Shown here: in pieces, positions 1 to 64,000 of the stretch
Layout: each line of letters starts with the position of its first letter
How positions within the stretch are numbered: position 1 is the stretch's first letter
Assembly: GCF_017084525.1 (NCBI RefSeq)
Contig: NZ_CP070950.1
Coordinates: 1,178,001 to 1,242,000 of the forward strand
DNA length: 64,000 nt
Direction of reading: 5' to 3'
From: Conexibacter sp. SYSU D00693
Lineage (GTDB): Bacteria; Actinomycetota; Thermoleophilia; Solirubrobacterales; Solirubrobacteraceae
Position numbers and translations under genes: made by a program
The notes under the pieces: generated by a model
Told to the model about the DNA's origin: nothing
Databases searched by the model: none
Seen by the model: the letters and a program-made list of their open reading frames with translations, nothing else

Positions 1-465
1 GTCCCAGGTGTTGACGAGCTCGCGGGCGTCGAGCTCCTGCTCGGGGTCCATCCGCATGTCCAGCGGCGCGTCGTAGGCGTAGGCGAAGCCGCGGCCCCAC
101 GTGTCGACCTGCATCGAGCTCAGGCCGAGGTCCGCGTAGACCAGGTCGGCGGTCAGGCCCTCCTCGCCCAGGAGCTCGAGGCCCTCGGCGAACGACGCGC
201 GCACGTAGCGCAGCTGGCAGTCGACCTCGGCGGCGAGCGCGTCGAAGTGCTTGCGGGTCGTCGGGTCGCGGTCGATGCAGACCAGGAGGCCGTGCGGGCC
301 CAGGCGCTCGGCCACGAGCCGCGCGTGGCCGCCGGCGCCGAACGTGCAGTCGACAGCGACCTCCCCGGGCTGCGGGTCGGTGAGGTCGATCAACTCGCCG
401 GCGAGGACCGGGACGTGCGACGCGGTCATGTCGTAGGGGATGGTGGCGACGGCGGTGGCGCTCAT
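1..465 (-). CDS. rsmH: 16S rRNA (cytosine-1402-N4)-methyltransferase RsmH, 3' part missing
   Basis: The translation carries the class I SAM-methyltransferase motif DCTFGAGGH at residues 39-47 and, further on, the RsmH-typical ADLGLSSMQVD segment; family members methylate N4 of C1402 in the ribosomal P site. The gene begins at an ATG whose first bases overlap the TGA stop of mraZ (ATGA), the classic start of a dcw (division and cell wall) cluster. Only the first 155 codons lie in the window; the reading frame is open to the edge. The neighbours that would confirm the cluster (ftsL, ftsI, murE) would lie beyond the window. Identification is firm because both motif and gene order agree. Confidence 0.96.
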   Translation of the reverse strand, partial: MSATAVATIPYDMTASHVPVLAGELIDLTDPQPGEVAVDCTFGAGGHARLVAERLGPHGLLVCIDRDPTTRKHFDALAAEVDCQLRYVRASFAEGLELLGEEGLTADLVYADLGLSSMQVDTWGRGFAYAYDAPLDMRMDPEQELDARELVNTWD

Positions 466-899
466 GCGTCCACCCCGTCGAAGCTCTGGCTGATCGCGAG
501 GACGTCCGCGGTCAGGCTCTCGTTGTAGTCGGTCCAGGCCTTGCGGTCCCAGACCTCGAGGTGGTCGTCCGCGCCGATCACCGTGACCTCCTTGCCGAGG
601 TTGGCGTGGTCCATCAGGAACTGCGGCACGCCGACGCGCCCGGCCGAGTCGAGGTCGGTGGGCTGCGAGTTGGCGGCGAAGAAGCGCTTGAGCTTGGTGG
701 CGTTCTGGCTCATCGGGTGGACCCCCTCGAGGGCGGCGCGCCGGTAGCTGTCGTAGCCGGCCTTCGGCCAGATCGCGACGCAGGGCTCGGTGGCCTTGGC
801 GAGCACGACGCCGTCCTGGAGGAGCTCGCGGAAGCGGGCGGGCACGGTCAGGCGGTTCTTGGCGTCGAGGGAGTAGTCGGCGGTGCCGTCGAAGGCCAT
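462..899 (-). CDS. mraZ: Transcriptional regulator / division cluster protein MraZ
   Basis: A 145-residue protein with the two tandem SpoVT-AbrB half-domains expected of MraZ: DAKNRLTVPARFRE at about 12-25 and DSAGRVGVPQFLMDH at about 84-98. Family members form ring-shaped oligomers that bind repeated TGGG-type boxes in front of their own operon and repress it. The ATG at 899 is chosen because the conserved N-terminus (MAFDGTADYSLD) starts there; an upstream in-frame extension to 989 would read through a low-complexity Pro/Arg segment and part of the promoter. rsmH follows with a 4-base overlap. A row of AGTGGG repeats 85-130 bases upstream fits autoregulation. Confidence 0.95.
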   Translation of the reverse strand: MAFDGTADYSLDAKNRLTVPARFRELLQDGVVLAKATEPCVAIWPKAGYDSYRRAALEGVHPMSQNATKLKRFFAANSQPTDLDSAGRVGVPQFLMDHANLGKEVTVIGADDHLEVWDRKAWTDYNESLTADVLAISQSFDGVDA

Positions 900-930
900 G
901 TCGCGAGGCCGGGAGGGAGTGCCGGGCCGA

Positions 931-959
931 GGTGGAGGAGTGGGAGGAGCCCCTCCACC
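931..959 (-). promoter_or_regulatory. Hairpin in the mraZ leader
   Basis: Between the MraZ boxes and the mraZ start lies an 8-bp inverted repeat (GGTGGAGG at 931-938, CCTCCACC at 952-959) with a purine-rich loop that can pair alternatively with the right arm. It would sit in the untranslated leader of mraZ. An attenuator or processing role is inference; it could also be chance in GC-rich DNA. Confidence 0.35.
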
Positions 960-984
960 CCGGTCCAGCTGTCGGCACTTGTAC

Positions 985-1030
985 CCCACTTCCTCCCACT
1001 AGGCAACCCCACTTGCACACTTTCCCCCAC
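985..1030 (-). promoter_or_regulatory. MraZ box (TGGG direct repeats) and mraZ promoter region
   Basis: Read on the minus strand, AGTGGG occurs at 990-985, 1000-995 and 1013-1008, with a further GTGGGG at 1030-1025. The first two are exactly 10 bases apart, the next 13. MraZ proteins recognise tandem TGGG-type repeats with roughly helical spacing directly upstream of mraZ, so both position and sequence fit an autoregulatory site. No clear -10/-35 pair could be assigned. The rest of the gene-free stretch up to 1274 holds only the terminator noted below. Confidence 0.65.
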
Positions 1031-1231
1031 CGACGCCTCTCAGCGGTCGGCGTGGGTGGACGAATGGCCGATGGATGCAGGGCTTTCGCGCGGTGGGAGA
1101 CGGTGGTGGCCGGAGGTCCGCCGGAGCGCCAGCCGCGTTGCAGAACGCGCCCACGCACGGCGTCTTGCACGCGATCGGCCGTTCCGTCCGCCGGAGGTGC
1201 CCTCGGGTGGGGCGTCGTGGGAGACCGGCGG

Positions 1232-1268
1232 GCGTCCGACACCTGCCGGAGCGGCAGGGGTCAGACGC
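1232..1268 (-). terminator. Hairpin terminator after the pncB-like gene
   Basis: An inverted repeat starting 7 bases past the stop codon forms about 15 pairs with two mismatches and a 3-base loop (arms 1232-1248 and 1252-1268). There is no U-run, as is usual in GC-rich actinobacteria. Its position directly behind the stop supports a terminator. Confidence 0.6.
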
Positions 1269-1274
1269 CTGCGG

Positions 1275-2369
1275 TCAGGTGACGCGCTGGAGGCGGGGGT
1301 TCGGGCGCTCGCCGCGCCCGACCTTCGCGCAGGGGCGGCCGTCGACGCGGACGATGTCGGCGGTGAAGTCGTTGGCCCCGCGCACGAGCGACGAGCCGAC
1401 GCCGTAGGAGTCCACGGGCGCGCCGGCCTCTTCGAAGTGGCGGATCTTGTCGACGGTGAAGCCGCCGGACGCGACGATCTTCACGTGGCCGTGGCCCGCC
1501 TCGTCGAGGGCGGCGCGCACGCGGCGGGCCAGCTCGACGTTCACGCCGCGGGGCGCATCGTCGCCCAGGTCCCGCAGCGACTCGTCGACGAGCGACTCGC
1601 TGGTGTCCAGCCGCACGCCCCAGAGCTGGTCGCCGAGCGCGTCGGCGACCGCGACGGCCGTGCGCGGCGAGTGGTTCTCCCAGTCGACGAGGACCGTGAC
1701 GTTCATCTCGCGCGCGTAGCGCCCGGCGAACGCCCGGGCCGCCGCGACGGTGTCGCCGCCGTAGGCCGCGATGAGCGCGTGCGGGACCGTCCCGATGCCG
1801 CGTCCTCCCCACCACGAGGCCTGGGCGTCGGTCGAGACGCCGATCGCGCCGGCGATGTGCGCGGCCCAGCCGTCGCCGGTCTGCACGAGCCAGTGGTCGT
1901 GGCGGGCGGGGAAGAACAGGATCGGCTTGCCCTGCGCCGCGGCGACGACGTCGCGGACGTTGCGCATGACGAGCGAGCGGCGGGCCAGGCAGCCGAGGTA
2001 GACCGTCTCCAGGTGGGCGAACAGCGCGTAGTCGCCCTCGATCGTGAGGACCGCCTCGTGGGGCGCGATCTCGTCGCCCTCGAACAGCGCGTGGACCTCG
2101 AGCTCGTCCCACCCGGGACGCCACGTGCCGTCGGCGTCCTGCCGGCCGCTTCCGAGCTTCAGGATCGCCAGCGCCTCGTCGATGCCGCCCAGCAGCGAGC
2201 GCTGCTTCTGGAAGACCTGCATGAGGACTCGCGGGTGGTGGCCCTCGGCCTCGAGGAGGTCCTTCGTCGTCGTGAAGTACGCGTCGGAGAACCAGCCTTC
2301 ACGCAGGCGGCCGACCGGCAGGTTGAACACCGCGGGGTCGAGGCGGCGGCGCTGGGGACCGGGGGCCAT
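1275..2369 (-). CDS. pncB: Nicotinate (or quinolinate-type) phosphoribosyltransferase family protein
   Basis: A 364-residue protein with the barrel-enzyme signatures of the NAPRTase/QPRTase superfamily: FSDAYF near the N-terminus, GVRLDTSESL in the middle and IVASGGFTVDKIRHF followed by YGVGSSLVRG near the end, where the phosphate of PRPP binds. Family enzymes transfer phosphoribosyl to nicotinate in NAD salvage. The ATG at 2369 is the first good start; an in-frame GTG 24 bases upstream is possible. It lies downstream of the tadABC genes on the same strand but is separated by 41 bases. The exact substrate (nicotinate versus a related ring acid) is inferred from family likeness; assignment to the superfamily is secure. 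Confidence 0.85.
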   Translation of the reverse strand: MAPGPQRRRLDPAVFNLPVGRLREGWFSDAYFTTTKDLLEAEGHHPRVLMQVFQKQRSLLGGIDEALAILKLGSGRQDADGTWRPGWDELEVHALFEGDEIAPHEAVLTIEGDYALFAHLETVYLGCLARRSLVMRNVRDVVAAAQGKPILFFPARHDHWLVQTGDGWAAHIAGAIGVSTDAQASWWGGRGIGTVPHALIAAYGGDTVAAARAFAGRYAREMNVTVLVDWENHSPRTAVAVADALGDQLWGVRLDTSESLVDESLRDLGDDAPRGVNVELARRVRAALDEAGHGHVKIVASGGFTVDKIRHFEEAGAPVDSYGVGSSLVRGANDFTADIVRVDGRPCAKVGRGERPNPRLQRVT

Positions 2370-2410
2370 GGGCGGCGACCCTACCCGGCACACCGCCGCT
2401 GCCCCGGGGG

Positions 2411-3250
2411 TCAGAGGAGGCTGTGCACCAACGACGCGGCGACGAGGAGCAGGACCGCGGGCACGAGCAGCAGGGCGACGACGAGCTGGATCTTCGGCGC
2501 CGCGCGGGCCGCGTCGTCGCGGATGCGCCGCGCGCGCTGGGCGCGCGCGTCGACCGCGAGCGCCTCGAGCGCGGCGGCGGGCGGCGCGCCGTGGCGGTCG
2601 GCACGGAGCAGCACCGCGACGAGGGCGGCCACCTCGGGCAGCGGCGCGCGCAGCGCGAGGCGCTCGAAGGCCGCGGCGCGCGGCTCGCCGAGCTCGATCC
2701 GGGCGGCGGTCGCGCCGAGCTCGGCGGCGAGCAGGCCCGCGCGGCGGGCGCCGACCTCGCCGAGCGCGCGGGTCGTGGGCAGGCCGGCGTCGAGGGCGAC
2801 GCGCAGGAGGTCGAGGACGTCGGGCAGCTCGAGCGCCAGCCGCTGCGCGCGCCGGCGGGTGCGGCGGCGCAGGACGAGGTCGGGCAGCGCGAAGGCGCCG
2901 GCAGGCAGCGCGACGAGGACGAGCAGGCCGGTCCGGCCCGGCGCGGCGGGCAGCAGCGCGAGGCCGAGCAGGAGGCCCGCGGCGGCGGCACCGCCCTTCG
3001 TCGCCATGACGTCGGCCGCCCGCCGGGGCTCGAGGCCCGCCGCGTGCAGGCGGGCGCGGAGGTCGGCGGGCGCCCGCGGGACGCCGAGCGCGCGGCCGAG
3101 GCGCAGGAGCAGCGCGGTGAGCGGGCGCCTGGAGGCCGCGCGGTGCGCGGGCGCCCGCTCCGCGGCGAGGTGCTCCGCGAGCTCGACGACCCCGGCCGCC
3201 GCGCACCACGCGGCGGCCACGGCGAGCATGACGGCGGGCGTGACGGTCAT
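2411..3250 (-). CDS. tadC: Tad/Flp pilus inner-membrane platform protein TadC
   Basis: A 279-residue protein with a hydrophobic N-terminus, further membrane segments around residues 90-125 and at the C-terminus, and between them a soluble type II secretion F domain (ELPDVLDLLRVALDAGLP... region). TadB and TadC form the inner-membrane platform of the tight-adherence pilus, working with the ATPase TadA. The start ATG overlaps the tadB stop (ATGA), so the three genes are translationally coupled in order tadA, tadB, tadC. It is the last gene of the operon here. No pilin, prepilin peptidase or secretin-like gene is in the window. Confidence 0.85.
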   Translation of the reverse strand: MTVTPAVMLAVAAAWCAAAGVVELAEHLAAERAPAHRAASRRPLTALLLRLGRALGVPRAPADLRARLHAAGLEPRRAADVMATKGGAAAAGLLLGLALLPAAPGRTGLLVLVALPAGAFALPDLVLRRRTRRRAQRLALELPDVLDLLRVALDAGLPTTRALGEVGARRAGLLAAELGATAARIELGEPRAAAFERLALRAPLPEVAALVAVLLRADRHGAPPAAALEALAVDARAQRARRIRDDAARAAPKIQLVVALLLVPAVLLLVAASLVHSLL

Positions 3251-4104
3251 GCCTCCCCCACCCGCGCCATGCGCGAGACGGCGACGAGCGCGGCGGCCTG
3301 CAGCGCGACGCTGCACAGCAGGAGCGCGAGGGTGATGGGCGAGCTCGCGAGGCCGGTGAGGTAGCCGGGCGAGGCCAGCTCGGCCAGCCCCGCGGCGACG
3401 ACCGGCAGGCCGCACACCAGGTGGGCGGTGAAGCGCGCCTGGGCCGTCAGGGACCGTGCGTCGGCCTCGACGCGCCGCCCCTCCTCCTGGCGGGCGGCGA
3501 TCGCGCGCAGCAGCGCGGCGAGGTCGCCGCCCGTCGCGCGCTGCAGCAGGACCGCGGCGACGACGGCGTCCCACGCGGGGTCGCGGGCGCGATCGCGCAG
3601 GCGGTCGAGGACCGCCTCGGTCCGTGCGCCCACGGCGAGGGCGGCTCCCGCGGCGGCGAGCTCACGGCCCGCCGCGCCGGGCACGCCGCCGTGGGCGCCC
3701 GCCGACGTGACGGCTCCCCGCAGGCTGTGGCCGCCGGCCAGCGCGTCGGCCATCGCGCGGGCCGCGGCGGGCGCGCCCTCGGCGAGGTCGCGCCGCCACC
3801 GCGCGCGGCGGGCCGCGACGAGGCGCGAGACCGCGACCGGCGCCGCGGCCGCGACGAGGAGGCCGAACACCGGACCCGCGAGCAGCCAGCCGCCGGCCAG
3901 GGCGGTGCCGGCTCCGAGGAGGACGAGCCGGCGGCGTTCGGCGCTGGTCGGCTCGCGGCCCGCCAGGCCGGCGAGGCGCAACGGGGCGAGGAGCCGTCCG
4001 GCGACCCGGCTCGCGCTCGCCTCGTGCAGGGCGCCCAGCAGCTCCCACGCGCCGCCGACCGCGCAGGCGCCGGCGACGAAGGCCAGCAGCGCGGACCGCG
4101 TCAC
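3247..4104 (-). CDS. tadB: Tad/Flp pilus inner-membrane platform protein TadB
   Basis: A 285-residue membrane protein with an N-terminal transmembrane helix, a pair of helices near residues 65-95, a type II secretion F domain in the middle (RAMADALAGGHSLRGAV, typical of TadB) and C-terminal membrane helices. It is predicted to sit in the cytoplasmic membrane and couple the ATPase to pilus assembly. Both ends are coupled: its start overlaps tadA by 4 bases and its stop overlaps tadC by 4 bases. TadB and TadC resemble each other in layout; the order after the ATPase is the main reason for naming this one TadB. Confidence 0.86.
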   Translation of the reverse strand: MTRSALLAFVAGACAVGGAWELLGALHEASASRVAGRLLAPLRLAGLAGREPTSAERRRLVLLGAGTALAGGWLLAGPVFGLLVAAAAPVAVSRLVAARRARWRRDLAEGAPAAARAMADALAGGHSLRGAVTSAGAHGGVPGAAGRELAAAGAALAVGARTEAVLDRLRDRARDPAWDAVVAAVLLQRATGGDLAALLRAIAARQEEGRRVEADARSLTAQARFTAHLVCGLPVVAAGLAELASPGYLTGLASSPITLALLLCSVALQAAALVAVSRMARVGEA

Positions 4105-5291
4105 GCCGCGCCCTCGAGCCGGGCGGCGAGCGCAAGGCTCGCGGGCGGGCGGACCACCGGGCGACCGTCGCGCAGGCTGTAGAGCGGGCGGGTCGCGGCA
4201 CCACCGGCCAGGCGCACGACCTCGCTGACGGCGACCACGCGGCGCGTCCCGTCGGCCAGGCGCGACTGGTGGACCACGAGGTCGACGGCATCGGCGACCT
4301 GCTGGCGGATCGCCTCGTGCGGCAGGCCCACGCCGGCCATGAGCGCCAGCGTCTCGAGCCGGCGCACCGCCTCCTCGGGCGAGCCCGCATGGACCGTGGA
4401 CAGCGAGCCGTCATGGCCCGTGCTCATCGCGGCGAGCATGTCGAGCGCCTCACCCCCGCGGACCTCCCCCACGACGATCCGGTCCGGGCGCATGCGCAGC
4501 GCGTTCTTCATGAGGTCGCGGATGCCGACGGCCCCGCGGCCCTCGACGTTGGCCGGGCGCGCCTCGAGCCGGACGACGTGGGGCTGCTGCAGGCGCAGCT
4601 CGGCGGTGTCCTCGATGGTCACGATCCGCTCGTCGGCCGGGACGAACGACGAGAGCGCGTTGAGCACCGTGGTCTTGCCCGACCCGGTGCCGCCGCAGAC
4701 GAGGATCGAGCAGCGCCCACGGACCGCGCGCTCGAGCAGCTCACGCAGCGGTGCGGTCCAGGAGCCGCTCGTCACGAGCTCGTCGGGCCCGAGCGCCCGG
4801 CGGCGGAAGCGGCGGATGGTGAGCAGGGGGCCGTCAGGCGCCAGTGGCGGCAGGACCACGTTGACCCTGGAGCCGTCGGGCAGGCGCGCGTCGCACAGCG
4901 GCTCGGCCTCGTCCACCCGGCGCCCCAGCGGCGCGAGGACCCGCTCGATCGCGTGGCGCAGGTCGGCCTCGGTCGCGAAGCCCGCGTCCGCGGGCTCGAG
5001 CCGGCCGCGCCGCTCGACCCACACGGGGCCCGGGCCGTTGACCAGCACCTCGTCGACCTCGGGGTCGGCGAGCAGCGGCTCGAGCGGCCCGAGCCCGAAG
5101 GACCGCTCCCCCACCCGCCGCACGAGCTCGTCGCGGGTCGTCGCGTCGAGCACGCCGGCCTCGCGGTCGACCAGCGCCCGGATCCGCTCGGCCGCGCTGC
5201 GCGCCGGCGCGGGTCCCGCGGTGGCCGCGTCGGCCAGCAGCCGGTCGCGCAGCTCGGCGGCGAGGACGTCCAGGGCGTCGGAGGGGTGCAC
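4101..5291 (-). CDS. tadA: Tad/Flp pilus assembly ATPase TadA (CpaF)
   Basis: A 396-residue secretion ATPase of the CpaF/VirB11 type. Walker A GGTGSGKTT lies at 200-208, the Asp box around IEDTAEL at 226, Walker B within RMRPDRIVVGEVRG at 266-279 and the His box STVHA at 298-302. It would power assembly of a tight-adherence pilus at the inner face of the membrane. The start is a GTG at 5291 placed six bases after a CTATAG element, so the message is probably leaderless. tadB and tadC follow with 4-base overlaps. The same promoter motif precedes the response-regulator/cpaB operon 7.5 kb away, linking both as one regulon. Confidence 0.95.
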   Translation of the reverse strand: MHPSDALDVLAAELRDRLLADAATAGPAPARSAAERIRALVDREAGVLDATTRDELVRRVGERSFGLGPLEPLLADPEVDEVLVNGPGPVWVERRGRLEPADAGFATEADLRHAIERVLAPLGRRVDEAEPLCDARLPDGSRVNVVLPPLAPDGPLLTIRRFRRRALGPDELVTSGSWTAPLRELLERAVRGRCSILVCGGTGSGKTTVLNALSSFVPADERIVTIEDTAELRLQQPHVVRLEARPANVEGRGAVGIRDLMKNALRMRPDRIVVGEVRGGEALDMLAAMSTGHDGSLSTVHAGSPEEAVRRLETLALMAGVGLPHEAIRQQVADAVDLVVHQSRLADGTRRVVAVSEVVRLAGGAATRPLYSLRDGRPVVRPPASLALAARLEGAA

Positions 5292-5293
5292 AC

Positions 5294-5329
5294 CCTCTAT
5301 AGGCCCGGGCCTCCCCTGGTTCGCCCCCC
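5294..5329 (-). promoter_or_regulatory. Leaderless promoter of tadA (shared motif, copy 1)
   Basis: On the minus strand a GGGGGGCGAAC block is followed after 16 bases by CTATAGAGG, and the GTG start of tadA begins six bases after CTATAG. The same two blocks, with a 15-base spacer and the same distance to the start codon, stand before the response regulator at 12756. The arrangement looks like a -35/-10 pair giving a leaderless transcript; the sigma factor is unknown. Confidence 0.65.
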
Positions 5330-5357
5330 TCCCCGGCGCTCAGCCACCCGGCGGGCG

Positions 5358-5912
5358 TCACATCAGCGTCACCAGCGGACCGTCGGGCAGCTGGTGCTCG
5401 CCGGTCGTCGTGAAGCCGAGGCGGCGGTAGAGCGAGAGGTTGCGCGGGTTCGAGCTCTCGAGGTAGGCCGGGAGCCCCTGCGCGTCGGCGCGCGCGCAGC
5501 CCGGCTCGAGCAGGGCGCTGCCCAGGCCCCGGCCGCGGTGCTCGGGGCACACGCCGAGCGTCGACAGGTAGAGGTGCCGGCCCGGCGGGTGCCGGCCCTC
5601 GAGCGCGAGCAGGTGGCGGACGACCAGCGGCGCGCGCCACCCGACGCCGCGCACCGTCCGCGCGGCGAGCGCGAGCGCCTGCCACGGCGTCTCGCGCCAG
5701 CGCCCCGGCGCCGCCCACAGCGCGCCGCCGCCGTCGAGGCGATGCGACAGGCCGTGCGGCACGAGCCGCCTCGCGGTGAGCGAGAAGACGTGGCGCCCCC
5801 AGCGCTCGCGATCGTGCACCTCGCGGAAGACCCAGCAGAAGACCGGGTCGTCCATGAAGGCGGCGTGCAGGTCGCGCGCGAGGCGCGGCACGTCCTGCGT
5901 CGTGGCAGGCAC
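5358..5912 (-). CDS. GNAT-family N-acetyltransferase
   Basis: A 184-residue protein with the acetyl-CoA binding motif A of GNAT enzymes (LSTLGVCPEHRGRGLGSALL, residues about 128-147) and the motif B element NPRNLSLYRRLGF near residue 155, followed by TTTGEH. Such enzymes transfer acetyl groups to amines; the substrate cannot be read from sequence. The gene stands alone between the tad operon and the FAD oxidoreductase gene. Start at the ATG at 5912; nothing upstream suggests a longer form. Confidence 0.8.
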   Translation of the reverse strand: MPATTQDVPRLARDLHAAFMDDPVFCWVFREVHDRERWGRHVFSLTARRLVPHGLSHRLDGGGALWAAPGRWRETPWQALALAARTVRGVGWRAPLVVRHLLALEGRHPPGRHLYLSTLGVCPEHRGRGLGSALLEPGCARADAQGLPAYLESSNPRNLSLYRRLGFTTTGEHQLPDGPLVTLM

Positions 5913-5990
5913 CGGGACAGCGACGGGCGGCAGGGCCGGAGCCTAGGCGCTCCGAGGCGCCGGACGGCCCGCAGCTCGGCGCGCTGGTCG

Positions 5991-7775
5991 TCAGAGGTCG
6001 AGCACGTTCGGCAGCCCCGCGGCGTAGCGCTGTGCGTCGACGGCCTTGGCCCCCGCCAGCTCCGGCGGGTCGTAGAGGCGGAACATCCGGGCGTGGTCCG
6101 CGGTGGATCCCGAGGCCTCGAGGATCGCGTTCGTCGCCGCCCGCCCGGCCTCGTTGGCGCTCTCCATCGTCGCCAGGTCGATGTCGGTGCGCACGTAGTC
6201 GGCGGCGAGGACGAGGTTGCGCACCTTCGTGCGGGCCGTCGGGCGGTCCTTCCACGAGCCGACGGTGTTGATGAGCAGCGGCTCCTCGTTCGTGTTGGAG
6301 CCCGCCGACGCCGACCACTGGATCGCCGGGTCGAGGTACCAGGAGTGCAGGTCCTCGTCGCGCAGCTTGCCGCCCCGGCGGTCGTTGACCGACGCCTTGA
6401 TCTGCGCCCAGACCTCCTCGGCGATCTCCTGCCGGCTGCACTCCTTGGCCGGCTTGCCGAAGCGGATGCCCTTCGCGTCCCAGTCGGAGATGTCGACGCT
6501 CAGGATGTCCTTCACGGTCCCGTCCCCGAAGTCGCGCGGGAGGTCGTGCCGCCGCCAGAACTGCGCCTGGTTGATCGACGTCAGCGACCACGGCGAGCTC
6601 ATGTAGGCCATGTGGCCCTTGGTCAGCGGCGCATCGCGCTTGAGGAAGAACTGGATGCCGTTCATCCAGTCCACGACGAGGCGGTTGACGGCCTCGAGGC
6701 CCGGGTCGACGGCCAGCACCTTGTGGTTGAAGAGCTTCACGGCCCGCTCGCACGGCAGCGCGCACACGAACCAGTCGGCGTCGATGCGCCGCTTGCGGCC
6801 CTGGCCGTCCTTGGCGCCGGCGGCCTCGATCGCGCCGTCGGCGACCTTGAGCGACCGGACGTCCCAGCCCATGCGGAACTCGACGCCGAGCGTGCGCAGG
6901 TGCGCGACCCACGGGTCGATCCACGCCTCGTTCGTCGGGGCGTTGAGCACGCGGTCCGGGTCGCCGTCGTTGCCGCGGCCCAGGATGTTCAGCACGAACG
7001 CCTCGGCCATGTTGCCGATCGTCCGGCTGCTGGCGATCTCCTCCTTGGCGGCGACGAGCCCGCGCGTGAGCCCCGCGCCGAGCAGCTTGCGGTAGGCCTG
7101 AGACCGGCCGTCGGCCTTGATGAAGTCGATCCAGGAGACGTCCTCCCACTGGCCGAGGCGCCGCGCGTCGCAGCTCGTCATGAAGACCATGAGCCGGTTG
7201 ACGAAGAGCAGCAGCTCGTGCGGCGGGACCTGGGCGCCGACCTTCAGCGCGCCGACGAGCGTGTCCGCCAGGTCCTCGGGCGTGATCGCCGTCGGCGTCT
7301 CGGACGTGATGCCGAACGGCACCGTCAGGTCCTCCTGGCCCACGAGCGAGATGACGGCCGTGGGGGCGCTCACGAGGTTGCCCCGCACGCCGTCGGCGTT
7401 GCCCGGGAACGGGATGCGCCGCATCGTGTCCGGGACGTGGTGGTAGAAGCCCGGGAAGAAGCGGAAGCCGTGCTCGCCGGGCAGCGGCGCACGGCCGCCG
7501 GTGGCCGGGAGGTCGGTGGGGATGCTGCGCGCCTTGCCGCCCAGGGCCTTGCGCTCGTACACGGTCACGGCGAACCCGCGCTCGGCCAGCTCGTGCGCCG
7601 CGGCGAGGCCGCCCATGCCCCCGCCGAGGACGGCGACGGTGCGCTTGGCCGTCGCGCGCTTGCGCCCTCGGGCGCCGGCCGCCGCGGGGGTCGCCAGAGC
7701 CGCGGCGGCGCCCGCCACCGTCGCGTCGCGCAGCAGGTCGCGCCGGGAGATCCCGGCCTTGTCGCACTCGGTCAC
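5991..7775 (-). CDS. Tat-exported FAD-dependent oxidoreductase (phytoene desaturase/hydroxysqualene dehydroxylase-like)
   Basis: A 594-residue flavoprotein. The N-terminus carries a twin-arginine signal (ISRRDLLRD at 9-17, then an Ala-rich segment), followed by a Rossmann FAD motif [19 protein letters not shown] from residue 48 and the amine-oxidase/desaturase type [11 protein letters not shown] region. Members of this superfamily oxidise amines, carotenoids or squalene derivatives; here the enzyme is probably exported folded with its FAD. The GTG at 7775 is chosen because AAGGAG stands six bases before it, overlapping the stop of the MpaB gene. The pair is therefore coupled, and both are oxidative enzymes, suggesting one pathway on a lipid-like substrate. 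The substrate is unknown. Confidence 0.8.
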
Positions 7776-7786
7776 GTCGTGCTCCT

Positions 7787-8668
7787 TCACCGGCCGATGC
7801 CCTGGAAGGACGCGCGGCCCTTCCGGAGGTCCTGGCGCTCGCTGCGCCTGAGCAGGGCGTAGGCCTCGGCGCTCGATCCGCGCCTCAGGCGACGGGGGGT
7901 CACCGGCCGGCCCAGGCGCGCCGCCCGCGCCGTCGCCCGGTAGGCGGTCTCGTCGGCCAGGCTCCAGCGCAGGCGGTAGTGCTCGCGGACGACCGGGGGC
8001 AGCGAGCCCTGGACGAGGAACCCGGCGGTGCGCATCGCCGGGCGCAGCGCCCGCGGCGAGGGCATGCGCAGCATGATGTTGAGGCCCACGGTGCGCGCCT
8101 CCTCGGTCAGGTGGACGCCGTCGCCGGTCAGCTGCTCGGGCCACCACGCGCGGAACTCGGTCGCGGTGGGCGGCAGCACGTCGCGGTCCATGCCGAACAG
8201 CTCGCCCCAGGTGCAGAAGTCCTGGTAGAGGGCCTCGTCCTCCTCGGCGTCGAGGGGACGGACGAACGTGTCGTGCAGGACGCGGGCCGAGTCGTAGAGC
8301 GGCGCGGTGACCCACAGCATGAGCTGGGAGTCCAGCGCGTCGTAGGGGGTGCTCGGCCCGTAGGGCCCGGCCTGCACGTCGATCGTCCCGTTGACGCGCT
8401 CGTGCAGGCGCCGCGTGAAGGCCAGGGCGCGGTCGGCCTCCTGCTTCGAGCCGAAGAAGACGGCGTCGAACATCTCCGCGGTGTGGACGAGGCGCTTCCA
8501 CGGCGTGGCGTGGGCCTTGGAGCGCTGGCCGGTCCCGATGAAGGCGACGGGCTGCAGCGCCCCGATGACGAGGGCGCGCTGCCCGTACAGGAGGTTCACC
8601 GCGCGCTCGCGCATGACTCGGTTGAGGACCGAGCGGCCGCGCGGGAAGGACCCATCTGAAGATCCCAT
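7787..8668 (-). CDS. Oxygenase MpaB / DUF2236 family protein
   Basis: A 293-residue mainly helical protein of the MpaB family, related to the heme-containing latex-clearing protein Lcp: family hallmarks seen are [17 protein letters not shown], the [12 protein letters not shown] region and a [18 protein letters not shown] stretch. Related proteins cleave or oxidise isoprenoid chains. Start: an earlier in-frame ATG at 8677 is part of the TCTAATG of the likely -10 box, so the ATG at 8668, seven bases beyond that box, is preferred and would give a leaderless message. It is followed directly by the exported FAD oxidoreductase and faces a TetR gene across a short regulatory region. Confidence 0.75.
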
Positions 8669-8741
8669 TCGCCACATTAGAACAAGAGACGATCACCGTC
8701 GTCAAACTCCGACCCGCGGCAGCTCGGGCAGAATCGTTGCC
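8669..8741. promoter_or_regulatory. Divergent promoter region with TetR-type operator
   Basis: On the minus strand TTGACG and TCTAAT, 18 bases apart, form a good sigma-A type promoter for the MpaB gene. The dyad GACGA-N6-TCGTC at 8688-8703 lies in its spacer, an ideal repressor position for the divergent TetR gene. On the plus strand CAGAAT at 8729-8734 lies seven bases before the TetR GTG, suggesting a second leaderless start. Confidence 0.6.
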
Positions 8742-9395
8742 GTGAGCGACGGTCACCAGCGCGCGTCGGCCCGGGCCTACGGGGGCGTGAGCGCCGCCGA
8801 GCGCGTCGCCCAGCGGCGCGAGCGGCTGCTCGACGCGGCGCTGGAGCTCTACGGCACCCACGGCTTCCTGACGACCGGCGTCAAGGACGTCTGCCGCGAG
8901 GCGGGCGTGACCGACCGCTACTTCTACGAGTCCTTCCGCGACAGCGCCGAGCTGTTCACGGCGGCCTTCGACCGCGAGACGGCCGAGCTGCTGCGCATCG
9001 TCGCCGAGGCCGTCGGCCAGGCCGACGCGGACCCCGAGTCCCAGGTCCGCGCCGCGATCGGCTCGTTCGTGCGTGCCATGGCCGACGACCCGCGTCGCGC
9101 GCGGCTGGTCTTCGTCGAGGCACCGACCGCCGGTGGCGATGCCGAGCGCCACGTGCAGGCGACCCTGCGGCGGTTCACGCAGCTCGTCGCCGCCACCGCC
9201 CGTCCGCACGTCGCCGACCAGGTGCCCGACCGCCTGGTCGAGCTCGGCGCGGTGGCGGTCGTCGGGGCCATCGACCGCGTGCTGGCCGAGTGGCAGGACG
9301 GCACGGTGCACGCCTCCCTCGACGAGGTCGTCGAGTTCCTCGTGGCGCTCTTCCACGCCGTCGGCGCCACCGCCGGCGTGGATCGCCGCCGCTAG
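8742..9395 (+). CDS. TetR/AcrR-family transcriptional regulator
   Basis: A 217-residue regulator. The N-terminal helix-turn-helix spans about residues 20-65 (RERLLDAALELYGTHGF, then VKDVCREAGVTDRYFYESF), and the C-terminal two-thirds is the variable ligand-binding domain. It is transcribed away from the MpaB/FAD-oxidoreductase pair and a dyad sits in their promoter, so it probably represses them until a substrate binds. Start is a GTG at 8742 that may be leaderless. It ends seven bases from the convergent MFS gene. Confidence 0.88.
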   Translation: MSDGHQRASARAYGGVSAAERVAQRRERLLDAALELYGTHGFLTTGVKDVCREAGVTDRYFYESFRDSAELFTAAFDRETAELLRIVAEAVGQADADPESQVRAAIGSFVRAMADDPRRARLVFVEAPTAGGDAERHVQATLRRFTQLVAATARPHVADQVPDRLVELGAVAVVGAIDRVLAEWQDGTVHASLDEVVEFLVALFHAVGATAGVDRRR

Positions 9396-9401
9396 CCGCG
9401 C

Positions 9402-10562
9402 CTAGAGCGGTCGCACGGCGGCCGTGGGCTCGTCGGTCGGGATCCGGCGCAGGACCGCGAGCGTCAGGGCGCAGAGCGCCGCGACCACCGCGAAGGGCAC
9501 GACGTCGGCCGTGACGTCCGCGACCCCGCCGCCGGCCGCCGAGCCGATCGTCTGCCCGATCGCCCAGGCGAAGTTCACCAGCGCCATGGCCGGTCCCTGG
9601 CTCACGCCGGCGGTGTCGGCGGCGTCGCTGAGCGCCGCCATCGACGGCGCCCAGAACGTCCCGAGGCCGGCGGTGGCGACGACGAGCAGCGCGGCGACGC
9701 CGAGCGCCGCACCCGGCAGCGGGACGACCACGAGCAGGACCGTCGAGACCGTCAGGCCGATGCGCACGGGGACCAGGCGCCCGCGGCGGTCGGAGATCCG
9801 GCCGACGACGGGGCTCACCGACGCCTCGACGACGGCCGCGACGAGGAAGGCGGCGGCGACCGCGGTCTGCGTCGCGCCCAGGTCGTCGAGGCGCAGCGGG
9901 ACGAGCGTGCCCATGACGCCGAAGCCGAGGGCCGGCAGCGCGACGAGCCACATGCCCCGGGCGACGTCGTGGCGGCGCAGCGCGACGCCGAGGTCGCGTG
10001 CCCGCTCCCGCGCCGCGGCCGGCGCGGGCGTCGGCTCACGCGCGGCCAGCAGCGCGAGGACGCCGCCGACCGCCGCGACGGCGAAGAAGACCGGCTCGTC
10101 GCCCAGCGCGCCGGCGAGCGCCCCGAGCACCGGGCCGAGCAGCGCGCCCGCGATGCCCGCCGCGAGCGTCGTCCCGATCAGCGCGCCGCGGCGGTCGGGC
10201 GGCGCGGCGCCGATCACCCAGGCGAGGGCGCCGGCCCACGAGCACGCGCCGCCGACGCCCTGGACGAAGCGCGACAGGTCGAGCAGCAGCGGCTCGCGCA
10301 GCACGGCGAACGCCACCGACGAGCCCGCCATGAGCAGCAGGCCGAGCACGACGATGCGCCGCGCGCCGAAGCGCGAGACGAGCAGGCCGCTGGGCAGCGC
10401 CGCGACGAGCGTCCCGGCGGGGTAGGCGCCGACGAGGATCCCGGCCTCGGTCTTCGTCAGGCCCAGCTCGTCCTCGAGCTCCGGCAGCAGCGGGGCGACC
10501 ACCGCGTAGAACGCGGTGTCGACGAGGACCACGGCACAGGCGAGGACGAGCAGACGGCGCAC
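9402..10562 (-). CDS. MFS transporter (12-helix, DHA1-like)
   Basis: A 386-residue permease with about 12 hydrophobic helices, the loop 2-3 motif LLVSRFGARRIVVLG and a second-half echo GRISDRRGRLVP. DHA1-type carriers usually exchange drugs or metabolites for protons. The GTG at 10562 is preferred because the only earlier in-frame start (10622) lies inside the long palindrome that ends the cpaB transcript and would add a charged stretch not typical of the family. It ends 7 bases from the convergent TetR gene. Substrate unknown. Confidence 0.82.
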   Translation of the reverse strand: MRRLLVLACAVVLVDTAFYAVVAPLLPELEDELGLTKTEAGILVGAYPAGTLVAALPSGLLVSRFGARRIVVLGLLLMAGSSVAFAVLREPLLLDLSRFVQGVGGACSWAGALAWVIGAAPPDRRGALIGTTLAAGIAGALLGPVLGALAGALGDEPVFFAVAAVGGVLALLAAREPTPAPAAARERARDLGVALRRHDVARGMWLVALPALGFGVMGTLVPLRLDDLGATQTAVAAAFLVAAVVEASVSPVVGRISDRRGRLVPVRIGLTVSTVLLVVVPLPGAALGVAALLVVATAGLGTFWAPSMAALSDAADTAGVSQGPAMALVNFAWAIGQTIGSAAGGGVADVTADVVPFAVVAALCALTLAVLRRIPTDEPTAAVRPL

Positions 10563-10590
10563 GGGCCGTCGGACCGTAGCCGTGCCGGCT

Positions 10591-10635
10591 CCGGTGACGC
10601 CTCGTGCATGGCGGACATGCACGAGGCGTCACCGG
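10591..10635. terminator. Perfect 20-bp inverted repeat after cpaB (palindromic element, copy 1)
   Basis: Arms at 10591-10610 and 10616-10635 are perfectly complementary, with a GCGGA loop. The element begins six bases past the cpaB stop, so it most likely ends that transcript, and it lies just before the MFS start. A second element of the same length and layout, with compensatory arm changes, lies at 36521-36561, so this is a repeated element and not an isolated hairpin. Confidence 0.7.
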
Positions 10636-10640
10636 GACCG

Positions 10641-11315
10641 TCATCGCAGTGCCGAGTCGACCGCCGTGCCCTGCGCGCCGCGCCGGTCGTCGCCGGCGGC
10701 CCGCGGCAGGAGCCGGATCTCCCGGGCGAAGGACTCCGCCGCGGCCAGGTAGACGGCCTGGCGCAGCGTCGTGCGCAGCGCGACGGCCACGCGCGGGCCG
10801 CCCTCGCGGCCGTCCTCCGGCGCCGGACGGGCGGTGAGGACCTCGACGTCCTCGAGCGCGAGCCGGGTCTCCCCCGCGCCGCCGTCGCGCTCGCGCGTGA
10901 CGAGGACGTCGACGCGGCCCCCGGCCTTGACGAGCTCCGGGGCGCCGCGGGCGACGAGCTCGGCCACGCGCTCGCCCGCGGCGACCGGCGCCCCGGCGCG
11001 GGTGCCGTCGTCGACGAGCGCGGGGACGAGGTCCGTCCCGGCCGTGATCGCGCCCGCGGCCCGGGTCCCGGCGAGCGCCGCCGGCGCGGCGAAGGCGCCC
11101 TCCGGCACGTAGCGGGCCGGCACGCGGCGGACCGCGAGCCGGGACGGCGTCAGCGCGTCACCGGCGCGCAGGTCGCCGCGCGCCACGACGACCGGCACGC
11201 CCGGTCCGACCGCCTTGCGCAGCGCCGCCTCGCGACGGCCGACGTCGGACGCGGCCAGCGTCCCGAGCAGGAGCGCGAGACCGAGCAGGAGGGCCGCGCG
11301 CCGGCGGCGGGTCAC
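10641..11315 (-). CDS. cpaB: Flp pilus assembly protein CpaB (SAF domain)
   Basis: A 224-residue protein with an N-terminal signal/anchor (RRRRAALLLGLALLLGTLA) and a SAF domain from about residue 35 (VPVVVARGDLRAGDALTP ... RYVPEGAF), the layout of CpaB/RcpC, which acts on the outside of the membrane in Tad pilus assembly. The GTG start at 11315 overlaps the histidine-kinase stop (GTGA). Placement in an operon with a two-component system rather than with tadABC is unusual. The C-terminal half (residues 130-224) holds the RcpC/CpaB-type region and is somewhat short. Confidence 0.8.
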   Translation of the reverse strand: MTRRRRAALLLGLALLLGTLAASDVGRREAALRKAVGPGVPVVVARGDLRAGDALTPSRLAVRRVPARYVPEGAFAAPAALAGTRAAGAITAGTDLVPALVDDGTRAGAPVAAGERVAELVARGAPELVKAGGRVDVLVTRERDGGAGETRLALEDVEVLTARPAPEDGREGGPRVAVALRTTLRQAVYLAAAESFAREIRLLPRAAGDDRRGAQGTAVDSALR

Positions 11316-12013
11316 GAGCCCGCCTCGGCCGGCTCGGCGGCCGGGAGCTCGAGCGCGAGGCGGGCACCGGCCGGCGCGGGCAGCGCGACGAGCCGGCCGC
11401 CGTGGCGCCGCGCGACGCCCGCCGCGATGGCCAGCCCGCGCCCGCGAACACCGCGACCGCCGCGCGGGCGCCGGACGATCGACGCCACCGGCGCCGGGAG
11501 GCCCGGGCCGCCGTCGAGGACCTCCACGACGACCCGGCCGTCCGCGGCCCGCGTGCGGACCTCGACCGTCCCGGCACCGTGCTCGATGGCGTTGCCGAGG
11601 ACGTTGCCGACCGCCTGGGCCAGGCGCACGGCGTCGCCGCGCACGACGGGCACGCCGCCGTCCGCGCTGCCGCGCCACACGACGTCGGCGCCCCGCGCTC
11701 GCGCGACCTCCGCCCACGTCGCGACCTGCCGCTCGAGCAGCGCCCCGAGGTCGACCGCGCCGGCGACGGACCGCGCGTCGCCGCGCAGGTCGTCGAGGGC
11801 CAGCGCCGCGCGGCGCAGCTCCAGCTCGAGCCCCGCCAGCCGCGCCGGCCCGAGCTCGCCGCGCCGCGCGCAGCCGTGCAGCGCCAGCGACAGCGCGGTC
11901 AGCGGGCCGCGAACCTCGTGGGCACAGCGGGCCAGGCGCTCGGCCTCGCGCCACCGCGCCCGCGCGAGCCACGCCGCCACGCCGACCGCGCACAGGGCCA
12001 CGAGCCAGCTCAC
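11312..12013 (-). CDS. Sensor histidine kinase of the Tad-linked two-component system
   Basis: A 233-residue kinase: one N-terminal membrane helix, an H-box AHEVRGPLTALSLAL with the phospho-accepting His at residue 32, an N-box around AVGNVLGNAIEHG, and G-boxes VLDGGPGLP and GVRGRGLAIA. There is no extracellular sensor domain, so the signal probably comes from the membrane or a partner. It is coupled on both sides by GTGA overlaps, to the response regulator upstream and cpaB downstream, which argues that all three are made together. Confidence 0.87.
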   Translation of the reverse strand: MSWLVALCAVGVAAWLARARWREAERLARCAHEVRGPLTALSLALHGCARRGELGPARLAGLELELRRAALALDDLRGDARSVAGAVDLGALLERQVATWAEVARARGADVVWRGSADGGVPVVRGDAVRLAQAVGNVLGNAIEHGAGTVEVRTRAADGRVVVEVLDGGPGLPAPVASIVRRPRGGRGVRGRGLAIAAGVARRHGGRLVALPAPAGARLALELPAAEPAEAGS

Positions 12014-12756
12014 GCCGCCACCGCCAGGTCCTCGGCGACGACGCTCGGCGGGTCGATCAGGCGGTAGCCGACGCCCCAGACGTTGAGGACGTAGAGGTCG
12101 CCCGCCGCGCCGAGCTTGCCGCGCAGCCGGCAGGCGTGGGAGTCCAGCGTCCGCGTCGTCCCCGGGATGGAGCGAAAGCCCCAGACCGTCCGCAGCAGCT
12201 CGTCCTTGGTGAAGACGCGCAGGGGCTCCGACGCCAGGGTCCGCAGCAGCGCGAACTCCTTCTGCGAGAGCGCGATGACCTGCCCCCGCAGGGTCACCCG
12301 CCGCGCGACCGGGTCGACCTCGAGGTCCCCGACGCGCAGGACGCCCGAGCGCGAGCGGCCCTCGCAGCGGCGCAGCAGCGCCCGCATGCGACAGCGCAGC
12401 TCGCCGTAGCTGAACGGCTTGGCGACCACGTCGTCGGCGCCCCGCTCGAAGGACCGGATGCGGTCGGTCTCCGCGCACCTCCCGCTCAGGACGAGCAGCG
12501 GCGTGCGCGGGTCGACGCGGCCGGCGAGGCGGTCGGCGCTGCGGACGTGGCGCAGGAGGTCGAGGCCCGAGCCGTCGGGCAGCCCGACGTCGCAGACCAC
12601 GAGGTCGGGGAACTTCGTCTCGAGCAGGCGCAGGCCGTCGCGCAGGCAGTCGGCCACGAAGACCTCGTAGCCGTCGGCGGTGAGCTCGTCGCCGAGGAAC
12701 GTCCGGGTGGCGGCGTCGTCCTCGACGAGCAGGATGGTGGCCGGGTCGTCGGTCAT
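12010..12756 (-). CDS. OmpR-family response regulator
   Basis: A 248-residue regulator with a receiver domain (acidic pair E12-D13-D14, phospho-acceptor Asp56 in VVCDVGLPDGSG, Lys113 in VAKPFSY) and a C-terminal winged-helix DNA-binding domain (residues about 140-235, with RTVWGF and GVGYRL). Its ATG stands six bases after a CTATAG element identical in placement to that of tadA, so the message is likely leaderless. It probably works with the downstream kinase and controls the Tad regulon, although which promoters it binds is inference. Confidence 0.92.
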   Translation of the reverse strand: MTDDPATILLVEDDAATRTFLGDELTADGYEVFVADCLRDGLRLLETKFPDLVVCDVGLPDGSGLDLLRHVRSADRLAGRVDPRTPLLVLSGRCAETDRIRSFERGADDVVAKPFSYGELRCRMRALLRRCEGRSRSGVLRVGDLEVDPVARRVTLRGQVIALSQKEFALLRTLASEPLRVFTKDELLRTVWGFRSIPGTTRTLDSHACRLRGKLGAAGDLYVLNVWGVGYRLIDPPSVVAEDLAVAA

Positions 12757-12758
12757 GA

Positions 12759-12793
12759 CCTCTATAGGCCACGGCCGGCGAAGTTCGCCCCCC
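12759..12793 (-). promoter_or_regulatory. Leaderless promoter of the response regulator (shared motif, copy 2)
   Basis: GGGGGGCGAAC and CTATAGAGG on the minus strand, 15 bases apart, with the ATG six bases after CTATAG. This is the same element as that before tadA. It begins directly behind the stop codon of the upstream TetR gene. Confidence 0.65.
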
Positions 12794-13465
12794 CTACCGC
12801 CGCCGGTGCCAGCGCGACATGGCCTGCTGGAACTCGCCGATCTCGAGCGCGTCGACCGCCAGCGGCGTGCTCGCCTCGCGCGCGGGGCGCAGGCCGTCGA
12901 GGACGATCTGGAGGTAGCGGCGGTGCAGCTCGGGCTCGACGTCGCGCGCGAAGTCGCCCGCCGTGCTGAGCATGATGCTCAGCAGCGGGACGTCGGAGGC
13001 CTGGAGGTCGGGACGCACGACCCCGGCCGCGACGGCCCGCTCCACGAGTGCGGTGATGATCGGGGCGAGGCGGGCGCGCACCTCGGCCAGGCGGGCGTGC
13101 TCCTCGGAGCTCGAGAACAGGACGTCCTTCAGGCCGCGGTGGCGGCACTGGAGGTCGAGGGCCTGCTCCAGGTAGCCGGTGAGGCCGGCCCACGGGTCGT
13201 CCTCCTCCTCGAGGCAGCGCCGGGCGATGCGCCCGAGCTCCTCGAGCTTCTCGACCATGAGCTCCTCGATGAGGGCGTGCTTGTTCGGGAAGCGGCGGTA
13301 GGCCGTGCCGACCCCGACGCCCGCGTGGCGGGCGATGTCGTCGAGCGAGACGTCGACGCCGCGCTGGGCGAAGAGCTCCCGGGCCGCGGCCAGCAGCCGC
13401 TGGCGGTTGCGCTCGGCGTCGGCGCGCAGCGGCGCGGTCACAGCCTGGGGCTCCACGGCGTCCAT
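12794..13465 (-). CDS. TetR-family regulator of the adjacent DHA2 exporter
   Basis: A 223-residue regulator: helix-turn-helix at about residues 20-65 (DDIARHAGVGVGTAYRRFP) and a C-terminal SbtR-like ligand domain (DPWAGLTGYLEQALDLQ). It is divergent from an MFS drug exporter, the standard arrangement for a repressor released by the exported compound. The ATG at 13465 is chosen since homologous proteins begin shortly before the HTH; an upstream extension would cross the operator region. Confidence 0.88.
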   Translation of the reverse strand: MDAVEPQAVTAPLRADAERNRQRLLAAARELFAQRGVDVSLDDIARHAGVGVGTAYRRFPNKHALIEELMVEKLEELGRIARRCLEEEDDPWAGLTGYLEQALDLQCRHRGLKDVLFSSSEEHARLAEVRARLAPIITALVERAVAAGVVRPDLQASDVPLLSIMLSTAGDFARDVEPELHRRYLQIVLDGLRPAREASTPLAVDALEIGEFQQAMSRWHRRR

Positions 13466-13560
13466 CTCCCAGACAGCGTAGCCGCTGAGTGGAGGGCACT
13501 CCTCCGCTTGTGCTACAACCGGAGACGCCTCCTCCGCTACACGACTTCCTAGGGGATCCC
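13466..13560. promoter_or_regulatory. Divergent TetR/MFS control region with twin GGAG-N4-CTCC dyads
   Basis: Two dyads of the form GGAG-N4-CTCC lie at 13491-13502 and 13521-13532, exactly 30 bases apart, each followed by TCCGCT, so the ten-base block CTCCTCCGCT is directly repeated. Three helical turns between sites suits two repressor dimers on one face. The -10 elements could not be assigned with confidence. Confidence 0.5.
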
Positions 13561-15039
13561 ATGTCACCCGACGCCCATCACGACCCGCACCACGCACGCC
13601 GCTGGCTGATCCTCGGCGTGATCGGCATCGCGCAGCTGCTCGTCGTGCTCGACGCGACGATCGTCAACATCGCGCTGCCCTCCGCCCAGGCCGACCTGGG
13701 CTTCTCCAACGACGACCGCCAGTGGGTCATCACCGCGTACGCGCTCGCGTTCGGCTCCCTGCTGCTGCTCGGCGGCCGCATCGCCGACCTGTTCGGCCGC
13801 AAGTGGACCTTCATCGTCGGCCTGCTGGGCTTCGCCGGCGCGTCGGCCCTCGGCGGCGCCGCCCAGTCCTTCGGGATGCTCGTCGGCGCCCGCGCGCTCC
13901 AGGGCGCGTTCGGCGCGATGCTCGCCCCGGCCGCCCTCTCGCTGCTGGCCACGACCTTCACCGACCCGGCCGAGCGCGGCAAGGCGTTCGGCGTCTACGG
14001 CGCGATCGCCGGCGCCGGCGGCGCCTTCGGGCTCCTGCTCGGCGGCCTGCTGACCGAGGTCCTCGACTGGCGCTGGTGCCTCTACGTGGCCATCCTCTTC
14101 GCCGTCCCGGCCGCGGTCGCCGGCACCCGCCTGCTGCACCACGTCCGCGTGCCGCAGCGCCCGAAGCTCGACCTCCCCGGCGTGGCGACCGCGTCGTCGG
14201 GCGTCTTCGCGCTGGTCTACGGCCTCGCGCACGCCGAGACCGACGGCTGGACGGACACCCTCACGCTGGTCGCCCTCGGCCTGAGCGTCGTGCTGCTCGT
14301 GGCCTTCGTCGCGCTCCAGCGCCGCGTCGCCAACCCGCTGCTGCCGCTGCGCGTCGTCACGGACCGCAACCGCGCCGGCGCGTACTCGGCGATCGCCATC
14401 GCCGGCATCGCGATCTTCGGCGTCTTCCTGTTCCTGACGTTCTACCTGCAGCGCACGCTGGGCTTCACCGCGCTGGAGACCGGCCTCGCGTTCATCCCGA
14501 TGAACTTCACGATCATCACCACGGCGGCGATCGTGAACACCCGGGTGCTGGCCCGCACCGGCCCGCGGCCGCTCATCCCGGCCGGCATGCTGAGCGCCGC
14601 GCTCGGCATGGCGATCATGACCCGCATCGGCGTCGACACCGCCTACGCGTCGCACGTGCTGCCGTCGCTGCTGCTCATCGGCTTCGGCTTCGGCCTCGTG
14701 TTCTCGTCGTCCTTCCCGACGGCGACCGCGGGCGTCCCGCCCTACGACATGGGCGTCGCCTCGGCGATGGTCAACACCTCCCAGCAGATCGGCGGATCGA
14801 TCGGGACCGCCCTGCTGAGCACGCTCGCCGCCTCGGCGCTGAGCGACTACGCGTCGGCCCACGCCGGTGCGCCGGGCCTCGCCGACGCCGCCGCGGTCCA
14901 CGGCTACACCACGGGGTTCTGGTGGGCCGCCGGCATCCTCGCCGTCGGCGCACTCGTGACGGGCGCGCTGCTGCGGTCCAACGCCCTGGCCGCGGCGCCC
15001 CACGGCGCGCCGCAGCCGGCCGCCGCCGCGGCGCACTGA
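13561..15039 (+). CDS. DHA2-family (EmrB/QacA-like) MFS drug transporter
   Basis: A 492-residue permease with about 14 membrane helices, the DHA2 start motif LDATIVNIALPSAQADL at about 28-44, motif A GGRIADLFGRKWTFIVG and motif C-like GAIAGAGGAFGLLLGG. Such carriers expel toxic compounds using the proton gradient. It is transcribed away from its TetR regulator across a 95-base control region. A paralogous module lies at 33799-35976. The Ala-rich C-terminal tail is unremarkable. Confidence 0.92.
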   Translation: MSPDAHHDPHHARRWLILGVIGIAQLLVVLDATIVNIALPSAQADLGFSNDDRQWVITAYALAFGSLLLLGGRIADLFGRKWTFIVGLLGFAGASALGGAAQSFGMLVGARALQGAFGAMLAPAALSLLATTFTDPAERGKAFGVYGAIAGAGGAFGLLLGGLLTEVLDWRWCLYVAILFAVPAAVAGTRLLHHVRVPQRPKLDLPGVATASSGVFALVYGLAHAETDGWTDTLTLVALGLSVVLLVAFVALQRRVANPLLPLRVVTDRNRAGAYSAIAIAGIAIFGVFLFLTFYLQRTLGFTALETGLAFIPMNFTIITTAAIVNTRVLARTGPRPLIPAGMLSAALGMAIMTRIGVDTAYASHVLPSLLLIGFGFGLVFSSSFPTATAGVPPYDMGVASAMVNTSQQIGGSIGTALLSTLAASALSDYASAHAGAPGLADAAAVHGYTTGFWWAAGILAVGALVTGALLRSNALAAAPHGAPQPAAAAAH

Positions 15040-15049
15040 GCGCCTGCCC

Positions 15050-16405
15050 CTAGGCCGGCACCGGCTCGGCGAGCGCGGCTCCTGCCGCCGCGCTCGCCGG
15101 GCTCGCCGGCCGGTCGCGCAGCACGACCGTCGCCCCGCGCCGCGGGCTGAGCGTGATCGACCGCCGCCGGGCGATCTCCCGCGGCCCCGGGCCCGGCAGC
15201 AGCTCGCAGCGCGTCAGCACGGTGCGCAGGACGACGCGCATCTCCAGCAGCGCGAAGCTCGCGCCCAGGCACCGCCGCCGGCCCCCGCCGAAGGGCAGGA
15301 AGGTGTAGGTCCCGGGCGGGCGCTCGAGGAAGCGCTCGGGCCGGAACGCGTAGGGCTCGGGGTAGACCTGCGGGTCGTGGTGGACGAGGTAGGCGTGCGG
15401 GGAGAGCACGACGCCCTCGGGGTAGGTCCAGCCGCCGATCTGCACCTCGCGCTTGGTGAGCCGCGGCTCGGCGTTGGGCAGCACCGGCCGGTGGCGCAGC
15501 GACTCGTTGATCGTCGCGTCGAGGTAGTCCGTCTCGCCCGCGTCGAGCGAGGCGACGAGCCGGTGCAGCACGTCGCGCTCGCGCGAGAGCCGCTCGAACG
15601 TCCACGCGAGCTGGGACGCCGTCGTCTCGTGACCGGCGACGAGCGCCGTCACGAGCTCGTCGCGGATCTCGGCGAAGGTCATCGGCGAGCCGTCCTCGTG
15701 CGTGGCGGAGAGCAGCATCGCCAGGACGTCGTCGCGGTCCTCGCCGCCGGTGGCCCGCCGCTCGTCGACGAGCTCGCGCAGGAGCTGGTCGACCTCGCCG
15801 ACGACCCGGTTGAACCGGCGGCCCGGCGAGCCGGGCCCCCAGTCGCGCTGGAGCGCCGGGACCAGCGCGATCGGCGCGGCGCCGAGCTCGATGACCTGGG
15901 CGAGCAGGACGCGCAGCCGCTCGAGCCGGGGTCCGCTGTCCAGGCCGAAGACGCCGCGCAGGATGACGTCGAGCGTGAGCTCCTGGAGCCGGCCGTGCAG
16001 CGGCGCGGGGACGTCGCGCGGCCACGTGTCCACCAAGCGCTCCACCGCGTCGGTGACGAGATCCCCCAGCCGCGCCATCCGCTCGCCGTGGAACGCGGGG
16101 AGCATGAGCCGGCGCTGCTCGAGGTGGAGGTCCTCGTCGAGGAGGATCACCGAGTTGGGGCCGACCACCGGCTCGAGGATCCGCGCGCCCTCTCCCGGGT
16201 GCAGCACGTCCGGCGCCGCGGTCAGCACCTCCTTGACCTCCACCGGGTCGGCGATGCACACGAACGGCGGCGTGCCGAGCAGCCGGATCGTGAAGCGCGT
16301 GCCGTACTGCGCGCGGGCGCGCTCGAAGAACGGGAGCGGACGCTGCCACCAGGCGAGCGTCTGCACGACGGCCGGCCAGGTCGGGCCGGGCGGGACGGTG
16401 GCCAT
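15050..16405 (-). CDS. Cytochrome P450
   Basis: A 451-residue P450 with all core signatures: I-helix AGHETT at 257-262, ExxR as ESLR at 301-304 and the heme loop FGGGRRRCLG at 372-381 with the thiolate ligand Cys379. Class I bacterial P450s hydroxylate or epoxidise small lipophilic substrates with electrons from a ferredoxin partner, none of which is nearby. The ATG at 16405 is preferred over a GTG at 16453 because the latter lies inside a CRP-like palindrome. It converges on the DHA2 gene, ten bases apart. Substrate unknown. Confidence 0.95.
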   Translation of the reverse strand: MATVPPGPTWPAVVQTLAWWQRPLPFFERARAQYGTRFTIRLLGTPPFVCIADPVEVKEVLTAAPDVLHPGEGARILEPVVGPNSVILLDEDLHLEQRRLMLPAFHGERMARLGDLVTDAVERLVDTWPRDVPAPLHGRLQELTLDVILRGVFGLDSGPRLERLRVLLAQVIELGAAPIALVPALQRDWGPGSPGRRFNRVVGEVDQLLRELVDERRATGGEDRDDVLAMLLSATHEDGSPMTFAEIRDELVTALVAGHETTASQLAWTFERLSRERDVLHRLVASLDAGETDYLDATINESLRHRPVLPNAEPRLTKREVQIGGWTYPEGVVLSPHAYLVHHDPQVYPEPYAFRPERFLERPPGTYTFLPFGGGRRRCLGASFALLEMRVVLRTVLTRCELLPGPGPREIARRRSITLSPRRGATVVLRDRPASPASAAAGAALAEPVPA

Positions 16406-16438
16406 GGGCGACGCTCCCACTTCTGGACCCCGCCGCTG

Positions 16439-16454
16439 TGTGACAGGCGTCACA
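16439..16454. promoter_or_regulatory. CRP/FNR-like palindrome upstream of the P450 gene
   Basis: TGTGA-N6-TCACA matches the consensus of CRP-type sites perfectly, 34 bases before the P450 ATG. Cyclic-nucleotide regulators of this type exist in actinobacteria; whether one binds here is inference. The remaining 211 bases up to the next gene hold a 7-bp dyad (CCGACGG/CCGTCGG near 16622-16643) but no other recognisable signal. Confidence 0.5.
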
Positions 16455-16665
16455 ATCCGTCAGGCGAGAGCCCGCCGCGACGCGCGAGCCGGATGGCAGC
16501 GCCGTTGCGCGCCGCAAGCAGCGTGGTCGCCTCGCCGATGCGGGAGGAGGTCCTCGTGCCGACCCACCCCCCGCAAGTCACCTTGCACCACGTCCGGGGA
16601 GCAGGGTTCGCGCCTAGAGTGCCGACGGTCGTCGCGCCGTCGGACCTCGGCGGGGCACGCAACGC

Positions 16666-17142
16666 ATGGACTTCATGGACACCCGCCGAGGCAACTACGA
16701 CTCCGGAGAGGACTTCGTCCTCGAGTACGGCGAGTTGCGCTTCACCTTCAACGAGCGCGACTTCCGCGAGCGCTGTGAGCAGGCCGCGCTGAAGCTCGGC
16801 TTCGTGCACGGCCGCCTGGACGACGGCGAGCTCGAGGACCTGGTGAACCTCGCCGTCAACGGCGAGATCCAGGACCCGGCCTCGGCCCTGGGCGAGCACG
16901 TCAACGACTGCTGGCCCGAGCTCGTCGGCCCGAGCGACCGCAGCCTCGTGCACTGGCTGCGCCGCCTCGTCTTCCGCTCCGCCTGGCTGGACCAGCGCGT
17001 GAAGGAGGGCGAGCTCGAGGTGCGCTTCCACCCCGAGGACGGCTTCACCTACGTGCAGCCCGAGCGCGGAGGCGAGCCCGTCGAGCTCGCCCCCGAGCCG
17101 AGCTGGGGCCGGGTCGCGTACCGGCCCCGCTGGGCCGCCTAG
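16666..17142 (+). CDS. Conserved-looking soluble protein of unknown function
   Basis: A 158-residue acidic protein without signal peptide or membrane helix, rich in charged and aromatic residues (for example GELRFTFNERDFRERC and SLVHWLRRLVFRSAWLDQRV). The codon usage and clean reading frame match neighbouring genes, so it is very likely real. I do not recognise a family. It converges on the Rho-like gene, and its final 14 bases plus stop are part of a 20-base tandem duplication. A second ATG nine bases later is an alternative start. Confidence 0.7.
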   Translation: MDFMDTRRGNYDSGEDFVLEYGELRFTFNERDFRERCEQAALKLGFVHGRLDDGELEDLVNLAVNGEIQDPASALGEHVNDCWPELVGPSDRSLVHWLRRLVFRSAWLDQRVKEGELEVRFHPEDGFTYVQPERGGEPVELAPEPSWGRVAYRPRWAA

Positions 17143-17168
17143 CGCCCTGCTGGGCCGCCTAGCGCCCT
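17129..17168. repeat. 20-base tandem duplication across two convergent stop codons
   Basis: The 20 bases at 17129-17148 are repeated without a gap at 17149-17168. The first copy contains the TAG stop of the upstream gene; the end of the second copy forms the stop codon of the convergent Rho-like gene. Confidence 0.9.
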
Positions 17169-18510
17169 AGGACTCGCCCTCGAGCGCGGCGACGCGCGCG
17201 GCGGCGATCGCCTCGGCGCCCGCGTCGCCCACGAGCAGCTCCGGGCGCAGCGTGCCCGAGCGCACGAGGTCGACCGCCGGAAGGCGGTTCGTGCGGGTGA
17301 GCAGCTCATCGAGCGCGATGACGGTCGTCTCGCCGCCCACCGGCGCGGTGGCCGTGGCGATGATCGTCAGCGAGCCGCCGTCGACGATGGTGCGTGCCGA
17401 GGCCATGAGCTTGCGCGCGGCGCGCGCCTCCACCCCGTCCAGCGAGTCGACGAGGACGACGGCGTCGCCGCCGCGGGCCGCCACGCGCCGGGCCGTGTCG
17501 ACCGCGCGCTCGACCGCCTGGGTCTGGGCGTCGGGACCGGTGGCGAACGTCAGCGCCGCGGCCGGCTCGACCGCCCAGCCGCTGAGCTCCTCGGGCCGGA
17601 CTCCGGCGAGCACGAGCGAGACCTCGACGCCCTCGACGGCGGCCAGCGCCTCGGCGAGGCGGCGCAGCGCCTCGGTCTTGCCGCTGTGCGCGGCGCCGCT
17701 GACCGTGACGCGCGAGCCCTTGCCGATCGGCGTCAGCCACTCGATCGCCTTCAGCGTCGGGTCCTCGGAGCCGAACGCGAAGCGCTCGGCCGGCCAGGTG
17801 GCCGGCAGCTCGTCGAACGGCGTGCCCTCGGCGACCTCGTCGGCCGGCTTGCCGTTGATGGTGTCGATGCGGACGAGCGACGGGTAGCGCTCGCTGCGCC
17901 GCGGCGCGCGGACCGGGCCCGTGACGGTGTCGCCGCTCACGAGCTCGCAGCGGCGCACCTGCGCGGCGGAGATGTAGACGTCGTCGTCGCTGGGCTCCGG
18001 CGGGGAGACGCGCAGGAAGCCCGAGCCGTTGCCGAGCAGCTCGACGGTGCCCTCGGCGATGCGCTCCTCGCGCTGGTCGCGATCGCGATCGCGATCGCGG
18101 TCGCGGTCGTCGCGGTCGTCCTCGTCGCGGTCGCGGCCGCGACCGCCCCGGCGGCCCCGGCGGCGCGAGCGCGGCGCCTCGTCCTCGTCGTCCTCGTCGC
18201 GTGCGGCGGCGGGCGTCTCGGCGGGCTCGTCGTCGCCGGCGTCCTCGTCGGTCGCGCCGTCCTCGTCGGCGGCCTTGCGACGGCTGCGACCGCCGCGCGA
18301 GCGACGGCGGCGCGGGGTCTCCTCCTCCGCGGTGGCGTCGGCGCCGGAGTCGGCTTCGGCCTCCTCGGCGCCGCCCTGGCGCTCGAGGATCGTGTCGACG
18401 AGGTCGGCCTTGCGCAGACGGCGGAAGCCGTCGATGCCGATCTCTCGGGCGATCACGTGCAGGTCGGCGAGCGGGCTGGCCTCGAGCGCCTCTCGGGTGA
18501 GCACGGCCAT
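17167..18510 (-). CDS. Rho-like transcription termination factor with a degenerate motor domain
   Basis: A 447-residue protein built like Rho: N-terminal Rho_N/SAP helices (1-45), a long Asp/Arg-rich insert (50-150), an OB-fold RNA-binding domain (153-215, GTVELLGNGSGFLRV) and a RecA-type core with P-loop SGAAHSGKT (271-279), LVDS (353-356) and GGSLTIIATA (378-387). However the catalytic stretch that is IDERPEE in E. coli Rho reads LAGVRPEE (Asp and Glu lost), the Q-loop segment between the two core strands is absent, the R-loop is shortened and the C-terminal 40 or so residues are missing. ATP-driven translocation is therefore doubtful. AGGAGGA stands before the ATG. It may be an accessory or regulatory Rho. 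Confidence 0.8.
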   Translation of the reverse strand: MAVLTREALEASPLADLHVIAREIGIDGFRRLRKADLVDTILERQGGAEEAEADSGADATAEEETPRRRRSRGGRSRRKAADEDGATDEDAGDDEPAETPAAARDEDDEDEAPRSRRRGRRGGRGRDRDEDDRDDRDRDRDRDRDQREERIAEGTVELLGNGSGFLRVSPPEPSDDDVYISAAQVRRCELVSGDTVTGPVRAPRRSERYPSLVRIDTINGKPADEVAEGTPFDELPATWPAERFAFGSEDPTLKAIEWLTPIGKGSRVTVSGAAHSGKTEALRRLAEALAAVEGVEVSLVLAGVRPEELSGWAVEPAAALTFATGPDAQTQAVERAVDTARRVAARGGDAVVLVDSLDGVEARAARKLMASARTIVDGGSLTIIATATAPVGGETTVIALDELLTRTNRLPAVDLVRSGTLRPELLVGDAGAEAIAAARVAALEGES

Positions 18511-18603
18511 GGTGGGTCCTCCTGGTCTTCGTCAGCTGGGGTCGGTGGGCGCCCGGCCGCGTTGCGTCGCAGCGGCCGGGGCGATCCCGGTGTCCGCCGG
18601 ACT

Positions 18604-19305
18604 CTAGCTGGCGGCGCCGACCGTGCCCGCCTCGCGCACGAGGCCCTCGAGCCACGTCGCGAACTCGGGCCGCTTCTGCCAGTCGGCTTCGAAGCGCTCG
18701 ATGCCCGACGTCGTCAGCGGGTGCTCGAGCATCCCCTTGAGCACCTTGTACGGGATCGTCGAGACCTCGCAGCCCGCCTTCGCCGCCTGGACGGCGTGCA
18801 TCGGGTTGCGCAGCGAGGCGGCCAGGACCTGCGAGGTGGTGCCCGCGGGACGCAGCGCGTCGACGATCTCCTCGAGCACCGCGACGGAGTCGACGGACAT
18901 GTCGTCCACGCGGCCCATGAAGCACGAGATGTACGTCGCGCCGGCCTCGGCGCTCAGCAGCGCCTGGTTGGCGCTGAAGACCAGCGTCATGTTCACCGGG
19001 TGGCCGTCCTGCGTGAGCTCGCGGGTCGCGGCCAGGCCGGCCGGCGAGAACGGCACCTTCACGACGATGTGCTCGCTGAGCGTCCGCAGCGCACGGCCCT
19101 CGGCGACCATCTGCTTGGCGTCGCGCGAGACGACCTCGGCCGAGGTCGGGCCCTGCACGAGGTCGCAGATGCGCTTGATGGCCTCGCCGGGGTCGCCCTC
19201 CTCCTTGGCGAGCAGCGACGGGTTGGTCGTCGCGCCGGAGAGCACACCCCAGGCGGCGATCTCCTCGACCTCCTTGACGGAGCCGGTGTCGATGAAGAGC
19301 CTCAT
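18604..19305 (-). CDS. tal: Transaldolase / fructose-6-phosphate aldolase family (TalC type)
   Basis: A 233-residue single-domain barrel enzyme of the short transaldolase class: N-terminal MRLFIDTGSVKEVEEI, TTNPSLLAKE near residue 35, Schiff-base Lys in HIVVKVPFSPAGL (about residue 83) and NMTLVFSANQALLSAEAGATY. It transfers or cleaves dihydroxyacetone units in the pentose phosphate pathway. The start is the ATG at 19305; an upstream in-frame start at 19338 would add a non-conserved stretch. Whether the activity is transaldolase or fructose-6-phosphate aldolase cannot be told from these motifs alone. Confidence 0.9.
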   Translation of the reverse strand: MRLFIDTGSVKEVEEIAAWGVLSGATTNPSLLAKEEGDPGEAIKRICDLVQGPTSAEVVSRDAKQMVAEGRALRTLSEHIVVKVPFSPAGLAATRELTQDGHPVNMTLVFSANQALLSAEAGATYISCFMGRVDDMSVDSVAVLEEIVDALRPAGTTSQVLAASLRNPMHAVQAAKAGCEVSTIPYKVLKGMLEHPLTTSGIERFEADWQKRPEFATWLEGLVREAGTVGAAS

Positions 19306-19338
19306 GGGACCGAGGCTACCCCGTGCCCCGGTAGGCAC

Positions 19339-20238
19339 TCAGGACCCGTCGGCCCGGATCCACTTGAGGCGCTCGTCCTCGGTGTCGAACCCGGGGACGT
19401 CGGCGCGCCCGTCGAGCACGTCGCGGACCCGCAGGAGCTCGACGGCCTCGCGGACGTCGTGGACGCGGAGCATCGCGGCGCCCGAGTCGGCCGCCCAGGC
19501 GACGGCGCCGAGGGTCGAGGCCAGGCGCTCGTGCGGCGCCCGGCCCGTGATCGCGCCCAGGAAGTACTTGCGCGAGACGGCGGCCAGCCACGGCAGGCCG
19601 TCGGGCACCCAGTGCGCCCACGCCTTGAGGACCTCGACGCTCTCGGCCGGCGACTTGGCGAAGTCCGGCCCTGGGTCGACGACCATGCGGTCGCGCGCGA
19701 CGCCGTGCTCGAGGGCGACGGTACAGCGCTCGGCCAGGAACGTCCTGACGTCGTCGACGACGGCGCCGCCGTAGTCGGGGAACGCCTTGCGCTTGGGGTC
19801 GGCCCGCGTGTGCATGACCACGAGGCCGGCGCCGGACTGCGCCGCGAGGTCGGCCAGCGCGGTGTCGCGCAGCCCGGAGACGTCGTTGAGCAGGTGCGCG
19901 CCGGCGGCCAGCGCGGCCTCGGCGACCCCGGCCTTCCACGTGTCGACCGAGACGACGACGCCCTCGGCGACGAGCGCCTCGACGAGGGGGAGGACGCGGT
20001 CGCGCTCGACCTCCTCGGGCGAGACGTCGGTGTACGTGACGCCCGACTCCCCGCCCACGTCGATGAGGTCCGCGCCGTCGCGGACGAGCTCCAGCGCCTT
20101 GGCGACCTGCGCGTCGAGGTCGGCGAGCCGGGTCGCGTCGGAGAACGAGTCGGGGTTCGCGTTGACGATGCCCATGACCAGCGGGCGGCCGTCGACGAGC
20201 TCGAAGGCCCGGTCGCGCAGGCGCAGGGTGCGGGTCAT
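19339..20238 (-). CDS. folP: Dihydropteroate synthase family protein
   Basis: A 299-residue barrel protein with most DHPS signatures: GIVNANPDSFSD (about 22-33), DVGGESG, SVDTWK, NDVSG, DPGPDFAKS, VSRKYFLG and the final RVHDV. Two differ from classical enzymes: the loop normally reading STRPG is SGVTYTD, and DPGIGFGK is DPGPDFAKS, features reminiscent of the FolP2-type paralogs that lack synthase activity in mycobacteria. So the fold is certain but pABA condensation is not. The start overlaps the reductase stop (ATGA), implying the two work together, most plausibly in pterin or folate metabolism. Confidence 0.8.
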   Translation of the reverse strand: MTRTLRLRDRAFELVDGRPLVMGIVNANPDSFSDATRLADLDAQVAKALELVRDGADLIDVGGESGVTYTDVSPEEVERDRVLPLVEALVAEGVVVSVDTWKAGVAEAALAAGAHLLNDVSGLRDTALADLAAQSGAGLVVMHTRADPKRKAFPDYGGAVVDDVRTFLAERCTVALEHGVARDRMVVDPGPDFAKSPAESVEVLKAWAHWVPDGLPWLAAVSRKYFLGAITGRAPHERLASTLGAVAWAADSGAAMLRVHDVREAVELLRVRDVLDGRADVPGFDTEDERLKWIRADGS

Positions 20239-20990
20239 CGCGATGCCCGCAGGTGCAGGACGACGTGGTCGCCGGCGCGGTGCACGCCCGCCAACGCGAG
20301 CCGGGCCGGCGCGTCGAGCTCGGCGCCCTCGAGCACCGACGGCGCGTCGCCGGCCGCCAGCAGCGGGGCGACCGTGAGCAGGAGGTCGTCGAGCCCGCCC
20401 TGGGCCACGAGCTCGCGCAGCAGCGACGGGCCGCCCTCGCACAGGACGACCTGCGCCCCGCGCGCGCTTCCCAGGTGCTCGAGCACCGCGGGCAGCGTCA
20501 GCTCGTCGAAGCGCTCCACCGCGAGGTCGGCGCCCGGCGACGGCGGCGGCGCGCCGTCGTGCTCGGTGTAGACCTGGATGGGCACCCCGGCCTCGGCGAA
20601 GAGGGGGACGTCGAGGGGCAGGTCGAGCGCGCGCGACACCGTCGCCATGACGGGATGGGGCGCGCGCCGCGCGGCGCGGCGCAGCGCCACCTGGTCCTCG
20701 TCGAGGAGGTTCGCGTAGCGCTCGGCGGCCAGCGTGCGGGTGCCCACGAGGACGGCGTCGGCGGCGGTGCGCAGCTCGCGCAGGAGCTGGCGGTCGGCCG
20801 GGTGGCCGAGCGCGACGGAGCGCCCCTCGACGGCGGTGCGCCCGTCGAGCGAGGCGATCATCGCCGCGACGACGCGCGGCCGGCCCGGTACGGCCCGCTC
20901 GCGCAGCCCGAGCGCGGCCACGACGTCGCGCGCGGCGCGCTCGGGACCCGCCGGGCCGAGCGGGACGAGACCGGGGACGTCGTCGGCCAT
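20235..20990 (-). CDS. RibD C-terminal-type (dihydrofolate reductase fold) reductase
   Basis: A 251-residue stand-alone version of the RibD reductase domain: RVVAAMIASLDGRTAVEG (about 39-56), ADAVLVGTRTL, CEGGPSLLRELVAQGGLDDLLLTVAPLL. The family reduces pyrimidine or pterin rings with NADPH. It is translationally coupled to a DHPS-family gene by a 4-base overlap, whereas riboflavin genes are absent nearby. RibD-like proteins can stand in for dihydrofolate reductase in actinobacteria, which would suit this context; a riboflavin role remains possible. Confidence 0.82.
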   Translation of the reverse strand: MADDVPGLVPLGPAGPERAARDVVAALGLRERAVPGRPRVVAAMIASLDGRTAVEGRSVALGHPADRQLLRELRTAADAVLVGTRTLAAERYANLLDEDQVALRRAARRAPHPVMATVSRALDLPLDVPLFAEAGVPIQVYTEHDGAPPPSPGADLAVERFDELTLPAVLEHLGSARGAQVVLCEGGPSLLRELVAQGGLDDLLLTVAPLLAAGDAPSVLEGAELDAPARLALAGVHRAGDHVVLHLRASR

Positions 20991-21009
20991 CCCCGGACCC
21001 TACGTCCGC

Positions 21010-22848
21010 CTAGAGCTTCACCGACTTCTTGACGTCCTTGCGGGCGCCGGCGTTGTCGTAGGCGCTGATGGTGATCGTGACCTTGCCCTTGCGCGAGTAG
21101 CGGTGCGAGGCGCGCAGCGCGTCGGTCTTCGCCCCGTCGCCCCACGCGATGCGCACGAGCTTGAAGCCCGAGGCGCGCGTCGAGCCCTTCACGACGTCCT
21201 TGGCCTTCGCCGTGACCGACACGACGCGCCCGCGCTTGCGGACCTTGACCGTCAGCGACGGCGGCGTGTGGTCCACGCGCAGGTTGCGCGGCTTCATCGT
21301 GGACGTCTGGCCGCGCTTGTCGGTCGCGACGACCTTCCAGGTCAGGATCCCGTCGGGCACGACCGTGGGGACCGTCACCTTCGTGTCGGTGGTCTTCGCG
21401 ACCTCCTTGCCGCCGATCTGCACCGAGTAGGTGATGGGGCCCCAGAGGTCCAGCGGCGCCTGCCACGACAGCGGCGGCCGGGCGTAGGCGCGCCACTTCG
21501 TCGTCGTCAGGCCGAGGAAGGTGCCGGGCGTGCGGTCGTAGACGGCCGCGACGAGGCGCCGGTCGCCGCCCTGGCCCTGGACGAAGGCGGCCACGGCGTT
21601 GCCGATGCGGTCGATCCCGGCGTCGAAGCCGCCGGACTGGTCGACCGGACCGAGCCCGGGGTTCGAGATCGTCGTCGGCTCGCTGGGCAGCGGCGCGATG
21701 CGGCTCTCGGGCTTGTCGTCCCAGTAGGAGGCGCGGACGAGGTCGCCGTCGATCCACGCCGCCACGCGGTCCTGGCTCTCGGCGACGCCGCCGGCCGGGC
21801 GGCTGTACGGGCCGCCGCCCCCGAGCACCCGCGCCGGGACGAGCTTGTTCTCGCGCAGCAGCGCGCCGAAGACGCCGGAGCCCGAGGCGCTGGTGATGAT
21901 GCCCTCGCCGCGACCGCTCACGTCGACGCGCGTCGAGGCGATCGCGTCCGGACCGCCCGGTTCGACCGCGTCGCCGACCAGCGGCTCGTCGAAGGCTCCG
22001 CCGCGCAGCCGCCGGACGATCGAGCGCGTCTGGCCTCCGAGCGACTGGCGGAAGGCGACGTAGGCGAAGCTCGAGTCATCCTCGACGTCGACCTCGGGCA
22101 GGTCGGCGTCCCCGCCGGCCCGGCCGTCGAGGCTGTCGAGCGTCGCGTCGACCGGGCTGGTCGAGACACGGTCCTGGAAGACGCGCCGGGCGATGGTGTG
22201 CGTGCGCCCGTCGCCCAGCTGCTCACCGAAGACGACGACGGCCGTGCCGTCGGCGGCGATGGCCAGGCGGCTGCGCCGGGTGCCGTCGCCCGCGGGGTGC
22301 GCCGCGTCGACGTCGGCCGCGTCGGGCAGCCCGACGAAGCCCGCGTCCTTGCGGCCCAGGCGGGCCAGGCGCACGTCGGTGCCGACGGTGAACGAGACGT
22401 AGGCGCCGCCGTTGATCGACATGTCGACCGAGGGGGCGCTGCCTCCGGCGGCGACGACCTGCGGCGCCGTCCACGGCTGGTCGCCGGCCGGCTTGACCGC
22501 CGCCCAGAGCCCGCCGCCGCTCTCCCACACGACGGCCGCGCGGCCGCCGTCGGTCACCGCGACCGCCGGCGTCTGCGCCGGGGCCTCGATCCCGCCGTCC
22601 AGGCGCTCGGGTGCCTGGAAGCTGCCGTTGACCAGGCGCGAGACGAAGACGTGGTCGACGCCGCCGTCCTTCTTGACGTACGTGATCGCCCCCGAGCCGT
22701 CGCGGGCGACGTCGACGTCACCGACGCTGACGATGTCGGGGGTCGGCCCGTCGACGGGCTCGGCCTGGAAGAAGGCGGCGTGGGCGCCGGCCGGCGCGGC
22801 GAGCGCGGCGGCGAGGGCCATGGCGGGGAGGGCGAGGCGACGGCGCAT
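21010..22848 (-). CDS. Secreted propeller-like protein with C-terminal Ig/PKD-like domain
   Basis: A 612-residue exported protein: signal peptide MRRRLALPAMALAAALAAP...AHA with cleavage near residue 24, about 370 residues of repeated short beta modules (for example WTAPQVVAAGG, RSRLAIAADGTAVVVF) resembling a beta-propeller, then two beta-sandwich-like segments at the C-terminus (KVTVPTVVPDGILTWKV; KGKVTITISAYDNAG). No enzyme motif seen. A shorter paralog lies at 52211-53551 with the same WTAPQVV module. Function unknown; probably cell-surface or extracellular. Confidence 0.75.
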   Translation of the reverse strand: MRRRLALPAMALAAALAAPAGAHAAFFQAEPVDGPTPDIVSVGDVDVARDGSGAITYVKKDGGVDHVFVSRLVNGSFQAPERLDGGIEAPAQTPAVAVTDGGRAAVVWESGGGLWAAVKPAGDQPWTAPQVVAAGGSAPSVDMSINGGAYVSFTVGTDVRLARLGRKDAGFVGLPDAADVDAAHPAGDGTRRSRLAIAADGTAVVVFGEQLGDGRTHTIARRVFQDRVSTSPVDATLDSLDGRAGGDADLPEVDVEDDSSFAYVAFRQSLGGQTRSIVRRLRGGAFDEPLVGDAVEPGGPDAIASTRVDVSGRGEGIITSASGSGVFGALLRENKLVPARVLGGGGPYSRPAGGVAESQDRVAAWIDGDLVRASYWDDKPESRIAPLPSEPTTISNPGLGPVDQSGGFDAGIDRIGNAVAAFVQGQGGDRRLVAAVYDRTPGTFLGLTTTKWRAYARPPLSWQAPLDLWGPITYSVQIGGKEVAKTTDTKVTVPTVVPDGILTWKVVATDKRGQTSTMKPRNLRVDHTPPSLTVKVRKRGRVVSVTAKAKDVVKGSTRASGFKLVRIAWGDGAKTDALRASHRYSRKGKVTITISAYDNAGARKDVKKSVKL

Positions 22849-22941
22849 GGGTGCTGCAGGTGCTCCTGGGAGGGGACGGCGACAACAGCCGGGACGGGGT
22901 CCACAACCACCGAGGGGACCGAGGGTTGCGGAGGCGGGACT

Positions 22942-24639
22942 CTAGGCGTCCGAGCCGACGGCGGCGGCGTCGACGACGATGCCCTCGAGGCGGGCCTCTT
23001 CGAGGAACGCGCGGACCTCCGCGTCGATCCGGGCACCGTCCCAGCCGTGCTCGGCGGCCATCGCCGCGGCCACGCGCCGCGCCGCCGCCCCGTCGTCGGC
23101 GACGACGTCGCGGGCGGCCAGGAGGCCCAGGCGCGTCCGGCGCAGCAGCACGTCGGCCACGGTCCGCGCCTGCTCGGTGCGGGTCGCGTGCGTCGCCTCG
23201 GCCAGGAGGTCGGGCAGCCCCTCGACGATCGGCTGGGCCAGCTCGCCGCGCTCCCCGGCGACGGCGAGGACCTGGTGGGCGGCGTGGCCGTAGCGGCCGG
23301 CGAGCATCTCGTAGGAGCTCTCGGGGACCCCCTCCACGCGCGGCAGCGCGCCGGGCTCCACCGACTGGCCGAGCGGGATCTCGTGCGTGCGGCACGGAGC
23401 GTCGCGAGCCTCGCGCTCGACGAGGCGGTCGACGGCCATCTTCGCCATCCGCCGCCACGTCGTGAGCTTGCCCCCGGTGATCGTGATCATCCCGCTCGAG
23501 GTCTCGTAGAGCTCGGCCTTGCGGGAGATGTCGACCGACTTGCCGGTGTCGCCGGTCGAGATGAGCGGGCGGACCCCGGCGTAGGCGCCGGTGACGTCGT
23601 CGGGGGTGAGCGACTTGCCGAAGAACTCGTTGCACGCGTCGAGCAGGTAGGCGATGTCCTGCGCGGCCGGCGCGATGTGGTCGAGCTCGTCGGAGTCGAA
23701 GTCGTTGTCGGTCGTGCCGACGAGCGTCGCGCCGAGCCACGGCAGCGCGAAGATCGTGCGCCCCCCGCCGGCGGGGACGATGGCGCCGACGTTCAGCGGC
23801 AGCGTCTCCCGGCGGAACGTGATGTGGGTCCCGCGGCTCGGGCGGATGATCGGGACCTCCGCCTCGTCGTGCAGCTCCTCCGGGCGCAGCCGGTCGGCCC
23901 ACACGCCCGTCGCGTTGATGACGTTCGCGGCGCGGATGCGGAACGTCTCCCCCGTCGCGGCGTCGCGGGCCTGCACGCCGTCGGGCGCGAGCTCGGTGAC
24001 CTCGACGCCGTTGGCGCACACCGCGCCGAAGCGCTCGGCCTCGCCGAGGACCGTGAGCACGAGGCGGCTGTCGTCGGTCTGGCAGTCGTAGAAGAGGTAG
24101 CCCGAGCTGGGCTGGCGGCCCGCGAGCGCGGGCAGGAGCTCGGCGACCTCCTCGCCGGGGATGACACGGTGGCGGTCTGGTGCCCAGGACTCCATGGCGC
24201 CGTCGAGGCCGTCGCGCTCGGTGCCCTTGCCGCGACCGCGGCGGAACGGCCCGCGGATCTTGTCCACCGACATGACGTCGTAGAGGTTGAGGCCCATGCC
24301 GACCATGCGGTCGGGGCGCGCGCCGTCGAACGCGGGGACGATGAGGGGCAGCGGCTTCACGAGGTGCGGCGCGAGCGCGACCATGAGCTGGCGCTCGAGC
24401 AGCGCCTCGCGGACGAGGCCGAGGTCGAAGTTCTGCAGGTAGCGCAGGCCGCCGTGGACGAGCTTGCTCGAGCGGCTCGAGGTCCCCGAGGCGTAGTCGT
24501 GGCGCTCGACGAGGGCGACGGAGTAGCCGCGGCTGGCGGCGTCGAGCGCGCACCCGGCGCCGGTGATCCCGCCGCCGACGACGACGACGTCGAACTCGTC
24601 CTCGACGAGGGCGCTCAGGGCAGCGGCGCGCTCCAGCAT
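22942..24639 (-). CDS. glpD: Aerobic glycerol-3-phosphate dehydrogenase
   Basis: A 565-residue FAD enzyme with the GlpD pattern: FDVVVVGGGITGAGCALDAA at 16-35, SSRSSKLVHGGLRYLQ, the central GTTDNDF, and a C-terminal GlpD-type helical domain from about residue 400. It oxidises glycerol-3-phosphate to dihydroxyacetone phosphate and feeds electrons to the quinone pool at the membrane. It stands alone. On the minus strand upstream a CATAGACT-like -10 near 24650 lies close to the ATG at 24639, implying a short leader. Confidence 0.95.
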   Translation of the reverse strand: MLERAAALSALVEDEFDVVVVGGGITGAGCALDAASRGYSVALVERHDYASGTSSRSSKLVHGGLRYLQNFDLGLVREALLERQLMVALAPHLVKPLPLIVPAFDGARPDRMVGMGLNLYDVMSVDKIRGPFRRGRGKGTERDGLDGAMESWAPDRHRVIPGEEVAELLPALAGRQPSSGYLFYDCQTDDSRLVLTVLGEAERFGAVCANGVEVTELAPDGVQARDAATGETFRIRAANVINATGVWADRLRPEELHDEAEVPIIRPSRGTHITFRRETLPLNVGAIVPAGGGRTIFALPWLGATLVGTTDNDFDSDELDHIAPAAQDIAYLLDACNEFFGKSLTPDDVTGAYAGVRPLISTGDTGKSVDISRKAELYETSSGMITITGGKLTTWRRMAKMAVDRLVEREARDAPCRTHEIPLGQSVEPGALPRVEGVPESSYEMLAGRYGHAAHQVLAVAGERGELAQPIVEGLPDLLAEATHATRTEQARTVADVLLRRTRLGLLAARDVVADDGAAARRVAAAMAAEHGWDGARIDAEVRAFLEEARLEGIVVDAAAVGSDA

Positions 24640-24746
24640 CGAGGGGCCAGTCTATGTGTCCAGTCGGCTAACGCCCGGCGCTCGCACGCCGATGGGTGGG
24701 CATCGGTCGCTCGGTGGAGGGCGGCCATCGACCGGGGGGAACCGGG

Positions 24747-25745
24747 ATGAGGGCGAAGGGTCGCAGGGCCGGCTTGAGCGCGATGAGCGCCGTGGCCGTG
24801 CTCGCCGTGGGCGCGCCGAGCGCGCAGGCGGGCAGTGGGCTGCTCGGCGGGCTGCTGGGCGGGCTGGGCAACGTCGTCCAGCAGGTCGGCCAGACCGTGG
24901 GCGCGGTGGTCCCGGTCGCGGGCGGCGTCGTCACCAGCGCCACCGGCACGGTCGGCGGCGTGGTGACCGGCCTGGGCCAGACGACCGGCAGCGTCGAGCA
25001 GGTGCTGACCCAGGTCCTGAGCGGCGCGACCAGCTCGCCCTCCACCGGCGGTGCGACCGGCTCCACCGGGTCGGGGGCCGGCACCGGCTCCACCGGCGGC
25101 GCGCTCCCCCCGTCGACGGTCGAGCAGCTCCTGCAGGCCGTGACGGGCACGGGCACGGGCACCGGCACCGCGCCGGGCACGGGCTCCGGGCCGACCGGGA
25201 CCGGCGCCGGCGGGCTGGGCACCAGCACCACCGGCACCGGCACCGGCACCGGCACCGGCACGGGCGGGATCGCCTCCTCCGCGGCCGTGCAGGCGATCCT
25301 CAAGGACCTCGCGGCGAAGCTCACGGCGACGGCCACCCCGCCCAAGGACGCCGCGCAGCTCGCCGCGGTCCTCGGCTCGCCCGACGCGGCCGCGCCGGAC
25401 ACCGTCGTCCAGGTCCGCTCGGCCCTGGGCCAGGTCGGCAGGACCGGCAGGCTCAAGCTCGCCCTGGGCAGCGACGAGGCGGGCGTGGTCGCCTTCCAGG
25501 GCATCATCCGCCCTGGCCGCGCGCGCACCGCCAAGGCCAGGGGCTCACGGGCGCTCATCCGCTTCCCCGCCACCGTCCTGGCGTTCCGCGACGCCGGCCG
25601 CCTCGAGGTCACGGTCGAGCTCGGTCCCAAGGCGCGCAAGGCCCTGGCCGCGGCGCGCGACGCCAAGCTCTCCCTCGCGACGGTCGCCGCCGACGCCTAC
25701 CGCAACCAGGCCGGCGCCACGGTCAAGCGCTCCCTCAAGCGCTAG
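24747..25745 (+). CDS. Secreted Gly/Thr-rich repeat protein of unknown function
   Basis: A 332-residue protein starting with a clear signal peptide (cleavage after PSAQA, about residue 29), a hydrophobic Gly/Val segment (LLGGLLGGLGNVVQQVG), then a low-complexity region of Thr-Gly dipeptides (about residues 115-175) and a folded basic C-terminal domain of roughly 140 residues ending in KRSLKR. The Thr-Gly stretch is encoded by CACCGG-type hexamers that could expand or contract. An ATG at 24747 preceded by a GGGGGG-rich ribosome site is chosen; an upstream ATG at 24696 is less likely. No family recognised. Confidence 0.7.
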   Translation: MRAKGRRAGLSAMSAVAVLAVGAPSAQAGSGLLGGLLGGLGNVVQQVGQTVGAVVPVAGGVVTSATGTVGGVVTGLGQTTGSVEQVLTQVLSGATSSPSTGGATGSTGSGAGTGSTGGALPPSTVEQLLQAVTGTGTGTGTAPGTGSGPTGTGAGGLGTSTTGTGTGTGTGTGGIASSAAVQAILKDLAAKLTATATPPKDAAQLAAVLGSPDAAAPDTVVQVRSALGQVGRTGRLKLALGSDEAGVVAFQGIIRPGRARTAKARGSRALIRFPATVLAFRDAGRLEVTVELGPKARKALAAARDAKLSLATVAADAYRNQAGATVKRSLKR

Positions 25746-25750
25746 TCGAA

Positions 25751-25777
25751 GGTGGAAGGTGCCTGGCACCCTCCACC
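25751..25777. terminator. Bidirectional hairpin terminator
   Basis: An 11-pair stem with one mismatch (GGTGGA...TCCACC outside, GGTGC...GCACC inside) lies between two convergent genes, five bases after one stop and just before the other. Confidence 0.7.
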
Positions 25778-25778
25778 C

Positions 25779-27353
25779 TCAACCCCGGGTCGAGAGGTGG
25801 TCGGCCAGGCGCGTGGCGAGGGCCATGATCGTCAGCTGCGGGTTGACCTGCGGGGAGGTCGGCAGCACCGAGCCGTCGGCGACGTGCAGACCCGCCACCC
25901 CGTGCACCGCGAGGTCGGGGTCGACGACGCTGCGCCGGGGGTCGGCGCCCATCCGGGCGGTGCCCAGCGGGTGGAAGGCCATCGCCTTGACGTCGCGCGG
26001 GCGGATCGTCGCGCGGTCCAGCGGGCCGGTGTCGCCGTCGCGCAGGGGCGGGATCCCGGCGACCGGGACGAGGACCTCGCGCGCGCCCGCCGCGAAGAAG
26101 ATCCGCGCCAGCAGGGCGAAGCCCCGGCGGAAGCGCTCGGCGTCGGCGGCCGCCAGGTCGTAGCGGACCAGCGGCCGCGGGACCCCGCCCGGGCGGCCGG
26201 GCATCGCGCGCACCGATCCGCTCGACGAGTCGGCGACCATCACCCCGAAGGTCGCCCAGCGGCGCACGTCGAGCATCCGGGCGCGGTGCACCTCGCCCTG
26301 GCCGGGCGTCGCCATCGCCGCCTGGTCGGGCGGTCCGGCGATGCCCTCGAGCAGGATCCCCGCGTCGGCGAGCTCGTCGACGTAGAACGACTGCGGGACG
26401 CCGCGCCACGGGTCCAGCGGGTCGTCCATCAACGCCCGGGCCGCGCTGGCCGGGTGGATCGTCAGGTGCCGGCCCAGCGCGCCCGACGCCGTCCCGATGC
26501 CGTGGCGGCGCAGCACCAGCGGCGTCAGCAGCGCGCCGCACGCCAGCACGGTGTGGCGCGCGCGCACCGTCAGCCGCCCGCCCGCGGCGGTGTGGGCGAC
26601 GACGGCCCGGACCGCGCCGCGCTCGACCTCCAGGCGCGCGGCGCGACAGCCCGTGTAGGTCGTCGCGCCCGCCGCCCACGCGCGCGGCGCGAAGACCTCC
26701 CCCGCGTGCTGCTTGGCGCCGCTGGGACAGCCGAACGCACAGACGCCCGACCCGACGCAGCCGCGCGCGTTGCGGAACAGGTGACGGCCCGAGACGCCCA
26801 GCGCCTCGGCACCCCGCCGGACCACCGCCGCGTTGTCGCCCGCGAGCTCCGGGGTGACCTGGCGCACGCCGATCGCCTCCTCCACCCGCGTGAAGAGCGA
26901 GGCGACCGTCGTCGCGTCGAGCGCCTCGAGGCCGTGCTCGGAGCGCCACCGGTCCAGCACCGCCGCCGGCGTGCGGAAGCACGTGCCGGAGTTCACGAGC
27001 GTCGTCCCACCGACGCCGCGCCCCAGGGGCAGGACGATCGGCGGCGTCCCCACCGTCACGACCTGACCGCCGTCGCGGTAGAGCCGCGTGCTCATGTCAC
27101 GCGGGCGCGCAGTCAGCGTGCCGGACGGGTGGTGGCCGCCCTCCTCGAGCACCGCCACCTCGAGCCCGGCCTCCGCGAGCCCCGCCGCCACCGGGCCGCC
27201 GCCCGCGCCGCTGCCGACGACGCACACGTCGACGGAGATCGTCCGCCGGCCGCCGAGCTCGGCGCCGTCGACGACGCGCGGGGTGACCGACGGCGCCCGC
27301 TCGCGCCGCGCCGCCTCGTGCGGGAGGGCGCCCTCCAGGGCGGTCGCGCTCAC
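25779..27353 (-). CDS. GMC-family FAD oxidoreductase
   Basis: A 524-residue flavoprotein of the glucose-methanol-choline family: Rossmann motif VVGSGAGGGPVAAGLAEAG at about 45-63, GVGGTTLVNSGTCFR, a Cys-containing CVGSGVCAFGCPSG segment typical of the sugar/sterol-oxidising subfamily, and C-terminal FHPLGTARMG plus NPQLTIMALATRLADHL. It probably oxidises an alcohol and passes electrons to a small partner subunit encoded just upstream. The GTG start overlaps that gene (GTGA). No signal peptide is evident. Substrate unknown. Confidence 0.88.
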   Translation of the reverse strand: MSATALEGALPHEAARRERAPSVTPRVVDGAELGGRRTISVDVCVVGSGAGGGPVAAGLAEAGLEVAVLEEGGHHPSGTLTARPRDMSTRLYRDGGQVVTVGTPPIVLPLGRGVGGTTLVNSGTCFRTPAAVLDRWRSEHGLEALDATTVASLFTRVEEAIGVRQVTPELAGDNAAVVRRGAEALGVSGRHLFRNARGCVGSGVCAFGCPSGAKQHAGEVFAPRAWAAGATTYTGCRAARLEVERGAVRAVVAHTAAGGRLTVRARHTVLACGALLTPLVLRRHGIGTASGALGRHLTIHPASAARALMDDPLDPWRGVPQSFYVDELADAGILLEGIAGPPDQAAMATPGQGEVHRARMLDVRRWATFGVMVADSSSGSVRAMPGRPGGVPRPLVRYDLAAADAERFRRGFALLARIFFAAGAREVLVPVAGIPPLRDGDTGPLDRATIRPRDVKAMAFHPLGTARMGADPRRSVVDPDLAVHGVAGLHVADGSVLPTSPQVNPQLTIMALATRLADHLSTRG

Positions 27354-27790
27354 GCCGCCACCGTCCCGCGGGCCCGTGCGAGCACCGCGTCGGCGTCGTA
27401 GCCCAGGCCGGCGAGCACGCCGGCGTCGCCGTAGTAGGCCAGGTGCAGGACGCCGCGCAGCCCCTCGAGCACCGGACCCCAGACGCGATGGCGCGCCGCC
27501 CGCGCCAGCGCCGCCTCGCGGTCGGGTGCGCTGAGCGCGTGCAGCGGCCGGCGCTCGCCCCTGCCGAGCAGCCGGCCGCCTCGCGCGTCCAGCAGGACGA
27601 CTGCCGCGCGCAGCGCCGCGCGGTTGGCCGCCGGCCCCGCGGCGAGGGCGGCGGCGAAGGCGTCGACGGCGTCGGTCCGCGCGACGGGCGGCAGCGGCGC
27701 GACGGGCGCCACCACGCCGTCGACGAGCGCCTCGACCGCCCGGCGCTCGCGGGCCGTCAGCGTGAGCGGGACGGGCGCCGTCGCGCTCAT
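27350..27790 (-). CDS. Probable small subunit partner of the GMC oxidoreductase
   Basis: A 146-residue, alanine-rich, helical protein (TLTARERRAVEALVDGVVAP at 10-29; GLRGVLHLAYYGDAGVLAGLGYD near the end). The C-terminal YYGD...GYD pattern is like the small subunits (gluconate 2-dehydrogenase subunit 3 type) that accompany GMC enzymes. It is sandwiched with 4-base overlaps between the GntR regulator and the GMC gene, which strongly suggests a functional complex. No Tat signal is seen, unlike many such subunits. Confidence 0.65.
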   Translation of the reverse strand: MSATAPVPLTLTARERRAVEALVDGVVAPVAPLPPVARTDAVDAFAAALAAGPAANRAALRAAVVLLDARGGRLLGRGERRPLHALSAPDREAALARAARHRVWGPVLEGLRGVLHLAYYGDAGVLAGLGYDADAVLARARGTVAA

Positions 27791-28497
27791 CGTCCCTCCC
27801 GCACCCGCGCGGCCTGCGCGGTCGCGAGCTCGAACGCCCGGGCCTGCGCCGTCTCGGCGTCGCGCTCGCGGACCGCCGCCGCGATCTCGGCGTAGCGCGG
27901 AGCGAGCTCCGCGGGCCGCCCCGTCACCGGGATGCGCTCGTGGTGCTCGAGGTAGAGGTCGCGGATCGCGTTGAGGATCAGGTCGAAGACGACGTTGCCC
28001 GCCGCGCGCGACACCTCGGTGAAGAACGCGAAGTCCACGAACGCCGCCGCCCCCGCGTCGTCGCCGGCCTCGGCGAAGGCCGCCGCCAGCTCCGCCAGCC
28101 GCTGCGCCGACGCGTCGTCGCGTCGCTGCGCCGCCAGGCCGGCGAGCTCGCGCAGCATCAGCGCCCGCGCCTCGAGCACGTCGTCGAGCACGGCGACGTC
28201 GAGCGCGCCGGCCCGGAACAGCACGTGGGCCAGGACGTCGAGCCCGCCGGCCTCGCGCCACGGACGCACGCGCATCGCGTCGCCGTGGCGGACCTCGACC
28301 AGGCGCATCTGCTCGAGGCGCTTGAGGGCCTCCCGCAGCGATCCCAGGGTCACCCCCATGTCCCGGGCGAGGGCGCGCTGCCCCGGGAGCTTCTCGCCGG
28401 GCGCGTAGCGGCCGGCCAGCAGCGCGTCGAGCAGCTCGCGGAAGACCTGCTCGGACACGAGCGATGCCGCGGCGCGAGAGTTCGGAACACCGCCCAC
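27787..28497 (-). CDS. GntR/FadR-family regulator of the GMC operon
   Basis: A 236-residue regulator with an N-terminal winged helix (FRELLDALLAGRYAPGEKLP, SLREALKRLEQM at about 18-66) and a C-terminal FCD/FadR-type helical ligand domain (about 90-230). It heads a coupled operon with the small subunit and GMC oxidase. Two identical-type 9-base palindromes GTTC-S-GAAC lie 36 bases apart around its start, one of them inside codons 4-6, so autoregulation is likely. Start is a GTG at 28497. Confidence 0.85.
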   Translation of the reverse strand: MGGVPNSRAAASLVSEQVFRELLDALLAGRYAPGEKLPGQRALARDMGVTLGSLREALKRLEQMRLVEVRHGDAMRVRPWREAGGLDVLAHVLFRAGALDVAVLDDVLEARALMLRELAGLAAQRRDDASAQRLAELAAAFAEAGDDAGAAAFVDFAFFTEVSRAAGNVVFDLILNAIRDLYLEHHERIPVTGRPAELAPRYAEIAAAVRERDAETAQARAFELATAQAARVREGR

Positions 28498-28524
28498 GGC
28501 GCGCAGCGTACCAGAGTTCCGAAC
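28480..28524. promoter_or_regulatory. Twin GTTC-S-GAAC operators of the GntR gene
   Basis: GTTCGGAAC at 28480-28488 and GTTCCGAAC at 28516-28524, each flanked by AGA and A, are centred 36 bases apart. One overlaps the beginning of the gntR coding sequence. The layout suits cooperative autorepression. Confidence 0.6.
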
Positions 28525-28605
28525 AGTCGGCCCAGGGAGATCCCCGCCCCTCCCCTAGGGTCATCCCGGATGGTGCGGGCGCCCCCGCGGACCGACCATC
28601 ACGGC

Positions 28606-29757
28606 ATGACCGACGAGGCCCCCACCACCGAGCAGCCGGCGCCCGAGCCCGGCCCGGGCCAGCAGCCCCCGCCGCGCCGCCTCCTGCGCACGAACGAGGA
28701 CCGGATCATCGGCGGCGTCGCCGCCGGCCTGGGCAGGACGCTCGGGGTCGACGCGTGGATCGTGCGCCTCGTCTTCCTCCTGCTCACCGTGTTCGGCGGC
28801 GCGGGCGTCGTCGGCTACCTCGTCCTCCTGGCCTTCGTCCCGGCCGACGCCGGGGACGGGACGCCGCAGGACCAGACCTACGCCACGACCCACCCGTTCG
28901 CGGTCGGCGCCGCCGCCGTCGCCGGCGTCGCGGTGCTCATCGCCATCGACGGCGGCTTCGGCGGCTGGTTCTTCGGCGGCAACCTCCTCCTGCTCCTCGC
29001 CATCGCCGGCCTGGCCTACGCCGCCTACCGCGGCCTGGAGCGCCAGGGGGGCCGGCCGCCCACGGCCGCGCGGGTGGCGGGCGGCGTCCTGCTCGCCCTC
29101 GCGGTCCTCGCCCTCGTGGGGACCGGCATCACCGGCGCGTTCTGGCTGGCGGCCAGCGGCGGCGGCGAGGTCGCGGCCGGCATCGTCATCGCCCTCGGCG
29201 TCGTCGCCGCCGTCAGCGCCTTCGTGCGCCCCGTGCGCTGGCTCGCGCCCGCCGCCCTCGTCGTGGCCGTCCCGCTCGCGCTCGTGATCGCCGCCGACAT
29301 CGACCTCGACGGCGGCATCGGCGACCGGACCTACCGCCCCGCCACGGGGGCGGACGTCGACCCCGAGTACAAGCTCGGCATGGGCGAGCTGACCCTCGAC
29401 CTGCGCGAGACCGCCTGGCCGCGCGGCGGCGTGCTCGAGACCCGCGTGGACGTGGGGATGGGGCACGCGCTCGTCCTCGTCCCGTCGGGCGTGTGCATCA
29501 GCGCCGAGGGCGACGTCGGCGTCGGCGCCTTCAGCGTCCTCGACGAGGAGTCCGGCGGCATCGACGTCGAGCAGGAGGTCGTGACGGGCACGGCCGGCAC
29601 CCGGCCGCGCCTGCGGCTGCACGGCACGGTCGGCCTCGGCCACCTCGAGGTGGACACCGCCCGCCGCAACCGCCGCGGCCCGGACCGCCACCGCGACGAC
29701 GACGACGACGACCGCGGGACCGTCCGCGTGAGCGGCGAGGCCTGCCCCAGCGCGTGA
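28606..29757 (+). CDS. PspC-domain membrane protein
   Basis: A 383-residue protein: Pro-rich N-terminal tail, PspC domain (about 28-85, TNEDRIIGGVAAGLGRTLGV), several membrane helices up to about residue 235, then an outer beta-rich domain (GELTLDLRETAW, DVGMGHALVLVPSGV) like the LiaF/DUF2154 type, and an acidic His/Asp tail. It heads a run of coupled genes leading to a PspC-bearing kinase and its regulator, so it is probably a sensor or modulator of an envelope-stress system. Confidence 0.82.
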   Translation: MTDEAPTTEQPAPEPGPGQQPPPRRLLRTNEDRIIGGVAAGLGRTLGVDAWIVRLVFLLLTVFGGAGVVGYLVLLAFVPADAGDGTPQDQTYATTHPFAVGAAAVAGVAVLIAIDGGFGGWFFGGNLLLLLAIAGLAYAAYRGLERQGGRPPTAARVAGGVLLALAVLALVGTGITGAFWLAASGGGEVAAGIVIALGVVAAVSAFVRPVRWLAPAALVVAVPLALVIAADIDLDGGIGDRTYRPATGADVDPEYKLGMGELTLDLRETAWPRGGVLETRVDVGMGHALVLVPSGVCISAEGDVGVGAFSVLDEESGGIDVEQEVVTGTAGTRPRLRLHGTVGLGHLEVDTARRNRRGPDRHRDDDDDDRGTVRVSGEACPSA

Positions 29758-29939
29758 GGCGCCCGGACCTCCCCACCCTCGTCGCCGCCCTCGCCGTCAT
29801 GGCCCTCGGCACCGTGCTCCTGCTCGACCAGGTCGGGGAGCTCACGCTCGACTTCTCCACCGCCTCGCCGTCGGTCCTCGTGACCGTCGGCGTGGTGCTC
29901 GTCGCGGCCGGGATGGCGAGGCGCGACATGCGCGGGTGA
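29754..29939 (+). CDS. Small two-helix membrane protein
   Basis: A 61-residue protein with two hydrophobic stretches (LVAALAVMALGTVLLLDQVG and VLVTVGVVLVAAGMA) and basic ends. Its GTG overlaps the stop of the PspC gene (GTGA), and the kinase starts 13 bases later. Small proteins of this kind in LiaF-like loci are thought to sit with the sensor in the membrane; here that is inferred from context only. Confidence 0.7.
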   Translation: MRRPDLPTLVAALAVMALGTVLLLDQVGELTLDFSTASPSVLVTVGVVLVAAGMARRDMRG

Positions 29940-29952
29940 GACGATCCCGGTG

Positions 29953-31215
29953 ATGGACGCCCAAGCGCCTCCGGCGGCCCAGCCGCTGCGCCGCGACCCG
30001 GCCAACGGCCTGGTCGCGGGCGTCTGCGCGGGGCTGGCGCAGCGCCTGGGCGTCGACGTCCTGCTGGTGCGCGTCGCCGCCGCCGTGCTCACCGTCTCCG
30101 CGGGCATCGCGATCCCCCTCTACGTCCTGGCCTGGGCACTGCTGCCGTCGGTCGACGCCGCGCAGGAGGCCCGCGCCCCGCGACTGCGGCCCGGGAGCTT
30201 CCTCATCGCCTCGGGCGTCGCGTGCATCGCCCTCGGTGCGCTGCTCGCCGCTCGCGCGGCCGACCTGTGGATCGGCGACGGCGTCGTCTTCCCCGTCGTG
30301 CTCGCCGCGGCGGGCGCGGCGCTCGTGTGGCGCCAGTCCCAGGAGCGCGTCGGGGCCACGCCCGACGAGCCCGCCCGCCCGCGTGACGCGGCCAGCGCCG
30401 CGGCGGCGCCGGCGGTCGCCGAGGAGCCGCCGAGCACCCGCGACCGCGCCGCCGCCCTGTCCCGGACGGGCGCGGGGACGGCGCTCATCCTCGCCGCCGG
30501 GCTCCTGGTCCTGCACTTCTCGGGCGCCCTGGCCGGCGCGCGCGACGCGGCCCTCAGCGTCCTCGTGGTCGTCGCCGCGCTCGCGCTCGTCGGCGGCCCG
30601 TTCGCGCTGCGCGCCGCCCGCACCATCAGCGAGGAGCGCGCCGCGCGCATCCGCTCGCAGGAGCGCTCCGAGGTCGCCGCGCACCTCCACGACTCCGTGC
30701 TGCAGACCCTCGCCCTCGTCCAGAAGCAGGCCGGTGACCCGAGGGCCGTCGCCGCCATCGCCCGCCGCCAGGAGCGCGAGCTGCGCAGCTGGCTGGCCGG
30801 GGCCGACGCCGCGCGGCCCGACGAGCGCCTGGCCGACGCGCTGCGGGCCGTGGCCGCCGAGGTCGAGGACGACCACGGCGTGCCCATCGAGGTCGTGGCG
30901 GTGGGCGACCGGCCGCTGGACCAGCGCGGCGAGGCGCTGGTGGCGGCCGCCCGCGAGGCGATGGTCAACGCCGCCAAGCACGCCGGCGAGGCCGGCCCGG
31001 TGCAGGTCTTCGCCGAGGTCGAGGACGGCCGCGCCGAGGTCTTCGTCCGCGACCGCGGCCAGGGGTTCGACCCCCAGGCCGTCCCGGACGACCGCCGCGG
31101 CGTGCGCGAGTCCATCCTCGGGCGCATGACCCGCCACGGGGGCCGCGCGACGATCCACGCGGCGCCCGGCGCCGGCACCGAGGTCGAGCTCGTCCTGGAG
31201 GACGACCCGCGATGA
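29953..31215 (+). CDS. PspC-domain sensor histidine kinase (NarL/LiaS type)
   Basis: A 420-residue kinase that begins with its own PspC domain (DPANGLVAGVCAGLAQRLGV at 17-36) and four or so membrane helices, followed by a HisKA_3 dimerisation segment with the phospho-accepting His in AAHLHDSVLQTLALVQ (about residue 240) and an HATPase with REAMVNAAKHAGEAG and VRDRGQGFDP. Fusion of PspC to a kinase is characteristic of actinobacterial envelope-stress systems of the MacS type. The ATG at 29953 is chosen; a GTG three bases earlier also fits. Coupled to the regulator by ATGA. Confidence 0.9.
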   Translation: MDAQAPPAAQPLRRDPANGLVAGVCAGLAQRLGVDVLLVRVAAAVLTVSAGIAIPLYVLAWALLPSVDAAQEARAPRLRPGSFLIASGVACIALGALLAARAADLWIGDGVVFPVVLAAAGAALVWRQSQERVGATPDEPARPRDAASAAAAPAVAEEPPSTRDRAAALSRTGAGTALILAAGLLVLHFSGALAGARDAALSVLVVVAALALVGGPFALRAARTISEERAARIRSQERSEVAAHLHDSVLQTLALVQKQAGDPRAVAAIARRQERELRSWLAGADAARPDERLADALRAVAAEVEDDHGVPIEVVAVGDRPLDQRGEALVAAAREAMVNAAKHAGEAGPVQVFAEVEDGRAEVFVRDRGQGFDPQAVPDDRRGVRESILGRMTRHGGRATIHAAPGAGTEVELVLEDDPR

Positions 31216-31880
31216 CCCAGCCGCTCCTGCGCGTCGTCCTCGTCGACGACCACGGCCTCTTCCGCGCCGGCGTGCGGTCCGAGCTCCAGGGCCTCGTGGA
31301 GGTGGTCGGCGAGGCCGGCGACGTCGCGCAGGCCGTGGAGTGCATCCCGCGCCTGGCGCCCGACGTCGTCCTGCTCGACGTCCACCTCCCGGGCGGCGGC
31401 GGCGAGGAGGTCCTGCGCCGGCTGGCCGAGCTGGCGGGCGGCAGCGGCGCGGGGCCCGCCAAGTGCCTGGCGCTCAGCGTCTCCGACGACCCGCAGGACG
31501 TCATCGCGGTCGTGCGCGCCGGCGCGCGCGGCTACGTCACGAAGACGATCTCCGGCCCGGAGCTGGCGGACGCGATCCGGCGGGTCCACGACGGCGACGC
31601 CGTCTTCTCCCCGCGCCTGGCCGGCTTCGTCCTCGACGCGTTCGCGGGCGCCGCGACGCCGGCCGAGGGCACCGACCCGCAGCTCGACCAGCTCACCGCG
31701 CGCGAGCGCGAGGTCCTGCGCCACATCGCTCGCGGCTACCTCTACAAGGAGATCGCGCTGCGCCTGGGCATCTCGCCCAAGACCGTCGAGGCCCACGTGA
31801 GCGCGGTCCTGCGCAAGCTCCAGCTCTCCAGCCGTCACGAGCTCTCGCGCTGGGCCGCCGAGCGGCGGCTCGTGGACTGA
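31212..31880 (+). CDS. LuxR/NarL-family response regulator paired with the PspC kinase
   Basis: A 222-residue regulator: receiver domain with Asp56 in VLLDVHLPGGGG, and a C-terminal LuxR helix-turn-helix (LTAREREVLRHIARGYLYKE, then SPKTVEAHVSAVLRKLQL). Its start overlaps the kinase stop by four bases, giving a complete two-component system. It probably controls genes for envelope maintenance, including perhaps its own PspC operon. Confidence 0.93.
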   Translation: MTQPLLRVVLVDDHGLFRAGVRSELQGLVEVVGEAGDVAQAVECIPRLAPDVVLLDVHLPGGGGEEVLRRLAELAGGSGAGPAKCLALSVSDDPQDVIAVVRAGARGYVTKTISGPELADAIRRVHDGDAVFSPRLAGFVLDAFAGAATPAEGTDPQLDQLTAREREVLRHIARGYLYKEIALRLGISPKTVEAHVSAVLRKLQLSSRHELSRWAAERRLVD

Positions 31881-31928
31881 CTGACGGGGGCGTCATCCTC
31901 GCCCGCGCTGCTCTAGCTTCCCCGCGCG

Positions 31929-33005
31929 ATGGCGCAGCGCACGATCCTCTTCACCGGCTTCCCGGGCTTCATCGGGGCCCGGCTCATCCCCAAGCTCCTC
32001 GCCGGCGACCCCGAGGCGCAGGTGGCCGCGCTCGTCGAGCCGCGGATGGTCGAGCGCGCGCGTGGCGCGGCGGCGAGGCTCGACGGCGGCGACCGCGTGC
32101 GGATCGTCCCCGGCGACATCACCCAGCCGCGTCTCGGCCTCGACGACGCGACCTACGAGCAGCTCAGGGCCGAGACCGTCACGGTCCACCACCTCGCGGC
32201 GATCTACGACCTCGCCGTCCCCATGGCGATCGCCGAGCGCGTCAACGTCCTGGGCACGCAGCACGTGCTGGCCTTCTGCCGCGACTGCGAGCGCCTCGAG
32301 CGCCACGACTACGTCTCCACGGCGTACGTCGCCGGCCTGCGCTCCGGCCTCGTGCGCGAGGACGAGCTCGCCGTCGGCCAGGCGTTCAAGAACCACTACG
32401 AGTCCACGAAGTTCGCCGCCGAGGTCCTCGTGCGGATGTCGATGGACGAGGTGCCGACGACGATCTTCCGGCCTGCCATCGTGGTGGGCGACTCGCGCAC
32501 CGGCGAGACGCAGAAGTTCGACGGGCCGTACTACATGCTGCGCACGATCGCGGCGACCCGCGGGCCGCTCATGCAGCTCGGCAACCCCGAGGCGCTGTTC
32601 AACGTCGTGCCGGTGGACTTCGTCGTCGACGCGATGGCCGCGGCGGCGGGCGACGACCGCGCGGTGGGCCTGACGCTGCACCTGACCGACCCCGAGCCCG
32701 TCTCCTCGGCCGACATCTTCCGGCTGCTGGCCCAGGAGTACGCGGGCAGGACGCCGTCGATCAAGGTCCCGCTGAGCGTGCTCGACGGCGCGCTGCGCTT
32801 CTCGGCGGTGCGCGCCCTGTACGGGGGCACGCCGCGCGAGTCGCTCATGTACCTCAACCACCCGGTGCGCTTCGACACGACGAACGCGGCCGAGGTCCTG
32901 AGCCGGCACGGGCTGCACTGCCCGCGCTTCCCGGAGTACGTGTCGTCGATCGTGCGGTTCTTCGCCGAGCACGAGGACGACGACGCGCTCCGCCCTGCCC
33001 ACTAG
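31929..33005 (+). CDS. NAD(P)-dependent SDR, fatty-acyl reductase/epimerase-like
   Basis: A 358-residue extended SDR: N-terminal ILFTGFPGFIGARLIPKLL (Rossmann motif at 5-23), HLAAIYDLAVP, active-site Tyr/Lys in NHYESTKFAAE and IFRPAIVVG. These features match the NAD_binding_4 (male-sterility) type that reduces fatty acyl groups, though epimerases share them. It stands alone 48 bases after the response-regulator gene and could be in its transcript. Substrate unknown. Confidence 0.82.
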   Translation: MAQRTILFTGFPGFIGARLIPKLLAGDPEAQVAALVEPRMVERARGAAARLDGGDRVRIVPGDITQPRLGLDDATYEQLRAETVTVHHLAAIYDLAVPMAIAERVNVLGTQHVLAFCRDCERLERHDYVSTAYVAGLRSGLVREDELAVGQAFKNHYESTKFAAEVLVRMSMDEVPTTIFRPAIVVGDSRTGETQKFDGPYYMLRTIAATRGPLMQLGNPEALFNVVPVDFVVDAMAAAAGDDRAVGLTLHLTDPEPVSSADIFRLLAQEYAGRTPSIKVPLSVLDGALRFSAVRALYGGTPRESLMYLNHPVRFDTTNAAEVLSRHGLHCPRFPEYVSSIVRFFAEHEDDDALRPAH

Positions 33006-33040
33006 TGGAGGGGGTGGGCAGGGCGGGCGTGCGGTCTCCC

Positions 33041-33742
33041 CTAGCCCTTCAGGAAGCCGGTGTCGGTGACGACCTTCAGCACCGACCGCTCCGACTTCGG
33101 CGAGTCGAAGGAGCGCGGCGCCGGGCCGTTGGCGCCGAAGGCGCCGCCCGAGTTGATGAAGCGGATCCAGGCCGCGTGGCGTGCCTCGACCGAGTGGATC
33201 GACAGGGCCGCCTGGACCACCGCGCGCTGGGCGATGTTCGGGCCCTGGCCGGCGTAGGCGGCCACGCCGGTGTCCTCGAGCGCCTGGGCCGTGGCGGCGA
33301 ACTTCGCGGGGTCGGTCACGGTGTCGCCGAAGTCGAACGACGGCTTCTTGACCGCGGCCGAGCCGAGGACCTGCTTGAGGGTCTTGACGTGGGCGTCCTC
33401 GTGGGCGCTCGTGGCCTGGGCGAAGGCCTTGAGCTGGTCGGTGTTCGGGCCGCCGCCGGCGAGGGCGGCGCGGTAGAACTCGGCCTCGAGGTACTCGAGC
33501 GTCAGGGCGTAGTTGAGGATCTTGACGTCGTTGGCCTTCGACTTGCGGCGCGTCGAGATCGCGGCGCTCGCCGGGCTCGCCAGGCCGCCGAACAGCACGC
33601 CGCCGGCCACGAAGCCGGCACCGGCGCCCGCGGCGCGCTTGAGGAACTGGCTGCGGTCGATGCCGATCCCGGCGGCGTCCTCGGCCGTCTCGCGGATCGC
33701 GCCGTCGACGTCGAGGGTCTCCAGCTTGATGAGGTCCTGCAT
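33041..33742 (-). CDS. Ferritin-like domain protein with an internal export signal
   Basis: A 233-residue protein: a short charged N-terminus, then [24 protein letters not shown] (Tat-like but with a single Arg), cleavage-like SPASAA near residue 60, followed by a four-helix ferritin-like domain (DVKILNYALTLEYLEAEFY, HEDAHVKTLKQVLG, LEDTGVAAYAGQ, IHSVEARHAAWIR) carrying the Glu and Glu-x-x-His pairs that could bind a di-metal centre. It is probably exported and acts outside the membrane. AGGAGGAG precedes the ATG. The exact role is unknown. Confidence 0.82.
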   Translation of the reverse strand: MQDLIKLETLDVDGAIRETAEDAAGIGIDRSQFLKRAAGAGAGFVAGGVLFGGLASPASAAISTRRKSKANDVKILNYALTLEYLEAEFYRAALAGGGPNTDQLKAFAQATSAHEDAHVKTLKQVLGSAAVKKPSFDFGDTVTDPAKFAATAQALEDTGVAAYAGQGPNIAQRAVVQAALSIHSVEARHAAWIRFINSGGAFGANGPAPRSFDSPKSERSVLKVVTDTGFLKG

Positions 33743-33798
33743 GGCTGCTCCTCCTGGTGGGGGTCGCGAGGGACTAGCGCGCGACCTGTCCGGGCGGA

Positions 33799-34407
33799 TC
33801 AGCCAGTTGGCGCGTCGGCGCCCGGCGCCCGCAGCCCGGCCAGCAGGAACTCGAGGACGTCGCGCCAGCCGTGGCCCGCCGGCCCGGGGAGCTCCTGGGC
33901 CGCGATGGCGGCACCGATGCCGCACATCATCGTGGGGATGTGGGCGGCCTCGAAGTCGCGGCGCAGGACGCCCGCCGCGTGCGCGCGGGCCACGAGCCGC
34001 TCGCCCACCTCGGTGAGCTCCTGGTGGGCGGGCTGGGCGATGGCGAAGGACTCCGCGGTGAGCTGCCAGAGGACCCGCTGCTCGCCGACGTCATGCTCCA
34101 TGGCGAGGGCGGACTCGCGCAGCATCCCCGTCAGGCCCTCCCACGGGTCGTCGAGCTCGAGGTGGCGCTCGGCGCGGGCCTTGAGCTCGACGAACTTCTG
34201 CTTGAGCAGCGCGCCGAGCAGCTCGTCCTTCGTGGGGAAGTGGCGGTAGAGCGTCCCGACGCCGACCCCGGCACGGCGCGCGATGTCGTCCATCTGCGCG
34301 TCGGCGCCCGCCTCGGCGAGCAGCTGCTTGGCCGCGGCGAGGATCCGCTCGCGGTTGCGGCGTGCGTCGGCCCGCAGCGGGCGGTCGGGCTCGGCCGTCT
34401 GGCTCAT
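33799..34407 (-). CDS. TetR-family regulator of the second DHA2 exporter
   Basis: A 202-residue regulator with HTH DDIARRAGVGVGTLYRHFPT (about 39-58) and a SbtR-like C-terminal domain (DDPWEGLTGMLRESALAM). It closely resembles the TetR at 12794-13465 and, like it, is divergent from a DHA2 transporter. Twin GGAAC-N4-GTTC dyads lie in the space between them. It most likely represses the transporter and itself. Confidence 0.9.
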   Translation of the reverse strand: MSQTAEPDRPLRADARRNRERILAAAKQLLAEAGADAQMDDIARRAGVGVGTLYRHFPTKDELLGALLKQKFVELKARAERHLELDDPWEGLTGMLRESALAMEHDVGEQRVLWQLTAESFAIAQPAHQELTEVGERLVARAHAAGVLRRDFEAAHIPTMMCGIGAAIAAQELPGPAGHGWRDVLEFLLAGLRAPGADAPTG

Positions 34408-34432
34408 CCGGTGTGGAGGGTAGCTTGCATCC

Positions 34433-34479
34433 GGAACCTCGGTTCCGTATCTTCCGGCGCGAACCGGAACCGAAGTTCA
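34433..34479. promoter_or_regulatory. Twin operators between tetR and the DHA2 gene
   Basis: GGAACCTCGGTTCC at 34433-34446 and GGAACCGAAGTTCA at 34466-34479 share the form GGAAC-N4-GTTC and are centred 33 bases apart, three helical turns, on the same DNA face. Best operator candidates in the window. Confidence 0.75.
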
Positions 34480-34503
34480 CCTTCTTTCTACAGGATCCTC
34501 CTC

Positions 34504-35976
34504 ATGACCTCCTCCCCGCAGAGCCACCCGTCCAAGTGGCCCGCCCTCGCCCTCCTGGCGATGGCGCAGTTCGTGGTGGTCCTCGACGCGTCGATCGTCA
34601 ACGTCGCGCTGCCCTCCATCGGCCAGGACCTCCACTTCAGCCAGGAGAACCTCTCCTGGGTCGTCAACAGCTACACGCTCGTCTTCGGCGGCTTCCTCCT
34701 GCTCGGCGGCCGCCTGGCCGACCTCCTCGGCCGCCGCCGGATGTTCCTCGGCGGCATGCTGCTCTTCGGCCTCGCGTCGCTGGCCGGCGGCCTGGCCGAG
34801 TCCGAGGCCCAGCTCATCGCGGCCCGCGCCGTGCAGGGCCTCGGCGCCGCGATCATCTCCCCCGCCGCCCTGTCCATCGTCACCACGACGTTCGCCGAGG
34901 GCTCCGAGCGCAACACCGCCCTGGGCGTCTGGGGCGCGGTCGCCGGCTCCGGCGGCGCCGCGGGCGTGCTGCTCGGCGGCGTGCTCACCGACGGCCTGGG
35001 CTGGGAGTGGGTGCTCTTCGTGAACGTGCCGATCGCGGCGGTCGTGGCCTTCCTCGCGCCGCGGATGCTCGCCGAGAGCCGCGACGAGACCGAGCACCGC
35101 TCCTTCGACCTCGCGGGCGCCTTCACCGTGACCGCGGGCCTCGCCCTGCTCGTCTACACGCTGGTCGACGCCAACGACGCCGGCTGGGGCTCGTCCCAGA
35201 CGCTCGTCCTCGGCGCGATCTCCGTGGCGCTGCTCGTCGCCTTCGTGGTCGTCGAGCGGGCGCAGGCCCGGCCGCTCGTGCCGTTCACCATCTTCCGCCT
35301 GCGGACGCTGCGCGGCGCGAACGTCGTGGGCCTGCTCGTCGGCGCTGGCCTGTTCTCGATGTTCTTCTTCATCTCGCTCTACCTCCAGCAGGTGCTGGGC
35401 TACGAGCCGCTGAAGGCCGGCCTGGCCTACCTGCCGCTGGCCCTGACGATCATCGTCAGCGCCGGCGTCGCCTCGCAGCTCGTCACGAAGATCGGCTTCA
35501 AGGTCACGCTGATCATCGGCCTGGTCTTCGTCGCTGCCGGCCTCGCCTGGTTCTCGCAGGTCAGCGCCCCGGGCGGCACGTACGTGGGCGACGTCCTGTT
35601 CCCGTCGCTGCTCGCTGCGGCAGGCCTCGGCTTCTCGTTCGTGCCGGTCACGATCGCCGCCGTCACCGGCACGCGCGACGACGAGGCGGGCCTCGCGTCG
35701 GGGCTCATCAACACCTCGCAGCAGGTCGGCGGGGCGCTGGGGCTCGCGATCCTGTCCACGATCGCCACCGCGACGACGGACGACGCGATCGCCGGCGGCG
35801 AGCGCAACCCGGCCGTCGCGCTCACCGAGGGCTTCCAGGACGCGTTCCTCGTGGGAGCCGGCTTCGCCGTCCTCGCCGCGATCCTCGCGTCGGTCCTCAT
35901 CTCCTCCCGCGACGCCCGCGAGCACGCCGAGGCGGCGCGCCGCGGCGACGTGGCGGCGGCCCCGGTCGCCGTCTAG
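34504..35976 (+). CDS. DHA2-family (EmrB/QacA-like) MFS drug transporter, second copy
   Basis: A 490-residue, roughly 14-helix exporter. The DHA2 start motif VVLDASIVNVALPSIGQDL is at about 23-41, motif A GGRLADLLGRRRMFLGG follows, and LINTSQQVGGALGLAIL near residue 405 is typical. It parallels the MFS gene at 13561. The ATG at 34504 lies 24 bases beyond the second operator. The stop codon is followed directly by a strong hairpin. Confidence 0.92.
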   Translation: MTSSPQSHPSKWPALALLAMAQFVVVLDASIVNVALPSIGQDLHFSQENLSWVVNSYTLVFGGFLLLGGRLADLLGRRRMFLGGMLLFGLASLAGGLAESEAQLIAARAVQGLGAAIISPAALSIVTTTFAEGSERNTALGVWGAVAGSGGAAGVLLGGVLTDGLGWEWVLFVNVPIAAVVAFLAPRMLAESRDETEHRSFDLAGAFTVTAGLALLVYTLVDANDAGWGSSQTLVLGAISVALLVAFVVVERAQARPLVPFTIFRLRTLRGANVVGLLVGAGLFSMFFFISLYLQQVLGYEPLKAGLAYLPLALTIIVSAGVASQLVTKIGFKVTLIIGLVFVAAGLAWFSQVSAPGGTYVGDVLFPSLLAAAGLGFSFVPVTIAAVTGTRDDEAGLASGLINTSQQVGGALGLAILSTIATATTDDAIAGGERNPAVALTEGFQDAFLVGAGFAVLAAILASVLISSRDAREHAEAARRGDVAAAPVAV

Positions 35977-35985
35977 GCCTCCGCG

Positions 35986-36040
35986 GCACGCGACCCTGTC
36001 ATCTCCGGTCCGGGAGACCGGGATCGACAGGGTCGCGTGC
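35986..36040. terminator. Long inverted repeat after the DHA2 gene
   Basis: Perfect 15-base arms (35986-36000 and 36026-36040) with a loop that itself can form CCGGTC/GACCGG. Starting ten bases past the stop codon it probably ends that transcript. Its GCGACCCTG/CAGGGTCGC core recurs at the borders of the hairpins in the 106-base repeats downstream. Confidence 0.65.
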
Positions 36041-36110
36041 GGGCGGGGGCGCCGCGCGCCGGCGATCCGTCCGGATCGTGCGCCGGGTGTGGTGCGCTCG
36101 CTGTGGGCAC

Positions 36111-36216
36111 CGAGGGAGGGAGGGCGCCGGCCGGCAGGCCCCGCGCGGGTCGTGCGCACCCGACCGACCGCGATCCTGGAGTTGACCGCCACATGGGCGG
36201 TCAACTCCAGGGTCGC
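36111..36216. repeat. 106-base direct repeat, copy 1
   Basis: Matches 36388-36493 at 105 of 106 positions (only 36117/36394 differ). The second half is a 21-base-arm hairpin (GCGATCCTGG... against ...CCAGGGTCGC) with loop ACATG. No protein-coding character. It lies in a 708-base gene-free stretch. Confidence 0.9.
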
Positions 36217-36387
36217 GAACGCCGACCCGCCGGATCGCCCGTGGAGGGCGCGAACGCCAAGCGCTCCCCCTCCTCAGTGCCGAACAGGGCCCGCGTGAGC
36301 CCGCCGCCCGGGCCCGAGCGGAACGCAGGCCGGCAGGCGCCCCGCGCGATCGGTGCCGGCGCACGAGGCGTCCGCCGGTGTCTGCAT
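36217..36387. other. Spacer between the two direct repeats
   Basis: No convincing gene; short open frames here are low-complexity. It contains GCACGAGGCGTC at 36361-36372, which equals 12 bases of the right arm of the palindrome at 10591-10635 and may be the remnant of a third element. Confidence 0.4.
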
Positions 36388-36493
36388 CGAGGGTGGGAGG
36401 GCGCCGGCCGGCAGGCCCCGCGCGGGTCGTGCGCACCCGACCGACCGCGATCCTGGAGTTGACCGCCACATGGGCGGTCAACTCCAGGGTCGC
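36388..36493. repeat. 106-base direct repeat, copy 2
   Basis: Second copy of the repeat at 36111-36216, same orientation, offset 277 bases, with the same 21-base-arm hairpin at its end. Confidence 0.9.
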
Positions 36494-36520
36494 TCATCCG
36501 AGGGCCGATGAGCCCGGCCG

Positions 36521-36561
36521 GATGACGCCTGGAGCATGCACCTCATGCTCGAGGCGTCATC
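36521..36561. repeat. 18-bp-arm palindromic element, copy 2
   Basis: Arms 36521-36538 and 36544-36561 with a five-base loop CACCT and one internal mismatch. Outer GATGACGCCT/AGGCGTCATC and inner GCATG/CATGC correspond to the element at 10591-10635 with paired substitutions in both arms. Confidence 0.75.
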
Positions 36562-36562
36562 G

Positions 36563-36590
36563 GCGCCCAGCGCCCAGCGCCCAGCGCCCC
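36563..36590. repeat. Tandem 7-base repeat GCGCCCA
   Basis: Three exact GCGCCCA units and a fourth with one change, directly behind the palindromic element. Confidence 0.8.
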
Positions 36591-36628
36591 GCGCGCGCCA
36601 GCGCGGCCCCCACCCCACCCAGGACGAC

Positions 36629-36656
36629 GAACGCCCCGGCCGGAGCCGGGGCGTTC
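36629..36656 (-). terminator. Terminator of the transhydrogenase operon
   Basis: Perfect 12-base arms GAACGCCCCGGC/GCCGGGGCGTTC with a four-base loop, 29 bases past the pntB stop on the minus strand, followed by a short pyrimidine-rich run. Confidence 0.8.
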
Positions 36657-36684
36657 GCACCCACAGCGGCGAGACCCGCGCGGG

Positions 36685-38109
36685 CTAGAGGACCTTCAGC
36701 TCCTCCGTCACCGACTCGATCGAGCCCTTCGCGTCGCCGAAGAGCATCGACGTCTTCGGGTTGAAGAACAGCGGGTTCTCGATGCCGGCGTAGCCCGAGT
36801 TCATCGATCGCTTGAGGACGATGACCGACTGGGACTCGTCGACGTTGAGGATCGGCATGCCGTAGATCGGGGAGTCCGGCTTGGTCCGCGCGTCCGGGTT
36901 GGTCACGTCGTTGGCGCCGATGACCAGGGAGACGTCCGTGCGGTTGAACTCGCCGTTGATGTCGTCCATCTCCTTGAGCTGGTCGTAGGGCACGTCGGCC
37001 TCCGCCAGCAGGACGTTCATGTGACCGGGCATGCGGCCCGCGACCGGGTGGATCGCGTACTTGACGGTCACGCCCTTGGACTCCAGGAGCTTGGCCATCT
37101 CGCGGACGGCGTGCTGCGCCTGGGAGACCGCCATGCCGTAGCCGGGGACGACGACGACCTGGTTGGCGTAGGCCATCTGGATCGCCACGTCGGCGGCGCT
37201 GGTCGAGCGCACGGTGCCCTGCTCGCCGTCGCCGCCGCCCGCCGGGGCCACGGAGTCGCCGCCGAAGCCGCCCACGATCACCGAGGTGATCGTGCGGTTC
37301 ATGGCGACCGCCATCTGCTGGGTCAGGATCGTGCCGGAGGCGCCGACGATCATGCCGGCGACGATCAGCGCCTGGTTGTCCAGCGAGACGCCCGCCGCGG
37401 CGGCCGCGAGGCCGGTGAACGCGTTGAGCAGCGAGATGACGACCGGCATGTCCGCGCCGCCGATCGGGAGCACGAGCAGCAGGCCGAAGACGGCCGAGAG
37501 GACCAGCAGGCCGACGATGACGATCTCGCTCTGGGGGTCGGCGACGATCGCCACGCCACAGGCCAGCGTCCCGGCGGCGACGAGCGCCTGGACGGGCAGC
37601 TGCAGCGGGCCGAGGGAGATCGAGCCGCCGCTGATGAGGCCCTGGAGCTTGCCGAACGCGATGTTCGAGCCCCAGAAGGAGACCGAGCCGACGATCGCCG
37701 AGAAGACGCTGAAGATCGCGATGTACGTCGCGACCCCGTCGAAGCCGCCGGTCTGGCGGAACTCCGCCCAGGAGATGAGCGCGACCGCGCCGCCGCCGAC
37801 GCCGTTGAACAGCGCCACCATCTGCGGCATCGCGGTCATCTTCACCCGCTGCGCGGCGGGCACGCCGATCGCGGTGCCGAGCACCATGCCGACGATGATC
37901 AGGACGGGGTTGTTGAAGTCCTCGACCAGCAGCGTCGTGACGACGGCGATGACCATGCCGACCGCGGCGATCCGGTTGCCGCGCACGGCGGTCTTCGGGC
38001 CGGTCAGGCCCGACAGGCCGTAGATGAACAGGCCGAAGCTCAGGATGTAGAGGCAGGCCTTGAAGTCGACGTCCGTGAGCACGGACGCCAGCGGGGTGGT
38101 CAGCTGCAT
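36685..38109 (-). CDS. pntB: NAD(P) transhydrogenase subunit beta
   Basis: A 474-residue membrane protein: about nine helices (domain II) to roughly residue 260, then the soluble NADP(H)-binding domain III with VVVPGYGMAVSQAQHAV and IHPVAGRMPGHMNVLLAEADVPYD. With the alpha subunits it couples hydride transfer from NADH to NADP+ with proton entry across the membrane, supplying NADPH. It is last in a three-gene operon with single-base stop/start overlaps (TGATG) and is followed by a strong terminator. Confidence 0.96.
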   Translation of the reverse strand: MQLTTPLASVLTDVDFKACLYILSFGLFIYGLSGLTGPKTAVRGNRIAAVGMVIAVVTTLLVEDFNNPVLIIVGMVLGTAIGVPAAQRVKMTAMPQMVALFNGVGGGAVALISWAEFRQTGGFDGVATYIAIFSVFSAIVGSVSFWGSNIAFGKLQGLISGGSISLGPLQLPVQALVAAGTLACGVAIVADPQSEIVIVGLLVLSAVFGLLLVLPIGGADMPVVISLLNAFTGLAAAAAGVSLDNQALIVAGMIVGASGTILTQQMAVAMNRTITSVIVGGFGGDSVAPAGGGDGEQGTVRSTSAADVAIQMAYANQVVVVPGYGMAVSQAQHAVREMAKLLESKGVTVKYAIHPVAGRMPGHMNVLLAEADVPYDQLKEMDDINGEFNRTDVSLVIGANDVTNPDARTKPDSPIYGMPILNVDESQSVIVLKRSMNSGYAGIENPLFFNPKTSMLFGDAKGSIESVTEELKVL

Positions 38110-38474
38110 CAGGCGTCGCCCTCCGCGTCGCCCTTGGGCGTCGGCTTGGTCTTGAACATCTCGAGCATGCGATCGGTGACGACGAAGCCGCCGATCACGT
38201 TGATGACGCCGAAGAGCAGGGCGATGAAGAGGATCACCGTCGTGCCCGTGCCGAGGTCCTCGCCCTCGGCCAGCAGGAGCAGGCCGCCGAGCACGACGAT
38301 CCCGTGGATCGCGTTGGTGCCGGACATCAGCGGCGTGTGCAGGGTGTTCGGGACCTTGGAGATCACCGCGTAGCCGACGAAGCCCGCCAGCACGAGGATC
38401 GCCAGGTTCGTGACGAGGTTGCTCGTCTCGCTCGTGCCGGCCGCGGCCAGCACTCCGGTCAGCAGGTCGGGCAT
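38109..38474 (-). CDS. pntAB: NAD(P) transhydrogenase subunit alpha, membrane part (alpha-2)
   Basis: A 121-residue protein with three to four helices, including SKVPNTLHTPLMSGTNAIHGI, the signature of the alpha-2 segment of split transhydrogenases. It provides part of the proton channel (domain II). Coupled on both sides by 1-base overlaps. The split of alpha into two genes is usual outside enterobacteria. Confidence 0.95.
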   Translation of the reverse strand: MPDLLTGVLAAAGTSETSNLVTNLAILVLAGFVGYAVISKVPNTLHTPLMSGTNAIHGIVVLGGLLLLAEGEDLGTGTTVILFIALLFGVINVIGGFVVTDRMLEMFKTKPTPKGDAEGDA

Positions 38475-39592
38475 CAGGCTGCGGCCTCCACGGTCTTCTT
38501 GGCGCCTTCGTGGACGATCTGGCCGCCCTTGGTCACGAGCGCGCCCTTGTGCACCTCGTCCTCCTCGTCGAGCTTGAGGCCGCCGTCCTCGTCGGTGAGG
38601 GTGTCCAGCAGCGCCTGGATGTTGCGGGCGTAGAGCTGGCTGGCGTGCTCGGGCATCGTCGCCGGCAGGTTGAGGTGGCTGACGATCGTCACGTCGTGCT
38701 CGACGACGACCTCACCGGGCTTGGTGAGCTCGCAGTTGCCGCCGGTCTCGCCCGCCATGTCGACGACGACCGAGCCGGGCTTCATGCCCTCGACGGCCTC
38801 GGCCGTCACGAGCTTCGGCGCCGGGCGGCCCGGGACGAGCGCCGTCGTGATGACGACGTCGAAGGTCTTGATCGCGTCGGTGAGCGCCTGCTGCTGCTGG
38901 GCGCGCTCCTCGGCGGTGAGCTCTCGCGCGTAGCCGCCCTCGCCGGCGGCCTCGATGCCGAGGTCGAGCCAGTCGGCGCCGAGCGACTGCACCTGCTCGG
39001 CCACCTCGGGACGGACGTCGTAGCCGGTGGTCCGGGCACCGAGGCGCCGGGCGGTCGCCAGCGCCTGGAGGCCCGCCACGCCGACGCCGAGCACGAGGAC
39101 CTTGGCCGGCGGGATCGTGCCCGCCGCGGTCATCAGCATCGGGTAGAAGCGCGTCGCGTGCTCCGCGCCGAGCAGCGCGGCCTTGTAGCCGCCGACGTTG
39201 GCCTGGCTGGAGAGCGCGTCCATGGACTGCGCGCGCGAGATGCGCGGGATCGCCTCCATCGCCATGGCCGTCACGCCCGCGTCGCGCAGCGCCCGCACGC
39301 CCTCGGCCTGCGACAGCGGCGCGAGGAAGCCGATGAGCAGCGTCCCCTGGCCCAGGCGGCCGACCTCCTCGGCCGTGGGCGGGGCGACCTTGACGACGAC
39401 GTCGCCGCCCCACGGGTCGCCGGTCGTGGCGCCGGCTTCTTCGAACAGCCGGTCCGGGATGAGCGCCCGCTCCCCCGCCCCGGGTTCCACCGTCACCTCG
39501 TGCCCCTTGGCGACGAGCTTCTTGACGACCTCGGGGACGAGCGCGACGCGCGTCTCCCCGGAGGTGGTCTCCTTCGGTACGCCGATCCGCAT
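38474..39592 (-). CDS. pntAA: NAD(P) transhydrogenase subunit alpha, NAD-binding part (alpha-1)
   Basis: A 372-residue soluble protein (domain I): MRIGVPKETTSGETRVALVP at the N-terminus, the RxQSMDALSSQANVGGYKA loop, the Rossmann motif VLVLGVGVAGLQALATARRLGA and MKPGSVVVDMAGETGGNCE. It binds NAD(H) on the cytoplasmic side. A likely promoter with TATAGG lies 17 bases before the ATG, so the leader is only about ten bases and lacks a ribosome site. Confidence 0.96.
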   Translation of the reverse strand: MRIGVPKETTSGETRVALVPEVVKKLVAKGHEVTVEPGAGERALIPDRLFEEAGATTGDPWGGDVVVKVAPPTAEEVGRLGQGTLLIGFLAPLSQAEGVRALRDAGVTAMAMEAIPRISRAQSMDALSSQANVGGYKAALLGAEHATRFYPMLMTAAGTIPPAKVLVLGVGVAGLQALATARRLGARTTGYDVRPEVAEQVQSLGADWLDLGIEAAGEGGYARELTAEERAQQQQALTDAIKTFDVVITTALVPGRPAPKLVTAEAVEGMKPGSVVVDMAGETGGNCELTKPGEVVVEHDVTIVSHLNLPATMPEHASQLYARNIQALLDTLTDEDGGLKLDEEDEVHKGALVTKGGQIVHEGAKKTVEAAA

Positions 39593-39608
39593 GATGAGGG
39601 TGCGGCAC

Positions 39609-39631
39609 CCTATAGGACACCGACCGGTGTC
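39609..39631 (-). promoter_or_regulatory. pnt promoter with dyad operator
   Basis: On the minus strand TATAGG (39614-39609) serves as -10. Just upstream the dyad GACACCG-N2-CGGTGTC at 39616-39631 fills the -10/-35 spacer, a position where a bound protein would block transcription. The regulator is unknown. Confidence 0.5.
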
Positions 39632-39645
39632 AGGGGTCCCCCGTG

Positions 39646-40530
39646 CTACGGCGCGCCGATCGGGAGCGGGAGCTCCCCCGAGGGGGAGACGGCAAGGGCG
39701 AAGCGTCCGGTCAGCGTGTCCTGCCTGAACGTCTGGGCGGCCGCCTCGATGCCACGCGCGTCGGTGCCCGTGACGACCCACACGGGCTGGGCGCCCTCGA
39801 GCTGGACGCCGGCGACGATGCCGCTGCCCGCCCCCAGCCGCCGGACGGACCTTCCCGTGTGGTCCAGGGCCGTGATGGTCTTGCCGTCGCGAGCCACCTC
39901 GGCGAAGACGCCGGACTCCCGCGGCCCGTCCTCGAGGGTCCGGGCGGCGAGGTCGCCCCGCAGCGCGTCCCACGGGCCGACGAGCACCCGCAGGGTCTCG
40001 GGCGCCAGCGAGGTCTGCAGCCCGCCGCGCGAGGCCGCGACGTCCTGCTCGACGAGCGCGTCGCGCACCGCCCGGCACGGCACGGCGTCCTGGTCGATGC
40101 ACTCGACGCGGATCGGCAGCCGCTTGCCCTCGATGCCCGTGGTGAACGGCGCCGGGAACTGGCCGACGACGATCGGCGTCGCCGGCGAGCCGGCGGTCCG
40201 CAGGTCCAGCCAGAGGCTGTCGCCGTCGCGGACGTCGTCGTCCAGCCCGGCGACGCGGCCGTTGACGTGCAGCTCGAAGCGCTGGCCGGCCTTGGCGGCC
40301 GCGCCCTCGACGGCGGTGACGCGCCCGCCGTCGATCGTGGCGCCCGCGGCCTCGCGCAGGACGTCACCGGCCTCGACCGTCCCCTTCGGCGCGGCCTCGG
40401 TCTGCACGACGGTCGCGCCGCCCTCGCCGGTGGTGACGAGGACCTGGACGGCGGTCCCCCCGCGCGAGTCGACGCCGCAGCCGGCGAGGGCCAGGGCAGC
40501 GGCGGCGAGGGCGAGGACGGCGGCGCGCAT
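39646..40530 (-). CDS. Lipoprotein with possible DUF4430-like domain
   Basis: A 294-residue protein with a lipoprotein signal peptide ending in LALAGC (Cys at about residue 18). A region around residues 80-110 (AGQRFELHVNGRVAGLDDDVRDGDSLW, shown in part) has the hydrophobic-plus-DGD pattern of DUF4430, a ubiquitin-like fold also found in cobalamin-binding proteins. It is divergent from the B12 adenosyltransferase gene with 38 bases between. A role in corrinoid capture is a suggestion from context only. Confidence 0.65.
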   Translation of the reverse strand: MRAAVLALAAAALALAGCGVDSRGGTAVQVLVTTGEGGATVVQTEAAPKGTVEAGDVLREAAGATIDGGRVTAVEGAAAKAGQRFELHVNGRVAGLDDDVRDGDSLWLDLRTAGSPATPIVVGQFPAPFTTGIEGKRLPIRVECIDQDAVPCRAVRDALVEQDVAASRGGLQTSLAPETLRVLVGPWDALRGDLAARTLEDGPRESGVFAEVARDGKTITALDHTGRSVRRLGAGSGIVAGVQLEGAQPVWVVTGTDARGIEAAAQTFRQDTLTGRFALAVSPSGELPLPIGAP

Positions 40531-40568
40531 CACCGCCAGAGCATGCCGCCTGGGTAGCCTCACGGGCC

Positions 40569-41123
40569 GTGACGGTCAACCTCACCCGGATCTACACGAA
40601 GCTCGGCGACAGCGGCGAGACGCACCTGGGCGACATGAGCCGGGTGCCCAAGACCCACCCGCGCATCGAGGCCTACGGGGACGTCGACGAGCTCAACGCC
40701 CACCTCGGGCTCGCCCTGGTGCAGGCGGGGATGCCGGAGCGCTACCGCCCCTGGCTCTCCCGGGTGCAGAACGACCTCTTCGACCTCGGCGCCGACCTCG
40801 CGGTCCCGCACGGCGGCGACAAGGAGCGCCTGCGCGTGACGCCCGACCAGACGACGTGGCTCGAGGAGCGCTGCGACGAGGTCAACGCGACGCTCAAGCC
40901 ACTGCGCTCGTTCGTCATCCCGGGCGGGTCGCCGGCCGCCGCGCACCTCCACGTCTGCCGGACGGTCTGCCGCCGCGCCGAGCGCAAGGCCATCCTCGTC
41001 GAGGACGGCAACCCGGAGGTCGTCCGCTACCTCAACCGCCTCTCGGACCTCCTCTTCATCCTGTCCCGTGGAGCCACGGAGGGCGACGAGCCGCTGTGGC
41101 AGCCGGGGGCCTCGCAGTCCTGA
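40569..41123 (+). CDS. pduO: ATP:cob(I)alamin adenosyltransferase, PduO type
   Basis: A 184-residue helical enzyme with the PduO signatures: IYTKLGDSGETHLGD (about 7-21), VDELNAHLGLAL, CRTVCRRAERKAI and YLNRLSDLLFILSR. It attaches the adenosyl group to reduced cobalamin, giving coenzyme B12. Start is a GTG at 40569. cobS follows in an overlapping frame, making a small B12 assembly unit. No cobalamin riboswitch fits in the 38-base upstream gap. Confidence 0.94.
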   Translation: MTVNLTRIYTKLGDSGETHLGDMSRVPKTHPRIEAYGDVDELNAHLGLALVQAGMPERYRPWLSRVQNDLFDLGADLAVPHGGDKERLRVTPDQTTWLEERCDEVNATLKPLRSFVIPGGSPAAAHLHVCRTVCRRAERKAILVEDGNPEVVRYLNRLSDLLFILSRGATEGDEPLWQPGASQS

Positions 41124-41854
41124 ACGACCTCCGCGCCGCCCTGGGCTTCCTCACGCGGCTGTCCGTCGGGGCGGCCCGGCTCGAGGGTGGTCTGGGACGG
41201 GCGGCGCTCTGGTTCCCCGTCGTCGGGGCGGTGGTCGGCGGCCTCGCGGCGGGGGTGCGGTGGGTCGGCGACGACGTCCTCGGACTGGCCGCGGGGCCGT
41301 CGACGCTGCTGGCGGTGCTCGCCGCGGTGGTGGTCACCGGCGCGCTGCACGAGGACGGGCTGGCCGACTGCGCCGACGGCTTCGGCGCGCACGTCGACCG
41401 CGCCCGCCGGCTCGAGGTCATGCGCGACCCGCGCGTCGGGACCTTCGGGGCGATCGCGCTCGTGGTGGTGGTGCTGCTGCCGGTCCTCGCCCTCGGCCCG
41501 CTGACGACGGGGGACTTCGCGGTGGCGGTGGTCAGCGCGCACGTGCTTGGGCGGTGGGCGCTGCTGGCCCACGCCCGCGCACTGGGTCCGGCGGAGCCGG
41601 GGTCGTCGGCCGCGCTGCTCACGCCGCCGCTGGCGGTCGCGGTCGCGGGCTCGATCGTGAGCGCGGCGGCGGTCGTCGCGCTGTGCGGCGAGGACGCGGT
41701 CGCCGCCCTCGCGACGGCGCTGGCCGTCGTCGCGCTGTGGTCGGCGGTCACCGGGCGCGTCCTGGGCGGGATGACCGGCGACACGCTGGGCGCCGGCGCG
41801 AAGCTCGTCGAGCTCGGCGTCGCGGTCGCGCTCGGCACCGCGCTGGGCGGCTAG
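41096..41854 (+). CDS. cobS: Adenosylcobinamide-GDP ribazoletransferase CobS
   Basis: A membrane protein of about 250 residues with five to seven helices, LRAALGFLTRLSVG near the N-terminus, the metal-binding HEDGLADCADGFG and GTFGAIALVVVV. It joins ribazole to adenosylcobinamide-GDP in the last steps of B12 assembly. The GTG at 41096 overlaps pduO by 28 bases; a CTG at 41120, in CTGA overlap with the pduO stop and directly before the conserved N-terminus, is an attractive alternative start. Its stop overlaps that of the convergent PAP2 gene. Confidence 0.9.
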   Translation: MAAGGLAVLNDLRAALGFLTRLSVGAARLEGGLGRAALWFPVVGAVVGGLAAGVRWVGDDVLGLAAGPSTLLAVLAAVVVTGALHEDGLADCADGFGAHVDRARRLEVMRDPRVGTFGAIALVVVVLLPVLALGPLTTGDFAVAVVSAHVLGRWALLAHARALGPAEPGSSAALLTPPLAVAVAGSIVSAAAVVALCGEDAVAALATALAVVALWSAVTGRVLGGMTGDTLGAGAKLVELGVAVALGTALGG

Positions 41855-42705
41855 GCGGCGGAGCGTGTCCGGGTCGCGGCGATCGTCGCCAGCACGGCGA
41901 GGACGGTCGCCGCGACGGTGATCGTCAGGGCGCCGAACACGAAGTTCGTGTGCTCGGCGGCGAAGTCCTGGACGGCGCGCGGGCGGCTCGCGGCGACGGC
42001 GACCGCCCCGGTGAGCGCCGCGACGGCCAGGCCGACGGCGGGCAGGACGTCACGCGGGCCGGCGGGCTGCTCGGGCCGCGGGCGCTCGGGCCAGCGCCGG
42101 GAGGCGGCGGTGAGGGCCGCGCCGGCCAGCGCGACCCACGTCCCGGCCACGAGGTAGCCGCCGACGACGTCGGACGGGAAGTGCCAGCCCAGGGCGAGGA
42201 TCGCGAAGGAGACGGCGACGGCGAACATCCCGCCGAGCGCCGCGGCGGTCGGGCGCCAGCGTGCGGGGACGGCGAGGACGGCGAGGAGGCCCAGCGTCAT
42301 CGACGCGGTGGCGTGGCCGCTGGGCCACGAGGCGGCGGCGATCTGCCCGCCCCCGAGCCACTCGTCGTAGCGCGGCTGGGCCAGCAGCGGCTTGAGCGTC
42401 TGGGTGGTCAGGCCGGTGAGGAAGAGCACCGCGACGATCGCCACCGCGACCCGCGGCCGTCCCCGCCCCGCGGCCACCGCCGCCAGGGCGAACCCGATGA
42501 GCCCGTAGGGCACGGGGTCGGCCAGGTGTGCGACGCGGTCGATCAGCGCGGTGCGCTGCGGCTCGTTGAGGGCGACGAAGCCCTGGAGCGCCGCGCTGTC
42601 GTGCCAGTGGGCGATCGGCACGAGGTAGGCCAGCACGCCGGTGAGCGCCAGGAGGACCAGGCAGGCCCCGGAGGCCAGCAGCCAGGTGCGCGGTCGGCGG
42701 ATCAC
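41851..42705 (-). CDS. PAP2-family membrane phosphatase
   Basis: A 284-residue protein with six or more helices and PAP2 motifs: KPLLAQPRYDEW, SWPSGHATASMT and GWHFPSDVVGGY. The Arg normally found in the third motif (SR-x5-H) is absent here, the region reading SFAILALGWHFPSD, which may change or reduce activity. Family members dephosphorylate lipid phosphates or undecaprenyl pyrophosphate at the outer face of the membrane. Two further helices follow the phosphatase core. Confidence 0.85.
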   Translation of the reverse strand: MIRRPRTWLLASGACLVLLALTGVLAYLVPIAHWHDSAALQGFVALNEPQRTALIDRVAHLADPVPYGLIGFALAAVAAGRGRPRVAVAIVAVLFLTGLTTQTLKPLLAQPRYDEWLGGGQIAAASWPSGHATASMTLGLLAVLAVPARWRPTAAALGGMFAVAVSFAILALGWHFPSDVVGGYLVAGTWVALAGAALTAASRRWPERPRPEQPAGPRDVLPAVGLAVAALTGAVAVAASRPRAVQDFAAEHTNFVFGALTITVAATVLAVLATIAATRTRSAA

Positions 42706-42836
42706 GCCCTCCAGGCTAGGCCCGGCGCCTCAACGCCGCCTGAGCAGCAGGGGTCACACACCTGCAGCCGGCCGGTGTCGCACTTCGCGCGCGTGCGCGA
42801 GGGACGGCGGCGCGCGCGTCGAACCCCAAAGGCGAC

Positions 42837-43295
42837 ATGGCCGCCGTCACGATCTTCGCCGCCGGGCCCGACCTGGCCCCGCTCCCCGCCGAGCCCGACC
42901 CGGTGGAGCCGCCGGTGGCCACCGCGCCGGACCTCGAGCCCGCGCCGGTCGTCGTCGAGCTGCCGCGGATGCCCGACGGCTGGTCGGCCGCCACCTCGGC
43001 GCTCGTCAAGCGCGCCGCCCCGCGCCGCACGACGCGGCCCCGCAGCGCCGGCGACGTCCCCGCGCTCGCCGGCACCGAGGTCCGCGACAGCGACGGCATC
43101 CCCGTCGGCCACGTCCTGGCGCTGCGGTTCGACGAGCTCACCCGCTGCCCGTCGGAGCTCGAGGTGGAGCTCGCGCCCGGCATCACCGCGACGGTCCCGG
43201 CCTTCGGCCTGCGCATGCGGATCGACCACGTGCAGCTGAGCCTCACGGCGACGATGGCGCTCTCCCCGAGCGCCACCGCCGCCGCCTGGTCCTAG
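42837..43295 (+). CDS. Protein of unknown function with possible PRC-barrel-like domain
   Basis: A 152-residue protein: a Pro-rich acidic N-terminal half with no signal peptide, then a small beta-rich domain (about 78-140; VRDSDGIPVGHVLALRFDEL) whose pattern recalls a PRC barrel. It converges on the permease gene with stop codons overlapping (CTAG). Not recognised further. The ATG at 42837 follows a 131-base gap without an obvious promoter. Confidence 0.55.
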   Translation: MAAVTIFAAGPDLAPLPAEPDPVEPPVATAPDLEPAPVVVELPRMPDGWSAATSALVKRAAPRRTTRPRSAGDVPALAGTEVRDSDGIPVGHVLALRFDELTRCPSELEVELAPGITATVPAFGLRMRIDHVQLSLTATMALSPSATAAAWS

Positions 43296-44926
43296 GCCGG
43301 CACGCCCGGCGCCGGCGCCCGCGGCGCGAGCTCCGCCGGCGGGGCCGCCGGCATCGCGTCCTCCACGTCGACCGGGTCGGTCACGTCCACCTCCCTGCGC
43401 GGGACCCCGAGCAGGTGGAAGGCGAGGCAGACGACGCCCGCCAGGGCGTAGCCCAGCGCGATCTCCCCGTCCGCGAAGAACTCGACCTTCGCTCCGTGGA
43501 TGAGCCCGATCGACGCGAGCGCCGCCCCGAAGAACGCGTAGCCCGCCGCCCAGTCGAACTTGCGGTCGATCATGAACACGCAGATCGCGCCGAGGACCAT
43601 CCCTGCGAGCACCGCGCCCTCCCCGAGGTGCAGGAGGCCGTCGTACACCACGCCCGCGGAGGCGAACGCCTCGCCCCCCACCTCCTCGGCCGAGGTCCCG
43701 GCCGCCGCGAGCGAGTCGTTGATCAACCCCGTCGCCCACGCCGCGATGTTCGGCACGCACGCCAACACGATCGCCGCGTAGTGCGCCTTGGGCACCGCCC
43801 GGAAGGCCTGCGAGCCGATGACCAGGCCGATGTAGAGCAGGATCGGGACGATGGCCGGCGTCGGCAGCAGCGCCCCGATGAGCGGGAACAGCCCGAACGC
43901 GCAGAACACGAAGATCACGACGCCCGTGGCCAGCGAGTAGCCGATGCGCCCGCCCGCCGCCTTCCACCCCGGATGCCCGACGTACACCGCCGGCGGGAAG
44001 GGCGAGCCCAGGCACGACCCCACGATCGCGCCGGTGCCGTCGGCCAGCAGGACGCTGCGCAGCTCGTACTTGTCCCCGGCGGCGGCCGCGCTCTCGACGT
44101 TGCTCATCGCCTCGGTGAAGTTGTAGATCCCGAGCGGGATGGCGGTGGCCAGCAGCGGCGAGATGCCCTCCAGGCCGTCGAAGAGCAGGTCGAGGTTCAG
44201 CGTCGGCAGGCCGACGGCGATCTGCTCAGCCGAGTCGCTGATGTCGTCGACCGACATGTACCCGCCGATCCAGGCGATGGCCGTGCCGACCAGCAGCGCC
44301 GCCAGACCGACCGGGAAGCCACGCGGCAGGCGCACGTCGGAGACGAAGCCGATGACGATGATCGCCAGCACCGGCAGCGCGATCCACGCGTGCTCCCACA
44401 TCTGCGCCGCTGGGCGCATCGAGATGAAGGTCAGCGAGATGCCGGCCAGCGTCCCCAACAGCGCGGCGCGCGGCGTGAGACGGCGGATGACCGGCCCGAC
44501 GAAGGCGCCGATGAGGATGATCACGCCGATGATGAAGGCCCACGCGAGGCCCGCCTGCCACGCCTGCACCGGGTCCTTCGTCTGCAGGTACGTCGGCAGC
44601 ATGATCACGAACGTGACGATGAACATGTGCGGGACGCTCGGGCCGTAGGGCAGCGCCGTGACGTCGCTGCGGCCCTCGCGCATCGCGAGGCGCCGGGCCA
44701 GCCAGAAGTAGAAGAGGTTGCCGACCAGCAGCTCGACGCCGAGCGCCGGGAGGATCACCTCGTAGACGTCGTGGCCCGACATCTTCACCACCCCGACGCA
44801 CAGGCCCGCGAGGACCAGCACGTTGACGAGCATGTTGATCCCGAGGCCGAAGAACGCGTTGAGGTCCCCGCGCGACCACGACGGCGGGGCGGGCCGCGGG
44901 GACGCGGCGGCCGCCACGGCGCTCAC
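43292..44926 (-). CDS. NCS2/AzgA-like nucleobase-type permease
   Basis: A 544-residue permease with about 12-14 helices. The segment [20 protein letters not shown] followed by [21 protein letters not shown] and [14 protein letters not shown] matches the half-helix region of AzgA/NCS2 purine carriers. Coupled by GTGA to the biuret-hydrolase-like gene, it most likely imports the compound that enzyme acts on or its precursor (a ureide, triazine or nucleobase). The last 40 residues are a Pro/Ala-rich tail. Substrate is inference. Confidence 0.75.
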
Positions 44927-45579
44927 GCGACCACCTCCGTCACGGCGCTCGCGGGCTGCAGGGCGGCGACGACGTCGGACGACTGGCCGACCCAGCCGAA
45001 GATGCCGCCCTGCGCGACGACCATGGCCAGCGCGGCTTCGTGGAACTCCGGGAAGTAGGACCCGCAGCAGTCCTCGAGCACGAGGCACTCGAAGCCGCGG
45101 TCGTTGGCCTCCCGGACCGTCGTGCTGACGCACACCTCCGTGGTGACCCCCGTCACCAGCAGCGAGGTGATCCCGCGGTTGTGCAGCAGCAGCTCGAGGT
45201 CGGTCGCGTAGAACGCGCCCTTGCCCGGCTTGTCGAGCACGACCTCGCCGTCCCCCGGCGCGAGCTCGTCGACGATGTCGTGGCCCTCCTCGCCGCGGAC
45301 GAGGATCCGCCCGCGCGGACCCGGGCTGCCGATGGTCAGCGGGCCGCCGCCGCGCTCGAGCTTCGTCGGCGGGCAGTCGGCGAGGTCGGGCCGGTGGCCC
45401 TCCCGCGTGTGGACGACGAGCATCCCCGCGACGCGGGCGGCGTCGAGCAGCGCCGCCAGCGGCGCCACGACGCGGCCCAGCAGGCGGACGTCGTTGCCCA
45501 GCGCCTCCCCGAAGCCCCCGGGCTCCAGGAAGTCGCGCTGCATGTCGATGACGACGAGCGCGGTGCTCGCCGGGTCCAT
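44923..45579 (-). CDS. Isochorismatase-family amidohydrolase, biuret hydrolase-like
   Basis: A 218-residue cysteine hydrolase. The triad expected for the family is present: Asp12 in VVIDMQRDF, Lys117 in [10 protein letters not shown] and Cys150 in [19 protein letters not shown]. Beyond the triad, [27 protein letters not shown] and [13 protein letters not shown] agree closely with biuret amidohydrolases, which release ammonia from biuret to give allophanate. Related ureide amidases are possible. The ATG at 45579 is chosen just before the conserved core; an extension to 45642 would read through a palindrome. First gene of an operon with the permease. Confidence 0.82.
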
Positions 45580-45599
45580 GGTGAACGGCCTTGGGCGCG

Positions 45600-45620
45600 C
45601 CGGGACGCTCAGCGTCCCGG
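45600..45620. promoter_or_regulatory. Perfect palindrome before the biuret-hydrolase-like gene
   Basis: Arms CCGGGACGCT and AGCGTCCCGG separated by one base, 21 bases before the ATG. A single-base centre makes a protein-binding operator more likely than an RNA hairpin. Confidence 0.5.
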
Positions 45621-45742
45621 GCGGTCCGGACGTCGTTGGCACGTGGTCTCCCCCTCAGGAGCGGTGTATGCAGCCCGGTCCACAGCCGGGGCATGCGGCG
45701 CGACAGCCTGACGCCGGCGACCTGGCGCGCCCTCCGACCGGC

Positions 45743-45825
45743 GGTCCGATCTCGACGGGCCGACCGGTCCGATCCCCCGTGCTGATCGAGGATCTTGGAC
45801 CGCGCGTCGCCGCGGTTGGACCGCG
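45743..45825. promoter_or_regulatory. Repeated GGTCC/GGACC half-sites in the divergent control region
   Basis: GGTCCGATC occurs at 45743-45751 and 45766-45774; in opposite sense TTGGACCGCG occurs at 45795-45804 and 45816-45825, the latter pair 21 bases apart. They precede the DUF1116 gene and may be bound by the GntR protein encoded after it. Confidence 0.45.
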
Positions 45826-45869
45826 CGGCCGATGACCGGCCCGCCCGGCCGGCCGTAGCGTGCCGGCGC

Positions 45870-47084
45870 GTGGACACCGCGTTGCACACAGCCGACCCGG
45901 CGCTCGCGGCGCTGGCCGCCGCGCGACCGCTCCTGGTCGACGTCCGGCCCGCGCGCGAGGTCGTCGCGCACCTCGCCGCCGGGGGTGTCTGCCACGCCGG
46001 CCCGCCGATCCACCCGGCGCGGATGTGCGCGCCGATGCGCGCGGCACTCGGCGTCGCCGTCGCGATGGAGGGCCTGGCCGAGGACCCGGTCGCCGCGCTC
46101 GCGCTGGCCGACGCCGGGCTCCTGCGCCTGTGCCCGAACCACGACGCCGGCGGCGTCGGTCCGATGTCCGGCGTCGTCACCGGCTCGATGCCGGTGCTCG
46201 TCGCCCGCGACGACGCGACCGGGCTGACGGCGTGGTGCCCGCTCAACGAGGGCTCGGGCAAGGTGCTGCGCTACGGCGCCGACGACGAGGAGGTCGTCGC
46301 CCGCCTGGCGTGGATGCGCGACGTCCTCGGGCCGTCGCTGGCCGCGGCGCTCGCGCAGACCGGGCCGCTCGACCTCCTCGAGCTCCACGCCGAGGCGCTG
46401 CGCCAGGGCGACGAGGCCCACCACCGCACGGGCGCGGGCACCCAGCTCCTGCACGACCTGCTGGCCCCGGCGCTGCCCGACGACGTCAGCGCCTTCGTCC
46501 TGGACAACCACCAGTTCTTCCTGAACGTCGCGATGGTCAGCGCCAAGCTCGCGCTCGTCTGCGCCGAGCACCGCCCCGGGTCGTCGCTGGTGACGGCGAT
46601 CGCGCGCAACGGCGTGGAGGTCGGCATCAAGCTGTCGGGAACCGGCGCGCGGTGGTTCAGCGGGCCCGCCGCCCTCCCCGAGCCGGCCGCGCTGTTCGAC
46701 GGCTTCGGCCCGGGGGACATGAACCCCGACCTCGGGGACTCGGCGATCGTCGAGGCCTACGGTCTCGGCGCACTGGCCATCGCCGCCTCGCCGCTGTCGG
46801 CACCGTCGGTGGGGCTCGACGCCGACGACGCCGCCGCCATCACCCAGCGCCTGCGGTCGATCGGCGCGGGCGAGCACCCGGCCCTGCGCCTCGGCGGGCC
46901 AGGTGCCGATGCCCCCGCGATCCTCGGCGTCGACGCGCGGGCGGTGGTGCGCGAGAGGGTGCTGCCGCCGGTCCACACCGGCATCGCGCACCGCCGCCCA
47001 GGCGTCGGGCAGATCGGCGGCGGGGTCACCCACCCGCCGATGGAGGCGTTCGAGGCGGCGGTCGCGGCGCTTGACGCGACCTGA
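45870..47084 (+). CDS. DUF1116 family protein (AllG/YlbE-like)
   Basis: A 404-residue protein matching the DUF1116 family in several blocks: CHAGPPI near residue 46, GVGPMSGVVTGSMPVLV, CPLNEGSGKVLRYGA, WMRDVLGPSLAAAL, DNHQFFLNVAMVSAKLAL and the final TGIAHRRPGVGQIGGGV. In E. coli the homolog AllG acts with AllF and AllH as oxamate carbamoyltransferase in allantoin breakdown; neither partner is in this window. Next to a biuret-hydrolase-like enzyme and a nucleobase-type permease, a role in carbamoyl transfer from a ureide is plausible. Start is a GTG at 45870. Confidence 0.82.
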   Translation: MDTALHTADPALAALAAARPLLVDVRPAREVVAHLAAGGVCHAGPPIHPARMCAPMRAALGVAVAMEGLAEDPVAALALADAGLLRLCPNHDAGGVGPMSGVVTGSMPVLVARDDATGLTAWCPLNEGSGKVLRYGADDEEVVARLAWMRDVLGPSLAAALAQTGPLDLLELHAEALRQGDEAHHRTGAGTQLLHDLLAPALPDDVSAFVLDNHQFFLNVAMVSAKLALVCAEHRPGSSLVTAIARNGVEVGIKLSGTGARWFSGPAALPEPAALFDGFGPGDMNPDLGDSAIVEAYGLGALAIAASPLSAPSVGLDADDAAAITQRLRSIGAGEHPALRLGGPGADAPAILGVDARAVVRERVLPPVHTGIAHRRPGVGQIGGGVTHPPMEAFEAAVAALDAT

Positions 47085-47829
47085 GCAGCGCGGCGGGCCG
47101 CTGCGCCTCGCCGGCCCCGTCGAGGCACCGCCGCCGCACGAGGCCGCGCCGCGGGCCTCGCAGGCCGACCGCGTCTACGAGCAGCTGCGCGCCCAGCTGC
47201 TGCGCGGCGAACTGCCGGTCGGACGGCGGCTGGTCGAGCAGGCGCTCGCGGCGGAGTTCGCCACGAGCCGCACGCCGGTGCGCGAGGCGCTGCGCCGTCT
47301 CGAGGGCGACGGGCACATCGAGCGCGACCCCTCGGGCGGGCTGCGCCCGGCCGTGCCCAGCGTGCGGTCCATGCACGAGCTCTACGACGTGCGCCTCGCG
47401 CTCGAGGAGCTCGTCGTCCGGCGGGCCGCGACGAGCGGGGACCGCGGCGCGCTCGAGGCGCTGCGCCACGAGTGGGTCGCCCTGCAGGCGGCGCGCCGGG
47501 CGCCGTCGGGCGAGGTGGACGGTCCCGAGTTCGTCCACGCCGACGAGGGCTTCCACGAGACCGTCGCGCGCGCGAGCGGCAACGACGTCGCGGTGCGGCT
47601 CCTGTGCGACCTCAACGACCGCATCCGCATCCTGCGCATCCACGACTTCACGCTCGACGCCCGGATCGGCGCGACCATCGAGGAGCACCTCGAGATCCTG
47701 GACACCGTGCTGGCCGGCGACGCCGACGCCGCTGCCGCGTTCATGCGCGCGCACGTGCAGCGCAGCGCGCTCGTCGTCCGCGAGCGGGTGGGCCAGGCGC
47801 TGGCCCGGATGTTCGAGGGGCCCGGGTAG
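47071..47829 (+). CDS. GntR-family (FCD) regulator of the ureide cluster
   Basis: A 252-residue regulator with winged helix (QLRAQLLRGELPVGRRLVEQ, TSRTPVREALRRLEGDG at about 34-75) and an FCD ligand domain with the metal-binding pattern DVRLALEELVVRR ... FHETVARASGN ... EEHLEILDTVLAGD. No ATG or GTG fits before the HTH, so a TTG at 47071 overlapping the DUF1116 gene by 14 bases is proposed. It probably senses a ureide or acid and controls the divergent promoters. Confidence 0.82.
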   Translation: MTRPEQRGGPLRLAGPVEAPPPHEAAPRASQADRVYEQLRAQLLRGELPVGRRLVEQALAAEFATSRTPVREALRRLEGDGHIERDPSGGLRPAVPSVRSMHELYDVRLALEELVVRRAATSGDRGALEALRHEWVALQAARRAPSGEVDGPEFVHADEGFHETVARASGNDVAVRLLCDLNDRIRILRIHDFTLDARIGATIEEHLEILDTVLAGDADAAAAFMRAHVQRSALVVRERVGQALARMFEGPG

Positions 47830-47866
47830 GTCGTGCGGCGCCCCAGGACCGGGCAGGCTCCTTGCC

Positions 47867-48373
47867 ATGGCCCGCCGCGGACCTGACGTCCCCCTCCCCG
47901 CCCGCCTGCTCGGCGACGCCCGCGCGCCCCGGCGCCCCGGCACCGCGCCGGTCGGCGGCCCGCGCGCCCTCAAGCGGCGCGTCAGCCGGGCCGTGACCCG
48001 CCGGGCGGTCAACCCGCTCGTGCGGCGCGCCATCGAGGCCGGCGCCTTCCCGACGAACTGGGTGCTGCTCGAGACCACGGGGCGCAGGACCGGGCGGCCG
48101 GTGCGCACGCCGGTGGGCAACGGGCTGCGCGACGGCGTCTTCTGGATCGTCACGGAGCACGGGTGGGGCGCCGACTACGTCAAGAACCTCCGGGCCGACC
48201 CGCGCGTGCGCCTCAAGGTCGGCCGGCGCTGGCTGTCGGGCACGGCGCAGGTCATGCCCGACGAGGACCCCTACGCGCGCCTGCGGGCGCTGCGCCGGCC
48301 GCTCAACGACGCCCTCCTGCTCGCGGTCGGGACCGAGCAGCTCGTCGTCCGGGTCGACCTCGACCAGGCGTGA
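47867..48373 (+). CDS. F420-type (deazaflavin-dependent) nitroreductase family protein
   Basis: A 168-residue split-barrel protein with the family core LLETTGRRTGRPVRTPVGNG, FWIVTEHGWGADYVKNLRAD and VRLKVGRRWLSGTAQV. Members use reduced F420 (or FMN) to reduce quinones or nitro compounds. The first 45 residues are Pro/Arg-rich and probably disordered. It stands alone. The family is common in actinobacteria, supporting the taxonomic guess. Confidence 0.85.
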   Translation: MARRGPDVPLPARLLGDARAPRRPGTAPVGGPRALKRRVSRAVTRRAVNPLVRRAIEAGAFPTNWVLLETTGRRTGRPVRTPVGNGLRDGVFWIVTEHGWGADYVKNLRADPRVRLKVGRRWLSGTAQVMPDEDPYARLRALRRPLNDALLLAVGTEQLVVRVDLDQA

Positions 48374-48427
48374 CGATCCGGTGAAGCCGCGGTGGGCGGT
48401 CCGGGTCCGCGGGGCAGCCCTGCGCCC

Positions 48428-49531
48428 ATGGACGCCGCCGACGTCGTGCTGGCCCTCGTGGTGCTGACCGCCCTCGCGTTCGACTTCACCAACGGCTTCC
48501 ACGACACCGCCAACGCGATGGCGACGTCCATCGCCACACGGGCGCTGAGCGCCCGCAAGGCCGTCGCGCTCGCCGCCGTCCTGAACTTCGTCGGCGCGTT
48601 CCTGTCGCTCGAGGTCGCGGCGACGATCGCCGAGGACATCGTCGACCCCGCGGCCATCACGCCGGCGATCATCCTCGCCGGCCTGCTCGGCGGGATCCTC
48701 TGGAACCTCCTGACCTGGCGGCTGGGGCTGCCGTCGTCCTCGTCGCACGCGCTGATCGGCGGCGTCGTGGGGGCGGTCGTCGTCGCCGCGGGCTTCGACG
48801 CCGTCGAGGCGGACGGCCTCGTGGGCGAGGTCCTGGTCCCCTCGGTCATCGCGCCGGTCCTCGCGCTCGTCGTGGCCGGCCTCGCGACGTTCGTCGTCTT
48901 CCGCCGCATCCGCGACTGGCTCCCGGACCGCATCCAGTCGAGCTTCCGCCACGGCCAGCTGGCCAGCGCGTCGCTCGTGGCGCTGTCGCACGGGACCAAC
49001 GACGCGCAGAAGACGATGGGCGTCATCACGCTCGCGCTCGTCGCGCACGGCTCGCTGGACCGCGGCGCCGGCGTGCCGGCGTGGGTCGTCGTCTGCGCCG
49101 CGGCGGCGATCTCGCTCGGGACGGCGATCGGTGGGTGGCGGATCATCCGGACGGTCGGCCACCGGCTGACCGAGATCAACGCCGCCCAGGGCTTCTCGGC
49201 CGAGACCTCGGGCGCCATGGTGATCCTCGCGGCGTCGCACGCCGGCTTCCCGCTCTCGACCACCCACGTGACCTCCGGTGCCGTGCTCGGTGCCGGGGTC
49301 GGCCGCCGCGCCGCGGAGGTGCGCTGGGGCGTCGCCGGCCAGATGGTCGTGGCCTGGCTGCTGACCCTGCCCGCGGCGGCGCTCATCGCCGCTGTGGCCT
49401 ACCTCGGCGTGGACGAGCTCGGCGGCGAGGTCGTCGGGCCGCTCGTCGTGAGCGCCGCGGCCGCCGTCGCCGCGGTCGGGCTGTTCCTGCAGGCGCAGCG
49501 CAACGCCCCGATCACCGCGAAGGACGTCTGA
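48428..49531 (+). CDS. pit: PiT-family inorganic phosphate permease
   Basis: A 367-residue permease with about ten helices and the two PiT half signatures DFTNGFHDTANAMATSIATR (about 17-36) and SHGTNDAQKTMGVITLAL. It takes up metal-phosphate with protons. A small membrane protein follows with a 1-base overlap. No PhoU-like partner is present. Confidence 0.94.
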   Translation: MDAADVVLALVVLTALAFDFTNGFHDTANAMATSIATRALSARKAVALAAVLNFVGAFLSLEVAATIAEDIVDPAAITPAIILAGLLGGILWNLLTWRLGLPSSSSHALIGGVVGAVVVAAGFDAVEADGLVGEVLVPSVIAPVLALVVAGLATFVVFRRIRDWLPDRIQSSFRHGQLASASLVALSHGTNDAQKTMGVITLALVAHGSLDRGAGVPAWVVVCAAAAISLGTAIGGWRIIRTVGHRLTEINAAQGFSAETSGAMVILAASHAGFPLSTTHVTSGAVLGAGVGRRAAEVRWGVAGQMVVAWLLTLPAAALIAAVAYLGVDELGGEVVGPLVVSAAAAVAAVGLFLQAQRNAPITAKDV

Positions 49532-49761
49532 TGCCGCTCGCCTCCGTCGTCGACTGGTCGGCCCTCGGGCAGGTCGCCCTCTACGCACTGGCCGGCAGCC
49601 TGGTGCTCACGTGGCTGTTCACCACGGGTGTCCTGGCCGCGCAGCCCGGCCGCGACGGCGCCGCGCCGACCGCCGTGCGCCGCGCCGTCTCGGTCGTCGC
49701 CCTCGGCCTGTGCGCGGCGATCGTCGTCCTCGGCGTCGTGGTGATGCTCAGCTCGAAGTAG
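49531..49761 (+). CDS. Small two-helix membrane protein coupled to the phosphate permease
   Basis: A 76-residue protein with two hydrophobic segments (ALYALAGSLVLTWLFTTGVL and VVALGLCAAIVVLGVVVML) around a short basic loop. Its ATG overlaps the permease stop (TGATG), so it is made together with the permease and may stabilise or regulate it. Similar small proteins follow PiT genes in other actinobacteria; the function is not known. Confidence 0.75.
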   Translation: MPLASVVDWSALGQVALYALAGSLVLTWLFTTGVLAAQPGRDGAAPTAVRRAVSVVALGLCAAIVVLGVVVMLSSK

Positions 49762-49922
49762 ACGTTCTCGCGACGTTCACGTCCTGCGGCGTCCCGCGCG
49801 GTTGACTGCCACCTGCGCGGCTCCAGAAGTCCGCGCACGCGGTCCGGCTGGGACTCAGGGGAAGCCGGACCCACCACGCTCGCACGGCCAGTGATGTGCC
49901 AGTGCGCCTCCTCACGGCAGGT

Positions 49923-49953
49923 GGGCCGGCGGCCCGGGGAAGGTCGCCGGCCC
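49923..49953 (-). terminator. Terminator of the acyltransferase gene
   Basis: Perfect 9-base arms GGGCCGGCG/CGCCGGCCC, 22 bases past the stop on the minus strand. The rest of the 213-base gap (49762-49974) shows a GACGTTC direct repeat near 49762-49778 and nothing else. Confidence 0.6.
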
Positions 49954-49974
49954 CCGCCTGCGCGAGGCAGGGCG

Positions 49975-51225
49975 TCAGGCCAGCTGCTCGGCGACGGCGG
50001 GCCGCGCGGGCGTGCGGGGTGCCACGACCCGGCGGCGCAGGCGCCGCAGCGGGAGGCGGCGCTCCATCGCGGGACGCTCGACGAGCGCGAAGGTGAGCGC
50101 GGCGAGCGGGATGGTGAGCGCCAGCGTCGCGCCGGCGTGCAGCGCGAAGTCGGTCCACAGCGGACGCCACGTCGCGCCCTTGAGGCTGAGGACGTCCCAC
50201 ACGCCGGCGTGCAGCAGGTAGATCGAGAGGCTGCGCTCCCCGACCCAGTGCAGCGGCTTGCGGTCCATGACCCGCCAGGCCCGCAGCCCGGCCCACTGCC
50301 AGACCAGCGGCGCCGCGACGAGGGTGCCGGCCACGAGCGCGCCCCACACCGCGCGGCTCTCGGCCGCCTCGGGGTGGAAGCCGGGGATGTCGTGCTTGGA
50401 GAGGTGGTAGCCGCCGAGCCCGACGACCGCGAGCCCGAGGAGGCCCAGCGCCAGGACGCGCGCCCGGCCAGGGTGGGCCCGCAGCGCGGGCCGGGCCACC
50501 TGCTCGACGGCGGCGAGCGCGACGCCCGGCAGGAAGAACATGAGCAGTGCCGGCAGCGCACGCTGGAACGTGATCGTCTGCGGGCCGAGCAGCCGGGAGG
50601 CGAAGGACAGCGCGAACAGCGCGGCGCACAGCCCGAGGACGATGCGCACGCGGGCGCTCGTCGAGCTCCAGCGCCGGGCCGCAAGCTGCGCGAGGGCCCA
50701 GCCGGCCACGGGCACGAGCAGGTAGAAGGTGAACTCGAGGCCCAGCGTCCACCCCTGCGCCATCCAGATCTGGGTGCCGAGGCCGCTGTGGTACTGCTGC
50801 TGCAGCGCCATCGCCGAGAGGATCTGGTCGAACGAGTCGCCGTAGGTGCTGTTGACCAGCGCGAAGAGCGCGAAGATGGCCCAGAACGCCGGGAAGATCC
50901 GCAGCGCCCGAGCGGTCAGGTAGCGCCGCGTCGACGGCCGCCGCTCGCCCCGCACGAACGCCGCCACCCACGGCCGGGCGATGAGGAACCCGGAGAGGAC
51001 GAAGAAGACGTAGAGGCTCAGGTCGAACAGGTTCATGACCGACCCGGGCGCGCCGTAGGTGCCGCCCAGCAGCCCCTGTCCCCCGCGCTGCACCGAGACG
51101 ATGTGCGCGCTGTGGTAGACGAGGATCAGCAGGCACGCGATGCCCCTGATCGGGTCGCCCAGCACGAAGCGCTCGCGCTCCGGGCGCGCAGCAGCGCCAT
51201 CCCCACCGAAGGTCCCCACCCCCAT
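49975..51225 (-). CDS. Acyltransferase family 3 (OafA-like) membrane protein
   Basis: A 416-residue integral membrane protein with ten or so helices. RGIACLLILVYHSAHI at about 26-41 carries the conserved Arg and His of family 3 acyltransferases, followed by FVLSGFLIARPW and RALRIFPAFWAIF. These enzymes O-acetylate or acylate sugars, lipids or cell-wall polymers. No glycan genes are adjacent. The C-terminus is basic and cytoplasmic. Confidence 0.88.
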   Translation of the reverse strand: MGVGTFGGDGAAARPERERFVLGDPIRGIACLLILVYHSAHIVSVQRGGQGLLGGTYGAPGSVMNLFDLSLYVFFVLSGFLIARPWVAAFVRGERRPSTRRYLTARALRIFPAFWAIFALFALVNSTYGDSFDQILSAMALQQQYHSGLGTQIWMAQGWTLGLEFTFYLLVPVAGWALAQLAARRWSSTSARVRIVLGLCAALFALSFASRLLGPQTITFQRALPALLMFFLPGVALAAVEQVARPALRAHPGRARVLALGLLGLAVVGLGGYHLSKHDIPGFHPEAAESRAVWGALVAGTLVAAPLVWQWAGLRAWRVMDRKPLHWVGERSLSIYLLHAGVWDVLSLKGATWRPLWTDFALHAGATLALTIPLAALTFALVERPAMERRLPLRRLRRRVVAPRTPARPAVAEQLA

Positions 51226-51341
51226 GACGTGCGACGGTATGACGCACCACTTGACGGTGTGTCCAAGGCACCGCCGACAGGTGGACCGGATGCGTCGAAC
51301 GGCGGTCAGCCGCTGCGGGTCGGGTGCCGATTACCCGGTGG

Positions 51342-51632
51342 ATGACCGTGACGGCCTACCGGCGCTTCTCGCGCTACGCCGTGCTGCAGCCGGCGCACCT
51401 GGCCGTCGGTCTCGCGGCGTGGTCCACCGACGTCCCAGCGGCCCCCGTCGTCCTGCTCTGGTTCGCGCTCGCCGTCGGGTCCATGTGGTCCGTCGGCCTG
51501 CTCCAGGCCGACCTCGAGGTCAACCCCGCGGTGGACGACCGCGCCCGCCGCTGCTGGCGCGTGGCCGCGGGGTGTGGCCTGCCGGTCCTGCCGGCCTACT
51601 GGCTGGTGCACGTCCGCCCGCGGCGACCCTAG
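51342..51632 (+). CDS. Small membrane protein of unknown function
   Basis: A 96-residue protein with two or three hydrophobic stretches (VLQPAHLAVGLAAWST; VVLLWFALAVGSMWSVGLL; LPVLPAYWLVHV). The ATG at 51342 follows GATTACCC closely and may be leaderless; a GTG 18 bases upstream is possible. It is not recognised. Codon use fits the genome. Confidence 0.55.
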   Translation: MTVTAYRRFSRYAVLQPAHLAVGLAAWSTDVPAAPVVLLWFALAVGSMWSVGLLQADLEVNPAVDDRARRCWRVAAGCGLPVLPAYWLVHVRPRRP

Positions 51633-51660
51633 GTGGGCCGCCCCCGGGCGTCGGGGTGGC

Positions 51661-52038
51661 TCAGTGCTGACCGCGGAGTGCGAGCACGTACGCGCCGCCC
51701 TGCTTCAGGCCCACGTTCGAGTCGATGCCGTCCCAGCCGTGCGTCACCGCGCGCCACGACGCGGTCAGGGACAGGTCACCGACCTTCACGACGTCCACCT
51801 CGGGGTTGCCCACGGGCACCGGGGTGCACAGCACCGGGACGAGCGTGTTCACGAGCGAGCAGCTGTTGGTCACCGCGCCGGCGACGCCGTCAGCGACGTC
51901 CGCGTCGACGACCTTCGCGCAGATGGTGTTCGCGCACGCGTAGGTCGCCGGCGGCACAGCCGCCTGCGCGGTGCCGGGAACCGCCACGGCCGCAGCCGCG
52001 AACGCCGCCGTGACCGTCGCTCGTGTGATCATCCTCAT
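51661..52038 (-). CDS. Small secreted Cys-containing protein
   Basis: A 125-residue protein with a signal peptide cleaved after GTAQA (about residue 22). The mature part has four Cys residues (ACANTIC, NSCSL, VLCTP) that could form two disulfides, and a C-terminal beta-rich part. The ATG at 52038 follows AAGGGGGACG, the same leader seen before the secreted gene at 54862. Possibly an extracellular structural or inhibitor protein; family not recognised. The 172 bases upstream hold no further gene. Confidence 0.65.
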   Translation of the reverse strand: MRMITRATVTAAFAAAAVAVPGTAQAAVPPATYACANTICAKVVDADVADGVAGAVTNSCSLVNTLVPVLCTPVPVGNPEVDVVKVGDLSLTASWRAVTHGWDGIDSNVGLKQGGAYVLALRGQH

Positions 52039-52210
52039 CCCCGCGTCCCCCTTGGTCGAGTCTGCTGCGACCGTCGCAGAATGCACCGCTTCCTAGGGGA
52101 TCGTGCGACGAGCGGCGCACGCGCAGCGTCGTCGAGGCCCGGTGCGGCACCCCGGCGGCGTCGCGGAGCTTGCGCGAGAGGGCGATCGACGCGCGAGGGC
52201 CCGAGAGTCG

Positions 52211-53551
52211 CTAGCCGGCGCGGCGGGCGATGGCGGCGCCCGACGCGCGCGCCCGCGTGAAGAGCACGACCGGGGCGCCGGAGGCCCCCGGCTCGAAGGC
52301 CACGGCGGCGTCCTCGTCAGCGTCCTCGGCGACGAGCTCGCCTGCCCCGAACGTCGCGGCGCCCGGAGCGCGGAGCGCCACGAACAGCGGCGACGGGCCG
52401 CCCTCGAGCGGCACGCCGGTCGCGTAGGGGACGGCGAACGTGCCGTCGGCGCGCGCGGCGACCTGGCCGACGACGCCGTCGGACGCGAGCTCCTGCGGCG
52501 CGGTGAACCGCGCGGCGGCGTCCTGCACGGAGACCCGCGCGGCCGTGACCGTGTTGGCGTCGCCCGGGGTGCCGGTCCCGACGTAGCGGCCCGAGAGCGT
52601 GTAGCCGAGGACCGTCGTGCCGTCGGGCGCGGCGGCGAGCGACGGCGGGCTGGGCTCGGTCGCCAGGGCGCCCGGCGCGGCGCGGTCGAGGATCGTCTGG
52701 CCGGCGAAGGTCGCGCGGCCGGCGGGCGCGACGTTCGTGCGCACCTCCGTCGGCTCGTTCTGCTCCTCGCCTCCGTCGTGCGTGGCCCAGGCGACCGTCG
52801 CCCGCCCCGTCGGCGCGATGACCGCCGCCGCGCTCGCGATGCCGAGCTGGTTGCCGACGGTCTGCACGCCGCCGAGGCTCCCGCCGGTCGTGCCGAGCCG
52901 CGCCTCGACCGTCCGGGTGCGCCCGGCGCCGAACACGTAGGCCAGCACGAAGCGCCCGCGGTCGTTGACCGAGACGGCGACCGACCGCACGGAGCCGCTG
53001 CCGCGCACGACCCGCGGGGTCGTGAAGCGCGAGGCGCCGGCCCGGCGCGTCGAGAGCCAGAGGCGCGTCGAGCCGCCGCGCTCCTCGGCGAACGCGATGA
53101 TCGCGTGGCCGTTGGGCGAGACGGCGAGCTCGGCCTCGCCGGGACGCAGCTGGACGGTGCGCAGCCCGCGGACCGTCCCCACGGCCCCGGTGTCCTGGCG
53201 CCCGAAGGAGAACCCGAGGGCGGTGCGCTGCCCGACCGCCCGGCGGCGCAGGACGACGGTGCGCGTCTGCGCGTAGGGCAGCGGCCCGTCCTCGACGCTC
53301 TGGACGTCGCGCGACGCCGTGACCACGGGCTGCTGCCCGGCGCGCAGACTCAGCAGGCGCGTGGAACCCGGCCCGAAGCCGAAGGTCGCGACGCCGGTCG
53401 AGCCGGTGCCGAAGGCGAGCGCGGGCTGGCGCACCGCGGCGTCGGAGACCACCTGCGGCGCGGTCCACGGCGGGGCGGCCGCTGCGGGGGCGGCCAGCAC
53501 CCCGAGCCCGGCTGCGGCGGCGAGGGTCGGAAGGGCGTGTCGAAGCTCCAT
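52211..53551 (-). CDS. Secreted propeller-like protein, paralog of the 21010-22848 product
   Basis: A 446-residue exported protein with signal peptide (cleavage near PAAAA at about 26) and repeated beta modules. The first module PPWTAPQVVSDAAVRQPALA matches the WTAPQVV module of the longer protein at 21010-22848, and both lack enzymatic motifs, so they look like paralogs; this one lacks the C-terminal Ig-like part. Probably extracellular, function unknown. Confidence 0.7.
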   Translation of the reverse strand: MELRHALPTLAAAAGLGVLAAPAAAAPPWTAPQVVSDAAVRQPALAFGTGSTGVATFGFGPGSTRLLSLRAGQQPVVTASRDVQSVEDGPLPYAQTRTVVLRRRAVGQRTALGFSFGRQDTGAVGTVRGLRTVQLRPGEAELAVSPNGHAIIAFAEERGGSTRLWLSTRRAGASRFTTPRVVRGSGSVRSVAVSVNDRGRFVLAYVFGAGRTRTVEARLGTTGGSLGGVQTVGNQLGIASAAAVIAPTGRATVAWATHDGGEEQNEPTEVRTNVAPAGRATFAGQTILDRAAPGALATEPSPPSLAAAPDGTTVLGYTLSGRYVGTGTPGDANTVTAARVSVQDAAARFTAPQELASDGVVGQVAARADGTFAVPYATGVPLEGGPSPLFVALRAPGAATFGAGELVAEDADEDAAVAFEPGASGAPVVLFTRARASGAAIARRAG

Positions 53552-53629
53552 GCCTCCCGAACGCGTGCCCGGCGTGCGCGGCGACGCACGCCGGGCGACC
53601 TCTCACGAACTCCTCACTGGTCGCGGGGC

Positions 53630-54862
53630 TCAGCCCAGCAGGCCCGCGCTGTCGCTGCTGGGCAGGTGCGCCGCGTCGCCGGCGAAGCGCGCGGTGACGC
53701 CGCCGGACACCAGCGCCTGCAGCCACCCGACCGTCGCGGTGCACGTCGCCACACCGGCGCGGTTCGTCGTGGCGGTGCACCCGGGCGCGCCTGCGCGCGT
53801 GCGGAAGACGACCGATCCGCCCGCCACGGGGCCGAAGCGGTCGGTGACCTTGGCCGTGAAGCGCAGCAGGCCGAGGGCCGGCGGGACGAAGCGCAGGAGC
53901 ACGGGGTCGACGTCCGTCGTGGTCGCGTGCACGGGCTGCACCGCGAGGTGGCGGCCGTCGGAGGCGTCCTCGGTGTTCGGGATGCGCGCGAGCGGCTGGT
54001 CAGGACCGGCCAGGGCGTTGAACCGGAACAGGCCCTGGGTGGGCTGGCCCCCGAGCGACCGGATCGCGCGCACGACGCCGCCGGAGGTCGGGGTCGTCTC
54101 CGGATCGCCGCTGACCCCGGCCACCACGCCGACGGGCGGGCCGGCCGGCGGCGCCATGCGCAGGACGTCGCCCGCCTGGCGGGTGAGCAACCATGCGGCC
54201 TCGGGCGCGAACGAGACGCCGCTCACGGTCGCGAGCCGAGGGACACCGCCGAAGACCGCGTCGACGGTCGGGGCGTAGCTCAACAGCGTGTCGACCGCAC
54301 TCTGGGTCACGAAGGCCAGACCGCCGGCAGTGCCGACGTCGAACGCCTGGGCGATGACGCCACCCCAGGGGCCGGCCTTGACGACGGCCGGCGCGGCGCC
54401 CGCCGTGAGCATCGTCCACCGCCACAGGACGGGCCGCGTGCTCACCTGCCCCGTCTCGGGGTCGACGCCGATCTCGCCCCCGATGCCGAGGACCGCCTCG
54501 CCGTCGACCGCCCAGCGCAGGTCCTCGAGCGACGCGAAGCCCGTGTGCGGCGTCGCGCTCACCGGCACCTGCATGAGCGTCCGCGCACCGGTCACGACGT
54601 CGTGGAGCGCGACCTTCCACTGCCCCTGGGCGTCCTTGGCCAGCAGCACGAGCCGGCGGCCGTCGGGGCTGAAGCCGCCGGGACGCTGCGTCCCGGCTCC
54701 GAGCCCGCGCTTGTCGGTCCCGTCGGGCCGGACGAGCTTGACCCCGCTCGCCGTGTCGTAGGCGATGTAGCCGTCGGCGTCGCCCGGCGGCGCAGCGCTC
54801 GCCGGCGCGGCCAGCGCCAGCGCGGTGATGGCTGCGAGCCCGCAGCCGATGGTCCTGCGCAT
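53630..54862 (-). CDS. Secreted TolB/WD40-like propeller protein with C-terminal Ig-like domain
   Basis: A 410-residue protein with signal peptide (cleavage after PASA, about residue 23). DGYIAYDTASGVKLVRPDG and GGFSPDGRRLVLLAKDAQG are typical TolB/WD40 blades; the C-terminal 90 residues (FTAKVTDRFGPVAGGSVVF ... GCTATTNRAGVATCTATVG) resemble a bacterial Ig-like domain with two Cys. The ATG at 54862 follows AAGGGGGACG. Part of a run of three secreted proteins on the same strand. Function unknown. Confidence 0.72.
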   Translation of the reverse strand: MRRTIGCGLAAITALALAAPASAAPPGDADGYIAYDTASGVKLVRPDGTDKRGLGAGTQRPGGFSPDGRRLVLLAKDAQGQWKVALHDVVTGARTLMQVPVSATPHTGFASLEDLRWAVDGEAVLGIGGEIGVDPETGQVSTRPVLWRWTMLTAGAAPAVVKAGPWGGVIAQAFDVGTAGGLAFVTQSAVDTLLSYAPTVDAVFGGVPRLATVSGVSFAPEAAWLLTRQAGDVLRMAPPAGPPVGVVAGVSGDPETTPTSGGVVRAIRSLGGQPTQGLFRFNALAGPDQPLARIPNTEDASDGRHLAVQPVHATTTDVDPVLLRFVPPALGLLRFTAKVTDRFGPVAGGSVVFRTRAGAPGCTATTNRAGVATCTATVGWLQALVSGGVTARFAGDAAHLPSSDSAGLLG

Positions 54863-54986
54863 CCCGACGTCCCCCTTCGTCCGATGTCCCTGCCGGGCGA
54901 GCGTAGACGAGCTCCGACGCTCCGGACGACCGGCGATCAGCCGCCCGTCTCCTCGCGGCACCGTCATCGATACGGTCCGGCGCCGC

Positions 54987-55385
54987 ATGAGCGACCCGAT
55001 CTTCCGCATGGTCTGCGTCCCCGGCGCCCTCCTCGGGACGCCCGAGGGCTGGGCCGCCGACCTGCTGACCGAGGGCGAGCTCGTCCTCGCCGCCGGCCCG
55101 GGCGGCCTCGAGGACGTCGACCGCGTCCTGCACGCGCTGGACTTCTGGACCGCGAAGGTCGTGCGCACCGAGGCCGACACGGCGACGCAGGAGCAGACCG
55201 TCATGGCCTACACGAGCCGCTACGCCCTCGTCTGGGTCGCGCCGAGCTTCAGCGACAAGGCCCGCGAGTGGGCGACCCGCCGCGGCCCGATGACCCTCCT
55301 CGTCGAGACCGACACGACGCTGCCCGACGCCGAGCGCTCGCGCATCGAGCGCTTCGTCGCGCTGCTCGGGCGCCAGGCCGAGTAG
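54987..55385 (+). CDS. Soluble protein of unknown function
   Basis: A 132-residue acidic protein without signal or membrane helix (MSDPIFRMVCVPGALLGTPE; GPMTLLVETDTTLPDAERS). Clean frame and typical codon use support it being real. GATACGGT lies about 17 bases before the ATG and may be the -10. No family recognised; it is divergent from the secreted-protein genes. Confidence 0.6.
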   Translation: MSDPIFRMVCVPGALLGTPEGWAADLLTEGELVLAAGPGGLEDVDRVLHALDFWTAKVVRTEADTATQEQTVMAYTSRYALVWVAPSFSDKAREWATRRGPMTLLVETDTTLPDAERSRIERFVALLGRQAE

Positions 55386-55403
55386 CGCGCGGATCGCCGT
55401 GGC

Positions 55404-55871
55404 TCAGCGGCGCTGACCCTGGACGAGGTCCTCGGCCGTGAGCCGCGTCACCCGTGGGTCGGGTGCCAGCCGTGCCGTCCACGCGACCTTCCCGTTCTTG
55501 CCGACGTGCTCCAGGGCGACCTCGACGGGCATCTCCAGCGCCTCCTGCGGCGCGTAGTCGAAGGAGAGCCGGATGGCGAGCAGGACGTCGCAGGGCTCGG
55601 TGACGGCGCCGATGATCGTGCGGGGCCGCTCGGGCGTCGCGCGCAGCGTCTTCACCTGCACGCGGCGCCCCCGCTGGTCGACGAGGTCGTAGCCCGGCGT
55701 GAACGCGTCGGCCAGGTCCACGCCGTAGTAGCGGGCGGCGATCTGCTCGCCGAGGTCACCGACGAGCACCCGGCTGCGCACGACGCCCAGCTCGATGAGC
55801 TCTCCGATCGCCGCGTGGCGCTCGCGCTCGGCCGCGCGCAGGCGCGCCATCGCCCGGTCGACTGCATCCAC
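55404..55871 (-). CDS. Possible PD-(D/E)XK nuclease-like protein
   Basis: A 155-residue protein: N-terminal helix (residues 1-35), then GDLGEQIAARYYGVDLADAF, YDLVDQRGRRVQVKTLRATP, which has the Glu ... Asp ... Gln-x-Lys layout of PD-(D/E)XK nuclease folds (E43, D62 and QVK around 72-74). A Gln in place of the usual Glu/Asp is tolerated in some families. The start is a GTG at 55871. No methylase or other defence gene adjoins. Role unknown; DNA or RNA cleavage is only suggested. Confidence 0.5.
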   Translation of the reverse strand: MDAVDRAMARLRAAERERHAAIGELIELGVVRSRVLVGDLGEQIAARYYGVDLADAFTPGYDLVDQRGRRVQVKTLRATPERPRTIIGAVTEPCDVLLAIRLSFDYAPQEALEMPVEVALEHVGKNGKVAWTARLAPDPRVTRLTAEDLVQGQRR

Positions 55872-55898
55872 GCCGCGAGACCTACCCAGAAACGCGAA

Positions 55899-55921
55899 GA
55901 CCCCGGTAGAGGCCCGGGGTC
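55899..55921 (-). terminator. Terminator after tRNA-Glu
   Basis: GACCCCGG/CCGGGGTC with a seven-base loop lies eight bases past the 3' end of the tRNA on the minus strand, followed by TTCGCGTTTCT. Confidence 0.75.
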
Positions 55922-55928
55922 ATCGCAG

Positions 55929-56001
55929 TACCGCCACGGGGATTCGAACCCCGGTTTCCGCCGTGAGAGGGCGGCGTCCTAGTCCCCTAGACGATGGCGG
56001 C
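55929..56001 (-). tRNA. tRNA-Glu (anticodon CTC)
   Basis: A 73-base cloverleaf on the minus strand: acceptor stem GCCGCCA with TGGCGGT (one G-U pair), T arm GGGGTTCGAATCCCC and an anticodon stem CCGCC/GGCGG whose loop CTCTCAC has CTC at positions 34-36. The 3' CCA is not encoded. Confidence 0.96.
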
Positions 56002-56082
56002 AGGACGGCGGTCAGCGTAGCAAAGGGGCGCCGCCGTCTGAGGGGTCGTGGAGCGCGCGCAGGCGCTACAGTGCTGCGTCCC

Positions 56083-57645
<1,563 letters not shown>

Positions 57646-57649
<4 letters not shown>

Positions 57650-57798
57650 GCTGGGGCGGGCTCGGGCTCGCGCTCGGGCAGCGGCTCGCCCGCCGGCGCG
57701 GGCTCGTCGTGCGCCGGCTCGCGAACCGGCTCAGGCAGGCGCAGGGGCTCCACCCGGATGCGCCGCGACGGGCCCGGCAGGTCCAGCAGCTGCGGCAC
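57646..57798 (-). CDS. Possible small Pro/Glu-rich protein
   Basis: A 50-residue frame rich in Pro, Glu and Arg (LRLPEPVREPAHDEPAPAGE) whose TGA overlaps the GTG of the three-domain gene (GTGA). The coupling is the only support; composition is low-complexity and it could be chance. Start taken at a GTG; a TTG further upstream at 57861 is also open. Confidence 0.35.
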
Positions 57799-57902
57799 GG
57801 GGACGAGCCTACGACCGCGCCCGGACGGCGTCCGTGTGCGGTCGGTCCACCCCCGTTTCAACCGCTCGCCAGGTGGAACCCCAGACCTCGACGATCCTGC
57901 TG

Positions 57903-58301
57903 ATGACGATGCTCGAGGTCGACATCCACCGTGACGCGACGGCGCCTGCCATGGCGCGCCGGGCCGTCGAGCGCCTGGGCGCCCAGCTCGAGCCCGAGGT
58001 CGTCCCCGACGTGAAGCTCCTCGTCTCGGAGATCGTCACGAACTCGGTGAAGTACGGCGGCGTGGGCGACGTGCGCCTCGTCATGGCCTCCGACCACCCG
58101 CGCCACGTGCGCGTCGAGGTCGTCGACCAGGGCGTCGGCTTCACCCCCGTCGCGCGCGACCGGCCCAAGACCGACGTCGGAGGCTGGGGCCTGCACCTCG
58201 TCGAGGCGCTCTCCCAGCGCTGGGGCGTGCACGAGGGCTCGACCCACGTCTGGTTCGAGATCGACCGTCGCGCCGCGCGCGACGGCCACGAGACCGGCTA
58301 G
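57903..58301 (+). CDS. RsbW/SpoIIAB-like ATP-binding protein (anti-sigma factor type)
   Basis: A 132-residue GHKL-fold protein: the N-box KLLVSEIVTNSVKYGG (about 41-56), G1 box EVVDQGVGFTP and G2 box GGWGLHLVEALSQRWGV. Stand-alone HATPase_c proteins of this kind phosphorylate anti-anti-sigma factors and hold sigma factors inactive. No sigma factor or antagonist gene is adjacent. The start is uncertain: ATGs at 57903 and 57909 and an upstream GTG are possible. Its stop overlaps that of the next gene. Confidence 0.82.
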   Translation: MTMLEVDIHRDATAPAMARRAVERLGAQLEPEVVPDVKLLVSEIVTNSVKYGGVGDVRLVMASDHPRHVRVEVVDQGVGFTPVARDRPKTDVGGWGLHLVEALSQRWGVHEGSTHVWFEIDRRAARDGHETG

Positions 58302-58531
58302 CCGTCGAGCCGGCCGCCGAGCTGCGCGCGCAGCGAGGCGATCTCGGTGACCGCGAGCCCGACGAGCGTCGAGCGGACGTCGGCGATCTCCTGACGGAGG
58401 TCGGCCATGTACATCGGGTCGTGGTCCAGGCCGCACAGCCCGGCGAGCGCCCGCTCGCTCTCGAGCACCTGGAGGTGCTCGCGAGCAGCCTGGGCGGTGT
58501 CGATGCCCTCGGTGACGCTGCTGCCGATCAT
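58298..58531 (-). CDS. Small helical protein of unknown function
   Basis: A 77-residue protein predicted as two long amphipathic helices (AAREHLQVLESERALAGLCG; LRQEIADVRSTLVGLAVTEI), which may pair as a coiled coil. It converges on the RsbW-like gene with overlapping stops (CTAG). Family not recognised; composition looks coding. Confidence 0.55.
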   Translation of the reverse strand: MIGSSVTEGIDTAQAAREHLQVLESERALAGLCGLDHDPMYMADLRQEIADVRSTLVGLAVTEIASLRAQLGGRLDG

Positions 58532-58616
58532 GTGGAGGATCGTCGTCCCCGGCGCGGGCCCGGCACATGCGGCAGGCAGGCGAGCGCGGCGTACGGCCAC
58601 CCGCACCGCCCTGGCG

Positions 58617-58638
58617 GGGCCGCCACCGACGGCGGTCC
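58617..58638 (-). terminator. Hairpin after the CNNM/CorC gene
   Basis: GGGCCGCC/GGCGGTCC arms (one G-U pair) with a six-base loop, nine bases past the stop on the minus strand. Confidence 0.45.
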
Positions 58639-58646
58639 GGGCCGCC

Positions 58647-59915
58647 TCAGCGGTCGGCGCCCGCGGGGACGACGCGGACCGCCGCGATGCGCACGCCGTC
58701 GAGCTCCTCGACCGCCAGGCGCGTCCCCCCGAGGCGGACCTCGTCGCCCAGCTCGGGCCGCCGCCCCAGCGCCTCGAAGACCACGCCACCGGTGGTGCGC
58801 GCGCTCGTCGGCGGGAGCTCGACGCCGGCCCGCGCCAGCTCGCGGACGGGCAGCGAGCCGGGCACCCGCAGCACGCCGCCGTCGAGCTCCTCGACCGGCG
58901 ACGCGGCGACGTCGTACTCGTCCTCGATCTCGCCGACGAGCTGCTCGATGAGGTCCTCGAGGGTGACGATGCCCGCGACGCCGCCGTACTCGTCGACGAC
59001 GACGGCCAGCTGCAGCCGCCGCGCGCGCAGCTCGTCGAGCAGCTCGCGCAGCGGCTTGCCCTCGGGGACGACGTGCGCCGGGCTCGCGGCGTCGCCGATC
59101 GTGCGCGCCGGCGACGTCCGCGCCGCCGCCACCAGCTCGCGCACGTGGACCACGCCGACGAGCCGGTCCAGCGACCCGCGGCCCACCGGGTAGCGGCTGT
59201 GGGGCTCCGCGACCATCCGCTCCAGCCCCTCCTCCACCGTCGCGTCCGCGTCGAGCCACGCGACCTCGGAGGCGGGGACGATCGCGTCGCGCACGTCGCG
59301 CTCGCCGAAGTCCAGGACGTTGTGCAGCAACGTCTCCTGCTCCTCGGGGATGACGCCCGAGCCCTCGGCCTCGTCGACGAGCTGGCGCAGCTCGTCGGCG
59401 CTGCGGATCGTCTCGCCCGCGACGACCTCGCGGATCCCGAACGGCCGCAGCAGCAGCTGCGCGGCCCCCTGCAGGACCCACACCGCCGGGCGGAAGAGGA
59501 CCGACAGCGCCTCGATGGGCCGGGCCACGAGCATCGCGAGCGTCTCCGCGCGGTCGAGCGTCAGCGCCTTGGGCACGAGCTCGCCGAGCACGACGGACAG
59601 GAACGTCACCACGCCGAAGGAGAGGACGAACGCGGCCCAGTGGGGCAGCGCGTCGCCGATGACCTCGCGCACGAGCGGTTCGCCCAGCGCACCGGTGAGG
59701 ATCCCCAGCGCCGTGATCCCGACCTGCACCGTCGAGATCACGCGCACGGGGTCGTCCATGAGCCGCAGCGCGGCCTGCGCCCGCGCGCTCCCTGCTTCCG
59801 CACGGCCCGTGAGACCCGCGCGACGCGCCGTGACCACCGCGTACTCGCCGACGACGAAGAAGGCGTTGGCGCCGACGAGCGCGAGCACGGCCAGCAGCCG
59901 CAGGAGGTCGTCCAT
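58647..59915 (-). CDS. CNNM/CorC-family transporter-associated protein (DUF21-CBS-CorC)
   Basis: A 422-residue protein with an N-terminal CNNM (DUF21) transmembrane domain (about 1-180, three to four helices, FFVVGEYAVVTARRAGLTG and GELVPKALTLDRAE), a CBS pair (about 200-320, RDAIVPASEVAWLDAD, QLAVVVDEYGGVAGIVTLED) and a C-terminal CorC_HlyC domain (about 345-420). The family is linked to magnesium and cobalt efflux. The ATG at 59915 gives the usual short N-terminus. Confidence 0.92.
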   Translation of the reverse strand: MDDLLRLLAVLALVGANAFFVVGEYAVVTARRAGLTGRAEAGSARAQAALRLMDDPVRVISTVQVGITALGILTGALGEPLVREVIGDALPHWAAFVLSFGVVTFLSVVLGELVPKALTLDRAETLAMLVARPIEALSVLFRPAVWVLQGAAQLLLRPFGIREVVAGETIRSADELRQLVDEAEGSGVIPEEQETLLHNVLDFGERDVRDAIVPASEVAWLDADATVEEGLERMVAEPHSRYPVGRGSLDRLVGVVHVRELVAAARTSPARTIGDAASPAHVVPEGKPLRELLDELRARRLQLAVVVDEYGGVAGIVTLEDLIEQLVGEIEDEYDVAASPVEELDGGVLRVPGSLPVRELARAGVELPPTSARTTGGVVFEALGRRPELGDEVRLGGTRLAVEELDGVRIAAVRVVPAGADR

Positions 59916-59980
59916 CGCCCCGGAGGCTAGGGCGTCGCCGCTCGCCCCCACGGCACCCGCGGACTAGGCTGGCGCTCCTC

Positions 59981-60895
59981 ATGGACCTCGACGTGCGTGA
60001 GCCCGCCCCGGGCGTCCGGCGCTTCACCGTCCCGCTGGCGCTGCCCTCGCCGGACCACCTGCACGTCCACGTGCTCGACACGCCCGAGGGCGACCTCGTC
60101 GTCGACTGCGGCGCCGTCGGCTCCGAGGACGCGCTGAGCGCGGGCCTCGAGGCGGTCGGCGCGGCGCCCAGCCGGGTCCTGCTCACCCACGGCCACGTGG
60201 ACCACTGGGGGCTGGCGACCACGCTGCAGGACACCGTGCTCGCCCATCCGCGCGTGGGCCCGAGCATCCGCCTCGGCTCGGCCGACCTCGGCGAGCGCCG
60301 GCAGGAGATGCCGGCGTGGCTCGACGTGGACCGCATGCTCGCCGCCTTCGAGGGCATGCGGGGCCTCATCGCCGGCATCCCGGAGGTCGCGCCGCTGGCC
60401 GACGGCGACCGCCTCGGCGACTGGGAGGTCCTGCACACCCCCGGCCACGACCCCGGGCACGTCTGCCTCTTCCGCGAGGCCGACGGCGTGCTGCTGTGCG
60501 GCGACCTGCTGCTGCGCGACTTCACGCCCAACGTCCAGCCCGACTGGAGCGGGGCCGACGCGCTGGCCGACTTCCTCGCCTCGCTCGATCGCATCGCCGC
60601 GCTCGACGTCCGGCTCGTCCTGCCGTCCCACGGCCCGCTCTACGAGGACGCCACCGCACGGGTGCGCCAGCTGCACGACCACCACGCGCGCCGGCTGGCG
60701 GCGCTCATGGCCAGCGTCGAGGGCGGGCCGAGGACGCTGCGCGAGCTGCGCGCGGCGGCCTTCGGCCAGAACCTGGACGCCTCCGCCGACCGCATGCTCG
60801 CGGCGATGGAGACCTTCGCCCACATCGACCACCTGCGCCGGCGCGGCGACGTCCGGATGGACCTCGCCTCCGGCACCTGGTCGCTGGCCGCCTAG
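59981..60895 (+). CDS. Metallo-beta-lactamase-fold hydrolase
   Basis: A 304-residue hydrolase with the zinc-binding motif THGHVDHWG at 69-77, the later HTPGHDPGHVCLF, GDLLLRD and SHGPLYED ligands, followed by a C-terminal winged-helix-like tail (about 240-304, RTLRELRAAAFGQ ... THIDHLRRRGDV in pattern), typical of the LACTB2-like group. Substrate could be a thioester, lactone or RNA-like ester. Its stop overlaps that of the MhuD-like gene. Confidence 0.88.
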   Translation: MDLDVREPAPGVRRFTVPLALPSPDHLHVHVLDTPEGDLVVDCGAVGSEDALSAGLEAVGAAPSRVLLTHGHVDHWGLATTLQDTVLAHPRVGPSIRLGSADLGERRQEMPAWLDVDRMLAAFEGMRGLIAGIPEVAPLADGDRLGDWEVLHTPGHDPGHVCLFREADGVLLCGDLLLRDFTPNVQPDWSGADALADFLASLDRIAALDVRLVLPSHGPLYEDATARVRQLHDHHARRLAALMASVEGGPRTLRELRAAAFGQNLDASADRMLAAMETFAHIDHLRRRGDVRMDLASGTWSLAA

Positions 60896-61218
60896 GCGCC
60901 GCTGGGCGCGGGCGCCTCCTCGCGCTCGAGGACGTCGAACGACCAGATCTCGCTGGCGGTGCCGACCGGGCCGCCCTCGCGGTGCTGCGCGTGGCCGGCC
61001 TGGAAGTCGGCGCTGCGCAGCCACGCCTGGAAGTCCTCCTCGCTGCGCCAGCGCGTGACGACCAGGCAGACCTCGCGGTCGTCGTTGGGACGCAGGAGCT
61101 CGAAGGCCTCGAAGCCCGGTGCGCTGGAGACCCTGCCGGCGCGGGTGGCGAAGCGGTGCTCGAAGTCGGCGAAGCGCTCACGCGGGACCGTGATCGCGTT
61201 GATCTTGACGACGCTCAT
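60892..61218 (-). CDS. Heme-degrading monooxygenase, MhuD-like (ABM fold)
   Basis: A 108-residue ferredoxin-like barrel protein strongly resembling mycobacterial MhuD: VVKINAI with Asn7, VTRWRSEEDFQAW with Trp66, and a His at 76 corresponding to the proximal heme ligand. MhuD-type enzymes bind heme and open the ring without releasing carbon monoxide, freeing iron. A generic antibiotic-biosynthesis monooxygenase is the alternative. Convergent with the MBL gene; the start is 36 bases from the divergent kinase gene. Confidence 0.8.
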   Translation of the reverse strand: MSVVKINAITVPRERFADFEHRFATRAGRVSSAPGFEAFELLRPNDDREVCLVVTRWRSEEDFQAWLRSADFQAGHAQHREGGPVGTASEIWSFDVLEREEAPAPSGA

Positions 61219-61254
61219 CGCGGCGGATCGTACGTCGCGTGCGAGGATCCACCT

Positions 61255-62334
61255 GTGCGAGGGGCGTGGGACCACCCGGCGCTGCGCGCGGCCGTGCCCG
61301 TCCTCCTCGGGCTGTTCTACCTGGTGACGGTGCAGGACGCCGGCCGTGGCCCGCTGCTCACGGCGGTGGGCAGCATCCTCGCCCTGGTGCAGGCCGGGGC
61401 GGTCGCGGCGCGCCACCGCCACCTGGCGGTGGCGGTTGCCGTCGGCCTGCCCGCCGCGTTGGGCCTCCAGCTCATCGCTCCCGAGGTCCTCGTGCCCTTC
61501 GGCGCGCTGTTCCTGCTGTGGGCGGTCACCGTCGCCCACGGGCCTGCGACGTCGGTGCCCATGCTCCTGGTCGTGCTCGGCCTGCTCGGCTCGGTGGCCG
61601 CGGAGCACCGCTCCGAGGACGTGCTGTTCCTCGGGGCCCTGACCATCGCGCTCTGGGCGCTGGCCGAGGCCTGGCGCGGCCGCGCCCGGGCCCTGGAGGA
61701 AGCCGGTCGTCGCGCGCTGGCCGACGAGCAGGCGCGCATCGCGCGCGAGCTGCACGACGTGCTGGCCCACAGCGTCTCGGTCATCGTCGTGCAGGCCGCC
61801 GCGGCCGACGACGTCTTCGACGACCGCCCGGACCAGGCGCGCGCCGCGCTGCGCGCGATCGAGGCCGCGGGACGCGACGCGCTTGGCGAGCTGCGCCGGC
61901 TGCTCTCGGCGGTGCGGCCCGGCGCGGAGGAGGAGGCGACCGCGCCGGCACCGCGGCTGGCCGAGCTCGACGCGCTGGCTGCACCGCTGCGCCACGCCGG
62001 GCTCGAGGTGGCCGTCCGCCGCGACGGCGAGGCGCGGCCGCTGCCGGCGGGCGTCGAGCTGTCGGCCTACCGCATCGTGCAGGAGGCGTTGACCAACACG
62101 CTGCGCCACGCCGGAGCCACCCGCGCCGACGTCAGACTGCACTACGCGCCCGAGGCGCTCGAGCTCGAGGTCGTCGACGACGGCCGGGGCGCGGCGGCGG
62201 CCACCAGGACCGGGCGTGGGATCTCGGGCATGCGCGAGCGCGCCGCCCTCGTGACCGGGACGCTCGAGGCGGGTCCACATCCGGACGGCGGCTTCCGCGT
62301 CCACGCCCGCCTGCCGGTGGAGGCGGCGCGATGA
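61255..62334 (+). CDS. Sensor histidine kinase (NarL/DesK type)
   Basis: A 359-residue kinase with five or six membrane helices (about 10-135) and no extracytoplasmic domain, a HisKA_3 segment with the His in IARELHDVLAHSVSVIVVQ, the N-box RIVQEALTNTLRHAGA and G-box VDDGRG. A GTG at 61255 is the start. It is coupled (ATGA) to a LuxR-type regulator and followed by an ABC transporter, the usual layout for sensing an antibiotic or envelope stress and inducing an exporter. Confidence 0.9.
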   Translation: MRGAWDHPALRAAVPVLLGLFYLVTVQDAGRGPLLTAVGSILALVQAGAVAARHRHLAVAVAVGLPAALGLQLIAPEVLVPFGALFLLWAVTVAHGPATSVPMLLVVLGLLGSVAAEHRSEDVLFLGALTIALWALAEAWRGRARALEEAGRRALADEQARIARELHDVLAHSVSVIVVQAAAADDVFDDRPDQARAALRAIEAAGRDALGELRRLLSAVRPGAEEEATAPAPRLAELDALAAPLRHAGLEVAVRRDGEARPLPAGVELSAYRIVQEALTNTLRHAGATRADVRLHYAPEALELEVVDDGRGAAAATRTGRGISGMRERAALVTGTLEAGPHPDGGFRVHARLPVEAAR

Positions 62335-62999
62335 CGGTGCGCGTCGTGCTCGCCGACGACCAGGCGCTCGTGCGCGGCGGCTTCCGGATGATCCTCGACG
62401 CGCGCGAGGACCTCGAGGTGGTCGGCGAGGCGGCGACCGGCGCCGAGGCCCTCGGGATCGTGGAGGAGCTCGACCCGGACGTCGTGCTGATGGACGTGCG
62501 GATGCCCGAGCTCGACGGGATCGAGGCGACCCGCCGGCTCGTCGCGAGCGGCGCCCGGGCGCGCGTCGTCGTCCTCACGACCTACGACGCCGACGACCAC
62601 GTCCTCGCGGCGCTGCGGGCGGGCGCGAGCGGGTTCCTGCTCAAGGACGTGCGGCCGGCCGAGCTCGTCGACGCGGTTCGCGTGGTCGCGCGCGGCGACG
62701 CCCTCGTGGACCCCTCGGTGACGCGGCGCCTGCTGGACCGCTTCGCCGACCGCCTGCCCGACCCGGCCGCCGCCCCACCGCCGGCCCTCGACGAGCTGAC
62801 CGACCGCGAGGTCGAGGTCCTGCGGCTGGTCGCCCAGGCCCTGACCAACGCCGAGATCGCCGAGCGGCTCGTGCTCACCGAGGCGACGGTGAAGACCCAC
62901 GTCTCGGCGGTGCTGCGCAAGCTCGGGCTCCGCGATCGCGTCCAGGCGGTGGTGGTGGCCTACGAGGTCGGCCTCGTGCGCCCCGGCGTCTCCCCCTAG
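62331..62999 (+). CDS. LuxR/NarL-family response regulator
   Basis: A 222-residue regulator: phospho-acceptor Asp55 in VVLMDVRMPELDG, Lys in FLLKDVRP, and a C-terminal LuxR HTH (LTDREVEVLRLVAQALTNAE, TEATVKTHVSAVLRKLGL). Start overlaps the kinase stop. Its probable target is the ABC transporter operon beginning 66 bases downstream. Confidence 0.94.
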   Translation: MTVRVVLADDQALVRGGFRMILDAREDLEVVGEAATGAEALGIVEELDPDVVLMDVRMPELDGIEATRRLVASGARARVVVLTTYDADDHVLAALRAGASGFLLKDVRPAELVDAVRVVARGDALVDPSVTRRLLDRFADRLPDPAAAPPPALDELTDREVEVLRLVAQALTNAEIAERLVLTEATVKTHVSAVLRKLGLRDRVQAVVVAYEVGLVRPGVSP

Positions 63000-63065
63000 A
63001 GACGGACCCCAAGACCGTCCCGCAGACCGATGTGCGATCGGCGACGCCGCCGTACCGTCGGCGCC

Positions 63066-63980
63066 GTGATCGAGGTCCGCGAGCTCGTCAAGCGCTTCGG
63101 CGACACGCCCGCGGTCGACCGCCTGTCGTTCACGGTCGTCCCCGGTGCCGTGACGGGCTTCCTCGGCCCCAACGGCGCCGGCAAGTCGACGACCATGCGG
63201 ATGGTGCTGGGCCTCGACGCGCCGACCTCCGGCGTCGCCCTCGTCGACGGCCGGCCCTACCGCGAGCTGCCCGCACCGCAGCGGGCGGTCGGCGCGCTGC
63301 TCGACGCCCGCGCGGTCAACCCGCGGCGCCGCGCGCGCGACCACCTGCGCTGGCTGTGCGACGCCGGGGACCTCCCGCGCTCGCGCGCCGATGAGACGCT
63401 CGAGCTCGTCGGGCTCACCGCGGCCGCGGGCCGCCGCGCCGGTGACTTCTCGCTGGGCATGCTCCAGCGCCTCGGCGTCGCGGCCGCCCTGCTCGGCGAC
63501 CCACGGACCCTCGTCCTCGACGAGCCGATCAACGGCCTCGACGCCGAGGGCATCCGCTTCGTGCGCGGCCTGCTGCGGCGGCTGGCCGACGACGGGCGCG
63601 CCGTCCTGGTGTCGAGCCACGTCCTGCGCGAGATGGAGCAGACCGCCGACCGCGTGCTCGTCATCGGCCGCGGCCGGCTCATCGCCGACGCGACGGTCGA
63701 GGAGGTCACCCGCCGCGCGGCGGGGACCTTCGTCCGCGTCGTCTCGCCCGACGCCGCGCGGCTGCGCGCCGCGGTCCAGCGTGCCGGCGGCAGTGCCGCA
63801 GCCGTGGACGGCACGCTCGAGGTCACCGGGCTCGACGCACCGGCGATCGGCGACCTCGCCGCGGAGCTGGGCCTGCGCCTGCACGAGCTCGCGCCGCAGC
63901 GCGCCAGCCTCGAGGAGGCGTTCCTCGAGCTCACCGACGACAGCGTGGAGCACCGCGCCCACGCGGAGGCCGCCGCATGA
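63066..63980 (+). CDS. ABC transporter ATP-binding protein
   Basis: A 304-residue ATPase with Walker A GPNGAGKST at 34-42, a signature region FSLGMLQRLGVAAALLGD, Walker B RTLVLDEPINGLD and the switch His in VSSHVLREMEQTADRV; the C-terminal 80 residues are a DUF4162-like tail. It belongs to the drug/antibiotic (DrrA-like) exporter group. Start GTG at 63066. The permease starts within its stop codon, so the two form one transporter. Confidence 0.93.
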   Translation: MIEVRELVKRFGDTPAVDRLSFTVVPGAVTGFLGPNGAGKSTTMRMVLGLDAPTSGVALVDGRPYRELPAPQRAVGALLDARAVNPRRRARDHLRWLCDAGDLPRSRADETLELVGLTAAAGRRAGDFSLGMLQRLGVAAALLGDPRTLVLDEPINGLDAEGIRFVRGLLRRLADDGRAVLVSSHVLREMEQTADRVLVIGRGRLIADATVEEVTRRAAGTFVRVVSPDAARLRAAVQRAGGSAAAVDGTLEVTGLDAPAIGDLAAELGLRLHELAPQRASLEEAFLELTDDSVEHRAHAEAAA

Positions 63981-64000
63981 CCGGCGCCCCCGTCCCGTTC
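63977..64000 (+). CDS. ABC transporter permease, first codons only
   Basis: An ATG overlapping the stop of the ATPase gene (ATGA) opens a frame MTGAPVPF that runs off the window. Position makes a permease very likely. Confidence 0.6.

What the first reader, a model, noticed from the sequence alone, without database searches (positions are those of the whole stretch)
17167..18510. Rho-like protein lacking catalytic and RNA-gripping elements
P-loop, LVDS and GGSLTIIATA are kept, but the IDERPEE stretch reads LAGVRPEE, the Q-loop segment is absent, the R-loop is shortened and the C-terminus is about 40 residues short. The N-terminal Rho domain, RGD/RD-rich insert and OB fold remain. It looks like a Rho paralog turned into an RNA-binding or regulatory subunit, or a motor working differently.
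Basis: partly seen in the sequence, partly recalled or inferred. Interest (0 to 1): 0.65.

Follow-up and report, generated by a model that had tools for sequence, protein, structure and literature searches.

The report
Motor-dead Rho, the genome's only Rho
A whole order of soil bacteria has only a broken-looking copy of Rho, the ring-shaped motor that normally stops transcription: it keeps RNA- and probably ATP-binding parts but has lost the parts needed to burn ATP and pull RNA, so these bacteria either do without Rho's motor or use Rho in a new, non-motor way.

Summary
Observation confirmed. The 447-aa minus-strand gene at 17167-18510 encodes Rho_N, an Arg/Asp/Glu-rich disordered insert, an OB fold and a RecA-like domain that models as the Rho fold (Z 27). 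Walker A and Walker B are kept; D210/E211 (catalytic Glu) read G-V, the Q-loop and R-loop are deleted, the Arg finger R366 is Leu, and about 27 C-terminal residues are missing. The reading as a paralog or subunit beside a complete Rho is not supported: the closed 4.43-Mb genome has no other Rho, and neither do 11 other single-contig genomes of the order. Degenerate Rhos of the order form one clade (100% support), and the gene stays next to transaldolase, as canonical rho does in a sister family, so the single ancestral rho decayed in place. Different families then lost different parts (Walker A Lys, OB fold, RecA domain), and other families of the class have no rho. Purifying selection persists (dN/dS about 0.2-0.3, against 0.08 in canonical Rho), so the protein is probably still used. 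Best guess: a non-motor, RNA-binding, probably ATP-binding scaffold; function is inferred, not shown. No description found in the papers searched, but the main Rho survey could not be read.

The parts
17167..18510 (-). motor-dead Rho orthologue, 447 aa
18376..18486 (-). Rho_N domain (residues 9-45)
   Evidence: Pfam PF07498 E 8.9e-9; three helices in the model
18061..18375 (-). Arg/Asp/Glu-rich segment predicted disordered (residues 46-150; 26 Arg, 39 Asp+Glu of 105)
   Evidence: composition; pLDDT about 40 for most of it
17842..18054 (-). OB fold with primary RNA-binding site (residues 153-223); F64, R66, D78, Y80, E108, R109, Y110 equivalents kept, F62 is Ser
   Evidence: Pfam PF07497 E 3.5e-22; alignment and residue table
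17674..17697 (-). Walker A, GAAHSGKT (272-279), kept
17575..17610 (-). LAGVRPEELSGW (301-312): D210/E211 read G-V; R212-P-E-E kept; order-specific Trp at E. coli M219
17443..17454 (-). Walker B, LVDS (353-356), kept
17380..17445 (-). site of the Q-loop deletion (22 residues between D265 and the GGSLT motif where canonical Rho has 44)
17350..17379 (-). GGSLTIIATA (378-387), kept
17308..17349 (-). remnant of the R-loop region (APVGGETTVIALD); R-loop residues 323-328 deleted
17233..17259 (-). SGTLRPELL (418-426): Arg finger R366 is Leu; next residue Arg
18604..19338 (-). transaldolase/fructose-6-phosphate aldolase (tal), upstream neighbour; marks the ancestral rho locus
   Evidence: Pfam TAL_FSA; same order beside canonical rho in family f9
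19339..20232 (-). dihydropteroate synthase (folP), next upstream
   Evidence: Pfam Pterin_bind; conserved neighbour
16666..17142 (+). convergent 158-aa gene without a Pfam family; neighbour of rho across the order but unlinked in family f8

Best explanation
This is the orthologue and only copy of rho in its genome, and it has stopped being an RNA-translocating motor. In the ancestor of the order the Q-loop and the Arg finger were lost. In the family of this genome the catalytic Glu, the R-loop and the C-terminal helices that dock on RNA polymerase are also gone. What selection keeps is Rho_N, a long Arg/Asp/Glu-rich disordered segment, the OB-fold RNA-binding site and, in this family, an ATP-binding pocket. 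Most likely mechanism: the protein binds C-rich unstructured RNA passively through Rho_N, the basic segment and the OB fold. Bound ATP acts as a structural ligand or switch for self-assembly, as in non-catalytic F1-ATPase alpha subunits, and is not hydrolysed. The protein thereby coats, sequesters or marks exposed RNA without pulling it out of RNA polymerase. Shown from sequence: loss of motor residues, sole copy, common descent, continuing selection. Inferred: RNA binding, ATP binding, oligomerisation, and the cellular role.
For: No second Rho: and for relatives. Motor residues gone in the family (68 distinct sequences): E211 is V/A/I/T in all 68, D210 is G/A in all 68, Q-loop columns empty in all 68, R-loop columns empty in 67, R366 is L/I/M/V in all 68; all of these are intact (K326 as Arg) in 30 canonical Rhos of the same class. 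Kept in the same 68: K184 65, T/S185 68, D265 68, E214 and E215 68, R212 67; OB residues Q85 68, R88 68, E108 67, R109 67, Y80 67. Predicted Rho fold: Foldseek E 3.5e-26, VIA Z 27.4 over about 310 residues; the next matches are F1-ATPase subunits at Z about 21. One clade with 100% support. tal-rho adjacency shared with canonical family f9. Purifying selection, median dN/dS 0.19 OB and 0.29 RecA domain. Established: the E386A mutant (E211 equivalent) of M. tuberculosis Rho is ATPase-deficient and does not unwind efficiently, and hydrolysis is needed to disrupt elongation complexes (PMC4499133); [quoted passage not shown] the RNA polymerase beta-flap docks on C-terminal Rho helices 16-18 (PMC9908020), of which the last are missing here.
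Against: The retained part differs between families: f3 lost the Walker A Lys, two f2 genera lost the OB fold and one has only Rho_N plus OB, so neither ATP binding nor OB-fold RNA binding is a shared requirement. The RecA domain has about 3.5 times the dN/dS of canonical Rho, which also fits slow decay. A basic residue at position 367 is kept in 67 of 68, so a displaced Arg finger cannot be ruled out. No biochemical data exist.
Confidence: 0.6

Rival explanations
1. A relic on its way out: Rho-dependent termination became dispensable in this class, rho lost its motor and is being dismantled piece by piece; the remnant has at most a minor role and the different remnants have nothing in common.
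For: Graded series inside one class: canonical (f6, f8, f9, f12), Q-loop and Walker A Lys lost (f2), catalytic Glu and R-loop lost (f1, f3), OB site lost (f4), OB fold or RecA domain gone (f2 genera g36-g38), no rho at all (f5, f7, f10, f11; hits there are FliI). Raised dN/dS.
Against: A useless gene would not be expected to stay open, at one locus, in nearly all members of four families, with Q85, R88, D265, E214 and E215 invariant in 68 sequences and dN/dS of 0.2-0.3. A new Trp (M219W) is fixed or nearly so across f1, f2 and f3. In three of the four family members without it that were checked the neighbouring gene is missing too (probable contig gaps), and in the fourth it is only a fragment.
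Confidence: 0.25
2. A working but altered motor: ATP is still hydrolysed with other residues (for example the shifted Arg at 367 and Glu 214/215), RNA is gripped by other loops, and it still terminates transcription.
For: Walker A and B, R212 and a basic residue at 367 are conserved in this family; the predicted fold is that of Rho; no replacement termination factor was identified, and intrinsic terminator-like sites are not in excess in a 20-kb stretch.
Against: Both RNA-translocating loops are deleted, the catalytic Glu and its neighbouring Asp are replaced in all 68 sequences, and the sister family f3 lost even the Walker A Lys. In M. tuberculosis Rho the single change E386A makes the enzyme ATPase-deficient (PMC4499133).
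Confidence: 0.1
3. A regulatory paralog or subunit that mixes with a complete Rho.
For: Resemblance to non-catalytic RecA-type ring subunits such as F1-alpha.
Against: No complete Rho in this genome or in 11 other single-contig genomes of the order; ancestral gene order.
Confidence: 0.02

Closest known systems
Canonical Rho transcription termination factor (E. coli, T. maritima, M. tuberculosis)
   Same: Orthologous locus in the class, Rho_N, OB fold with most primary-site residues, RecA fold, Walker A and B, R212-P-E-E
   Different: No catalytic Glu, no Q-loop, no R-loop, no Arg finger, about 27 C-terminal residues missing; far below curated Rho cut-offs
Actinobacterial Rho with an N-terminal insert (M. 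tuberculosis Rho)
   Same: Long polar insert between Rho_N and the OB fold
   Different: M. tuberculosis Rho keeps the catalytic residues and is a proven motor (PMC4499133, PMC8828861)
Phase-separating Rho of Bacteroides thetaiotaomicron (PMC10284900, PMC13269538)
   Same: Disordered region that could drive condensation
   Different: The Bacteroides protein is an active termination factor; condensation is untested here
Non-catalytic alpha subunit of F1-ATPase
   Same: RecA fold with a nucleotide site lacking the catalytic Glu (from general knowledge); next best structural matches (Z about 21)
   Different: Part of a hetero-hexamer with catalytic partners; here no catalytic partner is known
NCBIfam NF041509 paralog_Rho2, short form
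   Same: Shares the OB and ATPase region by sequence (128.6 bits)
   Different: Far below its 628-bit cut-off; here there is no main Rho beside it

Membership tests
Rho (orthologue) | Common descent with the class's canonical rho, same locus | tested here: met
   Degenerate Rhos of the order form one clade among actinobacterial Rhos (100% support); tal-rho adjacency shared with canonical family f9
Rho (orthologue) | Rho_N plus OB-fold RNA-binding domain | tested here: met
   Pfam PF07498 and PF07497 above gathering cut-offs
Rho (functional termination factor) | Score above the curated equivalog cut-off (TIGR00767 509 bits, NF006886 315 bits) | tested here: not met
   168.7 and 177.8 bits
Rho (functional termination factor) | Catalytic Glu (E211) | tested here: not met
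   Val in the window protein; V/A/I/T in all 68 family sequences
Rho (functional termination factor) | Walker A Lys and Walker B Asp | tested here: met
   K184 in 65 of 68, D265 in 68 of 68; but K184 is lost in families f2, f3, f4
Rho (functional termination factor) | Q-loop and R-loop of the secondary RNA site | tested here: not met
   Both deleted
Rho (functional termination factor) | Arg finger R366 | tested here: not met
   Leu; L/I/M/V in 68 of 68
Rho (functional termination factor) | RNA-stimulated ATPase, translocation, transcript release | not testable with these tools
   Needs purified protein
Regulatory Rho paralog beside a complete Rho | A second, complete rho in the genome | tested here: not met
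   None in the single-contig genome or in 11 others of the order

The most novel reading that the evidence does not exclude
A whole bacterial order performs Rho's job, or a new one, with a Rho that is not a motor: a nucleotide-binding but non-hydrolysing assembly that silences or arrests exposed RNA by binding and condensation alone. Other lineages would have pared it down further, to Rho_N plus a basic segment plus a RecA remnant.
Probability: 0.2. Interest if true: 0.85.

Novelty: new variant of a known kind. Interest (0 to 1): 0.68.

Why it matters
Rho is known as one of the most conserved motors of bacterial transcription. Here is an order in which the only Rho has lost its motor yet is kept by selection, inside a class that runs from intact Rho to no Rho. 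That gives a natural separation of Rho's motor from any non-motor role, and a set of organisms in which to ask how high-GC actinobacteria stop transcription and control antisense RNA without Rho's motor. It also warns against annotating these proteins as termination factor Rho.

Tried and rejected
Second Rho in the genome: rejected; the hits are FliI (L002) and AtpD (L003). Weak Rho-profile hits (1e-10 to 1e-16 with the A1 profile) in families f5, f7, f10, f11: the ones examined are FliI. The convergent 158-aa gene as a specific partner: weakened, because a homologue occurs away from rho in canonical-Rho family f8 and in Rho-less families. Coding-strand purine content as a readout of Rho loss (idea from PMC13323073): 0.499-0.508 in degenerate and 0.498-0.515 in canonical families, uninformative. 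Excess of intrinsic terminators: 2 found against 1.6 expected in 20 kb. Literature for Rho in Thermoleophilia, Solirubrobacter or Conexibacter: nothing relevant found; the 2024 Rho diversification survey (PMC11347177) is not held, so an earlier mention cannot be excluded.

Full report
WHAT IS THERE. The minus-strand ORF 17167-18510 (ATG, 447 aa) carries Rho_N (9-45), an Arg/Asp/Glu-rich segment (46-150), the Rho OB fold (153-223) and a RecA-type domain. It hits the NCBIfam Rho models far below their cut-offs. Aligned with E. coli Rho, canonical Rhos of the class and relatives, it keeps Walker A (GAAHSGKT), R212-P-E-E, Walker B (LVDS) and GGSLTIIATA. It lacks D210/E211 (Gly-Val), the Q-loop, the R-loop, R366 (Leu) and about 27 C-terminal residues. 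(The E. coli Rho sequence used as reference was written from memory and is consistent with the PDB chain matches.)

STRUCTURE. An AlphaFold2 model from 21 family sequences has high confidence outside the insert (mean pLDDT 79; mostly about 88-97 over 151-447). It matches Rho structures best (Foldseek E 3.5e-26; VIA Z 27.4 over about 310 residues), followed by F1-ATPase subunits (Z about 21). So the fold is predicted intact although the motor elements are not.

SOLE COPY. The genome is one 4.43-Mb contig (97.5% complete by marker genes). A genome-wide search with the Rho model finds this gene and, of the other hits, FliI and AtpD (a last weak hit, L005 at 20 bits, was not examined). Eleven further single-contig genomes of the order (nine of the same family, plus G087 and G098) likewise have one sub-cut-off Rho each and otherwise only hits to the RecA region at FliI/AtpD level.

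DISTRIBUTION. Among 399 genomes of the class, 47 have Rho above the cut-off (families f6, f8, f9, f12). The order of this genome (f1-f4) has only low-scoring Rhos. In families f5, f7, f10, f11 no Rho OB fold was found, and the weak hits that were examined are FliI; two of those genomes are single contigs (G007, G009). Across the phylum, 253 of 296 genomes carry Rho above the cut-off. Named relatives with the same protein include Solirubrobacter, Conexibacter and Patulibacter, i.e. class Thermoleophilia, order Solirubrobacterales.

ORDER OF LOSS. Residue counts (68 f1, 19 f3, 15 f2, 9 f2 variants, 4 f4, 30 canonical) and spacing suggest this history. The Q-loop and R366 are absent in every degenerate Rho that has the region, so they were probably lost once. 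Family f2 keeps D210/E211 and the C-terminus but has K184 as Arg in 14 of 15. Families f1, f3 and f4 share a larger deletion (22 residues between D265 and GGSLT) and loss of the R-loop. f1 keeps K184 (65 of 68), f3 does not. f4 lost most OB contact residues. Genera g37 and g38 of f2 encode proteins of roughly 230-290 aa with Rho_N, a poly-Arg linker and a RecA remnant without P-loop or OB fold; genome G178 (g36) encodes 169 aa with Rho_N and OB only. A Trp at E. coli M219 is fixed in f2, f3 and the OB-less forms and nearly so in f1 (64 of 68); canonical Rhos have Met. This is a new shared trait of unknown meaning.

DESCENT. A maximum-likelihood tree of the conserved OB and RecA columns puts all degenerate Rhos in one clade with 100% support (branches are long, so its exact sister is not certain). 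The order folP-tal-rho is conserved in the order, and tal-rho also in family f9 with canonical rho. This argues for decay in place, not duplication.

SELECTION. Median dN/dS for close pairs in f1 is 0.23 (Rho_N), 0.19 (OB) and 0.29 (RecA domain), against 0.08 for the RecA domain of canonical Rho. dS in these GC-rich genomes is only roughly estimated. The protein is constrained, but less than an active Rho.

MECHANISM. Published work shows that the catalytic Glu and Arg finger are needed for hydrolysis and the Q- and R-loops for moving RNA (PMC8828861), that the E211-equivalent mutant of M. tuberculosis Rho is ATPase-deficient and hydrolysis is needed for termination (PMC4499133), and that C-terminal helices of Rho dock on RNA polymerase (PMC9908020). 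By these criteria classical Rho action is very unlikely. What remains is a likely RNA binder with a basic disordered segment and, in this family, a likely non-hydrolysing ATP site. I think it acts as a passive RNA-binding scaffold (0.6). The relic reading is the main rival (0.25). The differing remnants in sister families are the strongest argument for that rival; the invariant residues and near-universal retention in f1 are the strongest argument against it.

LIMITS. No expression or biochemical data. Gaps in metagenome-assembled genomes explain at least some absences: of four family members without the gene, three also lack the neighbouring 158-aa gene and the fourth has only a fragment of it. 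Family labels f1-f12 are anonymous in the genome tool. The main published survey of Rho diversity could not be read.

Noticed in passing
L292 (G539), L295 (G435), L293 (G610), other families of the phylum: Other actinobacterial lineages outside this class seem to have separately degenerating Rho: L292 has Walker A AGRT and a shortened Q-loop; L295 has no P-loop, R212 to Ala, D265 to His and a truncated C-terminus; L293 has R366 to His.
   Followed up: partly
L179-L186 (genera g37, g38): Small Rho remnants without OB fold, with a poly-Arg linker and a RecA remnant lacking the P-loop; where the locus was read they still lie next to the conserved neighbour gene.
   Followed up: partly
L173 (G258, single-contig genome): The rho-like gene is split into two frames (402 and 196 aa), either a frameshift in the organism or a sequencing indel.
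   Followed up: no
window 16666-17142 (+): A 158-aa protein without a Pfam family, found widely in the class and convergent with rho throughout the order.
   Followed up: partly
families f5, f7, f10, f11 of the class: No Rho found at all, including single-contig genomes G007 and G009; a further bacterial group that seems to do without Rho.
   Followed up: partly
G000:C1:461159-461251 and 791694-791795 (outside the window): Two further Rho_N-like stretches in the genome (28.6 and 21.4 bits) in other frames.
   Followed up: no
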